64,000 bases of DNA from Taibaiella chishuiensis (GTDB taxonomy: Bacteria > Bacteroidota > Bacteroidia > Chitinophagales > Chitinophagaceae). Within the stretch, counting starts at the first letter, position 1. Each line of letters starts with the position of its first letter. Below the pieces are notes generated by a model. That model was not told the DNA's origin, ran no database searches, and saw only the letters and a program-made list of their open reading frames with translations. The DNA lies in assembly GCF_003014535.1 (NCBI RefSeq), contig NZ_PYGD01000012.1, forward strand, positions 1-64,000. The letters run 5' to 3'. Below are positions 1 through 64,000 of the stretch, one piece after another. Position numbers and translations under genes: made by a program.

Positions 1-126
1 CTAACATCTAACATCTAACATCTAACATCTAACATCTAACATCTAACATCTAACATCTAACATCTAACATCTAACATCTAACATCTAACATCTAATATCT
101 CATATCTAACATCCAATAACCAATAA
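1..126. repeat. Heptamer tandem repeat array (CTAACAT)
   Basis: Thirteen perfect copies of CTAACAT run from base 1 to 91, followed in the same 7-bp register by CTAATAT, CTCATAT and CTAACAT, then two copies of CCAATAA ending at 126. The array starts at or before the window edge. Its last unit sits two bases from the stop codon of the minus-strand gene at 128-1132. It resembles the arrays at 51924-52119 and 59475-59551. Heptameric short tandem repeats are known from cyanobacteria (STRR elements); the function here is unknown. Confidence 0.95.
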
Positions 127-127
127 C

Positions 128-1132
128 CTACACCACCATCAGGCTGCAGCCCCGCAGGGCTGAGTTGTCGAGGCGGCCGGTAACGGCAAAACTGCCGTCG
201 GTGCCGATGCGGGCAATATCGTCGGTAGCAATAAAAGCGCAGGAATGCACATTGGCAAGGTCGATAACATTGATACAACCGTTACCCCTAAGTTTAAGAT
301 CGAAGGGGTCGTTTTCGTCTCTTACCAGTACCCGCATTACGGGCGGGCATTCGAACAGGCCGTCTCCTTTGGAGTAAGCCTGCGACAGGAGTTCCGTCAT
401 GCCATATTCGGAATGTACCGCGGGGAGCTGCCATTGCTTTTTCAGGAAATCGTGCACCTGGTCGCGGGTCCATTCTTCGCGCCGGCCCTTCATGCCCCCG
501 GTTTCCATTACGGTTATCGCGCTGAGATCCATCGGGTATTGGTCCGCAAAGTCGAGCAGCGCAAACGTTACGCCCAACAGCATCACCTTCCGGCCCGAAG
601 TGCTGAGCGTCTTAAGGTTACCGGCCAGTTGTGTCCATTCATTGAGGTAGAACCCGCTTTCCGGTTGCCGGCTCAGCCGGATTAATTCGGCGGCCATATA
701 CACTAAAGAGGAGTTATTACGTTCAAGATAAGAAGGAAGCAGGCAAAGGAACACATAATCGCCGGGCTCGCCGTAAAACTGCCGGAACGTTTGCAGGAAA
801 CTTGCTTTATACAGTTCCGGGTCTTTTACAAAATGCCGGCTGTTCTGCATGCCGGTGGTACCGCTGCTTTCGAACACCAGGGGCACATCGGCCGCACTGG
901 CGCCGGTAAGCACTTCGTGGGTTTTAAAAAGCGATATCGGGAGGAAGGGAATCTCTGTCAGGCTGGTTACCGAAGCCGGCTTGCGACCGATAGCGATAAC
1001 AAAATCCCGGTAGACTTCGTTGCCCTGGAACTGGTGCTGGAAGAGGGCTAATGCATATTGTTCGAAATTTTGCCCGTTTACACCCGAAAGCCAGTTTTCC
1101 TGCTGAATAATATGTTCAATATTGAGGGACAT
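128..1132 (-). CDS. LuxE/PaaK-like acyl-activating enzyme
   Basis: This 334-residue protein looks like the acyl-protein synthetase (LuxE) branch of the adenylating enzymes, which activate a carboxylic acid as acyl-AMP. The Ser/Thr/Gly-rich ATP-binding motif SSGTTG is at residues 89-94, after the family-typical segment FLPISLFKTHEV. Further down, ETGGMKGRR and EYGMTELLSQAY match the LuxE pattern. It is shorter than PaaK and lacks a clear C-terminal lid domain, as LuxE proteins do. The stop codon abuts the repeat array at 1-126. It diverges from the lipoprotein gene at 1153. The substrate cannot be inferred. Confidence 0.8.
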   Translation of the reverse strand: MSLNIEHIIQQENWLSGVNGQNFEQYALALFQHQFQGNEVYRDFVIAIGRKPASVTSLTEIPFLPISLFKTHEVLTGASAADVPLVFESSGTTGMQNSRHFVKDPELYKASFLQTFRQFYGEPGDYVFLCLLPSYLERNNSSLVYMAAELIRLSRQPESGFYLNEWTQLAGNLKTLSTSGRKVMLLGVTFALLDFADQYPMDLSAITVMETGGMKGRREEWTRDQVHDFLKKQWQLPAVHSEYGMTELLSQAYSKGDGLFECPPVMRVLVRDENDPFDLKLRGNGCINVIDLANVHSCAFIATDDIARIGTDGSFAVTGRLDNSALRGCSLMVV

Positions 1133-1136
1133 TCAC

Positions 1137-1144
1137 TAAATTTG
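1137..1144 (+). promoter_or_regulatory. -7 box TAAATTTG of the lipoprotein gene
   Basis: TAAATTTG matches the Bacteroidota TAnnTTTG consensus. It ends only 8 bases before the ATG at 1153, so transcription would begin at or just before the start codon. No good -33 TTTG is seen at the usual distance. Confidence 0.5.
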
Positions 1145-1152
1145 ATAGCAAT

Positions 1153-1635
1153 ATGAAAAGCCGGATAATTTTAACCCTGTTTGCGCTGCTCCTTTTCGCT
1201 GCCTGCGAAAAGCAACCCGATCAATACCCGGATGAGCCGCAAATTTACTATAAGAACACGACACCCCGAACAATCGGTATCGAAGACACGACCGTTATCA
1301 AAATCTTGTTTGGATTTACCGATGGAGATGGCAATATAGGCTGGGACGAAAACAGGATGGCTATTTTTGCTTATAATGTATTCGATCCGAAAGATACCAC
1401 CCGCCGGCGCGATACTTTTGCATTCCCTTTCCCTAATGTACCCGATAATATGCGCCCCAGGAAAGGCGGGCTTACCGGCGACGCCTACCTCAATTTAGGC
1501 AACCAGTTCTTTACGCTCGATTCGCTTCACCGGGTTTATGGCGGCGATACCGTGGTTTTTAACATTTATATAAAGGACGAAGCCGACAATATGAGCAATA
1601 TCATCACAACAGACTCTATTTTTGTAAGGAAATAG
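1153..1635 (+). CDS. Hypothetical lipoprotein, 160 aa
   Basis: The N-terminus is a lipoprotein signal: two basic residues, a hydrophobic core and the lipobox FAAC with Cys18. The mature part has Asp/Gly-rich stretches (DGDGNIGWDENR) like calcium-binding or surface-exposed loops, and ends in IFVRK. I do not recognise a named domain. It is probably anchored to a membrane facing the periplasm. A gap of 54 bases separates it from the DUF4175 gene, so co-transcription is possible. Confidence 0.75.
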   Translation: MKSRIILTLFALLLFAACEKQPDQYPDEPQIYYKNTTPRTIGIEDTTVIKILFGFTDGDGNIGWDENRMAIFAYNVFDPKDTTRRRDTFAFPFPNVPDNMRPRKGGLTGDAYLNLGNQFFTLDSLHRVYGGDTVVFNIYIKDEADNMSNIITTDSIFVRK

Positions 1636-1689
1636 CAGCATTATTTTAATCGTATCTGTTTGCCAGGTACCGGGTAACGCAGCGGGATA

Positions 1690-4600
1690 ATGAACAACTA
1701 TAATTTACTGATAGAAAGACTGGATGCGTTTATCCGTAAGTACTACCTGAACCAGTTATTGCGGGGTGGACTTATATTCGCGGCCTGCCTGCTTATTTAC
1801 CTGCTCCTGATGGGGCTGGGTGAGTACTATTTCTATTTCCCCGCCTGGCTTAAAATAATCATGATCGCCCTGTTGCTCGGCGCGGGCCTGCTGGCCCTTA
1901 TAGCCTGGGTACTGGTACCGCTGCTTAAAATACGGAAGCTGGGTAAAATCATTTCGCACGAGGAGGCGGCAAGAATTATCGGCGTCCATTTTCCCGAGGT
2001 AAGCGACAAACTGCTGAATGTGCTGCAACTGCACCAGCAAAATAACCAGGCCGAAAGCCGGGAACTGATTGAAGCCAGTATCAGCCAGAAAGCGGCACAG
2101 ATATCCGTAGTGCCCTTTACACAAGCCGTAGACCTGCGTAAAAACCGGAAATACCTGCCTTATGTATTGCCGCCGGCCCTGATCGTTTTATTTATTTTTA
2201 TCGCAGCTCCCAATATTTTCCGCGATGCCGGTGCCAGGTTGATGCAGCCGGATAAGAACTTCAGTCCGCCTGCGCCCTTTTCTTTTGTCGTATTGAATAA
2301 AGATTTACGGGTGCCGCTTAACGGCGATTATACCCTGGAGGCCGAAATCAGGGGCGATAAGCTGCCGGATAAGGTCTATATACTGGCGGGTGATGAGCAG
2401 CTGGAAATGCAGAAAAACGGTAAGAACCGCTTCAGCTATACGTTTAGCCGGGTACATCAGTCGCTGGACTTCCGGTTTACCGCTGCGGGTTATACGTCGC
2501 AGCCTTATCGTATAGCCGTGATCGAAAAACCGCAGCTTATGGCTTTCCGGGTACAGGTACGCTACCCGGCGCATACCGGTAAAAAAGAAGAGGAACTGCA
2601 AAGCCTCAGCGATATGACCCTGCCCGAGGGTACCGTACTGACCTGGTACCTGGAGGCGAAACATACCGACCAGGTAGACCTGGCCTTTGGCAACAGTGCA
2701 ACGCGTACCCCGCTTCGTAAAAATGGGGATGGGTACTGGTCGGCCGCCGCCCGTTTTATGCAGGATACGGCTTATGCTCTTTTCCTGTCTAACCGGCAGA
2801 TTCCCGGCGGCGATTCCTTCCGCTACCAGGTAAAGGTGATTGCCGATGCCGCGCCGCAGGTGCAGGCCCAGGAAGTGAAGGACAGTATAACCGGGCAGCA
2901 AGTATTGCTTACCGGTAATGCCAGCGACGACTACGGTCTGACCCAACTCTATTTTCACTACACTGTGCTCGATGCCGGTAAAACGGTACGCGCCGAAAAA
3001 AATATCCCGATTAAACGCGCTGCAGGCAATGTAACGCCGTTTCAGTATTATATGGATTTTGCGGCATTAAACCTTTTGCCCGGTCAGCAAGTCAACTATT
3101 ATGTAGAGGCCTGGGATAACGATGGCGTGCGCGGCAGCAAAAGTGGTCGTAGCAATGTGTATACCTACAGTATGCCCGATAGCAAACAACTGGATTCGGC
3201 CATGAACCAGAATGCCCGGCAGATCAACCAGGGCCTCAGTTCCAGCGCCGAGCAGGCCAAACAGTTGCAGCAGGATATGAAAGAAATCCAGAACCAGTTG
3301 CTGCAATCGGAAAGCATGAGCTGGGAGAAACAGCAAAATATGAAATCGCTGGCAGACAAACAGGAGCAGTTGAAAAACAAGGTGGAGGCGATCAAGAAAC
3401 GTTTTGAAGAGCAACGCAAACAAAGCGAACAGAAAAATTACAGCGAAGACATTAAGGAAAAACAAGAGGCGGTACAGAAGCAGCTCGACAACCTGCTGAA
3501 TAAGCAGCTGGCGGAGCAATTGAGAAAGCTGCAGGAGATGATGAAGCAGATGAACAAGGACAATGCTTTCCAGCAGCTGCAGCAGATGGAACAACAGAAT
3601 AAGCTGTTCAATATGGATATGGAGCGGATCCAGGAGCTGATGAAGAAGCTGGAGATGCAGATGAAGATGGAAGATGTGGCTAACCGGGTAGAAGACCTGG
3701 CTAACCGGGAAAACAGCCTGCAAAAGGAGACCGATGGCGGTAAAAAAGATAAGAACGACCTGAACAGCGACCAGCAACAGATCCGTAAGGACCTGAACAA
3801 GGTGATGCAACAGGATATGAAGGAACTGGATAAAATGAATAATGGGCAAAAGCAGCCCGAAAAGCTCGACGATGTAAAGGATAAAGGTAAAGAGGCCGGC
3901 GATAATATGGAGCAGAGCAGCGACCAGTTGCAGAGCGGACAACCTAAAAAAGCCAGCGAGGCCCAGCAAAAAGCAGAACAGAACCTGAGGCAAATGGCTG
4001 CCGATATGCGTAAGAAGGCCTCCGGGATGGATGCCGAGCAGATCGATATCGATATCAAGGCAACCCGGCAGATCCTGACCAACCTGATCCGTTTCTCCTT
4101 TGACCAGGAGCAATTGATGAACAAGGTGAGGAGCACGCCCGCAGCCAGTCCCAACTATGTACTGAATACCCGCGAACAAAGCCGCCTGCGGGGCAATGCC
4201 CGGATGATCAAGGATAGCCTCTTTACCTTGAGTAAAAGAGTATTCCAGATCGCAGCCACGGTAAACAAAGAGTCGTCGGGACTGGAACAGAATATCCAGA
4301 ATACGATATCGGCACTGGAAAACAGGCTGGTCAACGAAGCCACTGTGCGCCAGCAATATGCCATGACCAATGCCAACAACCTGGCGCTGTTGCTGAATGA
4401 ATTGCTTGAAAACCTGATCCAGCAACAATCCCAGGCCCAGCAATCGCAGGGTAACGGCAGTTGCAGCAAACCGGGAGGCAAGAATCCTAAACCCGGGAAA
4501 GGTAATGCAGGCCAAATGATGAAAGATATCATAACGGGCCAGCAGGAACTGGGCAAGGGTATGCAGCAGGGTAAAGGCAAACAGGAAGGCGGCAAAAGCG

Positions 4601-5088
4601 GCGGTTCGAGCCCGGGTGGTAAAGGCCAGGGCGGCTCGGGCGAGGGGGAAAGCGATGCGGAAGAGATGGCCCGGCTGGCACAGCAACAGGCTGCCCTGCG
4701 CAGGCAGATCCAGGAGCTGTCGAGTATGCTGAACAGTAAAGGGCAGAACGGCAACTCCAAAGAGTTGCGCGCTATCCAGGAGCAAATGGATAAGAATGAA
4801 ACGGATATGGTGAACCGCAGACTGAATGCGGAACTCCTGATGCGCCAGAAAGAGATTATGTCGCGGTTATTGGAAGCGGAAAAGTCGATCAGGGACCAGG
4901 AAGAAGATAATAAACGCAACGCCAACAGTGGCAGGGACGAGCAACGGCCAATGCCGCCGGAGCTGCAGCAATACCTGCAAAGCAGGCAGGCCCTGCTCGA
5001 TATGTACAAGACGGTACCGCCGGCTTTAAAACCATATTATAAAAAAATGGCAGAAGATTACCTGAAGCAGGTCAAACAGGGCAGTTAG
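1690..5088 (+). CDS. DUF4175-type large membrane/coiled-coil protein
   Basis: The 1132-residue product has two transmembrane helices near residues 23-44 and 53-78, a third at about 155-175, a beta-rich extracytoplasmic region to about 490, and then a long Gln/Lys/Glu-rich helical region (about 500-760 and 850-1130). This layout is that of the Bacteroidota DUF4175 proteins, whose function is not established. The low-complexity section near residues 915-995 is rich in Gly, Gln and Lys. Length is normal for the family. The extreme Gln/Lys bias creates long shadow frames on the other strand. Confidence 0.85.
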   Translation: MNNYNLLIERLDAFIRKYYLNQLLRGGLIFAACLLIYLLLMGLGEYYFYFPAWLKIIMIALLLGAGLLALIAWVLVPLLKIRKLGKIISHEEAARIIGVHFPEVSDKLLNVLQLHQQNNQAESRELIEASISQKAAQISVVPFTQAVDLRKNRKYLPYVLPPALIVLFIFIAAPNIFRDAGARLMQPDKNFSPPAPFSFVVLNKDLRVPLNGDYTLEAEIRGDKLPDKVYILAGDEQLEMQKNGKNRFSYTFSRVHQSLDFRFTAAGYTSQPYRIAVIEKPQLMAFRVQVRYPAHTGKKEEELQSLSDMTLPEGTVLTWYLEAKHTDQVDLAFGNSATRTPLRKNGDGYWSAAARFMQDTAYALFLSNRQIPGGDSFRYQVKVIADAAPQVQAQEVKDSITGQQVLLTGNASDDYGLTQLYFHYTVLDAGKTVRAEKNIPIKRAAGNVTPFQYYMDFAALNLLPGQQVNYYVEAWDNDGVRGSKSGRSNVYTYSMPDSKQLDSAMNQNARQINQGLSSSAEQAKQLQQDMKEIQNQLLQSESMSWEKQQNMKSLADKQEQLKNKVEAIKKRFEEQRKQSEQKNYSEDIKEKQEAVQKQLDNLLNKQLAEQLRKLQEMMKQMNKDNAFQQLQQMEQQNKLFNMDMERIQELMKKLEMQMKMEDVANRVEDLANRENSLQKETDGGKKDKNDLNSDQQQIRKDLNKVMQQDMKELDKMNNGQKQPEKLDDVKDKGKEAGDNMEQSSDQLQSGQPKKASEAQQKAEQNLRQMAADMRKKASGMDAEQIDIDIKATRQILTNLIRFSFDQEQLMNKVRSTPAASPNYVLNTREQSRLRGNARMIKDSLFTLSKRVFQIAATVNKESSGLEQNIQNTISALENRLVNEATVRQQYAMTNANNLALLLNELLENLIQQQSQAQQSQGNGSCSKPGGKNPKPGKGNAGQMMKDIITGQQELGKGMQQGKGKQEGGKSGGSSPGGKGQGGSGEGESDAEEMARLAQQQAALRRQIQELSSMLNSKGQNGNSKELRAIQEQMDKNETDMVNRRLNAELLMRQKEIMSRLLEAEKSIRDQEEDNKRNANSGRDEQRPMPPELQQYLQSRQALLDMYKTVPPALKPYYKKMAEDYLKQVKQGS

Positions 5089-5109
5089 TTTTGTACCTGT
5101 CAAATGCCT

Positions 5110-5117
5110 TATCTTTG
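5110..5117 (+). promoter_or_regulatory. -7 box TATCTTTG before the ketoacyl synthase
   Basis: TATCTTTG is a perfect TAnnTTTG box. A TTTTG at 5089-5093 lies 16 bases upstream, slightly short of the usual -33 spacing. The expected start site near 5122-5125 places the hairpin of 5122-5162 at the very 5' end of the mRNA. Confidence 0.6.
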
Positions 5118-5121
5118 CGCC

Positions 5122-5162
5122 CTCCCCGGGGAATAAAATAAGCACCACCGTGCACCCGGGAG
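5122..5162 (+). other. Structured 5' leader hairpin
   Basis: Bases 5122-5130 (CTCCCCGGG) pair with 5155-5162 (CCCGGGAG) with one bulged C, enclosing a second hairpin GCAC-CACC-GTGC at 5142-5153. The structure lies between the -7 box and the start codon at 5196. Its role is unknown; it could stabilise the transcript or regulate it. I could not match it to a riboswitch class. Confidence 0.5.
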
Positions 5163-5195
5163 AGGCCCCGAAAAAATGAAAAAAAAATCATCATA

Positions 5196-6326
5196 ATGCA
5201 AGAAGTATATATTACCCGTATGGCAAAATTTTTGCCTTACGAGCCAGTGAGCAACGACGAGATGGAATCTGTATTGGGATTGGTAAACGGCAAACCTTCG
5301 AAAGTACGCCCGATCATTTTAAGGAATAACGGAATCAAAACAAGACACTACGCATTCGGAGCAGGAAAAGAGACCCTTACCAATGCCCAGCTTACCGCCA
5401 AAGCGATCGAGATTCTGTATAAGGACAAGGAAGAACTGAAGGAGATGGAGCTACTGTCCTGCGGTACCACATCGCCCGACCAGGTGCTGCCTTCGCACGC
5501 CTCCATGGTGCACGGCGCACTGGGTATAGACCCGGTAGAGATCGCCTCCTTTTCGGGCGCCTGCAATACCGGTATGCAGGCCTTTAAATACGCTTACCTT
5601 TCCGTAGCCTCGGGCGATACCAAAAACGCCGTGGCCACGGGCTCGGAGCGTATGTCCAAACTGCTTACCGCCGATAAATTCCAACCCGAGATCGATAAGG
5701 TGAACGAGATCGAATCCAATGGTTTTATAGCCTTTGAAAAAGATTTCCTGCGCTGGATGCTGAGCGATGGCGCCGGTGCCGCTTTATTCCAGGACAAGCC
5801 CAACCCCGACGGCGTTTCGCTGAAGGTAGAGTGGATCGATATGACCTCCTTTGCCGGAAGCCTGGAAACCTGCATGTATGGCGGTGGTGTAAAAGAAGGT
5901 TCGGAACTGATCGGTTATACCGATATGACGGCCGAGGAATGGCTGAACCAGAGCGCATTTTCGCTCAAACAGGATACGCGTCTGCTGGGCGAGAACATCG
6001 TTCCGCGTGGTGTAGACTTCCTGGAAACCGTAATCAAGAAAAGAAATTTCGATACCAAAAGCGTAGACTGGTTCCTGCCGCACCTGTCTTCCGAGTTCTT
6101 CCGCCAGAAGATCCACGAAGAACTGGGTCGCAGAAATATAGAACTGCCGCTCGAAGTATGGTATACCAATCTTTCCCGTTTGGGTAATGTAGGTTCGGCT
6201 TCCCCTTATTTTATGCTGGAGGAGCTGATGAACGAGGGTAAGCTGAAGAAAGGCCAGAAGGTGTTCCTGATGGTGCCGGAAAGCGCCCGCTTCTCCTATA
6301 CCTACGCCTTGCTTACCGTAGTATAA
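5196..6326 (+). CDS. Beta-ketoacyl-ACP synthase III, StlD/DarB-like
   Basis: This 376-residue thiolase-fold condensing enzyme belongs to the KAS III group. The nucleophile is Cys123 in SGACNTGMQ; His296 in LPHLSSEFF and Asn331 in RLGNVGSAS complete the Cys-His-Asn triad. The N-terminal block (EVYITRMAKFLP, then NGKPSK, then RNNGIKTRHY) is like the StlD/DarB enzymes that make dialkylresorcinols and cyclohexanediones, rather than housekeeping FabH. No partner aromatase or cyclase (DarA) is nearby, so the product is open. It is transcribed alone, from 5110-5117 to the terminator at 6367. Confidence 0.85.
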   Translation: MQEVYITRMAKFLPYEPVSNDEMESVLGLVNGKPSKVRPIILRNNGIKTRHYAFGAGKETLTNAQLTAKAIEILYKDKEELKEMELLSCGTTSPDQVLPSHASMVHGALGIDPVEIASFSGACNTGMQAFKYAYLSVASGDTKNAVATGSERMSKLLTADKFQPEIDKVNEIESNGFIAFEKDFLRWMLSDGAGAALFQDKPNPDGVSLKVEWIDMTSFAGSLETCMYGGGVKEGSELIGYTDMTAEEWLNQSAFSLKQDTRLLGENIVPRGVDFLETVIKKRNFDTKSVDWFLPHLSSEFFRQKIHEELGRRNIELPLEVWYTNLSRLGNVGSASPYFMLEELMNEGKLKKGQKVFLMVPESARFSYTYALLTVV

Positions 6327-6366
6327 TGCTTTACGGGAGCATGAGTTCCCTGTACATAACATAAAA

Positions 6367-6404
6367 ACAAGACGCGCCATCGTAAGATGGCGCGTCTTGT
6401 TTTA
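6367..6404. terminator. Bidirectional terminator
   Basis: A perfect 15-bp stem (6367-6381 with 6386-6400) and a GTAA loop are flanked by A- and T-rich runs. It lies between the convergent ketoacyl synthase and STN-protein genes. Confidence 0.9.
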
Positions 6405-6415
6405 TATCGTGTTAT

Positions 6416-7726
6416 TTACCGGGTAAAGGGAATCCGGTAGTAGAGCGAGAGCTGGAAACCGATCCATAACTTGGTGTTGTCCGGGTTCTCTCCGCTATAG
6501 GAGTTGCTCAGCAGGTAGGGCGGTTTGAATACCCTGAATTCCTTGTCCGGGTCGTCGATCGTCTTATGGGCATAAGTGTTGAACGATACCGGCAGGCCTT
6601 CGCTCGAATACTTGGTCGTCAGGTAATTGAGCGTGGCGCCCGCCGAAACGGTGAGGCCGCGGGTAAGCTGGTATTCCAGGATGAGCGAAATGCGGCTCAG
6701 CCTGGAGGTCGTTACAATGGCATACGTCTTGTTGATATAGGTCGGGTTGTCGATAGAGTCGGGAAATGCCGGTGGTATGGTATCGCGGGTAAAAAGACTA
6801 CCGTTGCCGGACAGGCTTTTGCCGGTATTTACATTCAGGTGCAAATTCCATTTGTCGTCGAGCTTCAACGAAGTACCCAGGCCATAACGCACCTGCGTAG
6901 CGCCGCCCATGTCATACGACAGGGTGCCGTAGAGGAAGTCGAACCCCACGCGCAGGCCTGGATTGAAATAGTTAATCTCGTCGACCGAAACGCCGCCGGC
7001 CACGAGCAGGTGATTTTTTAAGAAACGAACCGTTTTACTATCGTTCTCGCCTTTGGTGTCAGCCGTGGCATTAAGGTCGAGATAAGGGTCTTTCCATTCT
7101 TCGCCGGGGACTTTAGGCGCACCGGAGCCGGCATAAGCGCCACCGCTGTTACTGCCGCCCGAAAAGTAATAACCCATAGCCACCGAGGAGTCGCCTACGA
7201 TTACAAGCCGTCCGCCCGGGGGGAGCAGGGAACTATCTATCGCCGGTGCTTTAGCGAGTTGCGGAGCCGATGCTGCAGTCGCCGGTAATGTGGCGGGGAC
7301 TACCTTTCTCGGCTGTGGTTTTTTGGGTTCTTTTTTACGCGCAAAAAGACCCTTCTTCTTTTCTTTAGGGCCTTCTACATAAACAATATGATTGCTGCTG
7401 ACGATCTTATAAGCGATTCCCGATCGTTTTTTGAGCAGCGCCAGTAACCGCTCCACGGTCATTTTCCCGTCCCTGACTTTTATTTTCTGGTTGGGCCTGA
7501 TGCGGGCAGCGTTGTAGGAAAAGGTAATGCCGCTTTGCCGCTGCATTTCCCGGGTCAGGCTGTGCAGGGTATAAGGCTTATGGTTCAGCAGGACTTCCTT
7601 GTAGAACATGGGCGATGGGCTCTGGGCCATAGCCCGGCCGGCCATGCAGGTACACAGCAGGAAAAGCAGGAAAGCTAAAAGGCTATTCGCAGCCTTCCCC
7701 GTTGATATAGATATGTTGCTGTTCAA
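6416..7726 (-). CDS. STN-domain protein with C-terminal beta-barrel-like region
   Basis: The product (436 aa) has a signal peptide ending near AMAQ (residue 35). A secretin/TonB short N-terminal (STN) domain follows at about 45-115, then a Lys/Pro/Ala-rich linker at about 120-165. The C-terminal part (about 225-436) alternates polar and hydrophobic residues and ends in aromatic YYRIPFTR, like a small outer-membrane barrel. STN domains normally sit on TonB receptors, where they contact FecR. Here no plug domain is visible. Its start overlaps the end of the FecR gene by 44 bases, which suggests translational coupling. The first ATG is kept because it gives the full signal peptide. Confidence 0.75.
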   Translation of the reverse strand: MNSNISISTGKAANSLLAFLLFLLCTCMAGRAMAQSPSPMFYKEVLLNHKPYTLHSLTREMQRQSGITFSYNAARIRPNQKIKVRDGKMTVERLLALLKKRSGIAYKIVSSNHIVYVEGPKEKKKGLFARKKEPKKPQPRKVVPATLPATAASAPQLAKAPAIDSSLLPPGGRLVIVGDSSVAMGYYFSGGSNSGGAYAGSGAPKVPGEEWKDPYLDLNATADTKGENDSKTVRFLKNHLLVAGGVSVDEINYFNPGLRVGFDFLYGTLSYDMGGATQVRYGLGTSLKLDDKWNLHLNVNTGKSLSGNGSLFTRDTIPPAFPDSIDNPTYINKTYAIVTTSRLSRISLILEYQLTRGLTVSAGATLNYLTTKYSSEGLPVSFNTYAHKTIDDPDKEFRVFKPPYLLSNSYSGENPDNTKLWIGFQLSLYYRIPFTR

Positions 7727-8654
7727 TTTTATAGGTCAGATTAAAGGTTTCCGAAATGGCAGTGAGTATTTCTTCCAGCGTTTTGTGCTCGAAAACAGCG
7801 CTCAGCCTGCAATTTTTAAGAGATGCATTCTGTAGTATGATATCTACTTTAAAGTGGCTGCCCAACCGGGTAACTACTTCCTGCATAGGTACATCTTTAA
7901 AATCGAAAAAGGCAGTTGCCGGCGCCATGGTCGTTTCGGAAAGCACGGTAAATTTCCGGCCTTTCCGGTCGAACTGACCGCTGCCGCCTGTGGTAATCAC
8001 CAGGGTATCGACCCTGTTGTAGAAGGCTACCTTGCCTTCAAATACCCGTACGGTAACCTTGCCCGGGTGTTGTACAATTTCGAAGGCAGTGCCCAGCACT
8101 TTTACATTCAGATCGTCGAAATGTACCAGGAACGGCTTTTCCGGGTTATGCGTTACCTTAAAAAATGCATCGCCGGTAAGCTGCACATCGCGTTTGTTGC
8201 CGGTAAATCTTTCGGGATAGGATATTTCGGCACCTTGTTTTAAGGCTACCATCGTTCCGTCGCTCAGGTGCAGGCTGTCTTGCTGCGTTGCTGCATTTTT
8301 GGTAATGGTGTCGCCGTTGGTTACGTCATTGTTGAACAGGAAATAGCTGCCCGTAGCGGCCAGTATAATAGCGGCTGCTGCGGCAATGCGCCTCAGCCAT
8401 ATATTTTTGCTGCGCTGCGGCTGCTGCAGGGGCAGCGTGGTTTGTACCGGCTTGCTGCCGCTCAGCCGCTCCCATTCGAGATGTATATCGGGTGTATGAT
8501 AGGCTTCGTCGCCTGCTTCGAGCCAGGATTGGTGCAATGATCGGAAAAAGGCACGACGGTCCTCCGAAGCCGACACCCATTCATCGATGAGCATCGCTTC
8601 TTCCGGGCTGGCATTGCCGGCAAAATATTTTATAAATAATTCAAATTCGATCAT
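7683..8654 (-). CDS. FecR-family anti-sigma factor
   Basis: This 323-residue protein has the FecR layout: a short cytoplasmic N-terminus, one transmembrane helix near residues 88-107 (IWLRRIAAAAAIILAATGSY), a periplasmic FecR domain (about 125-225; LHLSDGTMVALKQGAEISYPERF) and a C-terminal DUF4974-like domain (about 240-320). FecR proteins hold or activate the cognate ECF sigma in response to an outer-membrane signal. The sigma gene ends 2 bases upstream, and the STN protein overlaps its 3' end. Confidence 0.92.
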   Translation of the reverse strand: MIEFELFIKYFAGNASPEEAMLIDEWVSASEDRRAFFRSLHQSWLEAGDEAYHTPDIHLEWERLSGSKPVQTTLPLQQPQRSKNIWLRRIAAAAAIILAATGSYFLFNNDVTNGDTITKNAATQQDSLHLSDGTMVALKQGAEISYPERFTGNKRDVQLTGDAFFKVTHNPEKPFLVHFDDLNVKVLGTAFEIVQHPGKVTVRVFEGKVAFYNRVDTLVITTGGSGQFDRKGRKFTVLSETTMAPATAFFDFKDVPMQEVVTRLGSHFKVDIILQNASLKNCRLSAVFEHKTLEEILTAISETFNLTYKIEQQHIYINGEGCE

Positions 8655-8656
8655 GT

Positions 8657-9208
8657 TTACCCATTCAACTCAAAGCAAAGACAAATAATACCTATAAAAA
8701 CCCTTACTATCTGGCGCACTAGTTTTAAAGCTTTGCTCATATGAGCTTCTACGGTCTTCACCGAGATGCCCATTTCAGAAGCTATTTCTGTATATTTTTT
8801 CTGGTTGGCCCTGCTTTGTACAAACACTTCCCTGCATTGCGGCGGCAACTGGTCCAGTACCCTGTCTACCTGTTGTTTCAGCCCCAGTATTTCCTCCGCG
8901 TCCTGGCCCGGTGTATAGGTATCGGTATACGACGACTCTTTGCGGATCAGCATATGATGCCTTTCCTGCAGTTCCGTTTTCTTGAGGTTGTTAATGCTGA
9001 GATTATAGACGCTCCGGTAGAGGTAGGCCTTGGGGTGTTCGATTGTATGCAGCGGTATGTTTTTCTCCAGCATCTGGAGAAAAACAGCCTGTACAACGTC
9101 TTTGGCCTCGTCGTTGTCTTTTACCAGGGTAAAAGCATAACGATGCAGGGCCTCGTAGTGCATCAGGAATAGAGATTGTATGTCAGTAGGTTGGTCCAAC
9201 TGCGGCAA
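8657..9208 (-). CDS. ECF RNA polymerase sigma factor, FecI-like
   Basis: The product (183 aa) has sigma region 2 at about 15-80 (YAFTLVKDNDEAKDVVQAVF) and region 4 at about 120-170 (LPPQCREVFVQSR, then the helix-turn-helix YTEIASEMGISVKTVEAHM). It is the first gene of the sigma-FecR-STN operon. In most Bacteroidota such sigma factors serve a SusC/TonB receptor gene just downstream; that gene is missing here. Confidence 0.93.
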   Translation of the reverse strand: MPQLDQPTDIQSLFLMHYEALHRYAFTLVKDNDEAKDVVQAVFLQMLEKNIPLHTIEHPKAYLYRSVYNLSINNLKKTELQERHHMLIRKESSYTDTYTPGQDAEEILGLKQQVDRVLDQLPPQCREVFVQSRANQKKYTEIASEMGISVKTVEAHMSKALKLVRQIVRVFIGIICLCFELNG

Positions 9209-9298
9209 AAGTCCTTAAATTTTTCAAAAAAGAAAAGCCCCGGAACGGATTTCGAGGTTTTTCTTTTTCTGCCGGTATATTTTTCTGTAGGAACGTGC

Positions 9299-9916
9299 TT
9301 ATTTTTTTACTCTTTTGATACTGCAGCCAACGGATTTGGTCTCATCCGGGCTTATTTTTTTACCGGCAACCATATTGTCCATGGCATTTTTCAGGAACAT
9401 TACCTTAGCTGCCGAGGGTTCAGAGGGATTGTCGTCCATAGCGCCTTTGTATACCAGCTTTCCGGTCTTGCCGTCGAATAAATAAACTTCGGGTGTATGG
9501 GATGCACCGAAGGCATCGGCCAGTACGGCGCCGTTGTCGAGGCAGTAGTTGGGATAATGCTGGGCCTTACCAAAGGTTACCATTTTATCGGCGGCATCGG
9601 CATCGTCGCGCTGGGCTTCGTTGGAGTTAAGGATCATGACGCCGATTCCTTTTTGTTTTGCAGTAGCCAGGATCGATTGGGTCCGGTCTATATTACGCAG
9701 TACGAAAGGGCAGGTATTGCAACTGAAGATAACGAGCAGGCCTTTATCTGTTTTCAGGTCCTGGTGGCTTACCTGTTTATCGTGGAGCACATCCTGTGCC
9801 GTATAATCAATATCGGGAAATGCAGAACCGATGGCCAGGGAGGCCGGTTTGGCCTGTTGGGCAAAAGCCTGGCCAACCAGCAGGGCAGACAGGAGGAAGG
9901 CGGTTATTTTTTTCAT
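9299..9916 (-). CDS. Exported thioredoxin-fold redoxin
   Basis: The start is placed at the ATG giving MKKITAFLLSALL, a signal peptide cleaved near AFAQ. The 15 residues upstream lack signal character and would lie before the likely promoter. The mature 185 residues are a thioredoxin/redoxin fold with the pair CNTCP in VIFSCNTCPFVLRN, followed by the cis-Pro region SHTPEVYLFDGKTG. It probably reduces or forms disulfides, or handles peroxides, in the periplasm. It stands alone between the sigma and YihY genes. Confidence 0.85.
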   Translation of the reverse strand: MKKITAFLLSALLVGQAFAQQAKPASLAIGSAFPDIDYTAQDVLHDKQVSHQDLKTDKGLLVIFSCNTCPFVLRNIDRTQSILATAKQKGIGVMILNSNEAQRDDADAADKMVTFGKAQHYPNYCLDNGAVLADAFGASHTPEVYLFDGKTGKLVYKGAMDDNPSEPSAAKVMFLKNAMDNMVAGKKISPDETKSVGCSIKRVKK

Positions 9917-9948
9917 AAGTAAATGCTTGTGTGGTTTTGTACAGTTTG

Positions 9949-9956
9949 GAAAGGTA
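9949..9956 (-). promoter_or_regulatory. Probable -7 box TACCTTTC of the redoxin gene
   Basis: On the minus strand TACCTTTC differs from TAnnTTTG in the last base. It lies 32 bases before the ATG at 9916 and supports that start over the longer open frame. Confidence 0.4.
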
Positions 9957-10002
9957 CGCAATTATAGACCGGCAGCAGGGGGCGCCCGTTGGAAAATGAT
10001 TG

Positions 10003-10911
10003 TTAATTTACCTGTCCTGCAGGCTGTTCGGGGGGGTGCCGGTTTTTATCCCGGGCCGCTGCCGCCAGTTTATGGTGCATCATGATCGAAAGGTTCAGCT
10101 CGAAACCGATCAGGATCACCATGCCGGTAATAAACATCCAGGCCATAAACATAAGCAGGGTGCCGATAGAGCCATATACTTTGTTGTAATTGATAAAATG
10201 GTTGGCAATATAAAAGAACAGGTAAGACACGCCTACAAACAGGACAGTAGCCAGGAAGGCGCCCGGGGAAAAGAAGCGGAACTTGTCTTCCAGCGAGGGG
10301 CCGTATTTGTAAAGGATGCACATGGTGATATAAATGATGCCCACCAGGGTAAGTCCGCTGATCATTTTAAGTACCGAGGCATTACCGGCGAGGTCGGCCA
10401 GGTATTTATCCAGCACACTGGTCTGTATGATCAGCAGGGCGATGGAGACCAGCAGCACCATCATAAGGCCGAGCGTGAGCAGGATGGCCTTTTTGCGCCG
10501 CGCCATACCGGTACGTTTTACATGGGCGGGCGAGTCGCGGTCGAAGCCGCGCAGCAGGCCCATTACGCCGTTGGAAGATACAAAGAGGGTAAACAGGAAA
10601 CCCAGCGACAACAGCTCGCGGCGTTTGGTCTGCATAAAATCGGTAACGATACCCTGCACCGAATTAAACAGGCGCTCGTTGGGCGACAGCAGCCTGATCG
10701 AGTTAAGGATGGTCGTCTCTACCGTATCCAGTGGTAAGTAGGGCACCAGCGAGAAGAGGAAGATGAGCGAGGGCGGTATGGCCATCAGGAAGTTGAACGA
10801 CATCGCCGCAGCTCTTTCGCTCAGGCGTATATCCTTCACCCCTTTAAAGAATAAAGTGGTGATATCGTATACCGATGCGCCTTCCGCCCCCGGTATATTG
10901 GTCTTCTTCAT
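10003..10911 (-). CDS. YihY/BrkB-family inner-membrane protein
   Basis: A multi-helix membrane protein with the YihY hallmark ERAAAMSFNFLMAIPPS, and about six membrane segments. YihY proteins were once taken for RNase BN; their function is uncertain. The start is ambiguous. ATG at 10911 gives MKKTNIPGAEG, but homologues I recall carry about 20 more amphipathic residues, which a TTG at 10965 would supply (AKKRNLFKWPARLFFSS). The frame also stays open through the end of the upstream ABC gene, which I regard as incidental. Confidence 0.85.
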   Translation of the reverse strand: MKKTNIPGAEGASVYDITTLFFKGVKDIRLSERAAAMSFNFLMAIPPSLIFLFSLVPYLPLDTVETTILNSIRLLSPNERLFNSVQGIVTDFMQTKRRELLSLGFLFTLFVSSNGVMGLLRGFDRDSPAHVKRTGMARRKKAILLTLGLMMVLLVSIALLIIQTSVLDKYLADLAGNASVLKMISGLTLVGIIYITMCILYKYGPSLEDKFRFFSPGAFLATVLFVGVSYLFFYIANHFINYNKVYGSIGTLLMFMAWMFITGMVILIGFELNLSIMMHHKLAAAARDKNRHPPEQPAGQVN

Positions 10912-10993
10912 GCTTGAAAAAAACAAGCGTGCAGGCCATTTGAAAAGGTTACGTTTTTTTGCCAAAGCAGGATGAACTGTTTTAAGGTCATGA

Positions 10994-11740
10994 TCACTCC
11001 CGGACGGTGCGGCCGGTATAATACAGGAATACCTCCTCCAGGTTGTTGCAGCCTTCGGCCTGCCGCACCAGGTTGCCGGGGCTGTCCTGGGCAATCAGCC
11101 GCCCCTCGTCGATAATGGCGACATCGCTGCAGATGCGTTCGGCTTCTTCGAGCAGGTGGGAGGTATAAATAATAGTCTTGCCTTCTTCGTTATATAATTT
11201 CAGGAAGTCGAGTATCATGGTGCGCGACTGTACGTCCACGCCCGCGGTGGGCTCGTCGAGCACCAGCATCTCGGGTTCGTGCAGCAGGCCGGCTATAATG
11301 TTGGCCCTGCGCTTCATGCCGCCGCTGTACTGGTGTATGCGTTTATGGGCATTGGCCGTAAGTCCGAACCGTTCGAGCAGGAAGGCGATACGCATCCGCA
11401 ATACCCTTAACGGTATGCGGTACAGCCTGCCGATGTATTCCAGGTTTTCCTGTGCCGACAGTTGCGGGTAAAGGGCAATCTGTTGCGGCACGATACCGAT
11501 CTTCTTTTTGATCTCGATAATATCCTGACGCGAATCGAGGCCGAAAACCCTGGCGGTACCCTGGTCCTGGTGCACGAGGCCGCAAAGAATGGAAATAGTC
11601 GTGGTCTTACCGGCCCCGTTGGGACCAAGCAGGCCGGCAATAATTCCTTTTTTGAAACGCAGGTTCAGGCCCTGCAAGGCCGTATTCTCGGCGCCGGGAT
11701 AATGTTTGCGTAATTGATCGATCTCTATGGCGTTGGACAA
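10994..11740 (-). CDS. ABC transporter ATP-binding protein
   Basis: This 248-residue ATPase has Walker A GPNGAGKT near residue 39, signature QYSGGMKRR, Walker B LVLDEPTAGVD and a switch His in YTSHLLEEAE. The sequence is of the CcmA/NatA drug- or Na-export type, which pairs with an ABC-2 permease. No permease lies beside it: downstream is yihY and upstream is rsmG, so the partner is elsewhere. Confidence 0.92.
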   Translation of the reverse strand: MSNAIEIDQLRKHYPGAENTALQGLNLRFKKGIIAGLLGPNGAGKTTTISILCGLVHQDQGTARVFGLDSRQDIIEIKKKIGIVPQQIALYPQLSAQENLEYIGRLYRIPLRVLRMRIAFLLERFGLTANAHKRIHQYSGGMKRRANIIAGLLHEPEMLVLDEPTAGVDVQSRTMILDFLKLYNEEGKTIIYTSHLLEEAERICSDVAIIDEGRLIAQDSPGNLVRQAEGCNNLEEVFLYYTGRTVRE

Positions 11741-11814
11741 AGCTCGTGTTTTAATATCGGGTCAAAAATACAGCGGATCGTGTAAAACAGGCGTTAAACG
11801 GGCGCAAAGCATGC

Positions 11815-12438
11815 TTACTTGCCCACCCATACCACGTATTTATCTTTGAAATGCGGTTCGGGGAAAATATCGTCTACCGGCCAGAGCGAAGGCCTGAGGC
11901 CCGATTCGCTGATCTCCTGGGCCAGGTCGCCGCCTTTCAGGCAGATCAGCCCGTTGGCCAATGTGGTCGATTTTCTTTTTTTGATAAAGGGCCGGCCCCA
12001 TTGCCAAAGCTCTTTTAAAGGCGCTACGGCCCGCGATACGGCAAAGTCGAATTCCTGCTGCGGAATATTTTCGACGCGCGCATGCAATACCTTCACATTC
12101 TTCAGTCCTATGGCATCGGCCACAGCCTGCACCACTTTCAGTTTTTTGCCGATCGAGTCTACAAGCAGGAACTCGACTTCGGGGTAGAAAATAGCCAGCG
12201 GTATGCCTGGAAAACCGCCGCCGGTGCCGATATCGAACACCCGCATACCGTCGTTAAACGGGCATACGGCGGCAATACTCAGCGAATGCAATACGTGGTT
12301 GGTATATAAAGCGTCGGTGTCTTTGCGCGAGATCACATTGATCTTTTCGTTCCATTCGCTGTACAGGGCCTGCAACTGGCCAAACTGGTCCAGTTGCGTA
12401 GCGCTGAAATCGTCAAAATATTTAAGAATTACTTCCAT
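11815..12438 (-). CDS. rsmG: 16S rRNA (guanine-N7) methyltransferase RsmG
   Basis: RsmG makes m7G527 in 16S rRNA using SAM. The 207-residue product shows the family blocks: NEKINVISRKD, the SAM-binding DIGTGGGFPGIPLAI and the FAVSRAVAPL motif. Length is normal. Its start overlaps the end of the upstream glycosyltransferase gene by 10 bases, so the two are probably translated from one mRNA. Confidence 0.95.
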   Translation of the reverse strand: MEVILKYFDDFSATQLDQFGQLQALYSEWNEKINVISRKDTDALYTNHVLHSLSIAAVCPFNDGMRVFDIGTGGGFPGIPLAIFYPEVEFLLVDSIGKKLKVVQAVADAIGLKNVKVLHARVENIPQQEFDFAVSRAVAPLKELWQWGRPFIKKRKSTTLANGLICLKGGDLAQEISESGLRPSLWPVDDIFPEPHFKDKYVVWVGK

Positions 12439-13565
12439 GTTTGTTTGTTTTTCCAGAAGATAAACGGCGACAAAAATACATTATAGATTGCCCAGCCCAG
12501 GTCGCCCAGCGGATAAAAAATTAAAAGTTTTTTTTCGTTCAATACCCGGTACCATTTTCCCGCCAACATCCAGTAGATCATTAAGCGAAACAAAAACAGT
12601 GCCAGGACTACTGCAGCGGCCGGTCCGCCCAGGATCAGCAACAGCAGGCCCATAAACCAATACAGGCTATGGCTAAGGCCATAGAGCCCCAGCATTTGCC
12701 GGATGTCTTTGCGGTAATATTTACCCGTGCTGGCATGCCTGGTCTTTTGTCGCCACCATTTGCGCCAGGTATCCTGGGCTACGGATACGGTATGGGCCTC
12801 GCCGGCCAGGCAACAGGCTACAGCGGCATGCGGCGCTATGGCCGATACCAGCAGGTCGTCGTCGCCCGAGGGCGTAGCGGCATAGGTGGCGCTAAAGCCT
12901 GGATCGCCGAAAGCCATAGCGGGCAGGCTTTTGCTGTACAGCATGTTGCGGCCTACGCCCATATAGGTCTTGCCGGCGCGGGCATAACTGGCGTATTGCA
13001 TAAGGGTATGGGCCGTCTCCCAGTGTATAAAGCGGTTGAGCAGGCCGGGCCGATATTCATAAGCGCCATAACCCAGTACCAGTAAGGGTTTGCCGCTGCC
13101 GTTCTCCTGCGCAGCAACCATAGTACGGGCCCACAAGGGACCGGCCGGCTGGCAATCGGCGTCGGTAAGCAGCACCAGGTCCTGCTTTGCAGCTGCTATG
13201 CCTTGTTGCAAAGCAAATTTTTTGCCGGGCCATGTACGGGGTGTTCCGGGGCTCAGGGTAATGACGCGCAGCTGCGGGTAACGCGCGCTGAATGTCTCGA
13301 GCAGCGCTGCCGATGCATCGGTCGAGCCGTCGTTAACCACGATCACTTCAAAACCCGGGGCAGGGTAGTCCTGCTCCAGCACAGCCGGCAGGAACCGTTC
13401 CAGTTGGGAAGCCTCGTTTTTGGCACAGATCACGACGCTTAACCCGGGCAGTACCGGGAGGGATGCTGCGGGCTTTATCGCGGCCCCTTTGTAAAACAGC
13501 AGGGCATAACCGCACTGCAGCAGCACGGCAATAACAAAAAGCGTTATGAGCAGGGGGTACAGCAA
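12429..13565 (-). CDS. Membrane-anchored family 2 glycosyltransferase
   Basis: The 378-residue protein has an N-terminal membrane helix (residues 3-25) and then a GT-A domain: VVICAKNEASQLERFLPAVL, VNDGSTDAS and the metal-binding LTDADCQ. A lower acceptor region follows with GDDDLLV and the QKTRHAS block, similar to the (R/Q)xxRW motif of processive enzymes. Two or three membrane helices form the C-terminus. It probably transfers a sugar to a lipid or polymer at the inner membrane; the substrate is unknown. Its stop overlaps the rsmG start. Confidence 0.85.
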   Translation of the reverse strand: MLYPLLITLFVIAVLLQCGYALLFYKGAAIKPAASLPVLPGLSVVICAKNEASQLERFLPAVLEQDYPAPGFEVIVVNDGSTDASAALLETFSARYPQLRVITLSPGTPRTWPGKKFALQQGIAAAKQDLVLLTDADCQPAGPLWARTMVAAQENGSGKPLLVLGYGAYEYRPGLLNRFIHWETAHTLMQYASYARAGKTYMGVGRNMLYSKSLPAMAFGDPGFSATYAATPSGDDDLLVSAIAPHAAVACCLAGEAHTVSVAQDTWRKWWRQKTRHASTGKYYRKDIRQMLGLYGLSHSLYWFMGLLLLILGGPAAAVVLALFLFRLMIYWMLAGKWYRVLNEKKLLIFYPLGDLGWAIYNVFLSPFIFWKNKQTWK

Positions 13566-13579
13566 ACGGGTTAAGGTTA

Positions 13580-13618
13580 AAAAAAGACCTGGCAGGTAAT
13601 GACGCCAGCCAGGTCTTT
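13580..13618 (-). terminator. Rho-independent terminator of thrS
   Basis: An 11-bp stem (13583-13593 with 13608-13618) is followed on the minus strand by a run of seven T. It lies 26 bases past the thrS stop, separating thrS from the glycosyltransferase gene. Confidence 0.85.
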
Positions 13619-13643
13619 GTTATCTTGAAGGTTCAGGGACGAC

Positions 13644-15599
13644 TTAAGCCGGCTCCTGTTCCCGTTGTACTGTTTTTTCCAGCACTTCTTTAATAATGGT
13701 ATCCATAAACTCGGGCAGGGATTGGGAACCGAGATCGCCTTTACCCTGGCGGCGTACCGCTACGGTTTGTTCGTTCATCTCTTTTTCACCGATCACCAGC
13801 ATGTACGGTACTTTCTCCAGTTCGGTATCGCGTATCTTCTTGCCTATTTTCTCGTTACGGTCGTCTACTTCGGCACGCAGGTCCTTGCCTTTCATCATAC
13901 CGGCGATCTCATGCGCATAAGCGCTGAATTTGTCGGAGATAGGCAGGATCTTTACCTGTACCGGGGCCAGCCACAGGGGCAGTTTGCCGGCGCAGTGCTC
14001 GAGCAGTACGGCGATAAAGCGTTCCAGCGAACCGAATGGCGCGCGGTGGATCATTACCGGGCGTTTACGCGAGTTGTCGCTGTCTACGTATTCGAGTTCG
14101 AAACGTTCGGGCAGGTTATAGTCCACCTGGATGGTACCCAGCTGCCAGCTGCGACCCAGCGCATCCTTCACCATAAAGTCGAGCTTGGGGCCGTAGAAGG
14201 CCGCTTCGCCATATTCTTCAACGGTAACGAGGCCTTTTTCGGCAGCCGCTTCGCGGATCGCGTTTTCAGCGATATCCCAGTTTTCGTCGGTACCGATATA
14301 TTTAGCCCTGTTCTCCTTATCCCGCAGCGATACCTGGGCGGTATAATTGTGGAAGTCCAGCGAGCTGAATACATGCATCACCAGGTCGATCACTTTTTTA
14401 AACTCATCTTTTACCTGGTCGGGACGGCAGAACAGGTGCGCATCGTCCTGGGTAAAGCCGCGTACACGGGTAAGGCCGTGCAGCTCGCCGCTTTGCTCGT
14501 AACGGTATACGGTACCGAACTCTGCATAACGCAGTGGCAGCTCTTTATAGGAGTGCGGCGAGGATTTATAGATCTCGCAGTGGTGCGGGCAGTTCATGGG
14601 TTTCAGCATAAACTCTTCGCCTTCCTGGGGGGTGGTAATGGGGCGGAACGAATCTGCGCCATACTTTTCCCAGTGGCCCGAGGTAATATACAGTTGCTTG
14701 GAACCGATATGCGGGGTAACTACCGGCAGGTAGCCGCCGTCGAGCTGTATCTTTTGCAGGAACTGTTGCAGGCGTTCGCGCAGCATAGCGCCTTTGGGCA
14801 GCCAAAGCGGCAGGCCGCTACCTACTTTTTCGGAGAAGGTAAAGAGGTCGAGCTCGCGGCCCAGCTTGCGGTGGTCGCGTTTTTTGGCTTCTTCCATCAG
14901 TACCAGGTAGTCGTCCAGCTCTTTCTGGGCCGGGAAAGTAACTCCGTAAATGCGGGTCAGCATTTTGTTTTTTTCATTACCCCTCCAGTACGCACCGGCA
15001 ATATTGGTCAGCTTTACGGCTTTGATAAAGCCGGTATGCGGGATATGCGGTCCGCGGCAGAGGTCGGTAAAGCTGCCCTGCTGGTAGAAGGTAATTTTAC
15101 CGTCTTCCAGGCCCTCGATCAGCTCCAGTTTGTACTGGTCACCTTTGTCGGTAAAGTATTGAATGGCGTCGGCTTTGCTTACCTGGGTACGCGTATATCT
15201 TTCTTTCTGGTTGGCCAGTTCTTTTACTTTTTTCTCGATCTTTTGCAGGTCTTCTTCGGTAATGCTGCGGTCGCCCAGGTCTATATCATAGTAGAAACCC
15301 GTTTCGATTGCAGGACCGATACCGAATTTGGTGCCGGGAAATATATCTTCGATCGCTTCTGCCATTAAGTGGGCCGAGGAATGCCAGAATGTTGATTTTC
15401 CTCCTTTGTCGTCCCAGGTCAGCAGCTTTAATGATGCATCTTTTTCAATCGGGCGGAAAGCGTCAACCACTTCTCCGTCCACTTCGGCAGCCAGCACCTT
15501 GCGTGCAAGCCCATCGCTGATGGATTTGGCAATATCCAGTGCCGATACGCCGGCTTCATATTCGCGCACGGCTCCATCGGGTAAAGTGATACGTATCAT
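13644..15599 (-). CDS. thrS: Threonyl-tRNA synthetase
   Basis: ThrRS charges tRNA-Thr. The 651 residues show an N-terminal TGS domain (1-62; [22 protein letters not shown]), the editing/SAD region ([24 protein letters not shown] at about 73-96; GPHIPHTG), the class II core (motif 2 [20 protein letters not shown]; zinc-site [11 protein letters not shown]) and the anticodon-binding domain (from about 540). Length is normal. It is transcribed alone from the box at 15629-15636. Confidence 0.98.
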
Positions 15600-15628
15600 C
15601 TAAGTTGTCTTGTTTTTTAATAGAATGG

Positions 15629-15636
15629 CAAAGTTA
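15629..15636 (-). promoter_or_regulatory. -7 box TAACTTTG of thrS
   Basis: On the minus strand TAACTTTG matches TAnnTTTG, 30 bases before the thrS ATG. It is arranged divergently with the box at 15765-15772. Confidence 0.55.
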
Positions 15637-15764
15637 ATAATATTTTGTGCAGGATGGACTGATTTTTAAGTGCCTGTATTCCCTTGTTGAATCGGCTTGC
15701 TGCCCGCTTGTTGCCAACCGCTGAAAGATACGAAGCGATTTTATGGAAAAACCAAATCCATCAT

Positions 15765-15772
15765 TATTTTTG
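15765..15772 (+). promoter_or_regulatory. -7 box TATTTTTG abutting a start codon
   Basis: TATTTTTG is followed by CAGG and then the ATG at 15777. The start site would fall on or within a few bases of the ATG, giving a leaderless mRNA. The same TTTGCAGGATG string occurs before pcm (28443-28453). Confidence 0.5.
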
Positions 15773-15776
15773 CAGG

Positions 15777-16334
15777 ATGTTTCTAATTCTTTTCCCGCTT
15801 GCCGCCGCTATCCTGGGTTACGGGATCAACAGTGTTATTGTCCGTTATATTACCCGTCAAGCCATCCCGCAGCGTATGCCTGCATTGGCGGGGCAGGCCG
15901 GCGCCTATGCCGCTACCCTGATCAATACCGATGAACTGGCCGCTAAACTGGCCGATCCCGAAAAGTTGAAAAGCCTGCATCCCTTCATCGAGCAGCATAT
16001 CGATGTTTTCCTTAAAGAAAAGCTGAAGGAAAAAATGCCGGCCATTGCCATGTTCGTGGGCGAAAAGACCATCGAGATGATGAAAAAGGGCCTGATGGAA
16101 GAAATAGAGCTGCTCTTACCCAACCTGCTGCAGCAGTATATGGGGTCTATAAAAGAGCGACTGGATATAGGGGCTGCCGTAACAAAAGGACTGGCGGGCA
16201 TCGCACCGGAACGTGTAGATGAGGTGCTGCATACCGGGCTTGCCCGCGAATGGCGCCTGTTTAAATGGGCGGGAGCGGCTTCGGGCCTGCTTATTGGTGT
16301 AGTACTGCTGTTGCTGCAGCAGCTTCTGCCATAA
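15777..16334 (+). CDS. DUF445-like membrane protein
   Basis: The start chosen gives MFLILFPLAAAILGYGINS, which begins directly in a membrane helix. The frame is open 31 codons further up, but that stretch would precede the promoter box at 15765. The 185-residue product has one N-terminal and one C-terminal membrane helix (about 160-180), with a charged helical middle (residues 45-150). The GYGINSVIVRYI block resembles the GYFTNxxAV motif of DUF445/YheB proteins. Function unknown. Confidence 0.75.
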   Translation: MFLILFPLAAAILGYGINSVIVRYITRQAIPQRMPALAGQAGAYAATLINTDELAAKLADPEKLKSLHPFIEQHIDVFLKEKLKEKMPAIAMFVGEKTIEMMKKGLMEEIELLLPNLLQQYMGSIKERLDIGAAVTKGLAGIAPERVDEVLHTGLAREWRLFKWAGAASGLLIGVVLLLLQQLLP

Positions 16335-16351
16335 ATAACCCTTATTATTAC

Positions 16352-16359
16352 TACTTTTG
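16352..16359 (+). promoter_or_regulatory. -7 box TACTTTTG of purC
   Basis: TACTTTTG matches TAnnTTTG and lies 31 bases before the purC ATG. Confidence 0.55.
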
Positions 16360-16390
16360 CAACTCATAAGAAAAAAATACCCGTTTAAAT

Positions 16391-17314
16391 ATGTTACAAT
16401 TACCGAATCAAACAGCCTTTTACAAAGGAAAAGTACGCGACGTGTATACCCTGGGTGAAAAACACCTGGCTATGGTAGTAAGCGACCGTATCTCTGCTTT
16501 CGACGTCGTATTGCCCCGTCCTATTCCATACAAAGGACAAGTGTTGAACCAGATCGCCGCCTACTTCCTGGAAGCGACCAAAGACATCGTGCCTAACTGG
16601 GTGATCGACGGCACTTCGCTGCCCAATGCAACCATCGGTCTGAAATGCGAGACTTTCCCGGTTGAAATGGTGATCCGCGGTAATCTTACCGGCCATGCAT
16701 GGCGTACGTACAAAACCGGCGCCCGCGAACTGTGCGGAGTACAACTGCCCGACGGTATGCGTGAAAACGACTACTTCGTGAACCCCATCATCACCCCTAC
16801 TACCAAGGCGCATGAAGGACACGACGAAGACATTTCCCGCGAGGAAATTATCGCCCAGGGACTGGTTTCCGAAAGCGATTACGTGCAGCTGGAAGCCTAT
16901 ACCAAAGCCCTGTTTGAAAGAGGCCGCCAGATGGCCAACGAACGTGGCCTGATCCTGGTGGACACCAAATATGAATTCGGTAAAATCGGCGATACCATTT
17001 ACCTGATCGACGAGATCCATACCCCGGATTCTTCCCGTTACTTCTACATGGAAGGTTTCGAAGAGCGCCAGGCCCGCGGCGAGCAGCAAAAGCAGCTCTC
17101 CAAAGAGTTTGTACGCGAATGGCTGATGGAGAACGGTTTCCAGGGCAAAGAAGGACAGCAGGTTCCTGAAATGACCGACGAGTTCATCAACAGCGTAACC
17201 GACCGTTATGCCGAACTGTATGACCACATTACCGGTAAGAAATTCGAAAAACAGGCAATCTCTGAAGCTGAGCTCCAGGAAAAGATCGCTGCTATCGTAA
17301 GCACACTGAACTAA
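16391..17314 (+). CDS. purC: SAICAR synthetase
   Basis: PurC joins aspartate to CAIR using ATP in purine synthesis. The 307-residue product has the N-terminal [20 protein letters not shown] lobe, the signatures [19 protein letters not shown] and [12 protein letters not shown], and the [12 protein letters not shown] block. It is of the longer (about 300 aa) type seen in Bacteroidota and eukaryotes. No other purine gene is adjacent, so it is a stand-alone unit. Confidence 0.97.
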
Positions 17315-17387
17315 ACCGGATCAACAATACCCGCAGGAGCAGCCGGAGCTTAGCGCCCCGGCGCTCCTGCTTATACAATACAATACC

Positions 17388-17885
17388 ATGGCTATTCGCA
17401 TTTTAATTACCGGCGGCACCTTCGACAAAGAGTATGATATGCTCAACGGTAAACTGGATTTTGAGGAAACACATGTGCCCGAAATGCTCAAGCTGGGCCG
17501 CTGCACAGTAGATACGGAGATCAGAACCCTGATGATGGTAGATAGCCTGGAGATGACCGACAATGACCGCGAGCTGATCCTGCATTCCTGCCGGTCGGCG
17601 GCCGAAGACCGCATCCTTATTACCCACGGCACCGATACGATGGCGCTTACGGCGGCTTACCTGGCCAAGGAGCAATTGGATAAAACCATCGTGATTACCG
17701 GCGCTATGATACCGTATAAGTTTGGCAGCTCCGACGGCTTCTTTAACCTGGGCGCTGCCCTGGCCTTCCTGCAAACCCTGCCGCACGGCGTATATGTAGC
17801 TATGAACGGCCGCTACTATAATTGGGATAATGTCCGTAAAAACAAAAAGACCGGCTATTTCGAGGAAATCAACAGCACGGTATAA
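17388..17885 (+). CDS. Single-domain asparaginase-like protein
   Basis: This 165-residue protein matches only the N-terminal domain of L-asparaginases. It has the first catalytic Thr in ITGGTFDKEYD, the second block THGTDTMALTAAYL with Thr and Asp, and TGAMIPYKF. Full asparaginases are about 330 residues; the second domain is missing and the protein ends cleanly, so this looks like the known short family and not a truncation. It may act as a dimer or bind a small ligand; activity is uncertain. The secreted-protein gene follows after 14 bases. Confidence 0.8.
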   Translation: MAIRILITGGTFDKEYDMLNGKLDFEETHVPEMLKLGRCTVDTEIRTLMMVDSLEMTDNDRELILHSCRSAAEDRILITHGTDTMALTAAYLAKEQLDKTIVITGAMIPYKFGSSDGFFNLGAALAFLQTLPHGVYVAMNGRYYNWDNVRKNKKTGYFEEINSTV

Positions 17886-17899
17886 CCCCTTATACGGAC

Positions 17900-18544
17900 A
17901 TGAAAACACGGATCCGGCTCTTCCTGCTTTGCTGCTTATACCAGGTTGCCTTATATGGCCAGCGCGCTGTATACACCGAAGGCGTCTATAGCAATATCAA
18001 GGAGTTGAAGGGCAATGTTCCGTTTGCCACGCCCGACCTGGCCATCATTCACCGCTCGCAGGAGCAGATCGATAAGTTTGGCGGCAACAATTACAACATC
18101 TTTATTAAAGGCGATTCCGCCAGCGTCCGTAAGATCGGGAAGAAATACTTCGCGGTCTCCGATGGTAAGACCTTATTCCTGAACTGCCGCAAACTGGGCA
18201 TCGGGTTCGGGTTTACCGATGTGCTGGCCTCCGGCCGCTACCTGGCGTTTAAGGCCTACCTGCCACAGCATTATGTGGACGATGTAGCCGGTTATGGCGC
18301 CCTGTTCGGTTTTATGCCGGTTATGTCCTATCCCGATATGCGCCGGTACGATTACAATACAGTACAGTTCCCTTTTCTCTGGACACTGGATATCCACAGC
18401 GGCCGTGCCATGGTACTGACCTATGGTGGCATGCTCAAACTGCTGGAGTCGCATGCCGAGCTTAAGGAAGCTTTTATCAACGAGAAGGAAAAAGGTGCGG
18501 AAGAAATGATGCTGCTTTATATACGCAAGCTCAACGCCCTTTAA
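17900..18544 (+). CDS. Secreted hypothetical protein, 214 aa
   Basis: The protein begins with a signal peptide (MKTRIRLFLLCCLYQVALYG, cleaved near YGQR). The mature part holds repeated Val/Tyr/Lys strands, and I recognise no domain. It lies 14 bases after the asparaginase-like gene in the same direction, so the two probably share an mRNA. No lipobox is present. Confidence 0.7.
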   Translation: MKTRIRLFLLCCLYQVALYGQRAVYTEGVYSNIKELKGNVPFATPDLAIIHRSQEQIDKFGGNNYNIFIKGDSASVRKIGKKYFAVSDGKTLFLNCRKLGIGFGFTDVLASGRYLAFKAYLPQHYVDDVAGYGALFGFMPVMSYPDMRRYDYNTVQFPFLWTLDIHSGRAMVLTYGGMLKLLESHAELKEAFINEKEKGAEEMMLLYIRKLNAL

Positions 18545-18570
18545 CTGCCTATAGGAAAAGCAATTTCCTG

Positions 18571-18578
18571 TATTTTTG
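18571..18578 (+). promoter_or_regulatory. -7 box TATTTTTG
   Basis: A TAnnTTTG match 23 bases before the YkgJ-like start at 18602. Confidence 0.5.
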
Positions 18579-18601
18579 ACTATTATCTGAAGCGAAACGG
18601 T

Positions 18602-19099
18602 ATGATGAAAGATATGGACGGCGCCGGTATCATGAATACTTATGAGAAAACCGCCAAAGAGCATCAGAAAGCCTATGGCGATTTCCTGAAGCGGGCCAAC
18701 CGCACAAAAACACTGGCCAGACTGCCCGGCCTGCACGAAGAGGCATTCGAAAAAATAGATTGCCTGCAATGTGCCAATTGCTGTAAAAATTATTCTCCGC
18801 GCTTTAAAATGCCGGACATCAAACGCATTGCCCGGCGCCTGCGTATGAAGGAGCCGGTGTTTATCGATACCTATCTCAAAATGGATGAAGACGGCGACTA
18901 TGTCGTAACGGGCCATCCCTGCCCCTTCCTGGGCGACGATAACTACTGCAGCATATACGAAGACCGTCCCAGGGACTGCGCCCGCTTCCCCTACACCGAC
19001 GAGGACGTACTGCTGAAACAACCCCGGCTCACGCAAAAAAATGCGACCGTATGCCCGGCGGTATTCTATGTTATGGAAAAACTTTTGGAAGGACAATAA
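18602..19099 (+). CDS. YkgJ-type cysteine-cluster protein
   Basis: The 165 residues carry the family's Cys pattern: CLQCANCCKNY near residues 55-65, then PCPFL, CSIYEDRPRDCARFP and a late Cys in VCPAV. YkgJ/Fli B-like proteins bind zinc or an Fe-S cluster through these cysteines; the function is not settled. The downstream DHH-phosphoesterase frame is open back into this gene, but its likely start is at 19237. Confidence 0.88.
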   Translation: MMKDMDGAGIMNTYEKTAKEHQKAYGDFLKRANRTKTLARLPGLHEEAFEKIDCLQCANCCKNYSPRFKMPDIKRIARRLRMKEPVFIDTYLKMDEDGDYVVTGHPCPFLGDDNYCSIYEDRPRDCARFPYTDEDVLLKQPRLTQKNATVCPAVFYVMEKLLEGQ

Positions 19100-19236
19100 C
19101 CGTAAAGGCCCTGTGGACCGCCCTTTGCGTCTTTTTGTCTTTACGAACCCAATTTCCCCGTCATTTTTGTTTTACATTTGTGTCTTTACCAGGCCGGTAC
19201 GTTACCCCTACCTGTTCCGGCAGGCTTAATTTATAT

Positions 19237-20235
19237 ATGAAAAATATTGAAGCGGTATTGCCGCTCTTACAGGAACCGAAAAAGATATTCATTACCACGC
19301 ATCATAAGCCCGATGGCGATGCCATGGGTTCTACGCTGGGTTTATACCATTACCTGGTGCAAAAAGGTCATCAACCCGTAGTCGTATCGCCCTCCGAGGT
19401 GCCCGACTTCCTGGCCTGGATGCCCGGTATCAATACTGTACTGAACTTCGAATCGGAACCCCGGCAATGCCAGAAGGAACTGGACCAGGCCGATCTCATC
19501 TTCTGCCTCGACTTTAACCGGCTCGACCGCGTCAAATCGTTTACCGAGCAATTGGGCGCAGCATTGCAGCCGCGTATCCTTATCGACCACCACCTGCATC
19601 CCGATGCGGCAGTGTTTGCCTATGGCATGAGCGACCCGGATAAAAGCTCGACCTGCGAAATGATCTACGACTTTATACGGATCGACGGGGGCGCTGAATT
19701 GATCAATAACGATATTGCAGCCTGCCTGTATACCGGTGTCATGACCGATACCGGCTCCTTCCGTTTCCCGGCTACTACGGCATCGGTGCACGAAATGCTG
19801 GCCGATCTGAAACACCGCGGACTGGAGCATGCCATTATCCACCAGCATATTTACGACAGCTGGAGTGCCGAGCGTATGCGCTTCCTGGGTTATGTGCTTT
19901 ACGAAAAAATGGAGATATTCCCCGAACAGCATGCCGGCATTATTGCCCTGTCGCTGGCCGATATGCAGCAATTCCGCATTGCCACCGGCGATACCGAAGG
20001 CATGGTCAACTACCCCTTGAGTATCGAAGGCATCAATACCGCGGTATTGCTTACCGAAAAGAAAGAAGAGGTACGGATGTCCTTCCGCAGTAAAGGCGAC
20101 ATCGATGTGAGTACATTCGCAGCAGCCAATTTCAACGGCGGGGGGCATTTTAATGCCGCCGGCGGACGATCTACCGAGAGCCTTGCCGATACTTTGCAGC
20201 GTTTAAAGAAATTATTGGGCATCCCGGTAAAATAA
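19237..20235 (+). CDS. DHH/DHHA1 phosphoesterase, NrnA-like
   Basis: The start MKNIEAVLPLLQEPKKIFITTH matches the family's N-terminus. The open frame runs further up, but it overlaps the previous gene without homology. The 332-residue product has the DHH motifs HHKPDGDAMGS, FCLDFNRLDR and IDHHLHPD, then TGVMTDTGSFRF, and a DHHA1 domain with GGGHFNAAGG. NrnA-type enzymes degrade oligoribonucleotides of 2-5 nt and remove the 3'-phosphate of pAp. It is likely cytoplasmic and Mn-dependent. Confidence 0.93.
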   Translation: MKNIEAVLPLLQEPKKIFITTHHKPDGDAMGSTLGLYHYLVQKGHQPVVVSPSEVPDFLAWMPGINTVLNFESEPRQCQKELDQADLIFCLDFNRLDRVKSFTEQLGAALQPRILIDHHLHPDAAVFAYGMSDPDKSSTCEMIYDFIRIDGGAELINNDIAACLYTGVMTDTGSFRFPATTASVHEMLADLKHRGLEHAIIHQHIYDSWSAERMRFLGYVLYEKMEIFPEQHAGIIALSLADMQQFRIATGDTEGMVNYPLSIEGINTAVLLTEKKEEVRMSFRSKGDIDVSTFAAANFNGGGHFNAAGGRSTESLADTLQRLKKLLGIPVK

Positions 20236-20303
20236 ATCCATGATATTTGGAATAATTTTTGAATCTTTAACCCCGGAATTTTAATAAAAATCATAGAAAC
20301 ACA

Positions 20304-21194
20304 ATGAAACACACTTCACTACTGCTTGCGGGGTGCGCTATCTTCCTGTCTGTAGGTTGTAATGCACAGGCTAAGAAAAAGCCGGTCGCATTTACCAAAA
20401 ATGCCAACGGGCTGGAATACAAATTTATTACAAAAGGTACCGGTACCGTGCTCGCTACAGAAGGCACCTTCGGCGAAATGAATGTGAAATTCAAGATCGG
20501 CGACAGTACCCTGATCAATACCCTCGAAATGAACCAGGGTAAACCCGTTTCCCAACTGATCCAGAAGCCAACCATGAAAGGCGACCTGATGGAAGGCCTG
20601 ATGCTGATGAAGGCCGGCGACAGCGCCATTTTCCGTATCCCTATGGATACCCTGGCGGCCAGGGCCAACCAGCCTAAGCCGGAGTGGGCCAAGAAAGGCG
20701 ACTATGCTACCTGGGAAGTGAAAATGGTAAGTGTAAAAACCAAAGAGCAGCTGGAAAAAGAAAATGCTGAAAAAGAAAAAACACAGGCTGCAACAGATGA
20801 TAAACTGATCCAGGAACACCTGAAAGCCAAAGGCATTACCAATGCCAGGAAAACAGCTTCCGGCCTGTATTATGTAGTACACTCCGAAGGCGCCGGCGAA
20901 AGTCCTAAAGAAGGCCAGAGCGTAACCGTAAACTATACCGGCCAGAGCCTGTCCGGCGAAAAGTTCGATTCCAATGTAGATCCGGCTTTCAACCACGTAG
21001 AGCCCTTTAAATTCCCCCTGGGCAAACACCAGGTAATCCGCGGCTGGGACGAAGGCGTAGCCGTAATGAAAAAAGGTACCAAAGCCACTTTCTTCCTGCC
21101 TTCTACTATGGGTTATGGCGAGCGTGGTGCCGGCCCTAAAATTCCACCAAACGCGATCCTGGTGTTCGATATCGAACTGGTAGATTTCCAATAA
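20304..21194 (+). CDS. FKBP-type peptidyl-prolyl isomerase lipoprotein
   Basis: A lipoprotein signal with LSVGC (Cys19) precedes two FKBP-like parts: a degenerate domain at about 30-145 and a complete C-terminal FKBP domain at about 190-296. The latter shows VTVNYTGQSLSGEKFDSN, VIRGWDEGVAVMKKG and GYGERGAGPKIPPNA. A charged helix (about 145-175) links them. It probably catalyses prolyl isomerisation in the periplasm. The double layout, with only the second domain looking active, is notable. Confidence 0.92.
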   Translation: MKHTSLLLAGCAIFLSVGCNAQAKKKPVAFTKNANGLEYKFITKGTGTVLATEGTFGEMNVKFKIGDSTLINTLEMNQGKPVSQLIQKPTMKGDLMEGLMLMKAGDSAIFRIPMDTLAARANQPKPEWAKKGDYATWEVKMVSVKTKEQLEKENAEKEKTQAATDDKLIQEHLKAKGITNARKTASGLYYVVHSEGAGESPKEGQSVTVNYTGQSLSGEKFDSNVDPAFNHVEPFKFPLGKHQVIRGWDEGVAVMKKGTKATFFLPSTMGYGERGAGPKIPPNAILVFDIELVDFQ

Positions 21195-21254
21195 ACTATT
21201 CAGAAGGAAAAAAATAAATGCTTCGGCATTAAACTTTGAGTACTGTATTTTGTT

Positions 21255-21296
21255 AAAAGCTTACCCGGATTTTATGATCCCGGTAGGCTTTTTTTA
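21255..21296 (+). terminator. Terminator after the FKBP gene
   Basis: An imperfect stem (AAGCTTACCCGG with CCCGGTAGGCTT) is followed by seven T. The rest of the 250-base gap to 21445 holds a small UUCG hairpin (21217-21230) and the promoter of the peptide gene. Confidence 0.65.
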
Positions 21297-21390
21297 TATT
21301 TCCATTAAATTTTGGGGGTATTTACCCGGGTTTCCTGTTTAGGTTTATATATTTGGTATATTTACATTTTGATTTCTTTTACAAATTCGC

Positions 21391-21421
21391 ACGATAGCTT
21401 CTATCGTTGTTTATAATTTTG
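21391..21421 (+). promoter_or_regulatory. Promoter of the precursor peptide gene with a palindrome
   Basis: TAATTTTG at 21414-21421 matches the -7 consensus, 24 bases before the ATG at 21446. A perfect inverted repeat ACGATAG-CTT-CTATCGT (21391-21407) occupies the spacer just upstream, a good place for a repressor. A second TAnnTTTG (TATATTTG, 21348-21355) lies further up. Confidence 0.5.
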
Positions 21422-21445
21422 CCGACATTCTAATTTATCCTGTTT

Positions 21446-21715
21446 ATGAAAAAGATCAAGTTACAATCCAAACTGCACCTGGCTAAATCAACGGTTGCCA
21501 CCTTATCGGCAACGGACCAGCGCCAGGTTCAAGGCGGGGGATCGGGCCTTACGCCTTGCCTCGAAAACACAGATACCGGCTGGCCGATGTCTGAAATGAA
21601 CTGCTACTCCTATTTTTACAAATGCGGTTGGAGAACCTGGATCAACTGTGGCAACGATGTATTCCAACCTGCCGGCATGGTTGCTCAACCCGGGGGCGAT
21701 TCGCCTGCACAATAA
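21446..21715 (+). CDS. Lanthipeptide-like (class I, Bacteroidota type) precursor peptide
   Basis: The 89-residue peptide starts with a Lys/Leu-rich leader (MKKIKLQSKLHLAKSTVATL) that ends in VQGGG at residues 28-32. The core carries four Cys (TPC, MNC, YKC, INC) and several Ser/Thr. This is the pattern of the Bacteroidota class I lanthipeptide precursor family (leader of KKLxLxKxTIAxL type ending in Gly-Gly). No LanB, LanC or exporter is in the window, so modification would need enzymes in trans. It may alternatively be an unmodified double-glycine peptide. It is monocistronic, ending at the terminator at 21819. Confidence 0.7.
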   Translation: MKKIKLQSKLHLAKSTVATLSATDQRQVQGGGSGLTPCLENTDTGWPMSEMNCYSYFYKCGWRTWINCGNDVFQPAGMVAQPGGDSPAQ

Positions 21716-21818
21716 GCCCGGAACGGTACCGGTTAGCTGCCTGCGCGTAAAGAACGGGTAGTAGCCCTGGCTTGCGGATTATTTTTTATTCGTATTATTG
21801 TATCATAACCGATAACGA

Positions 21819-21861
21819 GACTGCCGGTTCCCCCGAACAGGCAGTCTTTTGTGTTTTTTTA
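21819..21861 (+). terminator. Terminator after the precursor peptide gene
   Basis: GACTGCC (21819-21825) pairs with GGCAGTC (21840-21846), followed by TTTTGTGTTTTTTT. It ends 11 bases before the next start codon. Confidence 0.85.
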
Positions 21862-21871
21862 ATTACCTGGT

Positions 21872-22285
21872 GTGATTGTTCCTGAAGATAAACTGATCGT
21901 ACTGTTCGACGGGGTTTGCAACCTTTGCAACCGGTCGGTACAGTTTATCATACGCCACGACCCTAAGGGCGCCTTTCTTTTTGCGCCCCTGCAATCCGAT
22001 ACAGGCAAGGCTTTGCTGGCACAATTACCGGTAGCGCTGCCCGGCACGCCCGACAGTATTATCCTGGTCGCTAAAGACCGCGTATGGCGCTTTTCCGATG
22101 CGGTGCTACAGATTGCCCGCCGGCTGGACGGGGCCTGGCCGCTGGCCTATGCCGCTGTAGTGGTGCCCCGTTTTATCCGCAATCCCATCTACCGGTTTAT
22201 TGCCCGCAACCGTTACCGCTGGTTTGGCCGGCAGGATCATTGTATGTTGCCTACCGCCGCGCTCAAAGCCCGATTCCTGGAATAA
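21872..22285 (+). CDS. DCC-family thiol-disulfide oxidoreductase (DUF393)
   Basis: The 137-residue protein opens with LIVLFDGVCNLCNRSVQFII, the DxxCxxC motif that gives the DCC family its name, and has the downstream YRFIARNRYRWFG block. Members are thioredoxin-like and are thought to reduce or exchange disulfides; partners are unknown. The only in-frame start before the motif is the GTG at 21872. Confidence 0.9.
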   Translation: MIVPEDKLIVLFDGVCNLCNRSVQFIIRHDPKGAFLFAPLQSDTGKALLAQLPVALPGTPDSIILVAKDRVWRFSDAVLQIARRLDGAWPLAYAAVVVPRFIRNPIYRFIARNRYRWFGRQDHCMLPTAALKARFLE

Positions 22286-22316
22286 TAAAAAATGGCCAGC
22301 CTGAACGGCCGGCCAT
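22285..22316 (-). terminator. Terminator of the GDSL hydrolase gene
   Basis: A stem ATGGCC/GGCCAT (22292-22316) is followed on the minus strand by six T. It lies between convergent genes. Confidence 0.6.
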
Positions 22317-22336
22317 CTGCAATGTTATAAAACAGG

Positions 22337-22942
22337 CTAATCTTTGAAGGCATTCGCCACCAGCGGCGCCAGCAGCTCCGCCCAAACTTTATAGGCCTTA
22401 CCGGAATAATGCAATTTGTCTTCTACAAGGAAGGACAGATCCGTACCCTGTTGCCGGGATACCGGTGTAATATCGATATACGGACAATGATGCGCCGCGG
22501 CAATTTCCCGGTTCACGTCATTGTACCGGTCTATCTGCGTAGCGATCTCCCTGCGGTCTTTGCCTTCTGCAAAGGGCGTTACGCCCCAGTCGGGGATCGA
22601 TAGTACAAATACTTTGGCGGGATGCCCGTTGGCAAAGCGGATGGCTTTGTCCAGCAGTGCGGTAAACTCTTCGCGGTAATTGGCCGTATCGCGGTTGCGG
22701 TACTGGTTATTAACCCCGATCAGCAGGGTCACGAAATCATAAGTGTCCTGTAGTTGTTCCGCCTTGATGCCGGCCTCCAGTTCGTCGGTGGTCCAGCCGG
22801 TAACTGCTATTATTTTCGGGTCGCTTACCGGGGTATGGTATTGTTCCCGCAATAGCTTCGCGGCCTGGTGCGGGAAGTTGTCTTCTGCGGGCACCTGTTC
22901 TCCGATCGTATAGGAATCGCCAAGGGCAAGATAGGTCAGCAT
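22337..22942 (-). CDS. SGNH/GDSL hydrolase
   Basis: A 201-residue esterase/lipase of the SGNH fold. Block I is LALGDSYTIG with the nucleophile Ser10, block III is GVNNQ, and block V DKLHYSG supplies Asp and His. There is no signal peptide, so it is likely cytoplasmic. The substrate is unknown; the closest well-studied relatives are lysophospholipase-like. It lies 35 bases after the aldehyde dehydrogenase gene on the same strand. Confidence 0.9.
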   Translation of the reverse strand: MLTYLALGDSYTIGEQVPAEDNFPHQAAKLLREQYHTPVSDPKIIAVTGWTTDELEAGIKAEQLQDTYDFVTLLIGVNNQYRNRDTANYREEFTALLDKAIRFANGHPAKVFVLSIPDWGVTPFAEGKDRREIATQIDRYNDVNREIAAAHHCPYIDITPVSRQQGTDLSFLVEDKLHYSGKAYKVWAELLAPLVANAFKD

Positions 22943-22977
22943 GTTGTCGTGTTTGCTTTAAAGGGTACTGTATAAGA

Positions 22978-24351
22978 TCAACGCACAAATACGGTTTTGA
23001 TATTGACAAATTCCCTGAGGCCGTAGCTGCTCAGTTCCCTGCCATAACCGCTTTGTTTGATACCGCCGAATGGAAGGCGGGCATCGCTTCTCACAAAATC
23101 GTTGACAAATATACTGCCTGCCTGCAATTGTTCTTCCGCAATTTTTTCGGCACGTTTGGTATCTCTTGAAAAGATAGCGCCACCCAACCCGTAAATGGAA
23201 TCATTGGCGATACGGATCGCATCTGCTTCATCTTTTGCTTCGATAATGGCGGCAACCGGTCCGAAGAGTTCTTCGTCGTAGGCCGGCATGCCTTTTTTAA
23301 CACCGCTCAATACGGTTGGCGGGTAGAAGGCGCCATCGCCTTCGGGTATAAAGCCGCCGCATAAGAGTTTGGCGCCTTTCTCCACGCTTTCCAGCACTTG
23401 TTTGTGCAGGGTATCGCGCAGGTCGTGCCGGGCCAGCGGGCCCAGTTGTGTGGTCATATGCATCGGGTCGCCAAAACTGCGTTGCTGCATCTGTTCTACC
23501 ATCTGGCTGGTAAAGGTAGAGATCACTTTCTGGTCTACCACGAATCGCTTGGCCGATATGCAGCTCTGTCCTGTATTGTTGAGGCGGGAGGTAACACATA
23601 CTTCCACAGCGCGTTTCAGATCGGCGTCGGCCAGCACCACATAGGCGTCGCTGCCCCCCAGTTCGAGCACCTGCTTCTTCAGGTGGCTGCCGGCTGTGGC
23701 TGCTACCTTGCTGCCTGCGCTGCTGCTGCCGGTAAAGGTTACAGCTTGTACATAACGGTGTGCGATTACCGGTTCTATAGCCGAAGAGGGCAGTACCAGG
23801 GTCTGGAAGATATGTTCGGGCAGGCCTGCTTCCTCCAGTACTTTTTCAATAATCAGGGCGCAACCGGTAACATTGGATGCATGTTTCAGCAGCATGGTAT
23901 TGCCCGCCATCAATATGGGCCCCATAGCGCGGAACACCTGCCAGTACGGGAAGTTCCAGGGCATAATAGCCAGCACGGTACCCAGGGGCTGAAAGGTTAC
24001 GAAACTTTTTTCTGCTTCGGTCGCTACGGCTTCCGGTTCCAGGAACCGGGGCCCGTTCTCCGCATAAAAGGCGAGGGTAGTGGCGCTCTTTTCTATTTCG
24101 GTAATGCTCTGGATATAAGGCTTACCCATTTCAAGGGTAGCGGTCTCGGCCATGTTCTTCTTATTCTTCTGCAGGTAGTCTGCCAGGGCTTTCAGGTAAG
24201 CTGCCCGTTGCCGTATCGAAACCTTGCTCCATTTCTCAAATGCCTTATGCGCCTGTTCCAGCTTATATTTTACAATAGTGGGTGTGTCTGTTTTAAAACT
24301 GGCAATTTCCTTACCTGTAAAGGGATTGACGGAAATCAATGTATCGCTCAT
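22978..24351 (-). CDS. NAD(P)-dependent aldehyde/succinate-semialdehyde dehydrogenase
   Basis: The 457-residue enzyme has the ALDH landmarks: oxyanion Asn133 in MPWNFP, cofactor Lys156, FTGSSSAGSKVA, general base Glu230 in LELGGSDAYV and nucleophile Cys264 in TGQSCISAKRF. The sequence type (PWNFPYWQVFR, SDARLPFGGIKQSGYGREL) is like short succinate-semialdehyde dehydrogenases. It oxidises an aldehyde to the acid. No GABA or other pathway genes are adjacent, so the substrate is inferred from family likeness only. Confidence 0.92.
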   Translation of the reverse strand: MSDTLISVNPFTGKEIASFKTDTPTIVKYKLEQAHKAFEKWSKVSIRQRAAYLKALADYLQKNKKNMAETATLEMGKPYIQSITEIEKSATTLAFYAENGPRFLEPEAVATEAEKSFVTFQPLGTVLAIMPWNFPYWQVFRAMGPILMAGNTMLLKHASNVTGCALIIEKVLEEAGLPEHIFQTLVLPSSAIEPVIAHRYVQAVTFTGSSSAGSKVAATAGSHLKKQVLELGGSDAYVVLADADLKRAVEVCVTSRLNNTGQSCISAKRFVVDQKVISTFTSQMVEQMQQRSFGDPMHMTTQLGPLARHDLRDTLHKQVLESVEKGAKLLCGGFIPEGDGAFYPPTVLSGVKKGMPAYDEELFGPVAAIIEAKDEADAIRIANDSIYGLGGAIFSRDTKRAEKIAEEQLQAGSIFVNDFVRSDARLPFGGIKQSGYGRELSSYGLREFVNIKTVFVR

Positions 24352-24561
24352 AATTACCTCTTTTTTGATAAAGGTATAAACGTGCGGGGGAATAAAAGGT
24401 TGTATTTGTTTCTATTTAACCATAGGTTAAAGTTAATGTCAGCTGCAGGTCATATTTTAAAGGCGGCTGCAGGATTTTCCCGATTTTGAAAGCCTGCCCG
24501 CTGCGGGATCGATACATTTGTTTTTTCCTGTATCAATAAAAAAGGAATAAGCTTGGAACAT

Positions 24562-24888
24562 ATGTGCGAAACGCAAACATTGGCCTACACCGGCGAGGGG
24601 TATATTATCCGGTGCCCGCAATGCCTCCGTATACAACTGGCTTTCGGTACCGTAGCCGTGGTTACCAAAGAAAAACAATTGAAGAAAATAAAGGAACGTG
24701 CCGACCTGGAGCTGCTGTGCCGGAGCGCAGGCACCTTCGAGCCCGATCTGAAGTCGGTAACGCTGCCCATTACGCAGACCACCATGCTGTGCCTCACCAT
24801 GCGGGAGCTGGAAGCCTTTAACGACCTGCTTGCCCAGGCCTTTGCCCTGCTCGAGGTGTACGCCTTACTCGATGCTGTTAACGGATAA
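24562..24888 (+). CDS. Small conserved protein with a CxxC motif (DUF6686-like)
   Basis: The start is the ATG at 24562; a TTG three codons earlier is also possible. The 108-residue protein begins MCETQTLAYTGEGYIIRCPQC and continues LAFGTVAVV, a pattern I associate with a small Bacteroidota family (DUF6686). The early Cys plus CPQC could bind zinc. No signal peptide is present. It precedes the transglutaminase-like gene by 45 bases in the same direction. Function unknown. Confidence 0.65.
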   Translation: MCETQTLAYTGEGYIIRCPQCLRIQLAFGTVAVVTKEKQLKKIKERADLELLCRSAGTFEPDLKSVTLPITQTTMLCLTMRELEAFNDLLAQAFALLEVYALLDAVNG

Positions 24889-24933
24889 GTACGAATACTT
24901 TTTTGAAAGGGGGGAACTTCTTACATTTGGTTT

Positions 24934-27564
24934 ATGAGAATCCAAAGGGCTACCCCTGTCAATGAACTGCTGGCGAAGGTGCTGTTTTTACTGTTGCCTA
25001 CTCTGCTGGTCTGTTATTTCCTGATCTGGAATGCCAACCAGTATTACGCCATATTAAGAAGCCAGGCGGTCCAGCAAACGGTATATGTGGCCGCAGGTAT
25101 GCTTGGTGCAGCCCTGTTCTATTCTTTCCGTTTCCGCTTCCTGCCTTCGTTCCTGCTCCTTGCCGGCATACTATATGCCGTGTACCGGGGCATCGATGCC
25201 TCGGCAGTAGGCGAGTTCGACACTTTTTTCCTGTCGATACAGTTCAAGGTTTTTTCCATCACTTTTATTGCCGGCTGGCTGTCCGGTTGGGGCTTCGTAA
25301 GGCTCCGGTTCTTCTCCGTATTTATTGCGGCGCTGTTCCTTACCTGCTGTATCTGGCTGGTATCGAAACAAAGCCAGGTATTCTTCGCCGAAAACGGGCA
25401 GGATGCGCTGCTCAACTTTGCAGCCGTGTTTGGTCCTATCGTGCTGTACGCGGTTTATATCATTTTTACTGCGGAGCTTATCCGTAACTACAAGGATAAG
25501 AGCCAGAAGTTCTGGTGGTTCCTCACCCGCAGGCTGTTGCTCTTTGCAGGTCTGGCCGTAGTCCTGCTGGGCGGCGTTATTTATTTTATGCGCAGCCAGA
25601 TCAAAGAGACGATTGCCGAGTTTGGCGGTGGTGGCCAGGAAGGCAAGATCAGCATGCTGAAGAAGAACAAGGATAATACCTTCGACCTGCAGCAGTATAC
25701 CCGCTTGCGGGGCAACCTGGGGCGCAGCAACGAATTGCTGTTTGCCGCGCATATCGAAAACTTCTTTCCCGATTCGGATGTGCCCAACCCCCTGTACCTT
25801 ACGGCATTTTATTATTCCAAATTCGATACCCTTACCGAAACTTTTGAACGCGATTCCCTGATCCCGGCCAACGACCTGTTTGAACCCGATCCCGGTAAGG
25901 TACCCCTGTTCTCTCCCCGTTACGACTCCTCGGTGCTGGCTTATGCTTTAAAGGAGCGGCTGCGCAAAACGGTAGAGATCGAAGTGTATAAAAAACAACT
26001 GTCGCCCGCAACCTATATCGCGCCCAGTACCGCATTCTTCGTACAGCCGATCACGATCGAGCGTGACTTCCAGCAGGAGTTCAAATCGGCTTACCGGGCT
26101 AAAAGTTATGTATCCGAACTGAACAGCGCCTACTTCGTGTATAATGCCGACGATCCGCAGATCCGCCTGTTCCAGGAACAGCGCTTCGAGGTTCTGCGTA
26201 AAGTAACCGGTTACGATGGCGTATCGCCGCAGCTGATGAAGTATTATACGTTCATGCCTGCCGATGCCAAGTTCAATCGCATACGCAGTCTTGCGGCAGA
26301 GGTTACGAAAGGCAAGACCACACCGGTGGATAAGATTATTGCTATCCGGGATTACTTCCTGTCTAAAGATGAAAACGGCGAACCTTTGTTCTCCTATACC
26401 GATAACCCCGGTGTGCCGGATATACCCGATGCTTCCAAGCTGCAATACTTCCTGTTCGAAAACCGTAAAGGCTATTGTGCTTACTATGCCGGCGCTACCT
26501 TATTCATGTTGCGTTCGCTGGGTATACCTTCACGTATTACGGTAGGGTTTATGACCGTGGAGCGTAGTAATAAAAATAAAGGCTGGTACTGGTATTATGC
26601 CGACCAGGCGCATGCCTGGGTACAGGTTTACTTCCCGGGTTACGGCTGGCTCGACTTCGATACCACAGTGGGCAACGACGATGCGCGCGAAAGTCCCAAA
26701 CCGGATGGTACACCGCCTATGCAGCCGCCCAAGGCCTTCCTGGCAGGCGATGGCCTGGTATCCAGTGTAGATACGGTTAAAAAAATAGTAGGCTTGCGTA
26801 TGTCGCGCATGGTGTACCACGACAAGGAATACAAACTGCCCGAAACTAAGGAGCTGAAACTGGATGTGAGCGTTGCCGCTATCCGTAAAGACAGTATGGA
26901 TATACCGCTAAGCCAGCTGCACGTGGGCGATAGCGCTACCGCAGTGTCTTATGCCGAGGTATTTAAAAACCTGAAACCCTCCGCCGGGGAACAGGCAATG
27001 AGCCTGGTGGACCGCTTCCCCGATCCCGCGCCCATAGACGAGGTGTATGTAAAAGCGGTGTATAAAGATAAAAAAGAACAGGATGCCCTGCAGCAGGAAG
27101 AAAACAAGGGCACCAACTGGAAAGCCGTTTTATGGACCGCTGCGATCAGTATCGCGGTAATCCTGTTGTTGCTGCTGTTATTGCCACGCCTGATCTATAC
27201 CTATTACCGGCTGCGGTATGCGGCAGCTAAGGCTACCGGCGCCAGGGCTTACTGGGCCTATCGTACGGCGGGCTTCTACCTGCACCAGCTGGGTTATGTA
27301 AAGGGCAGCCAGACGGCTTTGCAACATGCGCAGCAGGTAGACCAGGCGCTGCACACCCGTTTTACCGCCTTTATGATCCCTTATCTTAAACTGAAGTATG
27401 CCGGTCAGGCACTCGATGCTTCAGAAGAGCAGGCTTTGTTACAAGCGCTGTCGCCGTTGTTGCGGCAGGTAAGGCAACAGGTGCCTTTCGGTAAGCGCTT
27501 CGCCCGCTTCTTCCAGGTATTCCGGGCTATCGCCTTCTTCGGCGTAGGCGAGGACGAGGCCTGA
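24934..27564 (+). CDS. Transglutaminase-like membrane protein (TgpA type)
   Basis: The 876-residue protein has about six membrane helices in the first 230 residues, a long periplasmic region, and a transglutaminase-like core at about 440-590. Catalytic Cys515 is in NRKGYCAYYAGATLFMLRSL, His560 in QAHAWVQVYF and the Asp in WLDFDTT (about 576). Another membrane helix lies at about 731-751, followed by a cytoplasmic tail. This is the TgpA/DUF3488 layout; such enzymes probably cleave or cross-link peptide bonds outside the inner membrane. Its usual MoxR-ATPase and DUF58 companions are not adjacent. Confidence 0.88.
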   Translation: MRIQRATPVNELLAKVLFLLLPTLLVCYFLIWNANQYYAILRSQAVQQTVYVAAGMLGAALFYSFRFRFLPSFLLLAGILYAVYRGIDASAVGEFDTFFLSIQFKVFSITFIAGWLSGWGFVRLRFFSVFIAALFLTCCIWLVSKQSQVFFAENGQDALLNFAAVFGPIVLYAVYIIFTAELIRNYKDKSQKFWWFLTRRLLLFAGLAVVLLGGVIYFMRSQIKETIAEFGGGGQEGKISMLKKNKDNTFDLQQYTRLRGNLGRSNELLFAAHIENFFPDSDVPNPLYLTAFYYSKFDTLTETFERDSLIPANDLFEPDPGKVPLFSPRYDSSVLAYALKERLRKTVEIEVYKKQLSPATYIAPSTAFFVQPITIERDFQQEFKSAYRAKSYVSELNSAYFVYNADDPQIRLFQEQRFEVLRKVTGYDGVSPQLMKYYTFMPADAKFNRIRSLAAEVTKGKTTPVDKIIAIRDYFLSKDENGEPLFSYTDNPGVPDIPDASKLQYFLFENRKGYCAYYAGATLFMLRSLGIPSRITVGFMTVERSNKNKGWYWYYADQAHAWVQVYFPGYGWLDFDTTVGNDDARESPKPDGTPPMQPPKAFLAGDGLVSSVDTVKKIVGLRMSRMVYHDKEYKLPETKELKLDVSVAAIRKDSMDIPLSQLHVGDSATAVSYAEVFKNLKPSAGEQAMSLVDRFPDPAPIDEVYVKAVYKDKKEQDALQQEENKGTNWKAVLWTAAISIAVILLLLLLLPRLIYTYYRLRYAAAKATGARAYWAYRTAGFYLHQLGYVKGSQTALQHAQQVDQALHTRFTAFMIPYLKLKYAGQALDASEEQALLQALSPLLRQVRQQVPFGKRFARFFQVFRAIAFFGVGEDEA

Positions 27565-27584
27565 TCAAAGTATAAATAAAAAGA

Positions 27585-27610
27585 AACGGCAGGGAGCGAT
27601 CCCTGCCGTT
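27585..27610. terminator. Hairpin between convergent genes
   Basis: AACGGCAGGGA (27585-27595) pairs with TCCCTGCCGTT (27600-27610) over a GCGA loop. The downstream T-run is weak on the plus strand, while the minus-strand side reads into TTTCTTTTTATTT, so it probably serves mainly the minus-strand peptide genes. Confidence 0.7.
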
Positions 27611-27644
27611 CTGTTGACTGCTTAATGGTTTGTAGATTTTTTTG

Positions 27645-27878
27645 CTACAGCGTATAAGATTTGCCATCCCGGCCCGGGTGTGTATCCGGGCTGCCGGCGC
27701 AGGTTTCAGCCTGTGTAATTGTCGGTACCGTTGCCGTATCGCGGATATAACCGCAGTAGGCATTGCGTTTGGAATAGTATAGCGGTTCCTACCCACCCTG
27801 CACTCCGGCCCTATGAGGATCATTAAGCCATGCAATGGTTGTCCTGTATAACTTCAGGGACTGCTGCTTTTTCTTCAT
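27645..27878 (-). pseudogene. Second lanthipeptide-like precursor, stopped after Gly-Gly
   Basis: Reading from the ATG at 27876-27878 gives a 29-residue leader with KLYRTTIAWLNDPHRAGVQ ending in Gly-Gly. It aligns closely with KLQLTRKTIAQLNDNAMMDI-QGG of the gene 38 bases upstream. The next codon is TAG (27789-27791). The same frame then stays open for 47 codons and looks like a core: two Cys (NAYCGY, AETCAG) and many Thr/Ser, ending at TAG 27645-27647. The frame is intact on both sides, so a single nonsense change is the simplest reading. A leader-only peptide or read-through cannot be excluded. Confidence 0.75.
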
Positions 27879-27916
27879 GCTTTGATCCTGGGGCCTGGCC
27901 GGGAAGGCCTGCGCTT

Positions 27917-28183
27917 TTAGTGTTGCTGGATGCTACCACCGGGATTGATCACACTGGTGCCGCTGGTATCGGTAGGGCAGCCTGCGTACGACACAGTTGT
28001 GGTAGTTAAGATAGTGCGGGTTGTCGTAACAGGGATTACCCTGCATACAATGGGGTTGGTTTGAACATTGATGCAATTGGGCAATGTAGCACCGCCCTGG
28101 ATGTCCATCATGGCATTGTCGTTCAGTTGCGCAATGGTTTTGCGGGTGAGTTGCAGTTTGGCATTCAGATTTTTCTTTTTCAT
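27917..28183 (-). CDS. Lanthipeptide-like (class I, Bacteroidota type) precursor peptide
   Basis: The 88-residue peptide starts MKKKNLNAKLQLTRKTIAQL and its leader ends IQGG at residues 28-31. This is the Bacteroidota class I lanthipeptide leader pattern. The core is very Thr-rich (about a dozen Thr, with a run TTTRTILTTTTV) and has three Cys (37, 47, 69), suited to thioether rings. The ATG two codons further up (28189) is an alternative start. It is first in a two-gene unit with the broken precursor at 27645-27878. No modification or export genes are in the window. Confidence 0.72.
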   Translation of the reverse strand: MKKKNLNAKLQLTRKTIAQLNDNAMMDIQGGATLPNCINVQTNPIVCRVIPVTTTRTILTTTTVSYAGCPTDTSGTSVINPGGSIQQH

Positions 28184-28286
28184 GATCATTGAATTTATAG
28201 TTAAAAAATAAAGGGAAGGGTTTTTGTAACCGGGATCGGGCAGGTCAGGCCGGGTTTCCGGGTACGGTTATTTTATTTTCATGTTG

Positions 28287-28294
28287 CAAAGCTA
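28287..28294 (-). promoter_or_regulatory. -7 box TAGCTTTG of the precursor operon
   Basis: On the minus strand TAGCTTTG matches TAnnTTTG about 100 bases before the ATG. Just upstream of it a GGCGG/CCGCC inverted repeat (28296-28315) is seen. The rest of the 28190-28450 gap shows no gene. Confidence 0.45.
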
Positions 28295-28438
28295 GGGCGG
28301 TATACAGATGCCGCCAATACGTTTTAATACTGATTTTTGATAATCATAGGGTTGAAAACACATGGAAAAAGGATAGCATTTATCTATAAAAAATTAGAAC
28401 GCAATTGTTTAAATTTAGGGATCGCGTAAACGGATTGT

Positions 28439-28446
28439 TATCTTTG
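28439..28446 (+). promoter_or_regulatory. -7 box TATCTTTG abutting the pcm start
   Basis: TATCTTTG is followed by CAGG and the ATG at 28451, the same arrangement as at 15765-15779. Confidence 0.55.
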
Positions 28447-28450
28447 CAGG

Positions 28451-29122
28451 ATGTTACACAGACAGGAAAAAACAGACAGTTACATGCACAAAGGGCTGCG
28501 CCGCAAGCTCATGGACGAACTACGCGAAAAAGGAATTACCGATGAAAGGGTACTTGATGCCATGATAAAAATTCCGAGACACTTTTTTTTAGATCCCGCT
28601 TTTGAACGGATAGCCTACGAAGACCGGGCTTTCCCGATCGTAGCCGGTCAAACCATTTCCCAGCCTTATACCGTAGCCTACCAGACACAGTTCCTGGAGC
28701 TGCGTAAGTTTGATAAGGTACTGGAGATCGGTACCGGAAGCGCTTACCAGGCCTGTGTTCTGGCCGAAATGGGCGCCATGGTATATACGATCGAGCGGCA
28801 GCGCCAGCTGTTTGAACACAACAACAACTTTTTTTACCTGAAGAATTACCCCAGCCTGAAACGCTTCTATGGCGATGGTTTCGAAGGCTTACCTTCCTTT
28901 GCTCCTTTCGATAAAGTAATAATAACAGCAGCGGCGCCCTTCGTACCGCCCAAGCTGGTAGCGCAAATGAAAACCGGCGCTATCATGATCATACCGGTAG
29001 ATAATGAAGACGGCAGTATGCAGCAGATGCGCCGTATCGTAAAGACAGCCGATGGTTATACCGAGGAAATGCTGGATAACTTCAGCTTTGTACCGATGCT
29101 TGGCGGTAAAGAAAACCGGTAG
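28451..29122 (+). CDS. pcm: Protein-L-isoaspartate O-methyltransferase
   Basis: The 223-residue SAM-dependent enzyme has the PIMT motifs: GITDERVLDAMIKIPRH, the substrate-site loop AGQTISQPYTVAYQ, SAM motif VLEIGTGSAYQACVLAEM and FDKVIITAAAPFVPPKLV. It methylates isoaspartyl residues to start their repair. Homologues usually begin near Met12 (MHKGLRRKL at 28484), but the promoter position allows a leaderless start at 28451. It diverges from the precursor-peptide operon; PIMT relatives modify some ribosomal peptides elsewhere, but this copy looks like the housekeeping type. Confidence 0.93.
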   Translation: MLHRQEKTDSYMHKGLRRKLMDELREKGITDERVLDAMIKIPRHFFLDPAFERIAYEDRAFPIVAGQTISQPYTVAYQTQFLELRKFDKVLEIGTGSAYQACVLAEMGAMVYTIERQRQLFEHNNNFFYLKNYPSLKRFYGDGFEGLPSFAPFDKVIITAAAPFVPPKLVAQMKTGAIMIIPVDNEDGSMQQMRRIVKTADGYTEEMLDNFSFVPMLGGKENR

Positions 29123-29147
29123 CGCCTATCCGTACGGGGTTATTGCA

Positions 29148-29180
29148 GCCCGGGGCCGTCCAGCCCCGGGCGCTCTTTTT
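29148..29180 (+). terminator. Terminator after pcm
   Basis: GCCCGGGG (29148-29155) pairs with CCCCGGGC (29164-29171), followed by GCTCTTTTT. Confidence 0.85.
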
Positions 29181-29218
29181 GGCGGTAATGGTATATATTG
29201 CAGTTTATTCGGTTTTAC

Positions 29219-29866
29219 ATGATGCAATTGGAGCTCGATCATATCATACCGGAGCCGCTTAAAGGCCGTGTAGGCCAGCAGGACTCCGAAGTCTGGAATT
29301 GCCGGCAGACCATAACGCCGGGCGAAACGGTTTTTTTACGGGCGCCTTCAGGAAAAGGCAAGTCCACGTTTATGCATATTCTTTACGGCCTGCGCGGCGA
29401 CTATGAAGGCAAGGCCTTCTGGGATGGCAAGGAGATCGGTAAACTGGGCGACAGCCAATGGGCAGCCCTGCGCAGCCGCGAGCTGAGTATCGTATTCCAG
29501 GATCTGCGCCTGTTTGGCGATCTGAGTGTAGCCGAGAACCTCGAGATCAAACAATCGCTTACCCATACCGTTACTATGGACCAGGCCCGGGCCTGGCTGC
29601 AACTGCTGGGCCTCGAAGGCAAATGGGAGCAAAAGGCGGAAACCCTTTCCTACGGCGAGCGGCAACGCGTGGCTATTGTACGTTGCCTGTTGCAGCCCTT
29701 TCAGTGGCTGCTGCTCGACGAACCCTTCAGCCACCTGGATGATGAAAATGCTGGCAGGGCTGCAAAGCTTATCTGGCAACAGGTACAGGTCAACAAAGCC
29801 GGTATGCTGGTAGTCGATCTCGAACATAACGATTGGTTTCCTTATACGCGGAAGATGTTATTATGA
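29219..29866 (+). CDS. ABC ATPase, LolD-like
   Basis: A 215-residue ATPase with Walker A RAPSGKGKST, Q-loop VFQDLRLFGDLSV, signature LSYGERQRVAIVRCL, Walker B WLLLDEPFSHLDDE and a shortened end (VVDLEHNDWF). Proteins of this size and type (LolD/MacB/FtsE) pair with FtsX-like permeases. No permease is adjacent. ATG-ATG at 29219-29224 is the first plausible start; the frame above it begins only with TTG. The terminal His-switch region is compact. Confidence 0.85.
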   Translation: MMQLELDHIIPEPLKGRVGQQDSEVWNCRQTITPGETVFLRAPSGKGKSTFMHILYGLRGDYEGKAFWDGKEIGKLGDSQWAALRSRELSIVFQDLRLFGDLSVAENLEIKQSLTHTVTMDQARAWLQLLGLEGKWEQKAETLSYGERQRVAIVRCLLQPFQWLLLDEPFSHLDDENAGRAAKLIWQQVQVNKAGMLVVDLEHNDWFPYTRKMLL

Positions 29867-29894
29867 TATTTGCCGTGTTCCGGAAGCGGGATAT

Positions 29895-29923
29895 AAGTCA
29901 CCTTCGGGTGACTTTTGTTTTTG
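29895..29923 (+). terminator. Terminator with UUCG loop
   Basis: AAGTCACC-TTCG-GGTGACTT (29895-29914) followed by TTGTTTTTG, after the LolD-like gene. Confidence 0.85.
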
Positions 29924-30013
29924 AGGGGGATACTAAAAAATACCCCTGGCCGTTGGCATTTATCCGGCATAATAAAAAAAACAGGGCCACGTTTTGATAT
30001 AAATCCTTATGAT

Positions 30014-30715
30014 ATGAAACACTTGTCAGCCTTACTGCTTACCGGGTTGGCCCTTTCCCCGGCTTATGCGCAAAATGGTTTTTATACCAGCGGTTCTGTC
30101 GGCGCGGGGCTTAGCAATTTCGGCAACCCGGTCTATATTGCTTCTACCGCTTACGAAATGACCCCGGATAGAAGCCCGGTGCTCTCCGGTAATTTCCAGT
30201 TAGGGTTGGGATACCAATACAAGCATTGGCGTTTCCAAACCGGTCTGCAGTACATCAGGAGCGGGTTCCGGGTGCATGGGGTAAATTTTGGTTCCGACTC
30301 TTACTTCGGTCCGTCAACGATACGGGGAGAGGGATCGTATAAGCTTACCTTTAATCAACTGGCTATTCCCTTACAGGCCGGTTATGCAATACCCTTAAGT
30401 AAAAGACTCACACTGGTGCCTTATGCCGGCCTGCTGCTTGCCTATACTGTTTCCGGTAATGCGGAACACCAGGTGGGGAAAGAGGTCCAGAGTACGGGTA
30501 TTTCCGACGCGGGGTTAAAGGACTATGGCCGGTTTTCGCTTTGGGGTACAGCCGGTATGCAACTGGAATATAAACTGAACAACAGGTTGTCGCTTTATGG
30601 CGGTCCCGCGGTCAACTACCGGCTGCGTACTACCGGCTATGGCAATGAGCCGGGCACTTATAACCTGAACTTTAACCTCGGCCTGAAAATCGAACTGGGT
30701 AAGGGCGGTAAGTAA
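30014..30715 (+). CDS. Outer-membrane beta-barrel protein
   Basis: The start at 30014 gives a clear signal peptide (MKHLSALLLTGLALSPAYAQ). The 30-odd codons open above it cross the previous terminator region. The mature 213 residues alternate in beta-strands with GLGYQYKHWRFQTGLQYI, LAIPLQAGYAIP and LSLYGGPAVNYR, as in porin-family (PF13568-like) small barrels of Bacteroidota. It ends LGLKIELGKGGK; this last part is duplicated just downstream. Ligand unknown. Confidence 0.8.
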   Translation: MKHLSALLLTGLALSPAYAQNGFYTSGSVGAGLSNFGNPVYIASTAYEMTPDRSPVLSGNFQLGLGYQYKHWRFQTGLQYIRSGFRVHGVNFGSDSYFGPSTIRGEGSYKLTFNQLAIPLQAGYAIPLSKRLTLVPYAGLLLAYTVSGNAEHQVGKEVQSTGISDAGLKDYGRFSLWGTAGMQLEYKLNNRLSLYGGPAVNYRLRTTGYGNEPGTYNLNFNLGLKIELGKGGK

Positions 30716-30945
30716 TACAGGATAAAGGTCAGGGGATGTGCAGAGAACGGCCCGGCTTTGGTTGCTCCCCGCAGCGTCCCTTTGCAGGAGACGCTGCGGG
30801 GACAACGATCCCGGTCTGAAAATCGAACTGGGTAAGGGCGGTAAGTAACGGGAGTTAGAGGTCCGGAGGATGTGTAGAGAACGGCCGGGCTTTGCCTGTT
30901 CCTCTAAAGCGTTCCTTTGCAGGAAGTAAAGAAAATACCGGTCAA
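30680..30945. repeat. 133-bp tandem duplication of the gene's 3' end
   Basis: The last 36 bases of the barrel gene with its stop codon (30680-30715) recur at 30813-30848 with one or two changes, at an offset of 133. The similarity continues downstream (GAGAACGG, CCGGGCTTTG or CCCGGCTTTG, CCTTTGCAGGA), so unit 1 is about 30680-30812 and unit 2 about 30813-30945. Unit 1 contains a perfect 12-bp hairpin (30767-30778 with 30790-30801) which unit 2 has lost. The 322-base gap 30716-31037 contains nothing else apart from the terminator at 30993. Confidence 0.9.
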
Positions 30946-30992
30946 ACAGCATTATAATTCCCCGGGGCATTTCCCCCGGTAGCTGTTATACA

Positions 30993-31023
30993 AAAGCGGC
31001 TGCATCAGCGATGCAGCCGCTTT
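30993..31023 (-). terminator. Terminator of the LytTR operon
   Basis: A perfect 14-bp stem (30993-31006 with 31010-31023) and a 3-base loop lie 15 bases after the response-regulator stop; T-rich on the minus strand. Confidence 0.85.
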
Positions 31024-31037
31024 AAATTTTTTGGTCC

Positions 31038-31763
31038 TTATATACCCAATACCTGTTTTAGCTTGGTATAACCGTTGCGGCTTACCGGCAGTTTTGCATT
31101 GTTGCGCAGGATCACGCAGTATTGCTCTTTTTCGTACAACTCGACCTTATGAATATGCTGCACATTAACGATATACGAACGGTGTATGCGCACAAACTGG
31201 TGGGCCGGCAGCTGTGCCTCGAAATGCGCCATACGCTGGTGTTTCAGGTAATACTTATCGGATGTGGTTACCTTTACATAATCGTCGGCCGCTTCTATAT
31301 ACAATACATCGGGCAGGGGAATGATCTTGATATGACCGGCATCCTTTACCACGATCCGCTGCGACTGTTCCGGTAATTGCAGGATCTTGCCCTCGGCATG
31401 TGTTTCGGGTTGCCGCACCTGGCCACGCACCTTTTCCAGCGCCTTTTTCAGGCGATCGGGGTTGATCGGTTTGAGCAGGTAGTCCAGGGCATTTACTTCA
31501 AAGGCTTTAAGTGCATACTCATCATACGCGGTCGTGAAAATGACGCTGGGCGGGTTTTCCAGCAGCTCCAGCAATTCGAAACCGGTAATCTTGGGCATTT
31601 GTATATCGAGGAAGATCAGGTCGGGCTGATGTTCCTGTATGGCTTTCAGGCCTTCGAACCCGTCGTTGCAGGAGGCTACGATCTCGATATCTTTTTCCTC
31701 TTCCAGCAATTCGGCAAGCATGGACCGGGCCAGGGGTTCATCATCGATCAGGATGGTCTTCAT
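31038..31763 (-). CDS. LytTR-family response regulator
   Basis: The product has an N-terminal receiver (MKTILIDDEPLARSML; phospho-acceptor Asp53 in FLDIQMP) and a C-terminal LytTR DNA-binding domain (about 140-240; VNVQHIHKVELYEKEQYCVIL, LPVSRNGYTKLKQ). An ATG two codons upstream is an alternative start. The histidine kinase gene ends 13 bases upstream, and the LiaF-like gene precedes that, so this is a three-gene signalling operon. It probably binds direct repeats in target promoters. Confidence 0.94.
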   Translation of the reverse strand: MKTILIDDEPLARSMLAELLEEEKDIEIVASCNDGFEGLKAIQEHQPDLIFLDIQMPKITGFELLELLENPPSVIFTTAYDEYALKAFEVNALDYLLKPINPDRLKKALEKVRGQVRQPETHAEGKILQLPEQSQRIVVKDAGHIKIIPLPDVLYIEAADDYVKVTTSDKYYLKHQRMAHFEAQLPAHQFVRIHRSYIVNVQHIHKVELYEKEQYCVILRNNAKLPVSRNGYTKLKQVLGI

Positions 31764-31776
31764 AAGCATTCAATTT

Positions 31777-32883
31777 TTAATCAGCCGGTTCCGTACCGGT
31801 CTTTTCAAGGTGTAAGGGTATTTTGAGTATTGCGGTAAAATGATGACTGGCATCTGCACCGGCCTCCGCTGCCAAGGCTTCGGGTGCTTTTTCCATGCGA
31901 ACGCTTAACAGGTCGTTGCGGGCAAACAAGAGGTACAGCCTGCGGCGTACCGATTCCAGTCCGAAACCCGTCCCCTTGGTCGTTACCGCATCCGGGTCGT
32001 AAGGGTTGATGATGCTGAACACCAGCTGCTGGTCTTCCACCCGGGCTTTGATCAGGATCTTTACCGGGCCGGTGGTGCCGTACAGCCCATACTTGATCGC
32101 ATTCTCCACCAGGGGCTGGAACAGGAAGGGCGGTGTACGGATATCCATACAACCTACGTCGATGTCTTCGGCTATGGTAAGCCGGTGGCCAAACCGCACC
32201 TGTTCGATACTGAGGTAAATATGCAGATCATCCATTTCCTCGCGGAAAGTGATCAGTTCGTTATCTTCTTTTTTAAGGGTATGCCGCAAAAACTCGGACA
32301 ACTGCTGGACCATGGTACGCGCATGTTTCGGCTCCTTACCGATCAATGCGTTGATCGAGTTCAGGCTGTTGAACAGGAAATGCGGGTGCAACTGCTGGCG
32401 CAGCTTGAACAGCTCGGCTTCCTTACGCAACTGGATACTGTTTTGTTCCTGTTCGGATATAAACTCCTGCTTGGTAAGCCGCCCCAGGAAATAGTTGATG
32501 ATATTGTAATCGCAAAGCAGGATCCAGCCGATCAGTCCGCGGATATAGATCGTTTCGGTCCAGAACTCCTGGTAGCGTACATTATCGGGGTATAAGGTGT
32601 GTAATGTCCACTGGCAGATCAGGATCCAGGCTGCGGCAAAAATCATACTCTGTACGCCGATCACACCCAGGCGGGCTACCGGCGGCAGGTAATAATTAAA
32701 GCCGTATTCGAGAAAGATAAAGATGCCGTACAACAGGGCGTTACTGCCCAAAGCGTCTACGAGCGCTATTTCCAGGGAGAAGTCCTTGCGGGTCCATAAC
32801 CAGTAAAACTGTCCGATACTGATCAGCAGCAGCAATATTGCGGAGCTTACCTTGATATTGGCAGTCTTAAAGGGTTGCGACAT
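31777..32883 (-). CDS. LytS-type sensor histidine kinase
   Basis: Four membrane helices (about residues 13-31, 45-62, 70-92 and 112-133) are followed by a short coiled coil and the His_kinase domain (PF06580 type) with His168 in QQLHPHFLFNSLNS. The ATPase part has FLFQPLVENAIKYGL (N-box) and GTGFGLESVRRRL (G-box). No extracytoplasmic sensor domain is seen, so it likely senses membrane state or its neighbour. It sits between the LiaF-like and response-regulator genes. Confidence 0.93.
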   Translation of the reverse strand: MSQPFKTANIKVSSAILLLLISIGQFYWLWTRKDFSLEIALVDALGSNALLYGIFIFLEYGFNYYLPPVARLGVIGVQSMIFAAAWILICQWTLHTLYPDNVRYQEFWTETIYIRGLIGWILLCDYNIINYFLGRLTKQEFISEQEQNSIQLRKEAELFKLRQQLHPHFLFNSLNSINALIGKEPKHARTMVQQLSEFLRHTLKKEDNELITFREEMDDLHIYLSIEQVRFGHRLTIAEDIDVGCMDIRTPPFLFQPLVENAIKYGLYGTTGPVKILIKARVEDQQLVFSIINPYDPDAVTTKGTGFGLESVRRRLYLLFARNDLLSVRMEKAPEALAAEAGADASHHFTAILKIPLHLEKTGTEPAD

Positions 32884-32924
32884 AAGCTACAGGTTTTACA
32901 GGAGTTGCCGGGGCAGGCCACCGG

Positions 32925-33710
32925 TTAATAACTTTTGATCTCGATGCCGCCAAACAGGATATTACCTTTGAGGATCAGGGTTTTGCCCGAGTCGGCCTGG
33001 TTGGGCGCCGTGGTGCGGCCGTCTTCTATTCCGCCGAATACAACGGATATTTCGTTTTTCAGGGTCCAGTTGGCGGGGATCACGATGTCTACGCCACCAA
33101 AAATGATCGATACGTCGATTACGGCTACGCCGCCCTGGATATCGCTTTGGGTAAGGTTGATCTGCGAGCCGCCGAATACACTGGTAATGGTGCCGCCTTT
33201 AAAATCCTTGGTAAATACATTTTTTTCTACACTGCCGAATATCGAACTGATATTGATACTGTTATCCGTCGGGTCTACTTCTTCCTGGGGACTGGCCCGC
33301 TGTTCTTCGTAAAATTTACGGAGGTAGGATTTCCGGTTTCTTTTCAGCACTACACAGATACCGATCACGATCAGACCTATAGGCAGGGCGTAAGGCCGCA
33401 GGTTGAGGGAGATCAGGTTATGCTCGTACAACAGGGCATAGGCGCCGATCAGGATAGGAATCACCCAGCCGAAGCTGCGGAAGCCGTTTTTGATCCCGAC
33501 AAAGATACCGATGGCGATCAGAAGTACCGGCCAGGAAAAGAACCAATGCGGTATAAGGGCCGCGGTTTGGGGTATGCGGTGTAATAAAAAGAGAATACCT
33601 ATGATGATCAGCACTATCCCCCCGGTCCGGTTATTATGATGCGGATGACGGGGATGATGCGGATGGCGATGATTATGAGGATGCCAGCGTTTTCTAAATT
33701 CTTGATCCAT
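32925..33710 (-). CDS. LiaF-like membrane protein with His-rich N-terminus
   Basis: The start MDQEFRKRWHPHN is chosen because the promoter box at 33730-33737 lies just upstream of it. The 261 residues begin with a His/Pro-rich tail (nine or more His by residue 25). Four membrane helices follow (about 30-125), then a C-terminal LiaF/DUF2154-like beta-helix region with repeated IFGG, VFGG and LFGG turns. LiaF proteins restrain LiaS-type kinases under envelope stress. The order LiaF-kinase-regulator mirrors liaFSR, although the kinase here is of the LytS class. The His tail may bind metal. Confidence 0.82.
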   Translation of the reverse strand: MDQEFRKRWHPHNHRHPHHPRHPHHNNRTGGIVLIIIGILFLLHRIPQTAALIPHWFFSWPVLLIAIGIFVGIKNGFRSFGWVIPILIGAYALLYEHNLISLNLRPYALPIGLIVIGICVVLKRNRKSYLRKFYEEQRASPQEEVDPTDNSINISSIFGSVEKNVFTKDFKGGTITSVFGGSQINLTQSDIQGGVAVIDVSIIFGGVDIVIPANWTLKNEISVVFGGIEDGRTTAPNQADSGKTLILKGNILFGGIEIKSY

Positions 33711-33729
33711 TGCTCTTGTAATTATATCC

Positions 33730-33760
33730 CAAAAGTAAAGCGCCGACAAGATAATCAAAA
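33730..33760 (-). promoter_or_regulatory. Promoter of the LiaF-like/LytS/LytTR operon
   Basis: On the minus strand TTTTG (33756-33760) is followed after 18 bases by TACTTTTG (33730-33737), a good -33/-7 pair. The start site would be near 33723, just before the ATG at 33710. Confidence 0.7.
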
Positions 33761-33825
33761 TCTTCTTTCGATAAAGCAGGTTATATTTTCGGTAAACGTG
33801 CTTTATCGTGGCGCGGAAGGAGGAG

Positions 33826-34965
33826 CTACCTGGTTCCTTTTGCTTCCAGGAGCTTCATGATATTGCCTGTAAAATAGTGCCAGCTGTATTTTTTCTTCTC
33901 TTCGGCCAGGTTGGCGGCAAATACGCCTTCGCGTTCTTCGTCGTAAAAGCGCAGGATGCTACCGGTAATCGCCGGTACCTCGGGAGGCACTACGAAGCCT
34001 ACCTTGCCATCGGCCACGATTTCGGGCAGACCGCCCACATTGGTCACGATCATCGGTTTTTCGAAATGATAAGCGATCTGCGAAATGCCGCTCTGGGTGG
34101 CCGTCCTGTAGGGTTGTACCACGCAGTCGGCCGCACTGAAATAATACCGCACTTCCGAATTGGGGATAAAGTCGGTAAAGAGATCGAGGCGGTCGCGTAT
34201 GCCCAGCTTGTCGGCCAGTTGTTCGTAATATTCTTTATCGCCGTAGTATTCGCCGGCCACGATCAGGCGTATGCCGGCGCGGGTTATGCGTTCGTCGGCC
34301 ATGGCTTCGAACAGCAGGTCCAGGCCCTTGTATTTGCGGATATAGCCGAAAAACAGGATGTAGCGTCCGCCGGTATTGAGTTTCAGGAATTCGCGGGCTT
34401 CAGCTTTGGGCAAGGCATCGCCATAGTTGTCGTAAACAGGGTGGGGGGAGAACAGTGCCGGTTTATCTTTGGTAAAGGTGCGCAGGTCGCGCAGTACCTC
34501 GTGGCTCATGCTGATAAAAGCATCGACCGGTTTCAGGAAGTACCGGGTAAAGGGCACGTCGCCGGGGCGTTTTTCATGCGGGATTACATTATCCAGGATG
34601 CTGATAACGCGGGTATGCCCGTTTTTACGGGCCAGGCGCAGTATCGTACCGAAGCAGGGGCCCATAAAGGGCAGCCAGTATTTAACCAGGATCAGGTCGG
34701 GTTTGCTGCGGGCCGCTTTGCGCCCTGTTTTCCACCAGCTTAAAGGATTCACGGAATTGATCATCGGTGTGATCCGTAAGCCTTCCGGTGCAGGTTCGTC
34801 GGAATATTGGGTCTTGCCGGGAAAAAGAAAGCCGGGGTATTGAAGGGTAAAGGTATATAACTCGACCTCGTGGCCCTGTTCCTGCAGGGCATAAGCCAGT
34901 CTTTCATTAAAAGAGGCCAGCCCGCCTTTCAACGGGTATGCTGTGCCGATGATCAGAATTTTCAT
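33826..34965 (-). CDS. Family 4 glycosyltransferase (GT-B)
   Basis: The start MKILIIGTAYPLKGGLASF is the natural N-terminus; an ATG three codons above is less likely. The 379-residue GT-B enzyme has the glycine-rich donor loop of GT4 near the start, YILFFGYIRKYKGLD at the beginning of the second domain, and an EX7E-type end (YHFEKPMIVTNVGGLPEIV). It probably transfers a sugar from a nucleotide donor to a lipid or polysaccharide. No capsule or O-antigen cluster is adjacent. Confidence 0.9.
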   Translation of the reverse strand: MKILIIGTAYPLKGGLASFNERLAYALQEQGHEVELYTFTLQYPGFLFPGKTQYSDEPAPEGLRITPMINSVNPLSWWKTGRKAARSKPDLILVKYWLPFMGPCFGTILRLARKNGHTRVISILDNVIPHEKRPGDVPFTRYFLKPVDAFISMSHEVLRDLRTFTKDKPALFSPHPVYDNYGDALPKAEAREFLKLNTGGRYILFFGYIRKYKGLDLLFEAMADERITRAGIRLIVAGEYYGDKEYYEQLADKLGIRDRLDLFTDFIPNSEVRYYFSAADCVVQPYRTATQSGISQIAYHFEKPMIVTNVGGLPEIVADGKVGFVVPPEVPAITGSILRFYDEEREGVFAANLAEEKKKYSWHYFTGNIMKLLEAKGTR

Positions 34966-35055
34966 GCGACACAAATTTGAAGCATTTTCTAAAATAATGA
35001 AGAATAATTTTTTGTGTTGCGGCGGCCGGATTGCAGCCCCTGGCCGCGGTCCTTA

Positions 35056-35754
35056 TTACAGCAGGTCCTTGATCCGGCTCAGGCAATCGATCTCGTGGGT
35101 CAGCGTACGGGTATGCGGCTTTTTCAAGGGGTTATAATAGATATAATCCATGCCGTAATTCATGGCCCCGTCGATATCGGCTTCGAGCGAATCGCCGATC
35201 ATGATGCTTTCGTTCAGTGTGGCGCCGGTCGTGGCCAGGGCAAAGTCGAATATGCCGGCCTTGGGTTTCATGCTGTTGCTGCGTTCCGAGGTAATCACTT
35301 CGGCAAAGTAATGATCGATGCCCGAGGTGCGCATTTTCTGCCATTGCGTGGTTTCAAAACCATTGGTAATGAGATGCAGCTTATAGTTGCGGTTGATGCA
35401 GTATTCCAGCACGTCCTGGGCATGCGGCATCAGTTTGCCCTGCTGGGGCAGGATATCGAGGTAGATGCGGCTCATCTCGTTGGCCATTACCGTATCGCCG
35501 ATGCGGAAGTCGAGCAGGGTATGCCACATCCTTTTCCAGCGCAGCTCTTCGCGCCGTACAAAACCTTTGCGGAACCGTTCCCAGAATTTTTCGTTGTGCA
35601 TTTCATAGGTGCTCCGGAAAGCCTCGAAACCCGGAATGCCCCGCTGTTCCAGGTCAAAGTCCCGGTAAAGCTGTTCGAGGGTAGCGGCAGAGTTGGCTTC
35701 GAAGTCCCATAAGGTATGGTCCAGGTCGAAAAAAATATGGCGGTATGGGCTCAT
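35056..35754 (-). CDS. YjjG-like HAD nucleotidase
   Basis: A 232-residue HAD phosphatase. Motif I FFDLDHTLWDFE has Asp10 and Asp12, motif II is LITNGFE, Lys lies in SNSMKPKAGIFD, and motif IV is MIGDSLEADIDGA. The helical cap and sequence match the YjjG family, which hydrolyses dUMP, dTMP and damaged pyrimidine nucleotides. Cytoplasmic. The DUF4286-type gene lies just upstream, 16 bases away. Confidence 0.92.
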   Translation of the reverse strand: MSPYRHIFFDLDHTLWDFEANSAATLEQLYRDFDLEQRGIPGFEAFRSTYEMHNEKFWERFRKGFVRREELRWKRMWHTLLDFRIGDTVMANEMSRIYLDILPQQGKLMPHAQDVLEYCINRNYKLHLITNGFETTQWQKMRTSGIDHYFAEVITSERSNSMKPKAGIFDFALATTGATLNESIMIGDSLEADIDGAMNYGMDYIYYNPLKKPHTRTLTHEIDCLSRIKDLL

Positions 35755-35770
35755 GGCTTTGTGTTTACGA

Positions 35771-36076
35771 TTAATTGATTGCCTCCATTACGGTACGGAA
35801 GGCCGCAAATTTGTTGCCGAATTTACTGAGGCCTTTCTGCCGCATTTTCGGCGCATGTTCGTTTACATAACTCTGGTAGTTCTCGATGCCATCACAGTGG
35901 TACTGGATCACAAAGGTCACGCCATCTGCTTCGTCCTGCTCCATAAGGCGGCAAAGCCTGTAATCGCTGAAGAGCCCGGTATCCATCATATCCCTGATAT
36001 GCTCTTCTTTCATCCACTTTACCCAGCTCTCGGCCGATCCGGGTTCTACTTTAACGGTAACGTTGTAAATAATCAT
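35771..36076 (-). CDS. DUF4286-like small protein
   Basis: The 101-residue protein begins MIIYNVTVKVEPGSAESWVK, has a conserved WMKEEHIRDMMDTG helix and VIQYHCDGIENYQSYV. It looks like the Bacteroidota DUF4286 family, with a ferredoxin-like dimeric alpha/beta barrel fold. Such folds often bind small molecules or degrade them, but no active site is evident. It lies 16 bases upstream of yjjG, so the two are likely co-transcribed. Confidence 0.85.
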   Translation of the reverse strand: MIIYNVTVKVEPGSAESWVKWMKEEHIRDMMDTGLFSDYRLCRLMEQDEADGVTFVIQYHCDGIENYQSYVNEHAPKMRQKGLSKFGNKFAAFRTVMEAIN

Positions 36077-36129
36077 TGAGGTACTAAAATAAAAATCAAA
36101 AATGTGTCGGTATAGGGTCCGCGGCTTGT

Positions 36130-36540
36130 TTATCTTTTGCTGATGCGTGCATCCAGGCTGAATTTGCCCGGGCCCAGCAGTAATATGGCCAGGTAACCGA
36201 ATAAAAATGCCGGCGCCAGCTCATGCTCTCCGAAAAACTGCCAGTGGTGCACATTAAGGATCACCAGGATCGTAATGAGCAGCGGGATGGTAGCCAGGCG
36301 GGTAAACAGCCCGAGGATAAGCAGCAGGGAACAGAAAAATTCGGCAAAAGTGGCAAGTCCCAGCGATGTCGCCGGGCTTAAACCCATAAAGCTCATGAAT
36401 TTGTCTTTCCGTTCTGCAAAATGCGAAAGCTTAGCCCAGCCGTGACTGGGTATCATCAGCAAGCCAAAACCCAGGCGCAGCACCAGCGTTGCCAGGTTAA
36501 AGGCCAGGTCGGAATAGCCGTGGTAAAATAATCTTTTCAC
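36130..36540 (-). CDS. DoxX-family membrane protein
   Basis: The start is set at a GTG (36538-36540) giving MKRLFYHGYSDLAFNLATLVLRLGFGLLMIPSHGWAKL. The frame is open to 36657, but that part would lie upstream of the promoter box at 36621 and is highly basic. The 136-residue product has four membrane helices, as DoxX proteins do, with FAEFFCSLLLILGLFTRLA typical of the family. Some members take part in redox and thiol stress complexes; the role here is unknown. Confidence 0.85.
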   Translation of the reverse strand: MKRLFYHGYSDLAFNLATLVLRLGFGLLMIPSHGWAKLSHFAERKDKFMSFMGLSPATSLGLATFAEFFCSLLLILGLFTRLATIPLLITILVILNVHHWQFFGEHELAPAFLFGYLAILLLGPGKFSLDARISKR

Positions 36541-36620
36541 AAAGTGATATTTTCGTTTTTTTTGTGTCCCGGAAACTTCGCTATTTTGCGATAAGGTTAT
36601 TCGCCGTACCTGCCGGCGCG

Positions 36621-36628
36621 CAAATTTA
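36621..36628 (-). promoter_or_regulatory. -7 box TAAATTTG of the DoxX gene
   Basis: On the minus strand TAAATTTG matches the consensus, 80 bases before the GTG at 36540. It rules against the longer open frame that starts at 36657. Confidence 0.5.
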
Positions 36629-36677
36629 CGGCTAAAAATCCTATCTCCGGCTTTCACCCCTTCAACCTGTCCGTTTT

Positions 36678-37337
36678 ATGATTACAGCAAGTACCCTGAA
36701 ATTTCTTAAACAACTGGCGCTCAACAACAATAAAGAGTGGATGGACGCTAACCGCAGCGCCTATGAGGCTGCCAAGCAAAACTATCTCGAAGTGGTTACG
36801 GCCCTGTTGCAAGAGATGAGCGCTTTTGAACCTGCATTTGCCGGGGTGCCGGCAAAATCCTGTATTTTCCGCCTCAACCGCGATGTCCGTTTTTCGGAAG
36901 ATAAGTCGCCCTACAAAACCCATTTCGGCGCCTTTTTTAGCATCGGCGGTAAAAAAGGACCCCATGCCGGTTATTACTTTCACCTGCAGCCCGGTGGCTG
37001 TTTCCTGGCAGGTGGCGCCTGGATGCCGCCCGCCGATATGCTGAAAAATATCCGCCAGGAAATAGACTACGACCTGCCCGGTTTCGAGGCGATCGTTAAA
37101 GAGAAACAATTCAAAAAATTATATACCGGTATCGAAGGCGAGCAATTGAAGAAAGCGCCGCAGGGTTATGCGATCGATAACCCGGCTATCGAATACCTGC
37201 GGTTTAAAAGTTTTACGGTAACCAGCCCGCTTACTGATGAAGCCGTTACGGATAAGGCTTTTGCCAAAAAACTGGCCGCCTCCTTTAAGGTCATGAAGCC
37301 CTTTATCGACTTCCTGAACCGGGGTGTCGACGCCTAA
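36678..37337 (+). CDS. DUF2461-family protein
   Basis: The 219 residues fit the DUF2461/TIGR02453 family: LKFLKQLALNNNKEWMDANR at the start, then RLNRDVRFSEDKSPYKTHFGA and AGYYFHLQPGGCFLAGGAWMP. The family is widespread in bacteria and fungi with unknown function. No signal peptide. It diverges from the DoxX gene and ends at a strong terminator. Confidence 0.93.
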   Translation: MITASTLKFLKQLALNNNKEWMDANRSAYEAAKQNYLEVVTALLQEMSAFEPAFAGVPAKSCIFRLNRDVRFSEDKSPYKTHFGAFFSIGGKKGPHAGYYFHLQPGGCFLAGGAWMPPADMLKNIRQEIDYDLPGFEAIVKEKQFKKLYTGIEGEQLKKAPQGYAIDNPAIEYLRFKSFTVTSPLTDEAVTDKAFAKKLAASFKVMKPFIDFLNRGVDA

Positions 37338-37371
37338 AAAAAGATCCGCCTTTACCGGCGGATCTTTTTTA
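37336..37371. terminator. Bidirectional terminator
   Basis: A 15-bp stem with AAGATCCGCC/GGCGGATCTT at its core and a TTTACC loop, with A- and T-tails, between convergent genes. Confidence 0.92.
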
Positions 37372-37391
37372 TCCTTATTACGAGGCCGTGT

Positions 37392-38096
37392 TTAGTCCCT
37401 GGGCCTGAAATTGATATCGAAGGCAAAAGTGGCCATAACCAATTGCGTTTTATAACCCCGGTAAGGGTATACAGGGGCCGTAGCGCCTGCCGGTGTGGTG
37501 CTGTAATCCGTATTGAGGAAATTAACCGGGTAGTATTGCAGTTTGAACGAGAACATAGGTCTGAAATGCGCGCCGATAAAGACATAGGGCATTACGGCCG
37601 GGGTGCGGTCGCTGAACCATTCGTTGAACTTCGCTTTCTCGCTGCGTTTAATAAAACCTTTTTCCTTGAAGTTGAAGGGGAAATCGACCCCGCCGCCGAC
37701 CAGGAAATAATTACCTTCTTTTATATTCCCGAATTTAAAGCCCAGGGGGATACCAAAGGTGTAGACCCTGCGTTTAACGGTAGAGTCGGGATTATTATAT
37801 TTCTCGATAAACCCGATGTTCTTAATATTGATACCGGTGTAAAAACCGCTGTGGTTACTGAAATCGAAGTTTACATTAAGGCCGATATGGAAGAAGCCCG
37901 TAAAGCGCGGTGTGGTCAGTTTGGCATCACCCCCGTTTTTCTGCAGGATCGATGTGCTGAGGATATAACCATCCATGCCGGTGCTCAGGTAGGCGCGCCT
38001 GGGCCGCTTGGCGCCGGCCGTATTTTCCTGGGCAGTAGCAAACAGCGGCGACAGCAACAGGGCCATCGAACAGATTTTAAGGAGCGTTAATTTCAT
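37392..38096 (-). CDS. Outer-membrane beta-barrel protein
   Basis: The start MKLTLLKICSMALLLSPLFA gives a signal peptide cleaved near ATAQ; the ATG ten codons above adds only polar residues. The mature protein (about 210 aa) has amphipathic strands such as FFHIGLNVNFDFSNHSGFYTG and FGIPLGFKFG, and ends in FAFDINFRPRD, as in small Bacteroidota porin-like barrels. Function unknown. It diverges from lon. Confidence 0.78.
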   Translation of the reverse strand: MKLTLLKICSMALLLSPLFATAQENTAGAKRPRRAYLSTGMDGYILSTSILQKNGGDAKLTTPRFTGFFHIGLNVNFDFSNHSGFYTGINIKNIGFIEKYNNPDSTVKRRVYTFGIPLGFKFGNIKEGNYFLVGGGVDFPFNFKEKGFIKRSEKAKFNEWFSDRTPAVMPYVFIGAHFRPMFSFKLQYYPVNFLNTDYSTTPAGATAPVYPYRGYKTQLVMATFAFDINFRPRD

Positions 38097-38305
38097 AGGA
38101 CGGTTATTTTCTTTTATAAAGCTCAAAAGTAATTAACAAAGCAGAAATAAAACAATAGTTTTCTTGGGTAATACGGGGCTGCAAATGAAGCAAAGAGACT
38201 GCAAATATTTCCGAATGAATCTTTTGGCATGTTGTTTGAACCTTATTATATCTACAGGAACCGGACGTAATCGACGCCCGGTTGACAAAATGTCTGTAAT
38301 AAAAC

Positions 38306-40723
38306 ATGAATTTCAGAGAACTCATTTTTAATACCAACAGCGATAACGATATGGAGTTTATGCCTATCGTACCCCTGGGCGAGGTGGAGATGGAAGAGCA
38401 GGAGAAGATAGACCTGCCGAAAGAGATACCCGTGATCGCCCTGCGTAATACCGTTCTTTTTCCCAACGTGGTGCTGCCTATAACCGTAGCCCGCGAAAAA
38501 TCGGTAAAGGCCATAGCCGAAGCGACCAAAGCCGGCGGCCTTATCGGAGTGCTTGCTCAGAAAGATATGAGCAATGAAGACCCTGCAGTATCCGATATCC
38601 ACAACATAGGCACCGTAGCCAAGATCGTAAAACAGATCAAAATGCCGGACGGTAATACCACGATCTTTATTATGGGCCGTATGCGTTTCGAGATCGAAAA
38701 ATATACCCAGGAAGATCCTTACCTGAAAGCAGGCGTAAATTACCTGGACGATCATTTCCCGAAAGAAGATAAAGAATTCGATGCCATGATCGCTTCGGTA
38801 AAGGATATGGCGGAGCGCATCATCGCCCTCTCGCCCAATATTCCCGTGGAGACCGGCATGATGTTGCGTAATATCGAAAACTACTCCTTCCTCGTGCATT
38901 TTATTGCCTCCAACCTCGAGGCTAAATTGCCGGAGAAACAAGCCCTGCTGGAACAAAACGATGTAAAGGCGCGTACCCACCGCCTGATCGAACTGTTGCA
39001 GACCGACCTGCAGATGGCCGAGCTCAAAAATGAGATTACGACCAAGACCCGCGGCGAGATCGATAAGCAGCAGCGCGAGTACTTCCTGCAGCAACAGCTG
39101 AAGAGTATTAACGAAGAACTGGGCAGCGGCGAAGGCAGCGACCGCGAGATCAAAGACCTGCAAAAGCGCGCCGAAGGCAAGAAGTGGACCGAAACGGCTA
39201 AAGAAGCCTTCCGTAAAGGCATCGGTAAACTGGAGCGGATGCATCCCAGTTCTCCCGATTTCTCGATCGTGTACAACCACCTGGACCTGATGCTGGACCT
39301 GCCCTGGGGCGAGTTTACCGAAGATAAGTATGACCTGAAAAAGGCGCTGAAAGTGCTCGACGCTGATCACTACAGTATGGAGAAGATCAAGGAGCGTATC
39401 CTGGAATACCTGGCCGTGCTGAAACTGAAAGGGGATCTGAAATCGCCCATATTGTGCTTTGTCGGCCCTCCGGGTATCGGTAAAACCTCGCTGGGGCAAA
39501 GCATTGCCAACGCTATTAACCGTAAATATATCAGGTTGAGCCTGGGTGGCCTGCACGACGAGAGCGAGCTGCGCGGTCATCGCAAAACCTATATCGGCGC
39601 TATGCCCGGCCGTATTATCCAATCGCTGCGCAAAGTAAAAAGCTCTAACCCGGTGTTTATCCTCGACGAGATCGATAAGATCGGCAAAGACTTCCGCGGC
39701 GATCCGAGCTCGGCATTGCTCGAGATACTCGACCCCGAACAAAACAATTCTTTCTACGATAACTACCTGGAGATGGAATACGATCTCTCCAAGGTATTGT
39801 TTATCGCTACAGCCAATAGCCTGAACGATATCCAGCCCGCGCTGCGCGACCGGCTCGAGATCATACAGCTGTCGGGTTACAGCGTGGAGGAAAAAGTAGA
39901 GATCGCCAAACGGCACCTGATCCCCAAACAGAAGAAAGCGCATGGTCTCGAAAGTCTCCCGATCAAGTATACGCCTGCTATCCTTAACCATATCATCAAA
40001 AGTTATACCCGCGAATCGGGCGTAAGGGAGCTGGACCGCCAGCTGGCCGGCCTGATGCGTTCGCTGGCCAAACAGGTGGCTATGGAAGAGATCAGCAGCG
40101 CCCAGCTCACAACCGAACTGGTAGAGAAGGCGCTGGGCAAGCCCAAATACAGCAACGAGCTTTACCAGAAAGCCAATCCGCCGGGTGTAGTAGTGGGGCT
40201 GGCCTGGACCTATGTAGGCGGCGAGATCCTGTTTGTAGAAACCAGCCTGAGCAAGGGCAAAGGCGGTCTGACCCTGACGGGTAACCTGGGCAATGTGATG
40301 AAAGAATCAGCAAGTACCGCCTTGTCTTACCTCAAAGCACATGCCGCAGATTACAAGATCGATACGGCCCGTTTCGAAGAGAACAATATCCATATCCACG
40401 TGCCCGAAGGCGCTGTGCCGAAAGACGGGCCCAGCGCGGGGATCACGATGCTTACCGCACTGGCCTCGGCCTTTACGGGCCGCAGGGTGAAACCCTTCCT
40501 GGCCATGACCGGCGAGATTACCCTGCGCGGCCAGGTATTGCCCGTGGGTGGTATCAAGGAGAAAGCACTTGCTGCAAAACGTGCGGGTATCAAGGAGATC
40601 ATTATGTGCGTGCAGAATAAGAAAGACGTGGAAGATATTAACCCCGACTTTATCAAAGGCCTTAAGTTTACCTATGTACAGGATATGAACGAGGTATTGG
40701 AAAAGGCCCTGCTGAAGCGCTAA
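38306..40723 (+). CDS. lon: ATP-dependent Lon protease
   Basis: An 805-residue LonA. The N-terminal substrate-binding domain is at about 40-240 ([18 protein letters not shown]) and a coiled-coil segment at 240-330. The AAA+ module has Walker [10 protein letters not shown] near residue 387 and Walker [11 protein letters not shown]. The protease domain has Ser710 in [10 protein letters not shown] and Lys753 in GIKEKALAA. It degrades misfolded and regulatory proteins in the cytoplasm. The remains of an MFS gene start 17 bases after its stop. Confidence 0.98.
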
Positions 40724-40739
40724 ACTTTATTGATTTGTT

Positions 40740-40764
40740 ATGCTTAAAGCCCGGAACAATAGAG
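40740..40764 (+). pseudogene. 5' fragment of an IS-split MFS permease gene
   Basis: The ATG at 40740 opens a frame MLKARNNR that runs into the insertion sequence after eight codons and one base. Joining it to the sequence right of the element, minus a 3-bp target duplication, restores one continuous frame into AVAVSTFYFIQGIVFASW. This identifies it as the lost beginning of the permease gene at 42178-43307. Confidence 0.75.
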
Positions 40765-40787
40765 TGCCCCCAAAAGATTAGACTAAT

Positions 40788-41573
40788 TTAAAGATTAGAT
40801 TTATAATGAGCTCGATATTGTATCGGGCTCATTCCTTTTAAATTTAGTTTAATTCTTTCGTTGTTATAATAGCTGATATACTGTTCAATTTCGCTTTTAA
40901 GCTCAGTAATAGAATTGTATTTTTTCAGATAGAACAATTCTGATTTGAGAATGCCAAAGAAGTTTTCGATTACCGCATTATCCAGGCAATTACCCTTTCT
41001 AGACATACTTTGCGTTATTCCTTTTTGCTTTAATAACTGTTGATACTGCTTCATTTGGTACTGCCATCCCTGATCAGAGTGTAGCAACAATGGTTTGCCT
41101 GTTTTTTTTAGCGCTTTATGGAGCATTGAGATAACACTGTTGAAACTCGGATGCTCAGATAACTCATAGCTAATAATTTCCTGATTAAACAAGTCGATAA
41201 CTGGTGACAGATATAACTTTTTTCCGGACACTTTAAATTCGGTTATGTCGGTTGCCCATTTTTCGTTGGGGCGCTCTGCCTTAAATGCCCGGCTTAATAC
41301 ATTGGGGGCTATCTGACCTTGCTCTCCTTTGTAAGATTTATATTTCTTTACCCTGATAAGACTTTTCAGACCAAGAGATTTCATTAGCCGTAAAACTGTT
41401 TTATGATTGACGATAATGCCCTCTTGACGAAGCAATAAGGTGATACGCCTGTATCCCAGTCTGCCCTTATGCTTGTGGTAGATAGACTTTATCAACAATT
41501 TATGTTCCTCATACTTATCAACAACTTGCAGTTGTTTTTGATAGTAATAGAAACTGCTTCTTGCCATATCCAT
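40788..41573 (-). CDS. IS3-family transposase OrfB (DDE integrase)
   Basis: The 261 residues contain an HTH_21-type segment (LIKSIYHKHKGRLGYRRI) and an rve integrase core with the catalytic triad: Asp in ATDITEF, Asp in LHSDQGWQY and Glu in AVIENFFGILK. In IS150-type elements OrfB is made mainly as an OrfAB fusion by -1 frameshifting. Here the -1 frame is open from the slippery site at 41660-41666 to this ORF, so the fusion is possible. Confidence 0.95.
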   Translation of the reverse strand: MDMARSSFYYYQKQLQVVDKYEEHKLLIKSIYHKHKGRLGYRRITLLLRQEGIIVNHKTVLRLMKSLGLKSLIRVKKYKSYKGEQGQIAPNVLSRAFKAERPNEKWATDITEFKVSGKKLYLSPVIDLFNQEIISYELSEHPSFNSVISMLHKALKKTGKPLLLHSDQGWQYQMKQYQQLLKQKGITQSMSRKGNCLDNAVIENFFGILKSELFYLKKYNSITELKSEIEQYISYYNNERIKLNLKGMSPIQYRAHYKSNL

Positions 41574-41614
41574 ACAATTTAGTAATAATACTAAATTGTA
41601 CTTGTGCCTTAATT

Positions 41615-42139
41615 CTATGATGGCTTTTGCTTTTTGTCGGCTTGAACTAAGGCTTGAAGCTTTTTTAGCAGTTCATTTTCTGCTTTCAGGTACTCATTTT
41701 CCTTCAGCAGTTCCTCTTCCCTGGTCAGTGGACGGGTCGGGCTTTTAGCTTTACGCTTTATCGGTAGTTTCATCGTTGCAGGACGGCCTTTAGATTTCGG
41801 AACAAGGCCTGCTTTCCCTTCCGATTCATATACTCTGCGCCAGTGGATAATGACTGATTCGCTCCCAATATTGAACCGGGCACAGGCCTCCCTCAAAGAT
41901 AGTCGTTCCTGTTCAATAACTTTTAAAATCGATAGCTTAAACGATAAGTCATAATGCCGCTTGGCCCTTGTCTTAAGTCCGGATTCTCCATAGGCTTCAT
42001 AAAACTTTAGCCATAGCCGAAGGTTTGCACGATCAATGCCATTTTCTTTGGCTATTGACGTTATAGAGCCTTGCCCTTTTAATACTGCTTCTACACATTG
42101 AAGCCGAAATTCATAATCGTATTTTTTCCTTTTACCCAT
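41615..42139 (-). CDS. IS3-family transposase OrfA
   Basis: The 174 residues hold two helix-turn-helix units (SITSIAKENGIDRANLRLWL and LSLREACARFNIGSESVIIHW), a basic linker and a C-terminal leucine zipper (EELLKENEYLKAENELLKKL). OrfA binds the terminal repeats. The heptamer A-AAA-AAG at 41660-41666, in the frame typical for IS150, lies in the zipper and allows a -1 shift into the OrfB frame. Confidence 0.94.
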   Translation of the reverse strand: MGKRKKYDYEFRLQCVEAVLKGQGSITSIAKENGIDRANLRLWLKFYEAYGESGLKTRAKRHYDLSFKLSILKVIEQERLSLREACARFNIGSESVIIHWRRVYESEGKAGLVPKSKGRPATMKLPIKRKAKSPTRPLTREEELLKENEYLKAENELLKKLQALVQADKKQKPS

Positions 42140-42144
42140 AAAAA

Positions 42145-42177
42145 TGCCCCCAAGAAGTGTCTAACTTTTTGGGGGCA
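42145..42177. repeat. Palindromic IS end
   Basis: The terminal 33 bases form a hairpin: TGCCCCCAA at the inner side pairs with TTGGGGGCA at the outer end, with a 15-base middle. It lies immediately before the orfA start codon. The other IS end does not repeat this palindrome. Confidence 0.8.
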
Positions 42178-43307
42178 GTGCAGTTGCCGTCAGCACCTTT
42201 TACTTTATACAAGGTATCGTATTCGCCTCCTGGGCCAGCAGGATACCCGATATCCAGCAGCGGCTGGGGCTTAGCGAATCGGGGCTGGGCGCCGTGCTGT
42301 TTGCATTGCCGGTAGGCCAGCTCCTGGCCACCATGCTTTCGGGTTACCTGGTCAACCGGTTTGGCAGCAAGACCATGCTCTCTATCGGTGCGTTGCTGTA
42401 CCCCGCAGGGTTGGTACTGTTGGGTGGCGTTGCTACCCTGTGGCAGCTCTTTGCTGCACTGGTGCTGTTTGGCATATTCGGCAATCTCTGCAATATAGCG
42501 GTCAATACCCAGGGGGTAGGCGTGGAGCGGCTGTACGGCCGCAGCATTATGGCTTCCTTTCATGGCCTGTGGAGCCTTGCCGGTTTTACGGGCGGTATTG
42601 TCGGCGCCCTCATGGTGGCGGCCAATGTATCGCCTTCCTGGCATTTCGTGTTCATCGCCCTGCTGGCGCTGGCCTTGCTGTTTGTGGCCCGCAGGTCGGT
42701 GGTGCCCCGCGATGCCCGTACCGTTACTACCACCGAAAAGAAAAGCGGGTTCGTAAAACCGGATGCCTTTATCCTGACGCTTGGCCTCATCGCCTTTGCC
42801 TGTATGATCTGCGAAGGCACGATGTTTGACTGGAGCAGTATTTATTTCGAAAAGATCGTGCATGCGCCCAAACAGTGGACCCGCCTGGGTTATATCGCTT
42901 TTATGTGTACCATGGCCGGCGGCCGTTTTGTTTCCGATTACTTTGTAACCCGGTTCGGCAGCAGGACGGTGCTGCAGTTAAGCGGTGTAATGATCGTAGC
43001 GGGTATGTTGCTGGCTGTAGCCCTGCCGGATATATTGCCGGCAACCCTGGGTTTCCTGCTCGTGGGTTTCGGTACCTCCTCGGTAGTGCCCCTGGTGTAC
43101 AGCCTGGCTGGCCGGTCGCGCAAGATAGCGCCGGGCATCGCTTTGGCGCTGGTGTCTACCATCGGCTTCCTGGGTTTCCTGCTGGGACCGCCTGTCATAG
43201 GCCTTATTGCAGGCCTTTCCAGCCTGCGGGTTTCCTTTGCCGTGATCGCTTTCCTGGGTCTCGGCACAACATTATTAGCAAAACTTTTAGCGCGATTGGA
43301 AAAATAA
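42178..43307 (+). pseudogene. MFS permease (YbjJ-like), interrupted by the IS at codon 9
   Basis: Right of the IS the frame reads AVAVSTFYFIQGIVFASW, then ASRIPDIQQRLGLSESGLGA, the first helix and loop of YbjJ-type major facilitator proteins. It continues through about eleven more helices to LLAKLLARLEK. A stop (42162-42164) closes the frame inside the IS, and no ATG, GTG or TTG occurs before the GTG at 42294, which would delete the first helix. The rebuilt gene would encode about 383 residues, normal for the family. The original start is at 40740, so the gene was probably in an operon with lon. Confidence 0.85.
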
Positions 43308-43341
43308 TTTTGGTGGTTCGGAAGCAATGACCTTACCTTTG
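43308..43341 (+). promoter_or_regulatory. Promoter of the rrf2 gene
   Basis: TTTTG (43308-43312), a 21-base spacer and TACCTTTG (43334-43341) form one of the best -33/-7 pairs in the window. The -33 overlaps the end of the permease remnant. Confidence 0.75.
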
Positions 43342-43343
43342 TA

Positions 43344-43364
43344 CTGTAATAATAAAAGTTACAG
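43344..43364 (+). promoter_or_regulatory. Palindromic candidate operator, site 1
   Basis: CTGTAA-N9-TTACAG is a perfect inverted repeat that starts two bases after the -7 box and ends two bases before the rrf2 start codon. A bound protein would block initiation, which fits autorepression by the Rrf2 regulator. A near-identical site is at 43787-43807. Confidence 0.65.
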
Positions 43365-43366
43365 AA

Positions 43367-43768
43367 ATGATCAACGGACGGTTTGCCATATCGATACACA
43401 TCCTTACCTTGCTGAGCATGGAAGAGGGTTTGTCGTCCGACTATATCGCTTCGAGTATCAATATCAATCCCGTACTGGTGCGTAAAGAGGTGAGCCGTTT
43501 GCGTAAGGCCGGCCTGGTCGATACCAAGGAGGGTAAGAACGGCGGGGCTTTCCTGTCCTGCTCACCCCGCAAGATCACCCTGGCCGATGTATATAAAGCC
43601 ACTTACGAAAAACCGCTGTTCAATCATTCCAAAAACGAGCCTAATCCCCGTTGCCCGATGGGTAAAAGAATAGGCGAGATCATGGATGAAGTGAACGAAG
43701 CCGCCGAAGCCGCTTTGCTGAAAAAACTGTCCGGCATTTCGATCGAGAAGTTCCGGAGCCAGCTCTGA
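43367..43768 (+). CDS. Rrf2-family transcriptional regulator (YwnA-like)
   Basis: The 133-residue protein has the Rrf2 winged helix: GRFAISIHILTLLSM, LSSDYIASSININPVLVRKE (recognition region) and GGAFLSCSPRKITLADVYKA. It has only two Cys (LSCSP and NPRCPMG) and not the three-Cys cluster of IscR/NsrR, so it probably does not carry an Fe-S cluster. It looks like Bacillus YwnA, which is also followed by a small NAD(P)-binding oxidoreductase (YwnB). The same order is seen here. Confidence 0.92.
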   Translation: MINGRFAISIHILTLLSMEEGLSSDYIASSININPVLVRKEVSRLRKAGLVDTKEGKNGGAFLSCSPRKITLADVYKATYEKPLFNHSKNEPNPRCPMGKRIGEIMDEVNEAAEAALLKKLSGISIEKFRSQL

Positions 43769-43786
43769 CCTTTTTTTTATTCAAAA

Positions 43787-43807
43787 CTGTAACAAAAAAA
43801 ATTACAT
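43787..43807 (+). promoter_or_regulatory. Palindromic candidate operator, site 2
   Basis: CTGTAA-N9-TTACAT repeats site 1 with the same spacer and one changed base. It lies 35-55 bases before the oxidoreductase start at 43842, in the promoter region. No clean TAnnTTTG box is seen beside it. Confidence 0.6.
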
Positions 43808-43841
43808 TTTAATAACATTTAGCTTTTAAAACAATAAAAAG

Positions 43842-44492
43842 ATGAATATAGCCATCATAGGCGCTACGGGTTTCGTAGGCCAGCACCTGGTAACTGAAGC
43901 GCTGCAGCGCGGACACGAAGTAAAAGCCATTGCCCGCAACGTGGCGCAACTTACAGCCGGCAACGGTTTAACGCCGGTACAGGCCGATATTACCGATGTG
44001 CCTGCATTGGCTGCAGCCCTTAAAGGCAGCGATATCGTACTCAGCGCCTTCAATGCCGGCTGGCAGAACCCAGAGTTGTACAACGACTTCCTGGCCGGCT
44101 CCAAAGCCATACAACAGGCCGTTAAGGAAGCAGGCGTACAACGCCTGATCGTAGTGGGCGGCGCCGGTAGCCTGTATATCGCACCCGGTCAGCAATTGGT
44201 AGACAGCCCCGATTTTCCGGAAGCTTATAAGGCCGGCGCTACAGCTGCAAGGGATTACCTGGACCTGCTGAAACAGGAGCCGGTAATCGACTGGACCTTC
44301 TTTAGTCCTGCCATCGAAATGCACCCGGGCATTACTACCGGCCGCACCGGCCAGTACCGTACCGCATTGGATAGTCCTGTATTCGATGCCGCACAACACA
44401 GCCGCCTCTCGGTAGAGGACCTGGCGGTAGCCCTGCTCGACGAGACTGAAACTCCTAAACACAGCCGCCAGCGCTTTACTGCCGCTTATTAA
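43842..44492 (+). CDS. NAD(P)-binding oxidoreductase (atypical SDR, YwnB-like)
   Basis: The 216 residues form a Rossmann domain with GATGFVGQHLV at the N-terminus, then ADITDVPALAAAL and VGGAGSL. This is the NmrA/atypical-SDR group, often NAD(P)H-dependent quinone or flavin reductases. Its location next to an Rrf2 gene matches the ywnA-ywnB pair. YceI follows after 58 bases. Confidence 0.88.
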   Translation: MNIAIIGATGFVGQHLVTEALQRGHEVKAIARNVAQLTAGNGLTPVQADITDVPALAAALKGSDIVLSAFNAGWQNPELYNDFLAGSKAIQQAVKEAGVQRLIVVGGAGSLYIAPGQQLVDSPDFPEAYKAGATAARDYLDLLKQEPVIDWTFFSPAIEMHPGITTGRTGQYRTALDSPVFDAAQHSRLSVEDLAVALLDETETPKHSRQRFTAAY

Positions 44493-44550
44493 CCGCTTGC
44501 ATCAACTCATTTTATAATCCATTAAAAAAAAAACAAACACAGCTTAAACA

Positions 44551-45123
44551 ATGAAAAAAATCGTACTGGCCGCCGCTGCCGCCTTCCTGTCCTTATCCGC
44601 TTTTGCTCAGAACAAATGGGCGGTAGACCCCATGCACTCTTCGGTTAACTTTACCGTAAAACATATGGGCATATCCCTGTTGAACGGTCACTTCGATAAA
44701 TATGAGGGCAACTTTACCGCAGCCAAGCCCGACCTGACCGATGCTGCGATCGCATTTACCGTGCAGACCGCAAGCGTGAATACCCTGGTGGAACCCCGTG
44801 ATAAACACCTGCAGGGCGACGACTTTTTCAATACCGAGAAGTTTCCTGAAATGAAATTTGTCAGCACTGCGTTCAAAAAAGTAAAAGGTAACGAGTATAC
44901 CCTTACCGGTAACCTCACCCTGCGCGATGTAACCAAACCCGTTACATTTAAAGTGATCTACGGTGGTACCGCTAAAGACCATATGGGCAATACCAAAGCC
45001 GGTTTCCACGCTACAGGCACCATCAACCGCCTCGACTACAATATTAAATACGATCCTTCCGGACAAGGCATCGCCAAAGATGTGGCCATTACCCTCGACC
45101 TGGAATTTGCGCAAGCTAAATAA
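44551..45123 (+). CDS. YceI-family periplasmic protein
   Basis: A signal peptide (MKKIVLAAAAAFLSLSAFAQ) precedes a 170-residue lipocalin-like domain: WAVDPMHSSVNFTVKHMGIS, then DDFFNTEKFPEMKFVSTAF and GNLTLRDVTKPVTFKV. YceI proteins bind isoprenoid or amide lipids, and may carry quinones. Fourth in the plus-strand series of redox genes, and probably regulated with them. Confidence 0.95.
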   Translation: MKKIVLAAAAAFLSLSAFAQNKWAVDPMHSSVNFTVKHMGISLLNGHFDKYEGNFTAAKPDLTDAAIAFTVQTASVNTLVEPRDKHLQGDDFFNTEKFPEMKFVSTAFKKVKGNEYTLTGNLTLRDVTKPVTFKVIYGGTAKDHMGNTKAGFHATGTINRLDYNIKYDPSGQGIAKDVAITLDLEFAQAK

Positions 45124-45170
45124 GTACGTTTCCCTTAATCAATTTTAAACATCTTCAATCCAAACTTGAA

Positions 45171-45797
45171 ATGGAACTGATAGAAAAATTAAACTGGCGT
45201 TATGCGGCCAAACGCATGAACGGTAAAAAAATACCCGCTGAAAAGCTGGACCATATTCTCGAAGCCATCCGGCTTTCCGCATCTTCTGCAGGCCTGCAGC
45301 CCTATAAAGTACTGGTGATCTCTGATGCGGCTACCAAAGAGAAGCTGAAAGCAGTGGCTTATAACCAGCCCCAGATTACCGAAGCTTCCGAAGTACTGGT
45401 ATTTGCAGCCTGGGATAAAGTAAACGAACAGCATATCGACGACTACATGGCTTATATAGCCAGCGAACGCGGTGTAAGCCTGGAATCGCTCGATGCTTTT
45501 AAAGCCAACTTCGGTAAAATACTGAGCCGTCCTGCAGAGGAGCAGTTCGCCTGGACCTCCCGGCAAACTTACATCGCGCTGGGTACCGGCCTGATCGCAG
45601 CAGCGGTAGAAGAGATCGATGCCACGCCGATGGAGGGCTTTGATAATGCCGCTGTGGACGAGCTGTTGGGCTTACAACAAAAGGGTCTGAAAAGTGTTTC
45701 TATATTGACCCTGGGCTACCGGGACGATGAGCAGGACTGGCTGGCCCCGCTTAAGAAAGTGAGGAGAACGAAAGCGGAGCTTTTTGAAATGATATAG
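45171..45797 (+). CDS. Nitroreductase-family NAD(P)H oxidoreductase
   Basis: The 208-residue flavoenzyme has the NfsB-type pattern: LNWRYAAKRMNGKKIP, SASSAGLQPYKVLVI (FMN binding), DATPMEGFDNAAVDELL and LGYRDDEQDWLAPLKK. It should bind FMN as a dimer and reduce nitroaromatics, quinones or enals with NAD(P)H. It is followed by a strong terminator, so the first transcript of the cluster ends here. Confidence 0.94.
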   Translation: MELIEKLNWRYAAKRMNGKKIPAEKLDHILEAIRLSASSAGLQPYKVLVISDAATKEKLKAVAYNQPQITEASEVLVFAAWDKVNEQHIDDYMAYIASERGVSLESLDAFKANFGKILSRPAEEQFAWTSRQTYIALGTGLIAAAVEEIDATPMEGFDNAAVDELLGLQQKGLKSVSILTLGYRDDEQDWLAPLKKVRRTKAELFEMI

Positions 45798-45809
45798 TTT
45801 TTTTTGCAG

Positions 45810-45841
45810 CCTGGCAGATCTACATCTGCCAGGATTTTTTT
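45810..45841 (+). terminator. Terminator after the nitroreductase
   Basis: CCTGGCAGAT-CTAC-ATCTGCCAGG followed by A and eight T. Confidence 0.93.
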
Positions 45842-45905
45842 TCATAACAGGCCGGCAGGTAAACGATATGCTGCGACCGGCTTGTTGTAAACCGGAAGAA
45901 CCGAT

Positions 45906-46976
45906 ATGGCATTGACATTTGCCCCGCTTACGATCCAGGGAATTACCCTGCGCAACAGGATCATCGTATCGCCTATGTGCCAGTACTCGGCCATAGACGG
46001 ATTTGCCAACGACTGGCATCTCGTTCACCTCGGCAGTCGTGCCGTAGGGGGCGCGGCCCTGGTCATCCAGGAGGCTACCGCTGTATCGCCCGAAGGCCGT
46101 ATATCGCCCGATGACCTGGGCTTGTGGCAGGATGCGCATATAGAAAAACTACGGCAGATCACCACCTTCATAAAAGCACAGGGCGCCTATGCGGGCATAC
46201 AGCTGGCACATGCCGGTCGTAAAGCCAGTACCGCCGCGCCCTGGAAAGGTAACCACCAGATCGCTGTTGCAGATGGCGGCTGGACCACCCTGGCGCCTTC
46301 GGCCATCGCCTTCCGCGAAGCCGACGTGCCGCCTGTAGCCCTGGACAAAGCCGGTATCGCACAAGTGACCGAAGACTTTGGCGCCGCCGCTAAAAGAGCC
46401 GTGGCTGCGGGTTACGACGTGGTCGAGCTGCACGCCGCACATGGTTACCTCATCCACCAGTTCTTATCGCCCTTAAGCAATAAACGGGAAGATGATTATG
46501 GCGGTAGTTTTGAAAACCGGGTAAAGCTATTGCTGGAGCTGGTTGCCCGCGTGCGCCGCGAGCTGAAAGCCGGAATGCCGCTCTGGGTACGCATATCTGC
46601 TACCGACTGGGTTGATGGCGGCTGGACGCTGGAGGATTCCATACGGCTGTCGGCTTTGCTGAAGGACAACGGGGTAGACCTCGTCGATGTGTCTACCGGT
46701 GGCCTGGTTACGGGTGTGCGCATTCCGCTGGAGCCGGGCTACCAGGCGCCTTTTGCCACGGCGATCAAACAAGCTACCGGTGTGCTTACCGGCGCTGTAG
46801 GCCTCATTACCGAAGCTACGCATATAGAGTCGCTGTTGCAGGAGGGGAAAGCCGATGTGGTATTGCTGGCCCGCGAGTTATTGCGCGATCCTTATTTCCC
46901 GATGCATGCGGCACAGCAACTGGGCGAAGATTATATGTTCCCCCCGCAATACGAGCGGGCTAAACCCAAATCCTGA
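45906..46976 (+). CDS. Old-yellow-enzyme family ene-reductase (YqjM-like)
   Basis: The 356-residue flavoprotein is a TIM barrel with the thermophilic-like OYE signature: LRNRIIVSPMCQYSA with Cys25 (the redox-tuning Cys of YqjM), GIQLAHAGRKAS, ELHAAHGYLIHQFLSPLSN and DYGGSFENRVK. It reduces activated C=C bonds of quinones, enones and nitro compounds with NAD(P)H. It begins a second transcription unit after the terminator at 45841. Confidence 0.95.
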   Translation: MALTFAPLTIQGITLRNRIIVSPMCQYSAIDGFANDWHLVHLGSRAVGGAALVIQEATAVSPEGRISPDDLGLWQDAHIEKLRQITTFIKAQGAYAGIQLAHAGRKASTAAPWKGNHQIAVADGGWTTLAPSAIAFREADVPPVALDKAGIAQVTEDFGAAAKRAVAAGYDVVELHAAHGYLIHQFLSPLSNKREDDYGGSFENRVKLLLELVARVRRELKAGMPLWVRISATDWVDGGWTLEDSIRLSALLKDNGVDLVDVSTGGLVTGVRIPLEPGYQAPFATAIKQATGVLTGAVGLITEATHIESLLQEGKADVVLLARELLRDPYFPMHAAQQLGEDYMFPPQYERAKPKS

Positions 46977-47016
46977 TACAGGTTACTATTCGAATGTTCA
47001 TTATAAAATCAAGATC

Positions 47017-47967
47017 GTGGAAAAAAGACAATTAGGAAAATCATCATTACAGGTTGCACCCCTTACCCTGGGTGGCAATGTATTTGGCTGGACTATCGAC
47101 GAGGCCCGCTCGTTCGAGATCCTGGACGGCTTTACAGGCGCGGGTTTCAACCTGGTGGATACGGCCGATGTATACAGCCGCTGGGCCCCGGGCAATACCG
47201 GTGGTGAGTCGGAAACTATTATCGGTAAATGGATGAAGGCAAGAGGCAACCGCGATAAAGTGGTACTGGCTACCAAGGTGGGCGCCGATATGGGGCAGGG
47301 CAAAACAGACCTCTCCCGGAAGTACATCGTTAAAGCGGTAGAAGATTCGCTGCGCAGGCTGCAGACCGATCATATCGACCTGTACCAGACCCATTGGGAT
47401 GATGCTGGCACACCCGTAGAAGAGACGCTGGAAACCTATGCCGGGTTGATCAAGGAAGGTAAGGTGCGGTATATCGGCGCCTCCAACCTGTCGCCCGAAC
47501 GGCTTATCGCATCGCTCGAAGCCAGCGCCGAACATGGTTATCCGCGTTACGAAAGTTTTCAGCCGCATTATAACCTTTATGTGCGCAACGAGTTCGAGCA
47601 GGACCTGGAACAGATCGTAAAGGATCATGACCTGGGTGTGATCAGTTATTATTCGCTGGCCAGCGGCTTCCTTACCGGTAAGTACCGTTCGGAGGCCGAC
47701 CTGGGTAAAAGTCCCCGTGGCGGCGGTGTTGCGGCTTACCTTAACGATCGCGGTTTTAAGATACTGGCCGCCCTCGACCAGGTAGCGGCTGAGTATAACA
47801 GCACGCCGGCAAGCGTGGCTATCGCCTGGCTGATCGCAAGACCTTCCGTTACGGCGCCTATTGCCAGCGCCACCTCCATTGCCCAGCTCGGCGACCTGGT
47901 AAAGGCCGCACAGTTGCAGCTGGATGATAAAGCCATAGCTTTGCTGACGGAAGCCAGCGCCTGGTAA
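47017..47967 (+). CDS. Aldo/keto reductase
   Basis: The GTG at 47017 is chosen because it gives the family's N-terminus (EKRQLGKSSLQVAPLTLGGNV); the frame above it lies inside the previous gene. The 316-residue barrel has Asp and Tyr in NLVDTADVYSRW, Lys in LATKVGADMG, and HIDLYQTHWDD. It reduces aldehydes or ketones with NADPH and looks like the YajO/general-stress group. The upstream gene ends 40 bases before it. Confidence 0.92.
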   Translation: MEKRQLGKSSLQVAPLTLGGNVFGWTIDEARSFEILDGFTGAGFNLVDTADVYSRWAPGNTGGESETIIGKWMKARGNRDKVVLATKVGADMGQGKTDLSRKYIVKAVEDSLRRLQTDHIDLYQTHWDDAGTPVEETLETYAGLIKEGKVRYIGASNLSPERLIASLEASAEHGYPRYESFQPHYNLYVRNEFEQDLEQIVKDHDLGVISYYSLASGFLTGKYRSEADLGKSPRGGGVAAYLNDRGFKILAALDQVAAEYNSTPASVAIAWLIARPSVTAPIASATSIAQLGDLVKAAQLQLDDKAIALLTEASAW

Positions 47968-47985
47968 CCTGTTTAACAGATCGTG

Positions 47986-48876
47986 ATGAAACGCAGTGAC
48001 TTTTTAAAAACAATAGCTATGATGCCTTTAACCGGTGCAGCGCAAAATTTGAATGCGCTGGAAAAGCTGACGGATGAACTTAAAAGTACGGAGCAGATGC
48101 CCGTATTCTTTTTCGGGCATGGCAGCCCGATGAATGCCATCGAACAAAACGAATTTTCGGAGGAGTGGGCGCGTATCGGTAAAAGCATAATGAAGCCGAA
48201 TGCCATCCTGTGCATCTCGGCGCACTGGCTCACCCGCGGCACCTTCGTGACGGCGATGCCGCACCCGAAAACAATCCATGATTTCGGTGGTTTTCCGAAG
48301 GCGCTGTTTGACGTACAATACCCGGCTCCGGGTAGTCCGCAACTGGCCGGCGAAGTAAAACACCTGTTGGAGCATGGCACCGGGGTAGGGCTGGATGAAG
48401 GTTGGGGCCTGGATCACGGCTGCTGGAGCGTAGTCAAACATCTCTATCCCGATGCTGATGTGCCGGTGATCCAGCTGAGCATCGACTACAACCAGCCGGC
48501 AGCTTATCATTATGCCCTGGCCCGGCAACTGGCGGCGTTGCGTAAAAAGGGTGTCCTGATTGTGGGCAGCGGTAATATGGTGCATAACCTGGGCATGGTG
48601 GCCTGGGATAAAATACAGGACCCGGGTTTTGCCTTCGATTGGGCTACAGAAGCCAATGAGTCGATGAAGCGTATGATCCTTAACCATGATCATGATGCGC
48701 TGATCGATTACCGGAAGCAGGGCAGGGCTTTCGACCTGGCCATTCCTACGCCAGATCACTATTTCCCGATGCTCTATACCCTGGCTTTGCAGGGTAAAGA
48801 CGAAGCCCTGAGCTTCTTTAACGATAAAGCGGTAATGGGCTCGCTGACAATGACCTCTTTTCGCATTGGTGGGTAA
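47986..48876 (+). CDS. DODA-type extradiol ring-cleaving dioxygenase (YgiD-like)
   Basis: The ATG at 47986 is used; a GTG directly before it is the alternative. The 296-residue protein has metal-binding His in FFFGHGSPMNAI and in ISAHWLTRG, DHGCWSVVKHLYPDADVPVI, and VGSGNMVHNLG. YgiD-type enzymes cleave the ring of 4,5-DOPA-like catechols using zinc or iron. A Tat-like or weak signal (MKRSDFLKTIAMMPLTGAA) precedes the domain. Last gene of the redox cluster. Confidence 0.92.
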   Translation: MKRSDFLKTIAMMPLTGAAQNLNALEKLTDELKSTEQMPVFFFGHGSPMNAIEQNEFSEEWARIGKSIMKPNAILCISAHWLTRGTFVTAMPHPKTIHDFGGFPKALFDVQYPAPGSPQLAGEVKHLLEHGTGVGLDEGWGLDHGCWSVVKHLYPDADVPVIQLSIDYNQPAAYHYALARQLAALRKKGVLIVGSGNMVHNLGMVAWDKIQDPGFAFDWATEANESMKRMILNHDHDALIDYRKQGRAFDLAIPTPDHYFPMLYTLALQGKDEALSFFNDKAVMGSLTMTSFRIGG

Positions 48877-48890
48877 ATCATAAATAAAAG

Positions 48891-48914
48891 TCCCGGCAGC
48901 ATAGGCTGCCGGGA
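48891..48914. terminator. Hairpin between convergent genes
   Basis: TCCCGGCAGC-ATAG-GCTGCCGGGA, a perfect 10-bp stem between the dioxygenase and the T9SS cargo gene. The T-run is on the minus-strand side. Confidence 0.8.
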
Positions 48915-48948
48915 TCATCGCTTTCCGGACAGGAGCTTCTCCCTGTGC

Positions 48949-51300
48949 TTATTCCTTCACTATTTTGTAATTGGTCGTTTTACCGCAGGGGCCCGATACG
49001 GCTACGAAATACAGGCCTGGTTTCAGCGAACGTATGTCCAGTTGGTTAAGGCCTCCCGTCAGTATGGGTTGCAGCAGGATACGGCCCGCAAGGTCGGTTA
49101 CCACCGCAACTGCTGTTTCATTGCCGGGTATCCTGATGAGTAGGCGGTCTGATGCGGGGTTAGGATACACCTGCATACCATTCCATACCGGTACTTTCGC
49201 GGTGCCGCGTGCCGTACCTACAGGTGTTGCTACTACTGCGTCCGAAACGGTGCGCAGATCCGGCTGGTATACCGCATCCTCATAGGCCAGCAGGTAATAA
49301 CGGGCCATTTCCCGGGCGATAAAGTCATCATCTGCAGCGATCGTGTATACTTTATCACGTAATGCAGGATCCATATCACTCCAGCTGTTGCCGGCCTCTT
49401 CGAGTCCCTGCTGTACGGCGATCATATCCTTCACATGTTGCAGGCGGCTTTGCTGCAGCTCGTTTAATTCAAATTCATCGGGAATAGCTTCGAGGGTAGC
49501 CATAGCCTCATCGAAGCTGCCTTGCTGTGCTTCTATCCCGGCCTTCATTACTTTGAAGTCGTACAGGTATTTGGCGCTTCCCAGTAAAGAGATCATTTCG
49601 GCCGGGTGTATCTCTACATCTTCTCCGTTGGAGGCGCTGAGGTGGCGGTCCAGCATTTCCCTTACCAGGTAGGCGTATTGGGCCAGGTTTACGCTATAGT
49701 CTTCGCCCGAATTTACTTTACCATCGATGGTCGCTTCCAGCTCGGCCTTGAATGCAGACAGCTGCTGCAGGGTCGTTACGGCGCTACCGGGAGGGATGAT
49801 CTTGGTCGGACAGGTATTGCTGCCGCCATTCATCAGGGTTACGTTATGATAGGCAGGCGTAGTCGCCGGGGTCGCGGGATCGGTATAGTAAAGGATGCCA
49901 TTGCCGGCGTTGTTTAAATTATGAGCGCCTGTGCTGGTGCTGAAACTGCTGAAGGTGTTGCCGGCAGTAAGCGGGTTGCCATTGAAGCCGGCTTGCATAT
50001 AGGCGATGCCGCTGGTAAGACTGGCGGTGCCACCGGTAACGGTAATGTCGTAGGCGTCGCCTATGGCATTGGTCATGGTATTACATAAGAACATAAGGCC
50101 ATTGGCCGGGCTGATGGTACTCCGGTTATTGTCGTTGGCCTGCAGGGCGTAACTTACATTGGTGATCTGGTTTTTATAGATCTCGTTATAGCTCTCTCCT
50201 GAATTTTTAACGGTAATGCCATAGGTGCCGTTATTACTGGTAGTGCTGGAACCCTGGATCACATTTTGCTCTACGCGGAAACCGCTGCAGCCCTCCAGCG
50301 TAATGCCCGAACTGTTGGCGGGCGCCAGGTTGATGGTGTTGCGCAGGATTTTCGTATTCTGGTAGCCGGTAATATAAATCCCGGTGTACGTATTGTTGAT
50401 CTGGGTACGGTCGATCGTTATCGCATGTACTTCGCCCTGGTTAGGCGCATAGATACCCCGGACGAAGTTCGATACTGTATTGGGCGTAACATTGGTACAC
50501 TCCTGTCCGAATACAATAATGTTGTCGTTACAATAGGGTTGTATAACCGCGCCTGAACTTTCGAGATAAACAGCGGTGTGTCCGCCCCACATAAAGTTCG
50601 GATCCCGGTAGAAGGTATTGCCCTGCACTTTTACACCTTCCACATGATGCATGTTGATACAGGGGGCCGTGCCGCCTGTTGGTATATCGGTCGTGTTATC
50701 GAAATAAAACCGGCTCTTATTGATAAAGCTGTAATCTGCGAGTTTGATCGTTGGTGTGGTCTTGGAAAAATTCTCATAGCTGTGCAGGTATACGCTGAAG
50801 GTATTGTTGTGGAACCTGGAGTTGCTGATCTGAACGATACCGCCGCCGGTGCTAAAGGCGCCGAAATCTGCCTGGAAGTCCCAGTTGCGGACGCCGTAGA
50901 TGCATTTTTCGATCAGTGCATTGTTCAGCGTGGTTTTACTCATGCGGGTGTCCTGCTGGCTCAGGGTTTTCTTGCCTACCGTGTAAATGCCTTCCCAGCC
51001 GTTGTTACCGGCTGTGCCGGTAAGTGTGGCGTCGTTGATGACCAGCCGGCCTCCTGCGGGGGTAGTCTGGTTACTGGGGTTGGATAATACCTTGATATAG
51101 ACACCAGGCGAGCAGGTGATAACCGTATTGGCGCCGGAAATCGTAAGTGTAGCGCCAGGCTGTATCTCTACTTTATCCGTCAGTGCAAATGAAGTATTCC
51201 AGGTCGTGTTCGTGTTGATGTAGATCGTTGCCGTTGCAGGCAGGGATACAGCTAACAGTGCTGCGGTGATCAGGTTTTTGATCGGGTTGGATTGGAACAT
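48949..51300 (-). CDS. T9SS-secreted right-handed beta-helix protein
   Basis: The start MFQSNPIKNLITAALLAVSL gives a signal peptide; 28 codons above it are open but lack one. The 783-residue protein has repeated short beta-strand turns (about 100-460; for example RNTINLAPANSSGITLEGCS, EQNVIQGSSTTSNNG) of a right-handed beta-helix. A helical region follows (about 480-660). The C-terminal 75 residues are a type A T9SS sorting domain (VYPNPASDRLLIRI, LDIRSLKPGLYFV, YKIVKE). It is likely exported through the outer membrane and attached to the surface. The function of the helix is unknown; similar folds bind polysaccharides. Confidence 0.9.
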   Translation of the reverse strand: MFQSNPIKNLITAALLAVSLPATATIYINTNTTWNTSFALTDKVEIQPGATLTISGANTVITCSPGVYIKVLSNPSNQTTPAGGRLVINDATLTGTAGNNGWEGIYTVGKKTLSQQDTRMSKTTLNNALIEKCIYGVRNWDFQADFGAFSTGGGIVQISNSRFHNNTFSVYLHSYENFSKTTPTIKLADYSFINKSRFYFDNTTDIPTGGTAPCINMHHVEGVKVQGNTFYRDPNFMWGGHTAVYLESSGAVIQPYCNDNIIVFGQECTNVTPNTVSNFVRGIYAPNQGEVHAITIDRTQINNTYTGIYITGYQNTKILRNTINLAPANSSGITLEGCSGFRVEQNVIQGSSTTSNNGTYGITVKNSGESYNEIYKNQITNVSYALQANDNNRSTISPANGLMFLCNTMTNAIGDAYDITVTGGTASLTSGIAYMQAGFNGNPLTAGNTFSSFSTSTGAHNLNNAGNGILYYTDPATPATTPAYHNVTLMNGGSNTCPTKIIPPGSAVTTLQQLSAFKAELEATIDGKVNSGEDYSVNLAQYAYLVREMLDRHLSASNGEDVEIHPAEMISLLGSAKYLYDFKVMKAGIEAQQGSFDEAMATLEAIPDEFELNELQQSRLQHVKDMIAVQQGLEEAGNSWSDMDPALRDKVYTIAADDDFIAREMARYYLLAYEDAVYQPDLRTVSDAVVATPVGTARGTAKVPVWNGMQVYPNPASDRLLIRIPGNETAVAVVTDLAGRILLQPILTGGLNQLDIRSLKPGLYFVAVSGPCGKTTNYKIVKE

Positions 51301-51740
51301 GAATATTTGTTTAAAGGTGAATGTAACATCCGGCAGGGGCCGGTTTGGAATCGGGTAATTTTCCCTGTTCGGGAAATGGGGCATAACTGCAAAAGGAACA
51401 ATAGGAGGCCAGCTGTAACAGGTGCTGAAGGACTACGGGATATGCAGGGCTTTACAAGTCCTGTCCGGGAGCGATAAATCCGGGACGAACGGTATGCTTT
51501 TCAAATATAGGACGCAGGTATTCGGGGCGCATCAGCTTATGCGGCAGGTGCAAAACTGCCTGGGCGGGTAGCAAACGGAGTCAGGTAAACGTGTAACGAT
51601 TTGTTTCATAGATGTTTGGTTGGAATGTAAAATCGAATTTAAGATAAGTTTTTATGTAATACAAAATTTATTATGTTAATGACAACTTACTGGATATCAA
51701 TTGCCGCTTAGCAGGGATTAAAGGGCAGATGGTGGGTAAA
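51301..51740. other. Gene-free stretch upstream of the T9SS cargo gene
   Basis: No convincing gene is seen. A possible minus-strand -7 box TATATTTG lies at 51502-51509, about 200 bases before the cargo gene start, which would leave a long leader. The remainder is moderate-GC sequence and then AT-rich sequence with no recognisable element. Confidence 0.5.
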
Positions 51741-51810
51741 TTTTGAATTTTAAATTTTAAATTTTGAATTTTGGGTATTGGGTATTGGGTATTGAGTATT
51801 GGGTATTGAG
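51741..51810. repeat. Drifting heptamer repeat, ten units
   Basis: Exactly ten 7-bp units in one register: TTTTGAA, TTTTAAA twice, TTTTGAA, TTTTGGG, then TATTGGG and TATTGAG alternately. The unit sequence changes along the array while the length stays at seven. Confidence 0.92.
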
Positions 51811-51840
51811 GGTGCGATGGCGTGGGCTTAAGCAACGAAT

Positions 51841-51917
51841 TGTCATCCTGAGCGCAGCCAAGGATCTTACCAGGAAAAACAAAGCCGGCAAGCAACTGCT
51901 ATGCTCAGCAGGACAGC
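51841..51917. repeat. Small dispersed inverted-repeat element
   Basis: TGTCATCCTGAGCG at 51841 starts a motif followed by AGCCAAGGATCTTA. An inverted, diverged counterpart GCTCAGCAGGACAG lies at 51904-51917. TGTCATCCTGAGCG...AAGGATCT is a short intergenic repeat known from many bacterial genomes. A related element is at 59573-59704. Confidence 0.6.
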
Positions 51918-51923
51918 AACCTT

Positions 51924-52119
51924 CTAACCTCTAATATCTAACCTCTAATATCTAACCTCTAATATCTAACATCTAATATCTAATATCTAATATCTAATAT
52001 CTAATATCTAACACCTACTATCTAACATCTCCTATCTAATATCTAACACCTACTATCTAACATCTCCCATCTCCCATCTAACATCTCAAATCTAACATCT
52101 AACATCTCCCATCTAATCT
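51924..52119. repeat. Heptamer array, 28 units
   Basis: Twenty-eight 7-bp units fill 196 bases without a slip: CTAATAT and CTAACCT alternate first, then CTAATAT runs, then mixtures of CTAACAT, CTAACAC, CTACTAT, CTCCTAT, CTCCCAT and CTCAAAT. It ends 25 bases before the Crp/Fnr start codon. Same unit family as 1-126 and 59475-59551. Confidence 0.95.
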
Positions 52120-52144
52120 GATTTTTCCACTATCTTGCCGTTGT

Positions 52145-52708
52145 ATGGAAGAACTCGCCCGCTATCTTAAAAACTACTATCATTTAAGCGCTGCAGCCTA
52201 CGACGCGTTATCGGCCTGCTTCGAAGAAAAAATATTTGCCAAGAACGATTATCTTTTAAAAGAGGGGAAAATATGCAGGCACCTGTACTTCCTGAAACAG
52301 GGCGCCTTGCGGGGTTATTATAATGCCGATGGTAAAGCGATCACCCATTGGTTCGGTTTCGAAGACAACTTTGTGACCTCGTTCTATAGCTTTATTACCG
52401 AAAAGCCGGCAGTAGAAAATCTCCAGTTTATAGAGGGCAGTATCGTATATGCCATATCGAAAGAAAGGCTGAACGGCCTCTTTAACCAATACCACGAAAT
52501 AGAGCGGCTGGTACGTATCGTATACGAACAGTATTATATCCGGCTGGAAGAACGTTATGTAAACGCGCAGTTCAAAACCGCGGCCGAACTGTATCACAAC
52601 CTGCTGGAGCAATCGCCGCATATAATCGGGCGCGTACCCCTGGGGTATATTTCTTCGTATCTCGGTATCACGCAGGAAACGCTCAGCCGCATCCGTAAGC
52701 CGCGTTAA
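52145..52708 (+). CDS. Crp/Fnr-family regulator
   Basis: A 187-residue protein with a cyclic-nucleotide-binding domain (about 15-120; KNDYLLKEGKICRHLYFLKQ, HWFGFEDNFVTSFYSFI) and a C-terminal helix-turn-helix (PLGYISSYLGITQETLSRIR). The cAMP-contact Arg/Ser pattern is not conserved, as in most Bacteroidota members, so the ligand is unknown. An imperfect box TATCTTGC (52131-52138) sits just 6 bases before the ATG, suggesting a short or absent leader. Confidence 0.92.
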   Translation: MEELARYLKNYYHLSAAAYDALSACFEEKIFAKNDYLLKEGKICRHLYFLKQGALRGYYNADGKAITHWFGFEDNFVTSFYSFITEKPAVENLQFIEGSIVYAISKERLNGLFNQYHEIERLVRIVYEQYYIRLEERYVNAQFKTAAELYHNLLEQSPHIIGRVPLGYISSYLGITQETLSRIRKPR

Positions 52709-52788
52709 CATTTCCTTTGGCGGTATTTGATAATTGTCAAATTTATTGCAGGCAACGGGCAATACTTTTACACCATAAATTCAATGTT

Positions 52789-53235
52789 ATGGAACAGAAT
52801 CAGATCCAAAAACCGTCCGCTGCCTTTGTTGCAGCATCCTGGGTGTCTTTGTTTGCAGGTGTTTGCGCGTATATCATCGGCCTGTGGAATGCCGAAATGC
52901 AACTCAATGAAAAGGGCTATTATTTTACCGTACTCATGTTTGCCCTGTTTGCCGCCATCTCTGTACAAAAGGCAGTAAGGGACCAGTTGGAAGGTATACC
53001 GGTTACCAATCTCTATTATGGCCTGGCCTGGTTTTCCATGGTTTTAACGATCGTATTGCTGACCGTAGGACTCTGGAATGCAGAGCTGACCAAAAGTGAA
53101 AAAGGTTTTTATGCCATGTCGTTTGTGCTGAGTATATTCTCCGCTATTGCGGTACAGAAAAATACCAGGGACACCCGTATCGCCACACTGGGCGAAACCC
53201 ATAAAACAAACTCCGAATCGCCAAGGCCCTTCTGA
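52789..53235 (+). CDS. YiaA/YiaB-family inner-membrane protein
   Basis: The start MEQNQIQKPSAAFVAASW gives the normal N-terminus; 24 codons above it are open but unlike the family. The 148 residues contain two copies of a YiaA domain, each with two helices and the repeated motif IGLWNAEMQLNEKGYYFTVL / VGLWNAELTKSEKGFYAMSF. Function unknown. It follows the Crp/Fnr gene after 80 bases. Confidence 0.9.
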   Translation: MEQNQIQKPSAAFVAASWVSLFAGVCAYIIGLWNAEMQLNEKGYYFTVLMFALFAAISVQKAVRDQLEGIPVTNLYYGLAWFSMVLTIVLLTVGLWNAELTKSEKGFYAMSFVLSIFSAIAVQKNTRDTRIATLGETHKTNSESPRPF

Positions 53236-53303
53236 CCTGTTGTTTAAAGCCCCTGTAAACCCTCACCATATATGCAGCGGGCAGCGCGATTAATATAACC
53301 CAA

Positions 53304-54986
53304 TTAGAATTGTGTGTAATCCCTGCGGGCCAGGTTGAGCCGCAGTCCGGCGGAGAAGTACAGGTTGCTGTTGCCGGGCAGGATATCCTGCTCCACCTTG
53401 TATTTACGGTAAGTACCGCCCAGGTCGAAGTACAGGCGGGGTCTCAGCTCATAAGATGCATTAAGACTCAGCAGGAAGCAGCTGGCTTCCGGACCATTGA
53501 TCAGGCTTACGCCATAGTCGCCGGGCCGCGACTGGTAATCGAGGAAGATATTGTTGCCGTAGTTAATGCCGCCGGTATCCACGCCCTGTTTGTAATACAT
53601 AGCCTTGGCATCGATCGCCAGGCGGGGCATAGGCTGGTAACGGGCCAGCACCAGTAACTCGGCAAAGCCGGCGCCCAGGGGATGCGCCATCGGTTGGTTG
53701 TAATGCGTATTGTTCGAAATAGCAGTGTCAGAAAGACTCCGGTAGTGCTGGTAGGTGTAAGGGCGTACGATATTCACCTCGGCCTGCAGGTCCAGGTTGG
53801 GTATCGTAAAGGCATCAAAGTATTTGATGCCGCCCTGAAGCCCCCACTTATTGGCCCAATAGCCTTTACCGGAAAAGATCTCCTTGGTCGAAAATTCATT
53901 GATCAGTACCTGGCCGTAAAGGCTCAGGCGTTTCAGCGCAAGCGCCTTGAAATTGAAGCCCAGCGCTACTTTATCCGGACTACCCATGCCTCTTTCGATA
54001 GCACGGTAGAAGATGATGGGATTCATATAACCAAACTCGTAGTGGCCTTCGCGCGAGAACGTAACGGTTTCGAAAAAGCCGATATTGAGCCAGCGGGTCA
54101 GGTTGAGGCTGAGGTAATGCGCCGTGGCGTATTTATTGGCCTGCGATGCCGAATTCTGGGGTTTCAGTACAGTATACAGGTTCTGGTAGTTCAGCTTCCA
54201 GATACGGGTATTGATACGGGCAAAGGCCGCGCCTTCCGAGAAGTCGGAAAGAAAAAGTGAGCGGTAGCCATCCCCGATAAAATGCTTGTCGTAACCCAGG
54301 GTAAGACTGATATGATCTTTGATGAGGGCGATATCGGCATAACCGCGGAATTGCAGGTACTGGTAACCGTTACCAGAGCGGTTATATTTACCGGCGCCGG
54401 GTATAGCACCCCATTTGCCGATCCAGTCGCGGGCATAGGATACGGGCTCTTCATAATTATTCGTAACAAAAAAGTAGAATCCTACACGGTCCCTGAACCT
54501 TCCCCGCAGCTCTGCGCCCTGGGTGGTGCTCCAGAGTGGTTTACGCGCGTTATCGCGTTCGTAGGTACCCTGGAAACCCAATACAGGGTTGATCACCAGG
54601 AAAAAATCATTTTTGTTGACATGCACCAGGTCGGGCTGCTTCCGGTAAAAGATACCAACCGGGTGTTTCGAATCGGCGGCGCCGTCGCTGTTTTGTCCCA
54701 GCCATTCGCCGCTTATGGAGAGCGCCCGGTTTATATTGTACTGGTCGGTATTGCTCCAGCCGGCATTATAGAAATCTGATTTTTCTTCGCGCAGGAAATG
54801 CACGGCATCCAGGCGGGATACCGGCTGCACATTCAGGAACAGATCGTTGGAAAGTGAGCCCGACAAGGCTTCCAGCCGGTTCAGGAGATGGTATTCCTCG
54901 CTGCCAAAAGGTAAATAGGTATTTTGTGCACCGGCACGATGCAGTACAAATAAGCCCAATAACAGTAAGAATATACGTTTACCCAT
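53304..54986 (-). CDS. Wzi-like outer-membrane barrel (capsule assembly family)
   Basis: A 560-residue protein with a signal peptide cleaved near RAGAQ, an N-terminal helical region (LPFGSEEYHLLNRLEALSG) and a long series of amphipathic strands (HISLTLGYDKHFIGDGYRSLF, KVALGFNFKALALKRLSLYGQ), ending in aromatic strands. It resembles the Wzi/RemB-type proteins of Bacteroidota, which attach or export surface polysaccharide or aid gliding. No capsule genes are close by, so the role is inferred from the family only. Confidence 0.75.
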   Translation of the reverse strand: MGKRIFLLLLGLFVLHRAGAQNTYLPFGSEEYHLLNRLEALSGSLSNDLFLNVQPVSRLDAVHFLREEKSDFYNAGWSNTDQYNINRALSISGEWLGQNSDGAADSKHPVGIFYRKQPDLVHVNKNDFFLVINPVLGFQGTYERDNARKPLWSTTQGAELRGRFRDRVGFYFFVTNNYEEPVSYARDWIGKWGAIPGAGKYNRSGNGYQYLQFRGYADIALIKDHISLTLGYDKHFIGDGYRSLFLSDFSEGAAFARINTRIWKLNYQNLYTVLKPQNSASQANKYATAHYLSLNLTRWLNIGFFETVTFSREGHYEFGYMNPIIFYRAIERGMGSPDKVALGFNFKALALKRLSLYGQVLINEFSTKEIFSGKGYWANKWGLQGGIKYFDAFTIPNLDLQAEVNIVRPYTYQHYRSLSDTAISNNTHYNQPMAHPLGAGFAELLVLARYQPMPRLAIDAKAMYYKQGVDTGGINYGNNIFLDYQSRPGDYGVSLINGPEASCFLLSLNASYELRPRLYFDLGGTYRKYKVEQDILPGNSNLYFSAGLRLNLARRDYTQF

Positions 54987-55064
54987 GGTCCTTTAGAATA
55001 TAATAAGGCCGCAAAATACGAAAGGGAAAGCAATCTTGCGGGTTTCGTGGCGCTGCGCCCGGGG

Positions 55065-55607
55065 TTATCCTTTTATTTTTTCTGCGAGCCAGAGAAACTC
55101 CCGGACAAAATCTTCCACGTTTTTCTGGAATTCCGGTGCGATCAGTTGCGCCGCCTCGTCAAATTTCTTATTGGCCTGGGGGACGATCAGCATAAACGGA
55201 GAGGCGATGCCGAAAAGCGCGGGTACCAGCTGCAGCAGCTGTTGTGAGGCCCTGATGCCGCCCATAACACCATCGGAAGAGGTTACGATGCCGAACACTT
55301 TTTTGTTCTGTTTCGGGAAATGGTCGAAGAGGTTTTTCATGGCCGGGGAGTAAGCGCCATTGTACTCCGGGGAGCAGATAATGAAGGCATCGGCGGCAAA
55401 CATCCGTTCGGCAAGCGGTTTAAAAGCTTCGGGCGCATGGTCTACACTGGTCCATACCTGCTGGATAAAAGGCAATACGGTTTTGTTCATTTCGATCAGC
55501 CCTACATGATGGGCGGTTATCGATTGCAGGTATTCGTAAAGATACTTCGCCACACGGGCGTTCAGGCTCGGATTGCGGGGGCTGCCCGCTATGATTTCAA
55601 TGTTCAT
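55065..55607 (-). CDS. NADPH-dependent FMN reductase
   Basis: The start MNIEIIAGSPRNPSLNARVA is chosen over an ATG seven codons above. The 180-residue flavodoxin-like protein has the FMN-binding GSPRxxSxNxR loop and CSPEYNGAYSPAMKNLFDHF. It reduces FMN, quinones or azo dyes with NAD(P)H. It stands alone next to the Wzi-like gene. Confidence 0.92.
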   Translation of the reverse strand: MNIEIIAGSPRNPSLNARVAKYLYEYLQSITAHHVGLIEMNKTVLPFIQQVWTSVDHAPEAFKPLAERMFAADAFIICSPEYNGAYSPAMKNLFDHFPKQNKKVFGIVTSSDGVMGGIRASQQLLQLVPALFGIASPFMLIVPQANKKFDEAAQLIAPEFQKNVEDFVREFLWLAEKIKG

Positions 55608-55816
55608 GATGCTTGTTTCTGCCTGCAAGTATAAGCGTTTCTTTGTTTTGTTTAAGTTATTTGTAAAGTAATTATAATTGCTGTATAAATCATGAAAAAT
55701 GGAATAACTTCGCGCCGGTTTTCCAGGAGCGGCCCGGCAATACTGTATGGGAGCGCTTCGCGGATCACGCTCAAATCTTTAAAAAACTAAAGGACGCAAA
55801 TAAAAACAGGTACCCT

Positions 55817-56824
55817 ATGAACATTATTATACCCATGGCCGGAATGGGCAAGCGTATGCGCCCGCACACACTGACCACCGCTAAACCGCTGATCCCTATT
55901 GCCGGCAAGCCCGTAGTGCAAAGGCTGGTAGAAGATATTATCGGCACTGCTAACGAGAAAGTGGAAGAGATCGCTTTCATCATAGCGCCGCATTTCGGGA
56001 AAGAAACCGAAGAAATGCTGGTTAATGTGGCAGAAAGCCTGGGCGCCAAAGGTAAGATCTGTTACCAGGAGAAAGCCCTGGGTACTGCGCACGCCATTCT
56101 TTGTGCGGCAGACAGCCTGAAGGGCAATGTGTTTATCGCCTTTGCAGATACCCTGTTTAAAGCCGATTTCAAGATCGATACCAGCAAAGACGCCATTATC
56201 TGGACGCAAAAGGTAGACGATCCTTCGGCCTTCGGCGTGGTACAGCTGGCAGACGACGGCCGCATTACCGCTTTCGTAGAAAAGCCGGAGACTTTTGTTT
56301 CCGACCTGGCGATCATCGGCGTGTATTATTTCAAAGACGGCGAGAACCTGCGTGCCGAAATGCAATACCTGCTGGATAACAACATTACCGATAAAGGCGA
56401 ATTCCAGCTGACTACCGCTATGGAAAATATGCGCAATAAGGGCCTGGGCTTTTACAGCGACCAGGTAGAAGAGTGGCTGGATTGCGGTAATAAAGACGCT
56501 ACCGTATATACCAACCAACGTATCCTGGAAATAAAGAAAGATAAAGAGCAACTCGTTGCCGCCTCTGCAAAGCTGGAAAATGCTACAATCATCGCCCCTT
56601 GTTTTATCGGCGAAAACGTACGCGTGAGCAATGCTGTAGTCGGTCCGCACGTATCGCTCGAAGCCGGTGTAACCGTTGAAAACGCTTTGATTAGCAATAG
56701 TATTATCCAGGCGCAAACAACTGTTAAAAATGCCCACATAACCAATTCCATGTTGGGAAAAAACGTAAATTACAGCGACAAGGCCGCTGAGCTCAGCCTT
56801 GGTGATTTTTCTGTGATTTTATGA
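55817..56824 (+). CDS. Sugar-phosphate nucleotidyltransferase
   Basis: The 335 residues have the NTP-transferase start MNIIIPMAGMGKRMRPHT and then KPLIPIAGKPVVQRLVE; GTAHAILCA, and WLDCGNKDATVYTNQRIL. A C-terminal left-handed beta-helix (about 265-320; NATIIAPCFIGENVRVSNAV) follows. It makes an NDP-sugar, as do GlcNAc-1-P uridylyl-, Glc-1-P thymidylyl- and Man-1-P guanylyltransferases; which one cannot be told. Its TGA overlaps the ATG of the TPR gene (ATGA), showing translational coupling. Confidence 0.93.
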   Translation: MNIIIPMAGMGKRMRPHTLTTAKPLIPIAGKPVVQRLVEDIIGTANEKVEEIAFIIAPHFGKETEEMLVNVAESLGAKGKICYQEKALGTAHAILCAADSLKGNVFIAFADTLFKADFKIDTSKDAIIWTQKVDDPSAFGVVQLADDGRITAFVEKPETFVSDLAIIGVYYFKDGENLRAEMQYLLDNNITDKGEFQLTTAMENMRNKGLGFYSDQVEEWLDCGNKDATVYTNQRILEIKKDKEQLVAASAKLENATIIAPCFIGENVRVSNAVVGPHVSLEAGVTVENALISNSIIQAQTTVKNAHITNSMLGKNVNYSDKAAELSLGDFSVIL

Positions 56825-58647
56825 TAGACCTATTTTTGTCTTTAAAGATAAATTTGAAAAAACCTGTCTGGCAGAACCGTCCGGACAGGTTTTTGATTTT
56901 CGCGTTATGCATATTCCTGTTCGCTTCCTGTACCGCAACGCGGCGCCAGGCGGGAAAGGCAGCGCCTGCTAAAGACACGGGTACCACAACAGTAATTATA
57001 GACAAAAAATTACGGGCAGGCGAAACAACCGACGGCATATTTATAGATGCCGTTAAGGCGAAGATAACGGATAACAAACCGGATGCCTTCAAACTGTTTA
57101 CCCGCGTTGCAGCCATCGATCCCGGTAATGCCACCGCCCATTTCGAGCTGTCGCGTATATGGCTCGAGCGGCGCAACATTCCCAAAGCGATCGAGGAGAT
57201 CCGTGCCGCATTGCAACGCGACTCTACCAATAAATGGTTTTATAACAGTTATGCCAACCTGCTGGATGTAGACGGCCAGTATGCAAAGGCCGCCGGTATT
57301 ATGGGGCAGCTTGCGGCACGTGAAAAGTCGCCCGAAGACTTTCTCCAGCGCCAGGCCATCTTCCTGCAAAAGGCCGGGAAAGATAAAGAAGCGCTGACCG
57401 TGCTGGATAAGCTGTCGACCTATGTAGGGCAGGACGATGAAGTACTGTTGCTACAGAAACAACAGATCTACCTGAGCCAGAATGATGTGGAAGGCGCGGT
57501 GCGCGAAGTGCGCAAACTGGTGGGCTTTTACCCCCAGGAGCCGCGCTACCTGCTGCTTGTAGGCGAACTGTATGATAACAACGGCAAGAACAAAGAAGCC
57601 CTGAAAGCTTATAAAGATGCCGAAGCCCGGTTTCCCGACGACTCCAATATCCAGTTTGCACTGGTACAGTATTACCTCAAGAATAAGGATACCGCCAACT
57701 TTCAGCATTATCTCGAAAAAGCGATCCTCAACAACGAACTGAGTATGGAAGAGCGCATCAGCCTGATTGCGCCCTTTATCCAGAGCCGTAACCAGGAAAA
57801 CACACCTATCGGGAATATGGCCATGGGGCTTATCCGTAAGCTGGCGGCACAGGAACCGCCGCAACCGGAACCCAAATTGCTTTACGCCGATCTGCTGGTC
57901 GCCGATAACCTTATCGATAGCGGCCTGGCAGAATATAAAAAAGTGATCACGCTGGACTCGACCCGCTTCGGCGCCTGGCAGCAGGTCCTGCTGGTCTATG
58001 CGCAACAGCAGCAATACGATTCCCTGCTCAACTATAGCCAGCGGGCCGCGCCCTTGTTTCCCAAAGAGCAGATGGTGTTTTACCTTGGGGGGCTTGCCTA
58101 CCAGATGAAAGGCGATCATGGAAATGCCGAAACTTTTCTGCAAAAGGCCATAAGCCTGCATAAGACCGGCAACGACGAACTGCTGTCGGAAATGCTGACA
58201 GCGCTTGGCGACGCTTATAACAGTGCGAAGAAGTTCGCTGCCTCGGATAGTTGCTACCAGGCTGCCCTGGCCCTGGAGCCCGATAATGCGTCGGCTTTAA
58301 ACAATTTCAGCTATTACTTGTCTGAAAGAGGGGAGCGCCTCGATGATGCGGAACGGATGTCGGCGAAGTCGCTGACGTTGCGACCCGGTGAAGCGACTTA
58401 CCTGGATACTTATGGCTGGATCCTCTATAAACAAGGCAAATACAAAGAGGCTAAGGGTTATATCGAAAAGGCCATCAGCGCGATCAAGGGCGATGGCGAT
58501 GCTACGCTTTACGAACATCTGGGCGACATCGAGTACAAGATCGGTAATACGGATAAGGCCCTGGAAAACTGGCGGCTTGCCAAAACCAAAGGCGGTAAAT
58601 CCGAACTGTTGGAGCAAAAAATTAACGAACAAAAATTAAAAGAATAA
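56821..58647 (+). CDS. TPR-repeat lipoprotein
   Basis: The 608-residue product begins with about 25 polar residues and then a lipoprotein-like core LIFALCIFLFASC. The rest is a series of about twelve tetratricopeptide repeats (for example ATAHFELSRIWLERRNIPKA, ASALNNFSYYLSERGERLDD, YGWILYKQGKYKEAKGYIEK). Such proteins serve as scaffolds for envelope complexes. It overlaps the nucleotidyltransferase by 4 bases and is followed after 4 bases by the DUF4292 gene, so the three are one operon. Confidence 0.88.
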   Translation: MIDLFLSLKINLKKPVWQNRPDRFLIFALCIFLFASCTATRRQAGKAAPAKDTGTTTVIIDKKLRAGETTDGIFIDAVKAKITDNKPDAFKLFTRVAAIDPGNATAHFELSRIWLERRNIPKAIEEIRAALQRDSTNKWFYNSYANLLDVDGQYAKAAGIMGQLAAREKSPEDFLQRQAIFLQKAGKDKEALTVLDKLSTYVGQDDEVLLLQKQQIYLSQNDVEGAVREVRKLVGFYPQEPRYLLLVGELYDNNGKNKEALKAYKDAEARFPDDSNIQFALVQYYLKNKDTANFQHYLEKAILNNELSMEERISLIAPFIQSRNQENTPIGNMAMGLIRKLAAQEPPQPEPKLLYADLLVADNLIDSGLAEYKKVITLDSTRFGAWQQVLLVYAQQQQYDSLLNYSQRAAPLFPKEQMVFYLGGLAYQMKGDHGNAETFLQKAISLHKTGNDELLSEMLTALGDAYNSAKKFAASDSCYQAALALEPDNASALNNFSYYLSERGERLDDAERMSAKSLTLRPGEATYLDTYGWILYKQGKYKEAKGYIEKAISAIKGDGDATLYEHLGDIEYKIGNTDKALENWRLAKTKGGKSELLEQKINEQKLKE

Positions 58648-58651
58648 GATC

Positions 58652-59461
58652 ATGTATAAGCATCTCAAAAAAGCAAACAGCAATTGGGTCGCGGCCGGTC
58701 TACTGGCGGTGGCCTGTTTTATCCTGCCGGCTTGTAAAACCTCGAAGAAAATAACAGAAACCGAACCCCGGAAAATAGAGCAGCAGGGCATGAAACCCGA
58801 AGCCTACCTGGAGCAACAGATCCAGTATTCCAGCTTCTCCGGTAAGGCGCAGATGCATTTTGAAAACAAAGACCAGAACCAGGACTTCTCCGGCAATATC
58901 CGGATGCAGAAAGGCAAGACCATATGGGCTTCGGTAGTGGCCCTGGGCATCGCCGAGGTAGCCCGCGCTTCGATTACCCCAGATAGCCTTAGGGCCATCG
59001 TGCGGATCGGTAAAAAGGCTTATGCGCTTTCGTACGAGGAAGGGCTGCAGCTGATACAGGCCCAGGTAGAGTTTCCCGTATTGCAGAACCTCATGATCGG
59101 TAACCCCCTGATCAGTGACGTGCCGGTTAAAAGTCACCAGGAAAAAGACAGCCTGATCTTACTTACCCTGGTAAAAGACGACTTTAACGAAGTGCTTACC
59201 TATAACAAACAAACGGGCATGCTGCAGCACCTGGAGCTCCGTTCCGATAAGCGCGATTTTACCTGCACCATCCGTTACGAAAAGTACGGACCTATTACCA
59301 ATAAGCAACCCTTTGCCTTTAACCGTTATATCGTAATCAATAACAAAGGGCAGGAAGTAAAGCTGGATATGGAATTCAGCAAGGCCGAACTGGATGTGCC
59401 CGTAGATGTAAGTTTCTCGATACCGGATTCCTATACCCGTATGAGCATCCCTAAGAAGTAA
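58652..59461 (+). CDS. DUF4292-family lipoprotein
   Basis: The 269 residues have a signal peptide with lipobox LPAC (near residue 28). A DUF4292 domain follows (about 55-265): YSSFSGKAQMHFENKDQNQD, RMQKGKTIWASVVALGIAEV and ARASITPDSLRAI. The half-barrel look recalls LolA/LolB lipoprotein carriers, but a Bacteroidota-specific role is not established. Third gene of the operon, often found after a TPR protein in this phylum. Confidence 0.88.
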   Translation: MYKHLKKANSNWVAAGLLAVACFILPACKTSKKITETEPRKIEQQGMKPEAYLEQQIQYSSFSGKAQMHFENKDQNQDFSGNIRMQKGKTIWASVVALGIAEVARASITPDSLRAIVRIGKKAYALSYEEGLQLIQAQVEFPVLQNLMIGNPLISDVPVKSHQEKDSLILLTLVKDDFNEVLTYNKQTGMLQHLELRSDKRDFTCTIRYEKYGPITNKQPFAFNRYIVINNKGQEVKLDMEFSKAELDVPVDVSFSIPDSYTRMSIPKK

Positions 59462-59474
59462 TTACCCGGAGGAG

Positions 59475-59551
59475 TGAGGTGTTAGATATTAGATATTAGA
59501 TGTTAGATTTTAGATATTGGATTTGAGGCGGTAGATACCAGGTGTTAGATA
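59475..59551. repeat. Heptamer repeat patch (TTAGATA)
   Basis: Eleven 7-bp units in register: TGAGGTG, TTAGATA twice, TTAGATG, TTAGATT, TTAGATA, TTGGATT, TGAGGCG, GTAGATA, CCAGGTG, TTAGATA. It is the reverse-complement orientation of the arrays at 1-126 and 51924-52119, and more decayed. It begins 14 bases after the DUF4292 stop. Confidence 0.85.
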
Positions 59552-59572
59552 TGGAATGTCCTGCCACTTTCC

Positions 59573-59704
59573 GGTCATCCGGAGCGGAGCGAAGGTTCTT
59601 AATGGAGGGAGCAGGTGTGCTAAACCAAAGGCCTGATTAGGCACAAGGCATCATGTAACAAAGCCAGCTCTCTAATGGGGTGCTTCGAGGTGTTCAGGAT
59701 GGCA
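59573..59704. repeat. Dispersed inverted-repeat element, longer form
   Basis: GGTCATCCGGAGCGGAGCGAAGGTTCTT (59573-59600) is a diverged copy of the TGTCATCCTGAGCG motif. TGCTTCGAGGTGTTCAGGATGGCA (59681-59704) is its inverted partner. The interior contains CAAAGCC as in the element at 51841-51917. The remaining part of the 59462-59898 gap has decayed repeat and the terminator at 59825. Confidence 0.6.
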
Positions 59705-59824
59705 GGTCCTGTAGGAGCTGCTAGGTGTCAGGTGGTAGCTATCTGGTATCGGAATTGAGATATGGGAATCGGGCTGTCACGTCTGAGGTATTGGGTATAA
59801 GCTATAAAATAGGAAATAAAAAAC

Positions 59825-59853
59825 GCCGGCCTTGTATAACAGGGCCGGCTTTA
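59825..59853. terminator. Terminator between convergent genes
   Basis: GCCGGCC (59825-59831) pairs with GGCCGGC (59843-59849), followed by TTTATT on the plus side and a T-run on the minus side. Confidence 0.75.
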
Positions 59854-59898
59854 TTACAGGCCCTGTGCTTTACTTTACCGGCCGGTGTATAGGATATA

Positions 59899-60642
59899 TC
59901 AGGATTGCAGGGTGAGTGCGGCGCAGATGATGCCGGTGGCTACCGATACATTGAGCGATTCGGCCCGGCCCCGGCTTGGAATGGTGATCTTATGCGATGC
60001 GGCTTCGAGCAGCCCGGCCGACAGTCCGCGGGATTCGTTGCCCATGGCGATAATACCGGGTTCCGGTTGTTGAACGTTGCGGATATCTTCGCCCGAAAGA
60101 CATGCGGCATACAGGGGCGCCTGGTTCTGTGCCAGGAAATCCTGCAACTCCATTTCCAGTATACGTACGCGCAACAGGCTGCCCATGGTGGCCTGCACCA
60201 CTTTGGGATTATAGACCTCTACACAGTCGGGCGAACAGATGATAGTGCTGATGCCGAACCAGTCGGCGGTGCGGATGATCGTACCCATATTGCCCGGGTC
60301 CTGCACTTTTTCCAGCAGAAGGCTCCAGGCGCCGGTTGCGGGCAGGATCGTATCTTGTGCAGGGCTTTCTACCACCAGCACTACTTCCTGTGCGGTTTGC
60401 AGGGCCGATATCTTTTCCAGTTCAAAATCTTCGGCGGCAATCAGCGTGGCTTCGGGGTGCGCGGCGATCAAAGCCCGGTTATCTGCGATCCAGGTTGCAG
60501 ATGCCGCGATATGGCTGATGCGGCAATCAGCCTGCAGCCATTCTTTAGCATTTTTATAGCCTTCCACCAGGTATGCATTATACTCTTTTCTGTACTTTTG
60601 CCTGCTTAACGCCTGGAAAAATTTAATCTGGGCTTTGGTCAT
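59899..60642 (-). CDS. TrmH/SpoU-family RNA methyltransferase
   Basis: A 247-residue SPOUT enzyme. An N-terminal substrate-binding part (MTKAQIKFFQALSRQKYRKE) precedes the knotted SAM domain with its three motifs: EKVQDPGNMGTIIRTADWFG, IIAMGNESRGLS and ITIPSRGRAESLNVSVATGI. It 2'-O-methylates a ribose in rRNA or tRNA; the target is unknown. It is divergent from the TamA-like gene. Confidence 0.95.
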   Translation of the reverse strand: MTKAQIKFFQALSRQKYRKEYNAYLVEGYKNAKEWLQADCRISHIAASATWIADNRALIAAHPEATLIAAEDFELEKISALQTAQEVVLVVESPAQDTILPATGAWSLLLEKVQDPGNMGTIIRTADWFGISTIICSPDCVEVYNPKVVQATMGSLLRVRILEMELQDFLAQNQAPLYAACLSGEDIRNVQQPEPGIIAMGNESRGLSAGLLEAASHKITIPSRGRAESLNVSVATGIICAALTLQS

Positions 60643-60712
60643 TTCTATAATTTAGAGGTGCAAATTATACAAACTTGCAATCATTTTTATAAATTACGGT
60701 ATAAACCTGTAC

Positions 60713-63133
60713 ATGCGGCCTTTCCTACAATTCCTGCTTGCGATCTGCCTGTTGGCGGGTATAGCCGTGTTGACCGGATGCTCTACTACCCGTTATCTTA
60801 AAGAGGACGAGTACCTGTTGCGCAGTGTAAATATAAAGTTGAATACCGACCGGACCCTGGCCGAGCGTGGCGCGCTTAACGACCAGCTGTATTCGATTAT
60901 GCCGCAAAGGCCCAATACCTACCTGCTGGGTGTTGCGCCTTTAAAAGTATGGCTGTACAACATGCGCTACAAGAAATACCAGAAAGATACCTCCAATTTC
61001 CAGATCTCCTCAAAAGTGGTGGAGCGGCCGGTGGTACTGGATACCCAGCTCATCGCCCGTACCAAAGCCAATATGCGCGACTTTCTCCGTAACCAGGGCT
61101 ACTTTTATGCCCGGGTCGACGATACCGTAAAGTACAGTGGCAAAAAGGCTTCGGTAACCTACATCGTAAAAACGGGTACCGAATACCTGATCGATGCGGT
61201 AAGTTATGATGTAGGCGACCCGGCGCTGAAAGAGGAGGTGCGGGCCATCAGCAAGTCTACTTTACTGGCCAAAGGCAAGCCCTACAGCAATACCCTGGTG
61301 GGCGCCGAACGCAACCGGTTGGCCAATGCCATCCGTAACTATGGTTACTACCAGTTCAGCGCCGACAATATAGACTTTGAGCTGGATACCCTCGATAAGT
61401 CTTACTTCAACAACCTTGAAAACCCGTTCGAAAGCGCAGTTAACTTTATCACGCTTAAGAAACAAGGCAAGAAACCCTCGCTTAATGTAAAGGTGATCAT
61501 CCATGAAACCGACGACAGTCTTGCTTTTCAGAAGTATACCTTCGGCGATGTGATCGTACTGCCCGACTACCGCGATACGAGCGATCTGCGTAGCGCCGCC
61601 ATGACCGAGAAGACCGTGAACGGGATCAAGTTCCGTTTCCGTAAGCCTTATGTCAACACGACCATCCTGGATAAAAAGATCTTTATACGGCCGGGCAGGG
61701 TATACTCGCAGTCGGATTATAACCAAACCATCCGGCAGCTCAACGACCTGGGTATTTTCCAGTATGTGCGGGTCTTTATATTCGCCGACCGCCAGGACAG
61801 CCTCGATCATACGCTCAATTGTTTTATCATGATGAATGAAAACAAGAAGTATGATTTCAATACCAATGTAGAAGTTTCGGGCGGCGATCTGTATGCCGTA
61901 GGTACCGCAGCCAATGTATCGGTAACGGATAAGAACTTTTTACGCGGGGCCAACCAGCTGACCACCACCGTATCCTATGGCCTGGAGCTTGGGCAGAATA
62001 AAAACCTGGATGTGCCCTTCCTGCAGCAATTCTACCTGTTCTCTCAAAATGTGGGGATAAACTTCAGGCTTACCTTCCCGAAGTTTATCCTGCCCATCAG
62101 CCAGAGCAAGTTCAGCCAGAGCTCGCTGCCGCGTACCGTACTGGATGCGGGCGTCAATACCCTCGACCGGCGCGACTATTTCCGGCTGAGTAATATTGCG
62201 GCGAGTTATGGTTATATCTGGCGCGAAACGGACATCAAGACCTGGACCGTAAAACCTGTATTTGTCAATACCCTGCAGCTTTCCGGTATCTCGCCTTCTT
62301 TCCAGGCCCGTATGGACAGTATACCGGCCATCCGCAACAGTTACCAGGAAACCTTTATCGAGGGGGAAAGCGTGGAGTTCGTGATCAATACGGAGAACCG
62401 GAAACGGTGGAAATACGCCTATCTCCGCATTGCAGGCGAAGAGGCCGGGGGCCTGATGAGCGGTATCAAAGGGCTGGCCGACCTGGTCAATGCGCCCCTG
62501 AAATTCAGTCATGCCCGTTATGTGCGCTTCGACTTCGATTTGCGGCAATACCTGTTGCAGCGCAACTCCTCGCTGGCTTTCCGGTTCTATGGCGGCGTGG
62601 GTATACCTTATGGCGGTTCTACCATCCTGCCTTACCTGAAACAGTATTTCGTAGGCGGCGCTTACAGCATCAGGGGCTGGCGGCCCAGGGTACTGGGCCC
62701 GGGCAGCTATTACGATTCCCTGCGGCAAAACTCTACCGACAACCTCTTTATCGACCAGGCGGGCGATATCAAGCTAGAGCTGAACGGCGAATACCGTTTT
62801 GCCATGATCAAATTGTTCTCCGGTAGCGTAAGTCTTAACGGCGCCCTGTTTGCCGATGCCGGTAATATCTGGCTGGCGCGGAAAGACAATACCCTGCCGG
62901 GCGCCAATTTCGAATTTAAAAACCTGTACCAGGACCTGGCAATCAGTACGGGCGCGGGTTTGCGGCTCGATCTCGGCGGCTTTCTCGTATTGCGTTTCGA
63001 CTGGGCCTTCCCGGTTAAGAAGCCTTATGTAAAAAGCAATGCCGGCTGGGTGATCAAAGATATCGACCTGGGCGACCCCGACTGGCGCAGGCAAAACCTC
63101 AACTTCAATATCGCCATCGGTTATCCTTTCTGA
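60713..63133 (+). CDS. BamA/TamA-family outer-membrane assembly lipoprotein
   Basis: The 806-residue protein starts with a lipoprotein signal (VLTGC, Cys23), which is a Bacteroidota feature of TamA-like proteins. Two or three POTRA domains follow (about 30-400; LIDAVSYDVGDPA, RVYSQSDYNQTIRQLNDLGI). The C-terminal 16-strand barrel (about 400-806) ends in IAIGYPF with the aromatic terminal residue. The conserved lid motif region is YSIRGWRPRVLGPGSY. It probably inserts outer-membrane proteins. It overlaps the convergent peptidase gene by 13 bases. Confidence 0.93.
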   Translation: MRPFLQFLLAICLLAGIAVLTGCSTTRYLKEDEYLLRSVNIKLNTDRTLAERGALNDQLYSIMPQRPNTYLLGVAPLKVWLYNMRYKKYQKDTSNFQISSKVVERPVVLDTQLIARTKANMRDFLRNQGYFYARVDDTVKYSGKKASVTYIVKTGTEYLIDAVSYDVGDPALKEEVRAISKSTLLAKGKPYSNTLVGAERNRLANAIRNYGYYQFSADNIDFELDTLDKSYFNNLENPFESAVNFITLKKQGKKPSLNVKVIIHETDDSLAFQKYTFGDVIVLPDYRDTSDLRSAAMTEKTVNGIKFRFRKPYVNTTILDKKIFIRPGRVYSQSDYNQTIRQLNDLGIFQYVRVFIFADRQDSLDHTLNCFIMMNENKKYDFNTNVEVSGGDLYAVGTAANVSVTDKNFLRGANQLTTTVSYGLELGQNKNLDVPFLQQFYLFSQNVGINFRLTFPKFILPISQSKFSQSSLPRTVLDAGVNTLDRRDYFRLSNIAASYGYIWRETDIKTWTVKPVFVNTLQLSGISPSFQARMDSIPAIRNSYQETFIEGESVEFVINTENRKRWKYAYLRIAGEEAGGLMSGIKGLADLVNAPLKFSHARYVRFDFDLRQYLLQRNSSLAFRFYGGVGIPYGGSTILPYLKQYFVGGAYSIRGWRPRVLGPGSYYDSLRQNSTDNLFIDQAGDIKLELNGEYRFAMIKLFSGSVSLNGALFADAGNIWLARKDNTLPGANFEFKNLYQDLAISTGAGLRLDLGGFLVLRFDWAFPVKKPYVKSNAGWVIKDIDLGDPDWRRQNLNFNIAIGYPF

Positions 63134-64000
63134 CGCGCCTTGCTCGCTACCTGTTGCAATTGTTTTTTCAACCAGGCCGAAACCCCGGCTGCATCACCCG
63201 TCTTAAACCGCTGGTCCAGGAACTGCAATACCGCTGCAGGACTGTCGCCCGTTTGCAGCCATTCCTGTAACCCGCGTAACCCATACCGGTCATAGACCGC
63301 AGCGGCAATAATACCGCCAAGTCCGTATACACTGCTGGTGGTTCCGGTTACCTGTTTTTCATTAAAGAGCAGATCGTAAAGATCTTGCTCCGGGTGTGCG
63401 TTGCTATAGGCCAATAAGGCCTGTGCATGCCTGCTAAGCGGCAGGTTAAGGCTGCCGGCGAGGAAGGTACAGGCGCCTTCTTTAGCCAGGTAACCGCCCT
63501 GGTCGCCGGCCAGTTTATCAATATAAAGATGAACAAGCTCATGCGGGTACCACTCCGTATTCAGGGCCGAATACAGGATGTGGGCATCGGCATCGGCCTG
63601 CCCGCCGCTTTCCGCCACGTACATATTGGGTACATAGTCGTAGCCCTTTACCCCAAACATTTCCACGCTGCCTGTACAGGAGTAATACGTGGCCTGTACC
63701 ACCGGCAACTGCAGTAGGGCGGCGTAGTGCCTGTTCATACTGTCGAGGCGCTGTGCTTCCTGTGGGTTATAGGTTCTGCCCGGCGATACGATAAACCGGA
63801 TCGTGCCTGCAGTATAACGTTTCCAGCTGCGGGTATGGTAGTCGGTGATCCTGCTTAGCCGGAAGCCTTGCTGCTGGCGCGTTACCAGGATATTATAGAT
63901 AAATTTCAACGAAGAAAAGCCGCCTGCTTCCTGTCCCATAAAGGCCACTTTGGCCAGGCAGGTATCTGTGCCGGCGGGGATCAGTTCCAGCAGGGTGGGG
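63121..64000 (-). CDS. HExxH metallopeptidase-like protein, N-terminus beyond the window
   Basis: The reading frame is open from the stop at 63121 to the window edge, so the gene is incomplete at its 5' end. An ATG at 63948 is internal, since the codons above it continue (LIPAGTDTCLAKVAF). HELVHLYIDK with a downstream Glu in LAKEGACTF is a gluzincin-like zinc site. Neighbouring YGLGGIIAAAVYDRYG resembles the basic-peptidase MA helix bundle. It probably works in the periplasm. The 3' ends of this gene and the TamA-like gene overlap by 13 bases. Confidence 0.75.
   Translation of the reverse strand, partial: PTLLELIPAGTDTCLAKVAFMGQEAGGFSSLKFIYNILVTRQQQGFRLSRITDYHTRSWKRYTAGTIRFIVSPGRTYNPQEAQRLDSMNRHYAALLQLPVVQATYYSCTGSVEMFGVKGYDYVPNMYVAESGGQADADAHILYSALNTEWYPHELVHLYIDKLAGDQGGYLAKEGACTFLAGSLNLPLSRHAQALLAYSNAHPEQDLYDLLFNEKQVTGTTSSVYGLGGIIAAAVYDRYGLRGLQEWLQTGDSPAAVLQFLDQRFKTGDAAGVSAWLKKQLQQVASKARQKG

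Follow-up and report, generated by a model that had tools for sequence, protein, structure and literature searches.

The minus strand of the 64-kb stretch of Taibaiella chishuiensis contig NZ_PYGD01000012.1 analysed here (hereafter the window) carries a short reading frame, ORF2 (27878-27645), in which an apparent lanthipeptide leader is closed by a stop codon at the point where a core peptide would be expected to begin. The question that this locus raises is whether ORF2 is a precursor gene that has died, a leader joined to unrelated DNA, a working gene for a leader alone, or an intact precursor behind a misread or translated stop codon. Translation confirmed the layout proposed in the initial annotation: the frame opens with an ATG at 27878, encodes a 29-residue leader ending in Gly-Gly, meets a TAG at once and then continues for 47 open codons to a second TAG (Table 1). 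ORF2 does not encode a core with Cys and Ser/Thr in one uninterrupted frame with its leader, since the first TAG directly follows Gly-Gly. The best-supported reading, which we consider probable, is that ORF2 is the decayed relic of a class I lanthipeptide precursor gene that was once complete and now makes no product; a rearrangement at the leader/core junction is the main rival, and a free leader peptide, a sequence error and read-through of the TAG are less likely.

Table 1. Features of the ORF1-ORF2 locus, with positions in the window.
Feature	Position	Strand	Description and basis
Promoter-like TTG-N20-TAGCTTTG upstream of ORF1	28287-28317	-	motif occurs three times on the minus strand of the 64 kb
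ORF1, intact class I lanthipeptide precursor	27917-28189	-	90 aa; NF038153 36.1 bits (cut-off 22), E 5.2e-9
ORF1-ORF2 spacer	27879-27916	-	38 nt, GC-rich; no shorter gap among the 22 same-strand neighbour pairs <3 kb of this genome
ORF2 leader MKKKQQSLKLYRTTIAWLNDPHRAGVQGG	27792-27878	-	29 codons, ATG to Gly-Gly, LxLxRx5L motif; translation and NF038153
TAG directly after Gly-Gly	27789-27791	-	translation; TAG also inside the match of ORF1 to the ORF2 region
ORF2 open tail EPLYYSKRNAYCGYIRDTATVPTITQAETCAGSPDTHPGRDGKSYTL	27648-27788	-	47 codons, 2 Cys; at most a decayed core
Second in-frame TAG, closing the ORF2 tail	27645-27647	-	translation
Intrinsic-terminator-like site 3' of ORF2	27584-27611	-	12-pair stem, 4-nt loop, T-rich tail

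The leader of ORF2 is a genuine relative of class I lanthipeptide leaders. In a protein search it matched the leader family NF038153 (lant_leader_L1a, the Bacteroidota Gly-Gly type) with 20.6 bits and an E-value of 3.7e-4, narrowly missing the curated cut-off of 22 bits, and in a six-frame scan of the whole genome with 17.9 bits (E 0.031). A leader HMM trained on the other leaders of the T. chishuiensis genome, with ORF2 excluded, gave 23.6 bits (E 5.3e-4). These values, together with the clear precursor lying 38 nt away on the same strand, place the leader above chance. ORF2 shares with the NF038153 precursors the leader sequence, the LxLx(K/R)x5L motif and the Gly-Gly end, and differs from them in falling just below the cut-off and in having no core in the same open frame; an LxLxKx5L motif, often accompanied by Gly-Gly, is described for the class I LanAs of Bacteroidetes (PMC7268733). 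The strict motif is present in ORF2 and in 237 of the 265 other complete precursor frames that we read in three Taibaiella genomes, and the terminal Gly-Gly in ORF2 and 256 of them. Decay of the ORF2 leader is slight, since both the recognition motif and Gly-Gly are kept and its score is not among the lowest, ranking 28th from the bottom among 273 matches to the leader HMM.

Among the 78 leaders of this genome, the nearest to that of ORF2 is the leader of its neighbour ORF1, which is second-nearest among the 265 of the three genomes (score 58, against 59 for a T. koreensis leader). The two are 51.6% identical over 31 columns. Of the shared string noted initially, K-L-x-L-x-R-x-T-I-A-x-L-N-D, the two have L-x-L-x-R-x-T-I-A-x-L-N-D in register; the leading K is not common to them. 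The ORF1 leader reaches 28091 and is followed by a core of 57 aa with three Cys; translation may start at 28189 or 28183. A tandem duplication of ORF1 as the source of ORF2 is not demonstrated, the similarity of DNA and cores lying within that of shuffled sequences (107/300 and 371/1000, respectively).

Both genes belong to a very large family. A six-frame scan of the 5.84-Mb T. chishuiensis genome with NF038153 returned 80 matches at E <=10, of which 63 exceed the cut-off, spread over many contigs. When 39 genomes were searched at E 0.05, T. chishuiensis had 73 matches, T. helva 65 and T. koreensis 105; none were found in T. lutea or in 33 of the 35 other relatives, and the remaining two (G008 and G045) had one match each. 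From the loci around the NF038153 matches in the three species we read 266 distinct complete precursor frames, namely 77 in T. chishuiensis (ORF2 included), 67 in T. helva and 122 in T. koreensis; seven of the 273 leader-HMM matches were left out, as their frames had no stop within the locus. Early stops, inside or right after the leader, occur in two of the 266, ORF2 and one T. koreensis copy, and such counts are lower bounds because copies interrupted in the first part of the leader would escape detection. The T. koreensis copy (locus L252, 428-628, contig C16 of G002) starts with the ATG at 428 and meets a TAA at codon 27, before Gly-Gly; past the TAA an in-frame AVAGG leads into a Cys-bearing open stretch, and two intact copies follow it in the tandem array. 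The enzymes are few by comparison. Six LanC matches were found in the T. chishuiensis genome and four LanB matches, which represent three genes because two of them apparently share a single 940-aa frame, and none of these LanB or LanC matches is on the contig that carries ORF2.

The region in front of ORF2 sets it apart from its kin. The 25 nt upstream of its ATG are 28% AT, the lowest of 264 such regions, for which the next value is 52% and the median 72%. The spacer to ORF1 is likewise the shortest of its kind in this genome, followed by one of 71 nt among the 22 pairs. A promoter-like site precedes ORF1, formed by TTG-N20-TAGCTTTG, which we take to be the Bacteroidota-type promoter consensus, and no such motif was found between the starts of ORF1 and ORF2; downstream of ORF2 lies a terminator-like hairpin with a folding energy of -23.9 kcal/mol (z -4.44). 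This arrangement suggests that ORF1 and ORF2 are on one transcript. As a trait of the precursor family the promoter motif is weak, being present within 250-300 bases upstream of 13 of 263 precursors, against a mean of 2.8 in shuffled sequences. An inverted repeat, GGCGG...CCGCC, lies at 28296-28315, between the two promoter-like elements of ORF1, and is possibly an operator. A search with Rfam found nothing.

The main rival to a relic concerns the stretch behind the TAG. If a rearrangement had fused the leader, at Gly-Gly, with DNA of non-core origin whose first codon is a stop by chance, the tail would owe nothing to a precursor; we regard this as unlikely, though well ahead of the remaining alternatives. 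The initial annotation took the intact frame on both sides of the TAG as a sign of a recent event. The openness of the 141-base tail is however matched by 16.6% of 5000 base shuffles, and another frame on that strand is open across it as well, so that the open tail alone is weak evidence; this chance-level openness fits a rearrangement. The content of the tail fits one too. It has two Cys, against a median of six per core and two or fewer in 8 of 260 cores, and only 5 of the 260 have core-likeness scores this low, on a scale that was derived from these same 260 cores and so slightly favours them over the ORF2 tail. Nor does any one core resemble the tail beyond chance, its best similarity being reached by 59 of 300 shuffles. 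In a control, each of 40 sampled true cores was set against 20 shuffles of itself; 32 outscored every one and 8 did not, so the missing similarity is not decisive either way. Against a rearrangement, the tail looks more like a core in frame 0 than in its two other frames, with a score that 48 of 820 open shuffles reach, and the tail length of 47 codons is near the median core length of this genome, 42. Nor did a search of 27400-28500 show any repeat of at least 12 bases. When the tail was scored against all 78 cores of this genome, 20 of 300 shuffles attained its total. Together with the little-decayed leader, the frame-0 and summed scores are compatible with a former core and with a still functional leader.

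Comparison with relatives bears on the age of the site. The interval 27565-28450, between a transglutaminase-like and a PIMT-like gene, holds the two precursors in T. chishuiensis; its counterpart in T. helva, T. koreensis and T. lutea lacks any precursor and is occupied by two other genes. One of these genes encodes a putative serine-hydrolase-like protein, so named by inspection, and the other a protein of 205-240 aa; searched with both proteins from T. koreensis and T. lutea, the window showed nothing clear (best E 0.044) and the fetched loci of the T. chishuiensis genome nothing at E 1e-3. Conversely, ORF1 had no match at E 1e-8 in the three genus-mates, and the 601-base locus likewise found nothing there, its matches being confined to stretches of 28-38 bases in three other relatives. 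No relative of ORF1 was found encoded in 92 candidate genome stretches, a set that possibly leaves out its own genome. The leader HMM, applied to 35 loci around transglutaminase-like relatives, several of them too short to include the site, gave one clear match, in T. helva, which is about 3 kb from the transglutaminase-like gene on its other side and thus not at the site of ORF2. Because three genus-mates have two other genes and no precursor here, we infer that both precursors probably arrived at this site, or replaced the genes at it, within the T. chishuiensis lineage. That the site seems new in this lineage also favours a rearrangement. For the same reason, a former sense codon at the position of the TAG is not traceable through orthologs in these genomes. 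The PIMT-like gene itself (28451-29122) was rejected as a candidate RiPP-modifying methyltransferase; of 39 genomes, 38 (its own included) contain a match to it and 34 lack any to NF038153, so that it looks like a housekeeping gene (Pcm).

Taken together, these results make it probable that ORF2 is a relic. Most likely the large precursor family of this genome gained it as one more copy, which ended up behind ORF1 in one transcription unit; its function would then have been lost, with the frame closing after the leader, the start region becoming unlike that of its kin and the former core drifting. Its product, if translated at all, would be a bare 29-residue leader. A former full core, a present lack of function and this order of events are what we infer around features that can be read directly, namely the leader homology, the TAG, the atypical start region, the low core-likeness and one promoter-like and one terminator-like site. 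Birth and death of copies is to be expected among so many paralogues, with 63 leaders over the cut-off in this genome and 67 to 122 complete frames in each of the three species. The other nonsense copy, that of T. koreensis, and the unusually short gap to ORF1 point the same way. Besides the TAG, the marks of decay are the upstream AT content and the low core-likeness; the leader itself shows little. Counting against a relic are the well-kept leader, the want of any single core that resembles the tail, and the fact that no intact ancestral ortholog was found in the three genus-mates or the other relatives. The exact position of the TAG at the leader/core junction looks like a coincidence of decay, given that the only other early stop, that of T. 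koreensis, falls inside the leader. The initial proposal of a second precursor in the same operon, silenced by one change, therefore stands in part: the gene is of precursor type, is on the same strand and probably on the same transcript as ORF1, and would yield no leader-core product unless the stop is passed. The parts of it that described an otherwise intact gene and a recent single change are not supported, given the start region, the Cys-poor tail of low core-likeness, its chance-level similarity to known cores and its chance-level openness.

The same junction could instead be functional. A leader-only gene would release a free leader that binds the leader-recognition site of LanB or LanC and acts in trans as a competitor or activator, tuning which of the many precursors the few enzymes process. 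The intact LxLxRx5L motif and Gly-Gly, a stop exactly at the junction and a transcript seemingly shared with an intact precursor all agree with such a role, which had been raised at the outset, as competition for the modifying enzyme, among the alternatives. It has no comparative support, however: none of the 265 other complete frames stops at the junction, so that leader-only genes were not met again, and conservation in orthologs was not found. The highly atypical start region also speaks against a working gene, and we consider this reading improbable. A sequencing or assembly error at the TAG, which would make ORF2 an intact precursor, is in keeping with the frame being open on both sides, yet the atypical start, the few Cys and the low core-likeness are independent of that base and already set ORF2 apart; we hold it to be slightly more doubtful still. 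Suppression or recoding of the TAG, giving a full precursor, is very improbable: the frame does run on for 47 codons, but TAG closes 9 of this genome's 76 other complete frames and ends the ORF2 frame itself, and no tRNA gene was found in the 64-kb window.

As a relic, ORF2 on its own would be an ordinary casualty of an unusually large family, and it may serve as a marker of turnover, in which Taibaiella seems to acquire precursor copies at new sites, some of which then die. The larger finding is the family itself, a dispersed repertoire of class I precursors with 67-122 frames per genome in three Taibaiella species. It offers a natural setting in which to ask how a handful of class I enzymes could handle so large a number of substrates, and a counterpart to the prochlorosins of marine cyanobacteria, with up to 83 putative precursors in one strain, likewise numerous, dispersed and with a conserved leader (PMC10783134). 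The Taibaiella sets differ from these in leader family, in their class I enzymes, in phylum and in reaching 122 complete frames. The pinensins, described as class I lanthipeptides of Bacteroidetes (PMC7268733), share with the ORF2 locus a likeness at the level of phylum and lanthipeptide class; a difference is that the locus has no LanB or LanC nearby. In the open literature, outside which most subscription papers lie, no paper was found that treats Taibaiella and lanthipeptides together, and among the titles listed there nothing matched silenced, truncated or leader-only precursors.

Several other precursors were seen in passing. The window holds a further NF038153 precursor of 89 aa on the plus strand at 21446-21715, and a similar one is located near the T. 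helva transglutaminase-like gene (locus L120, about 1918-2172), the two having a core stretch alike, SYxYxCGxxTWINC. Two precursor pairs common to T. helva and T. koreensis, L275/L222 and L276/L223, have very similar short cores (VNSLEYATRCCCDQQA and KPxSYGCTL); outside these pairs the cores are varied.
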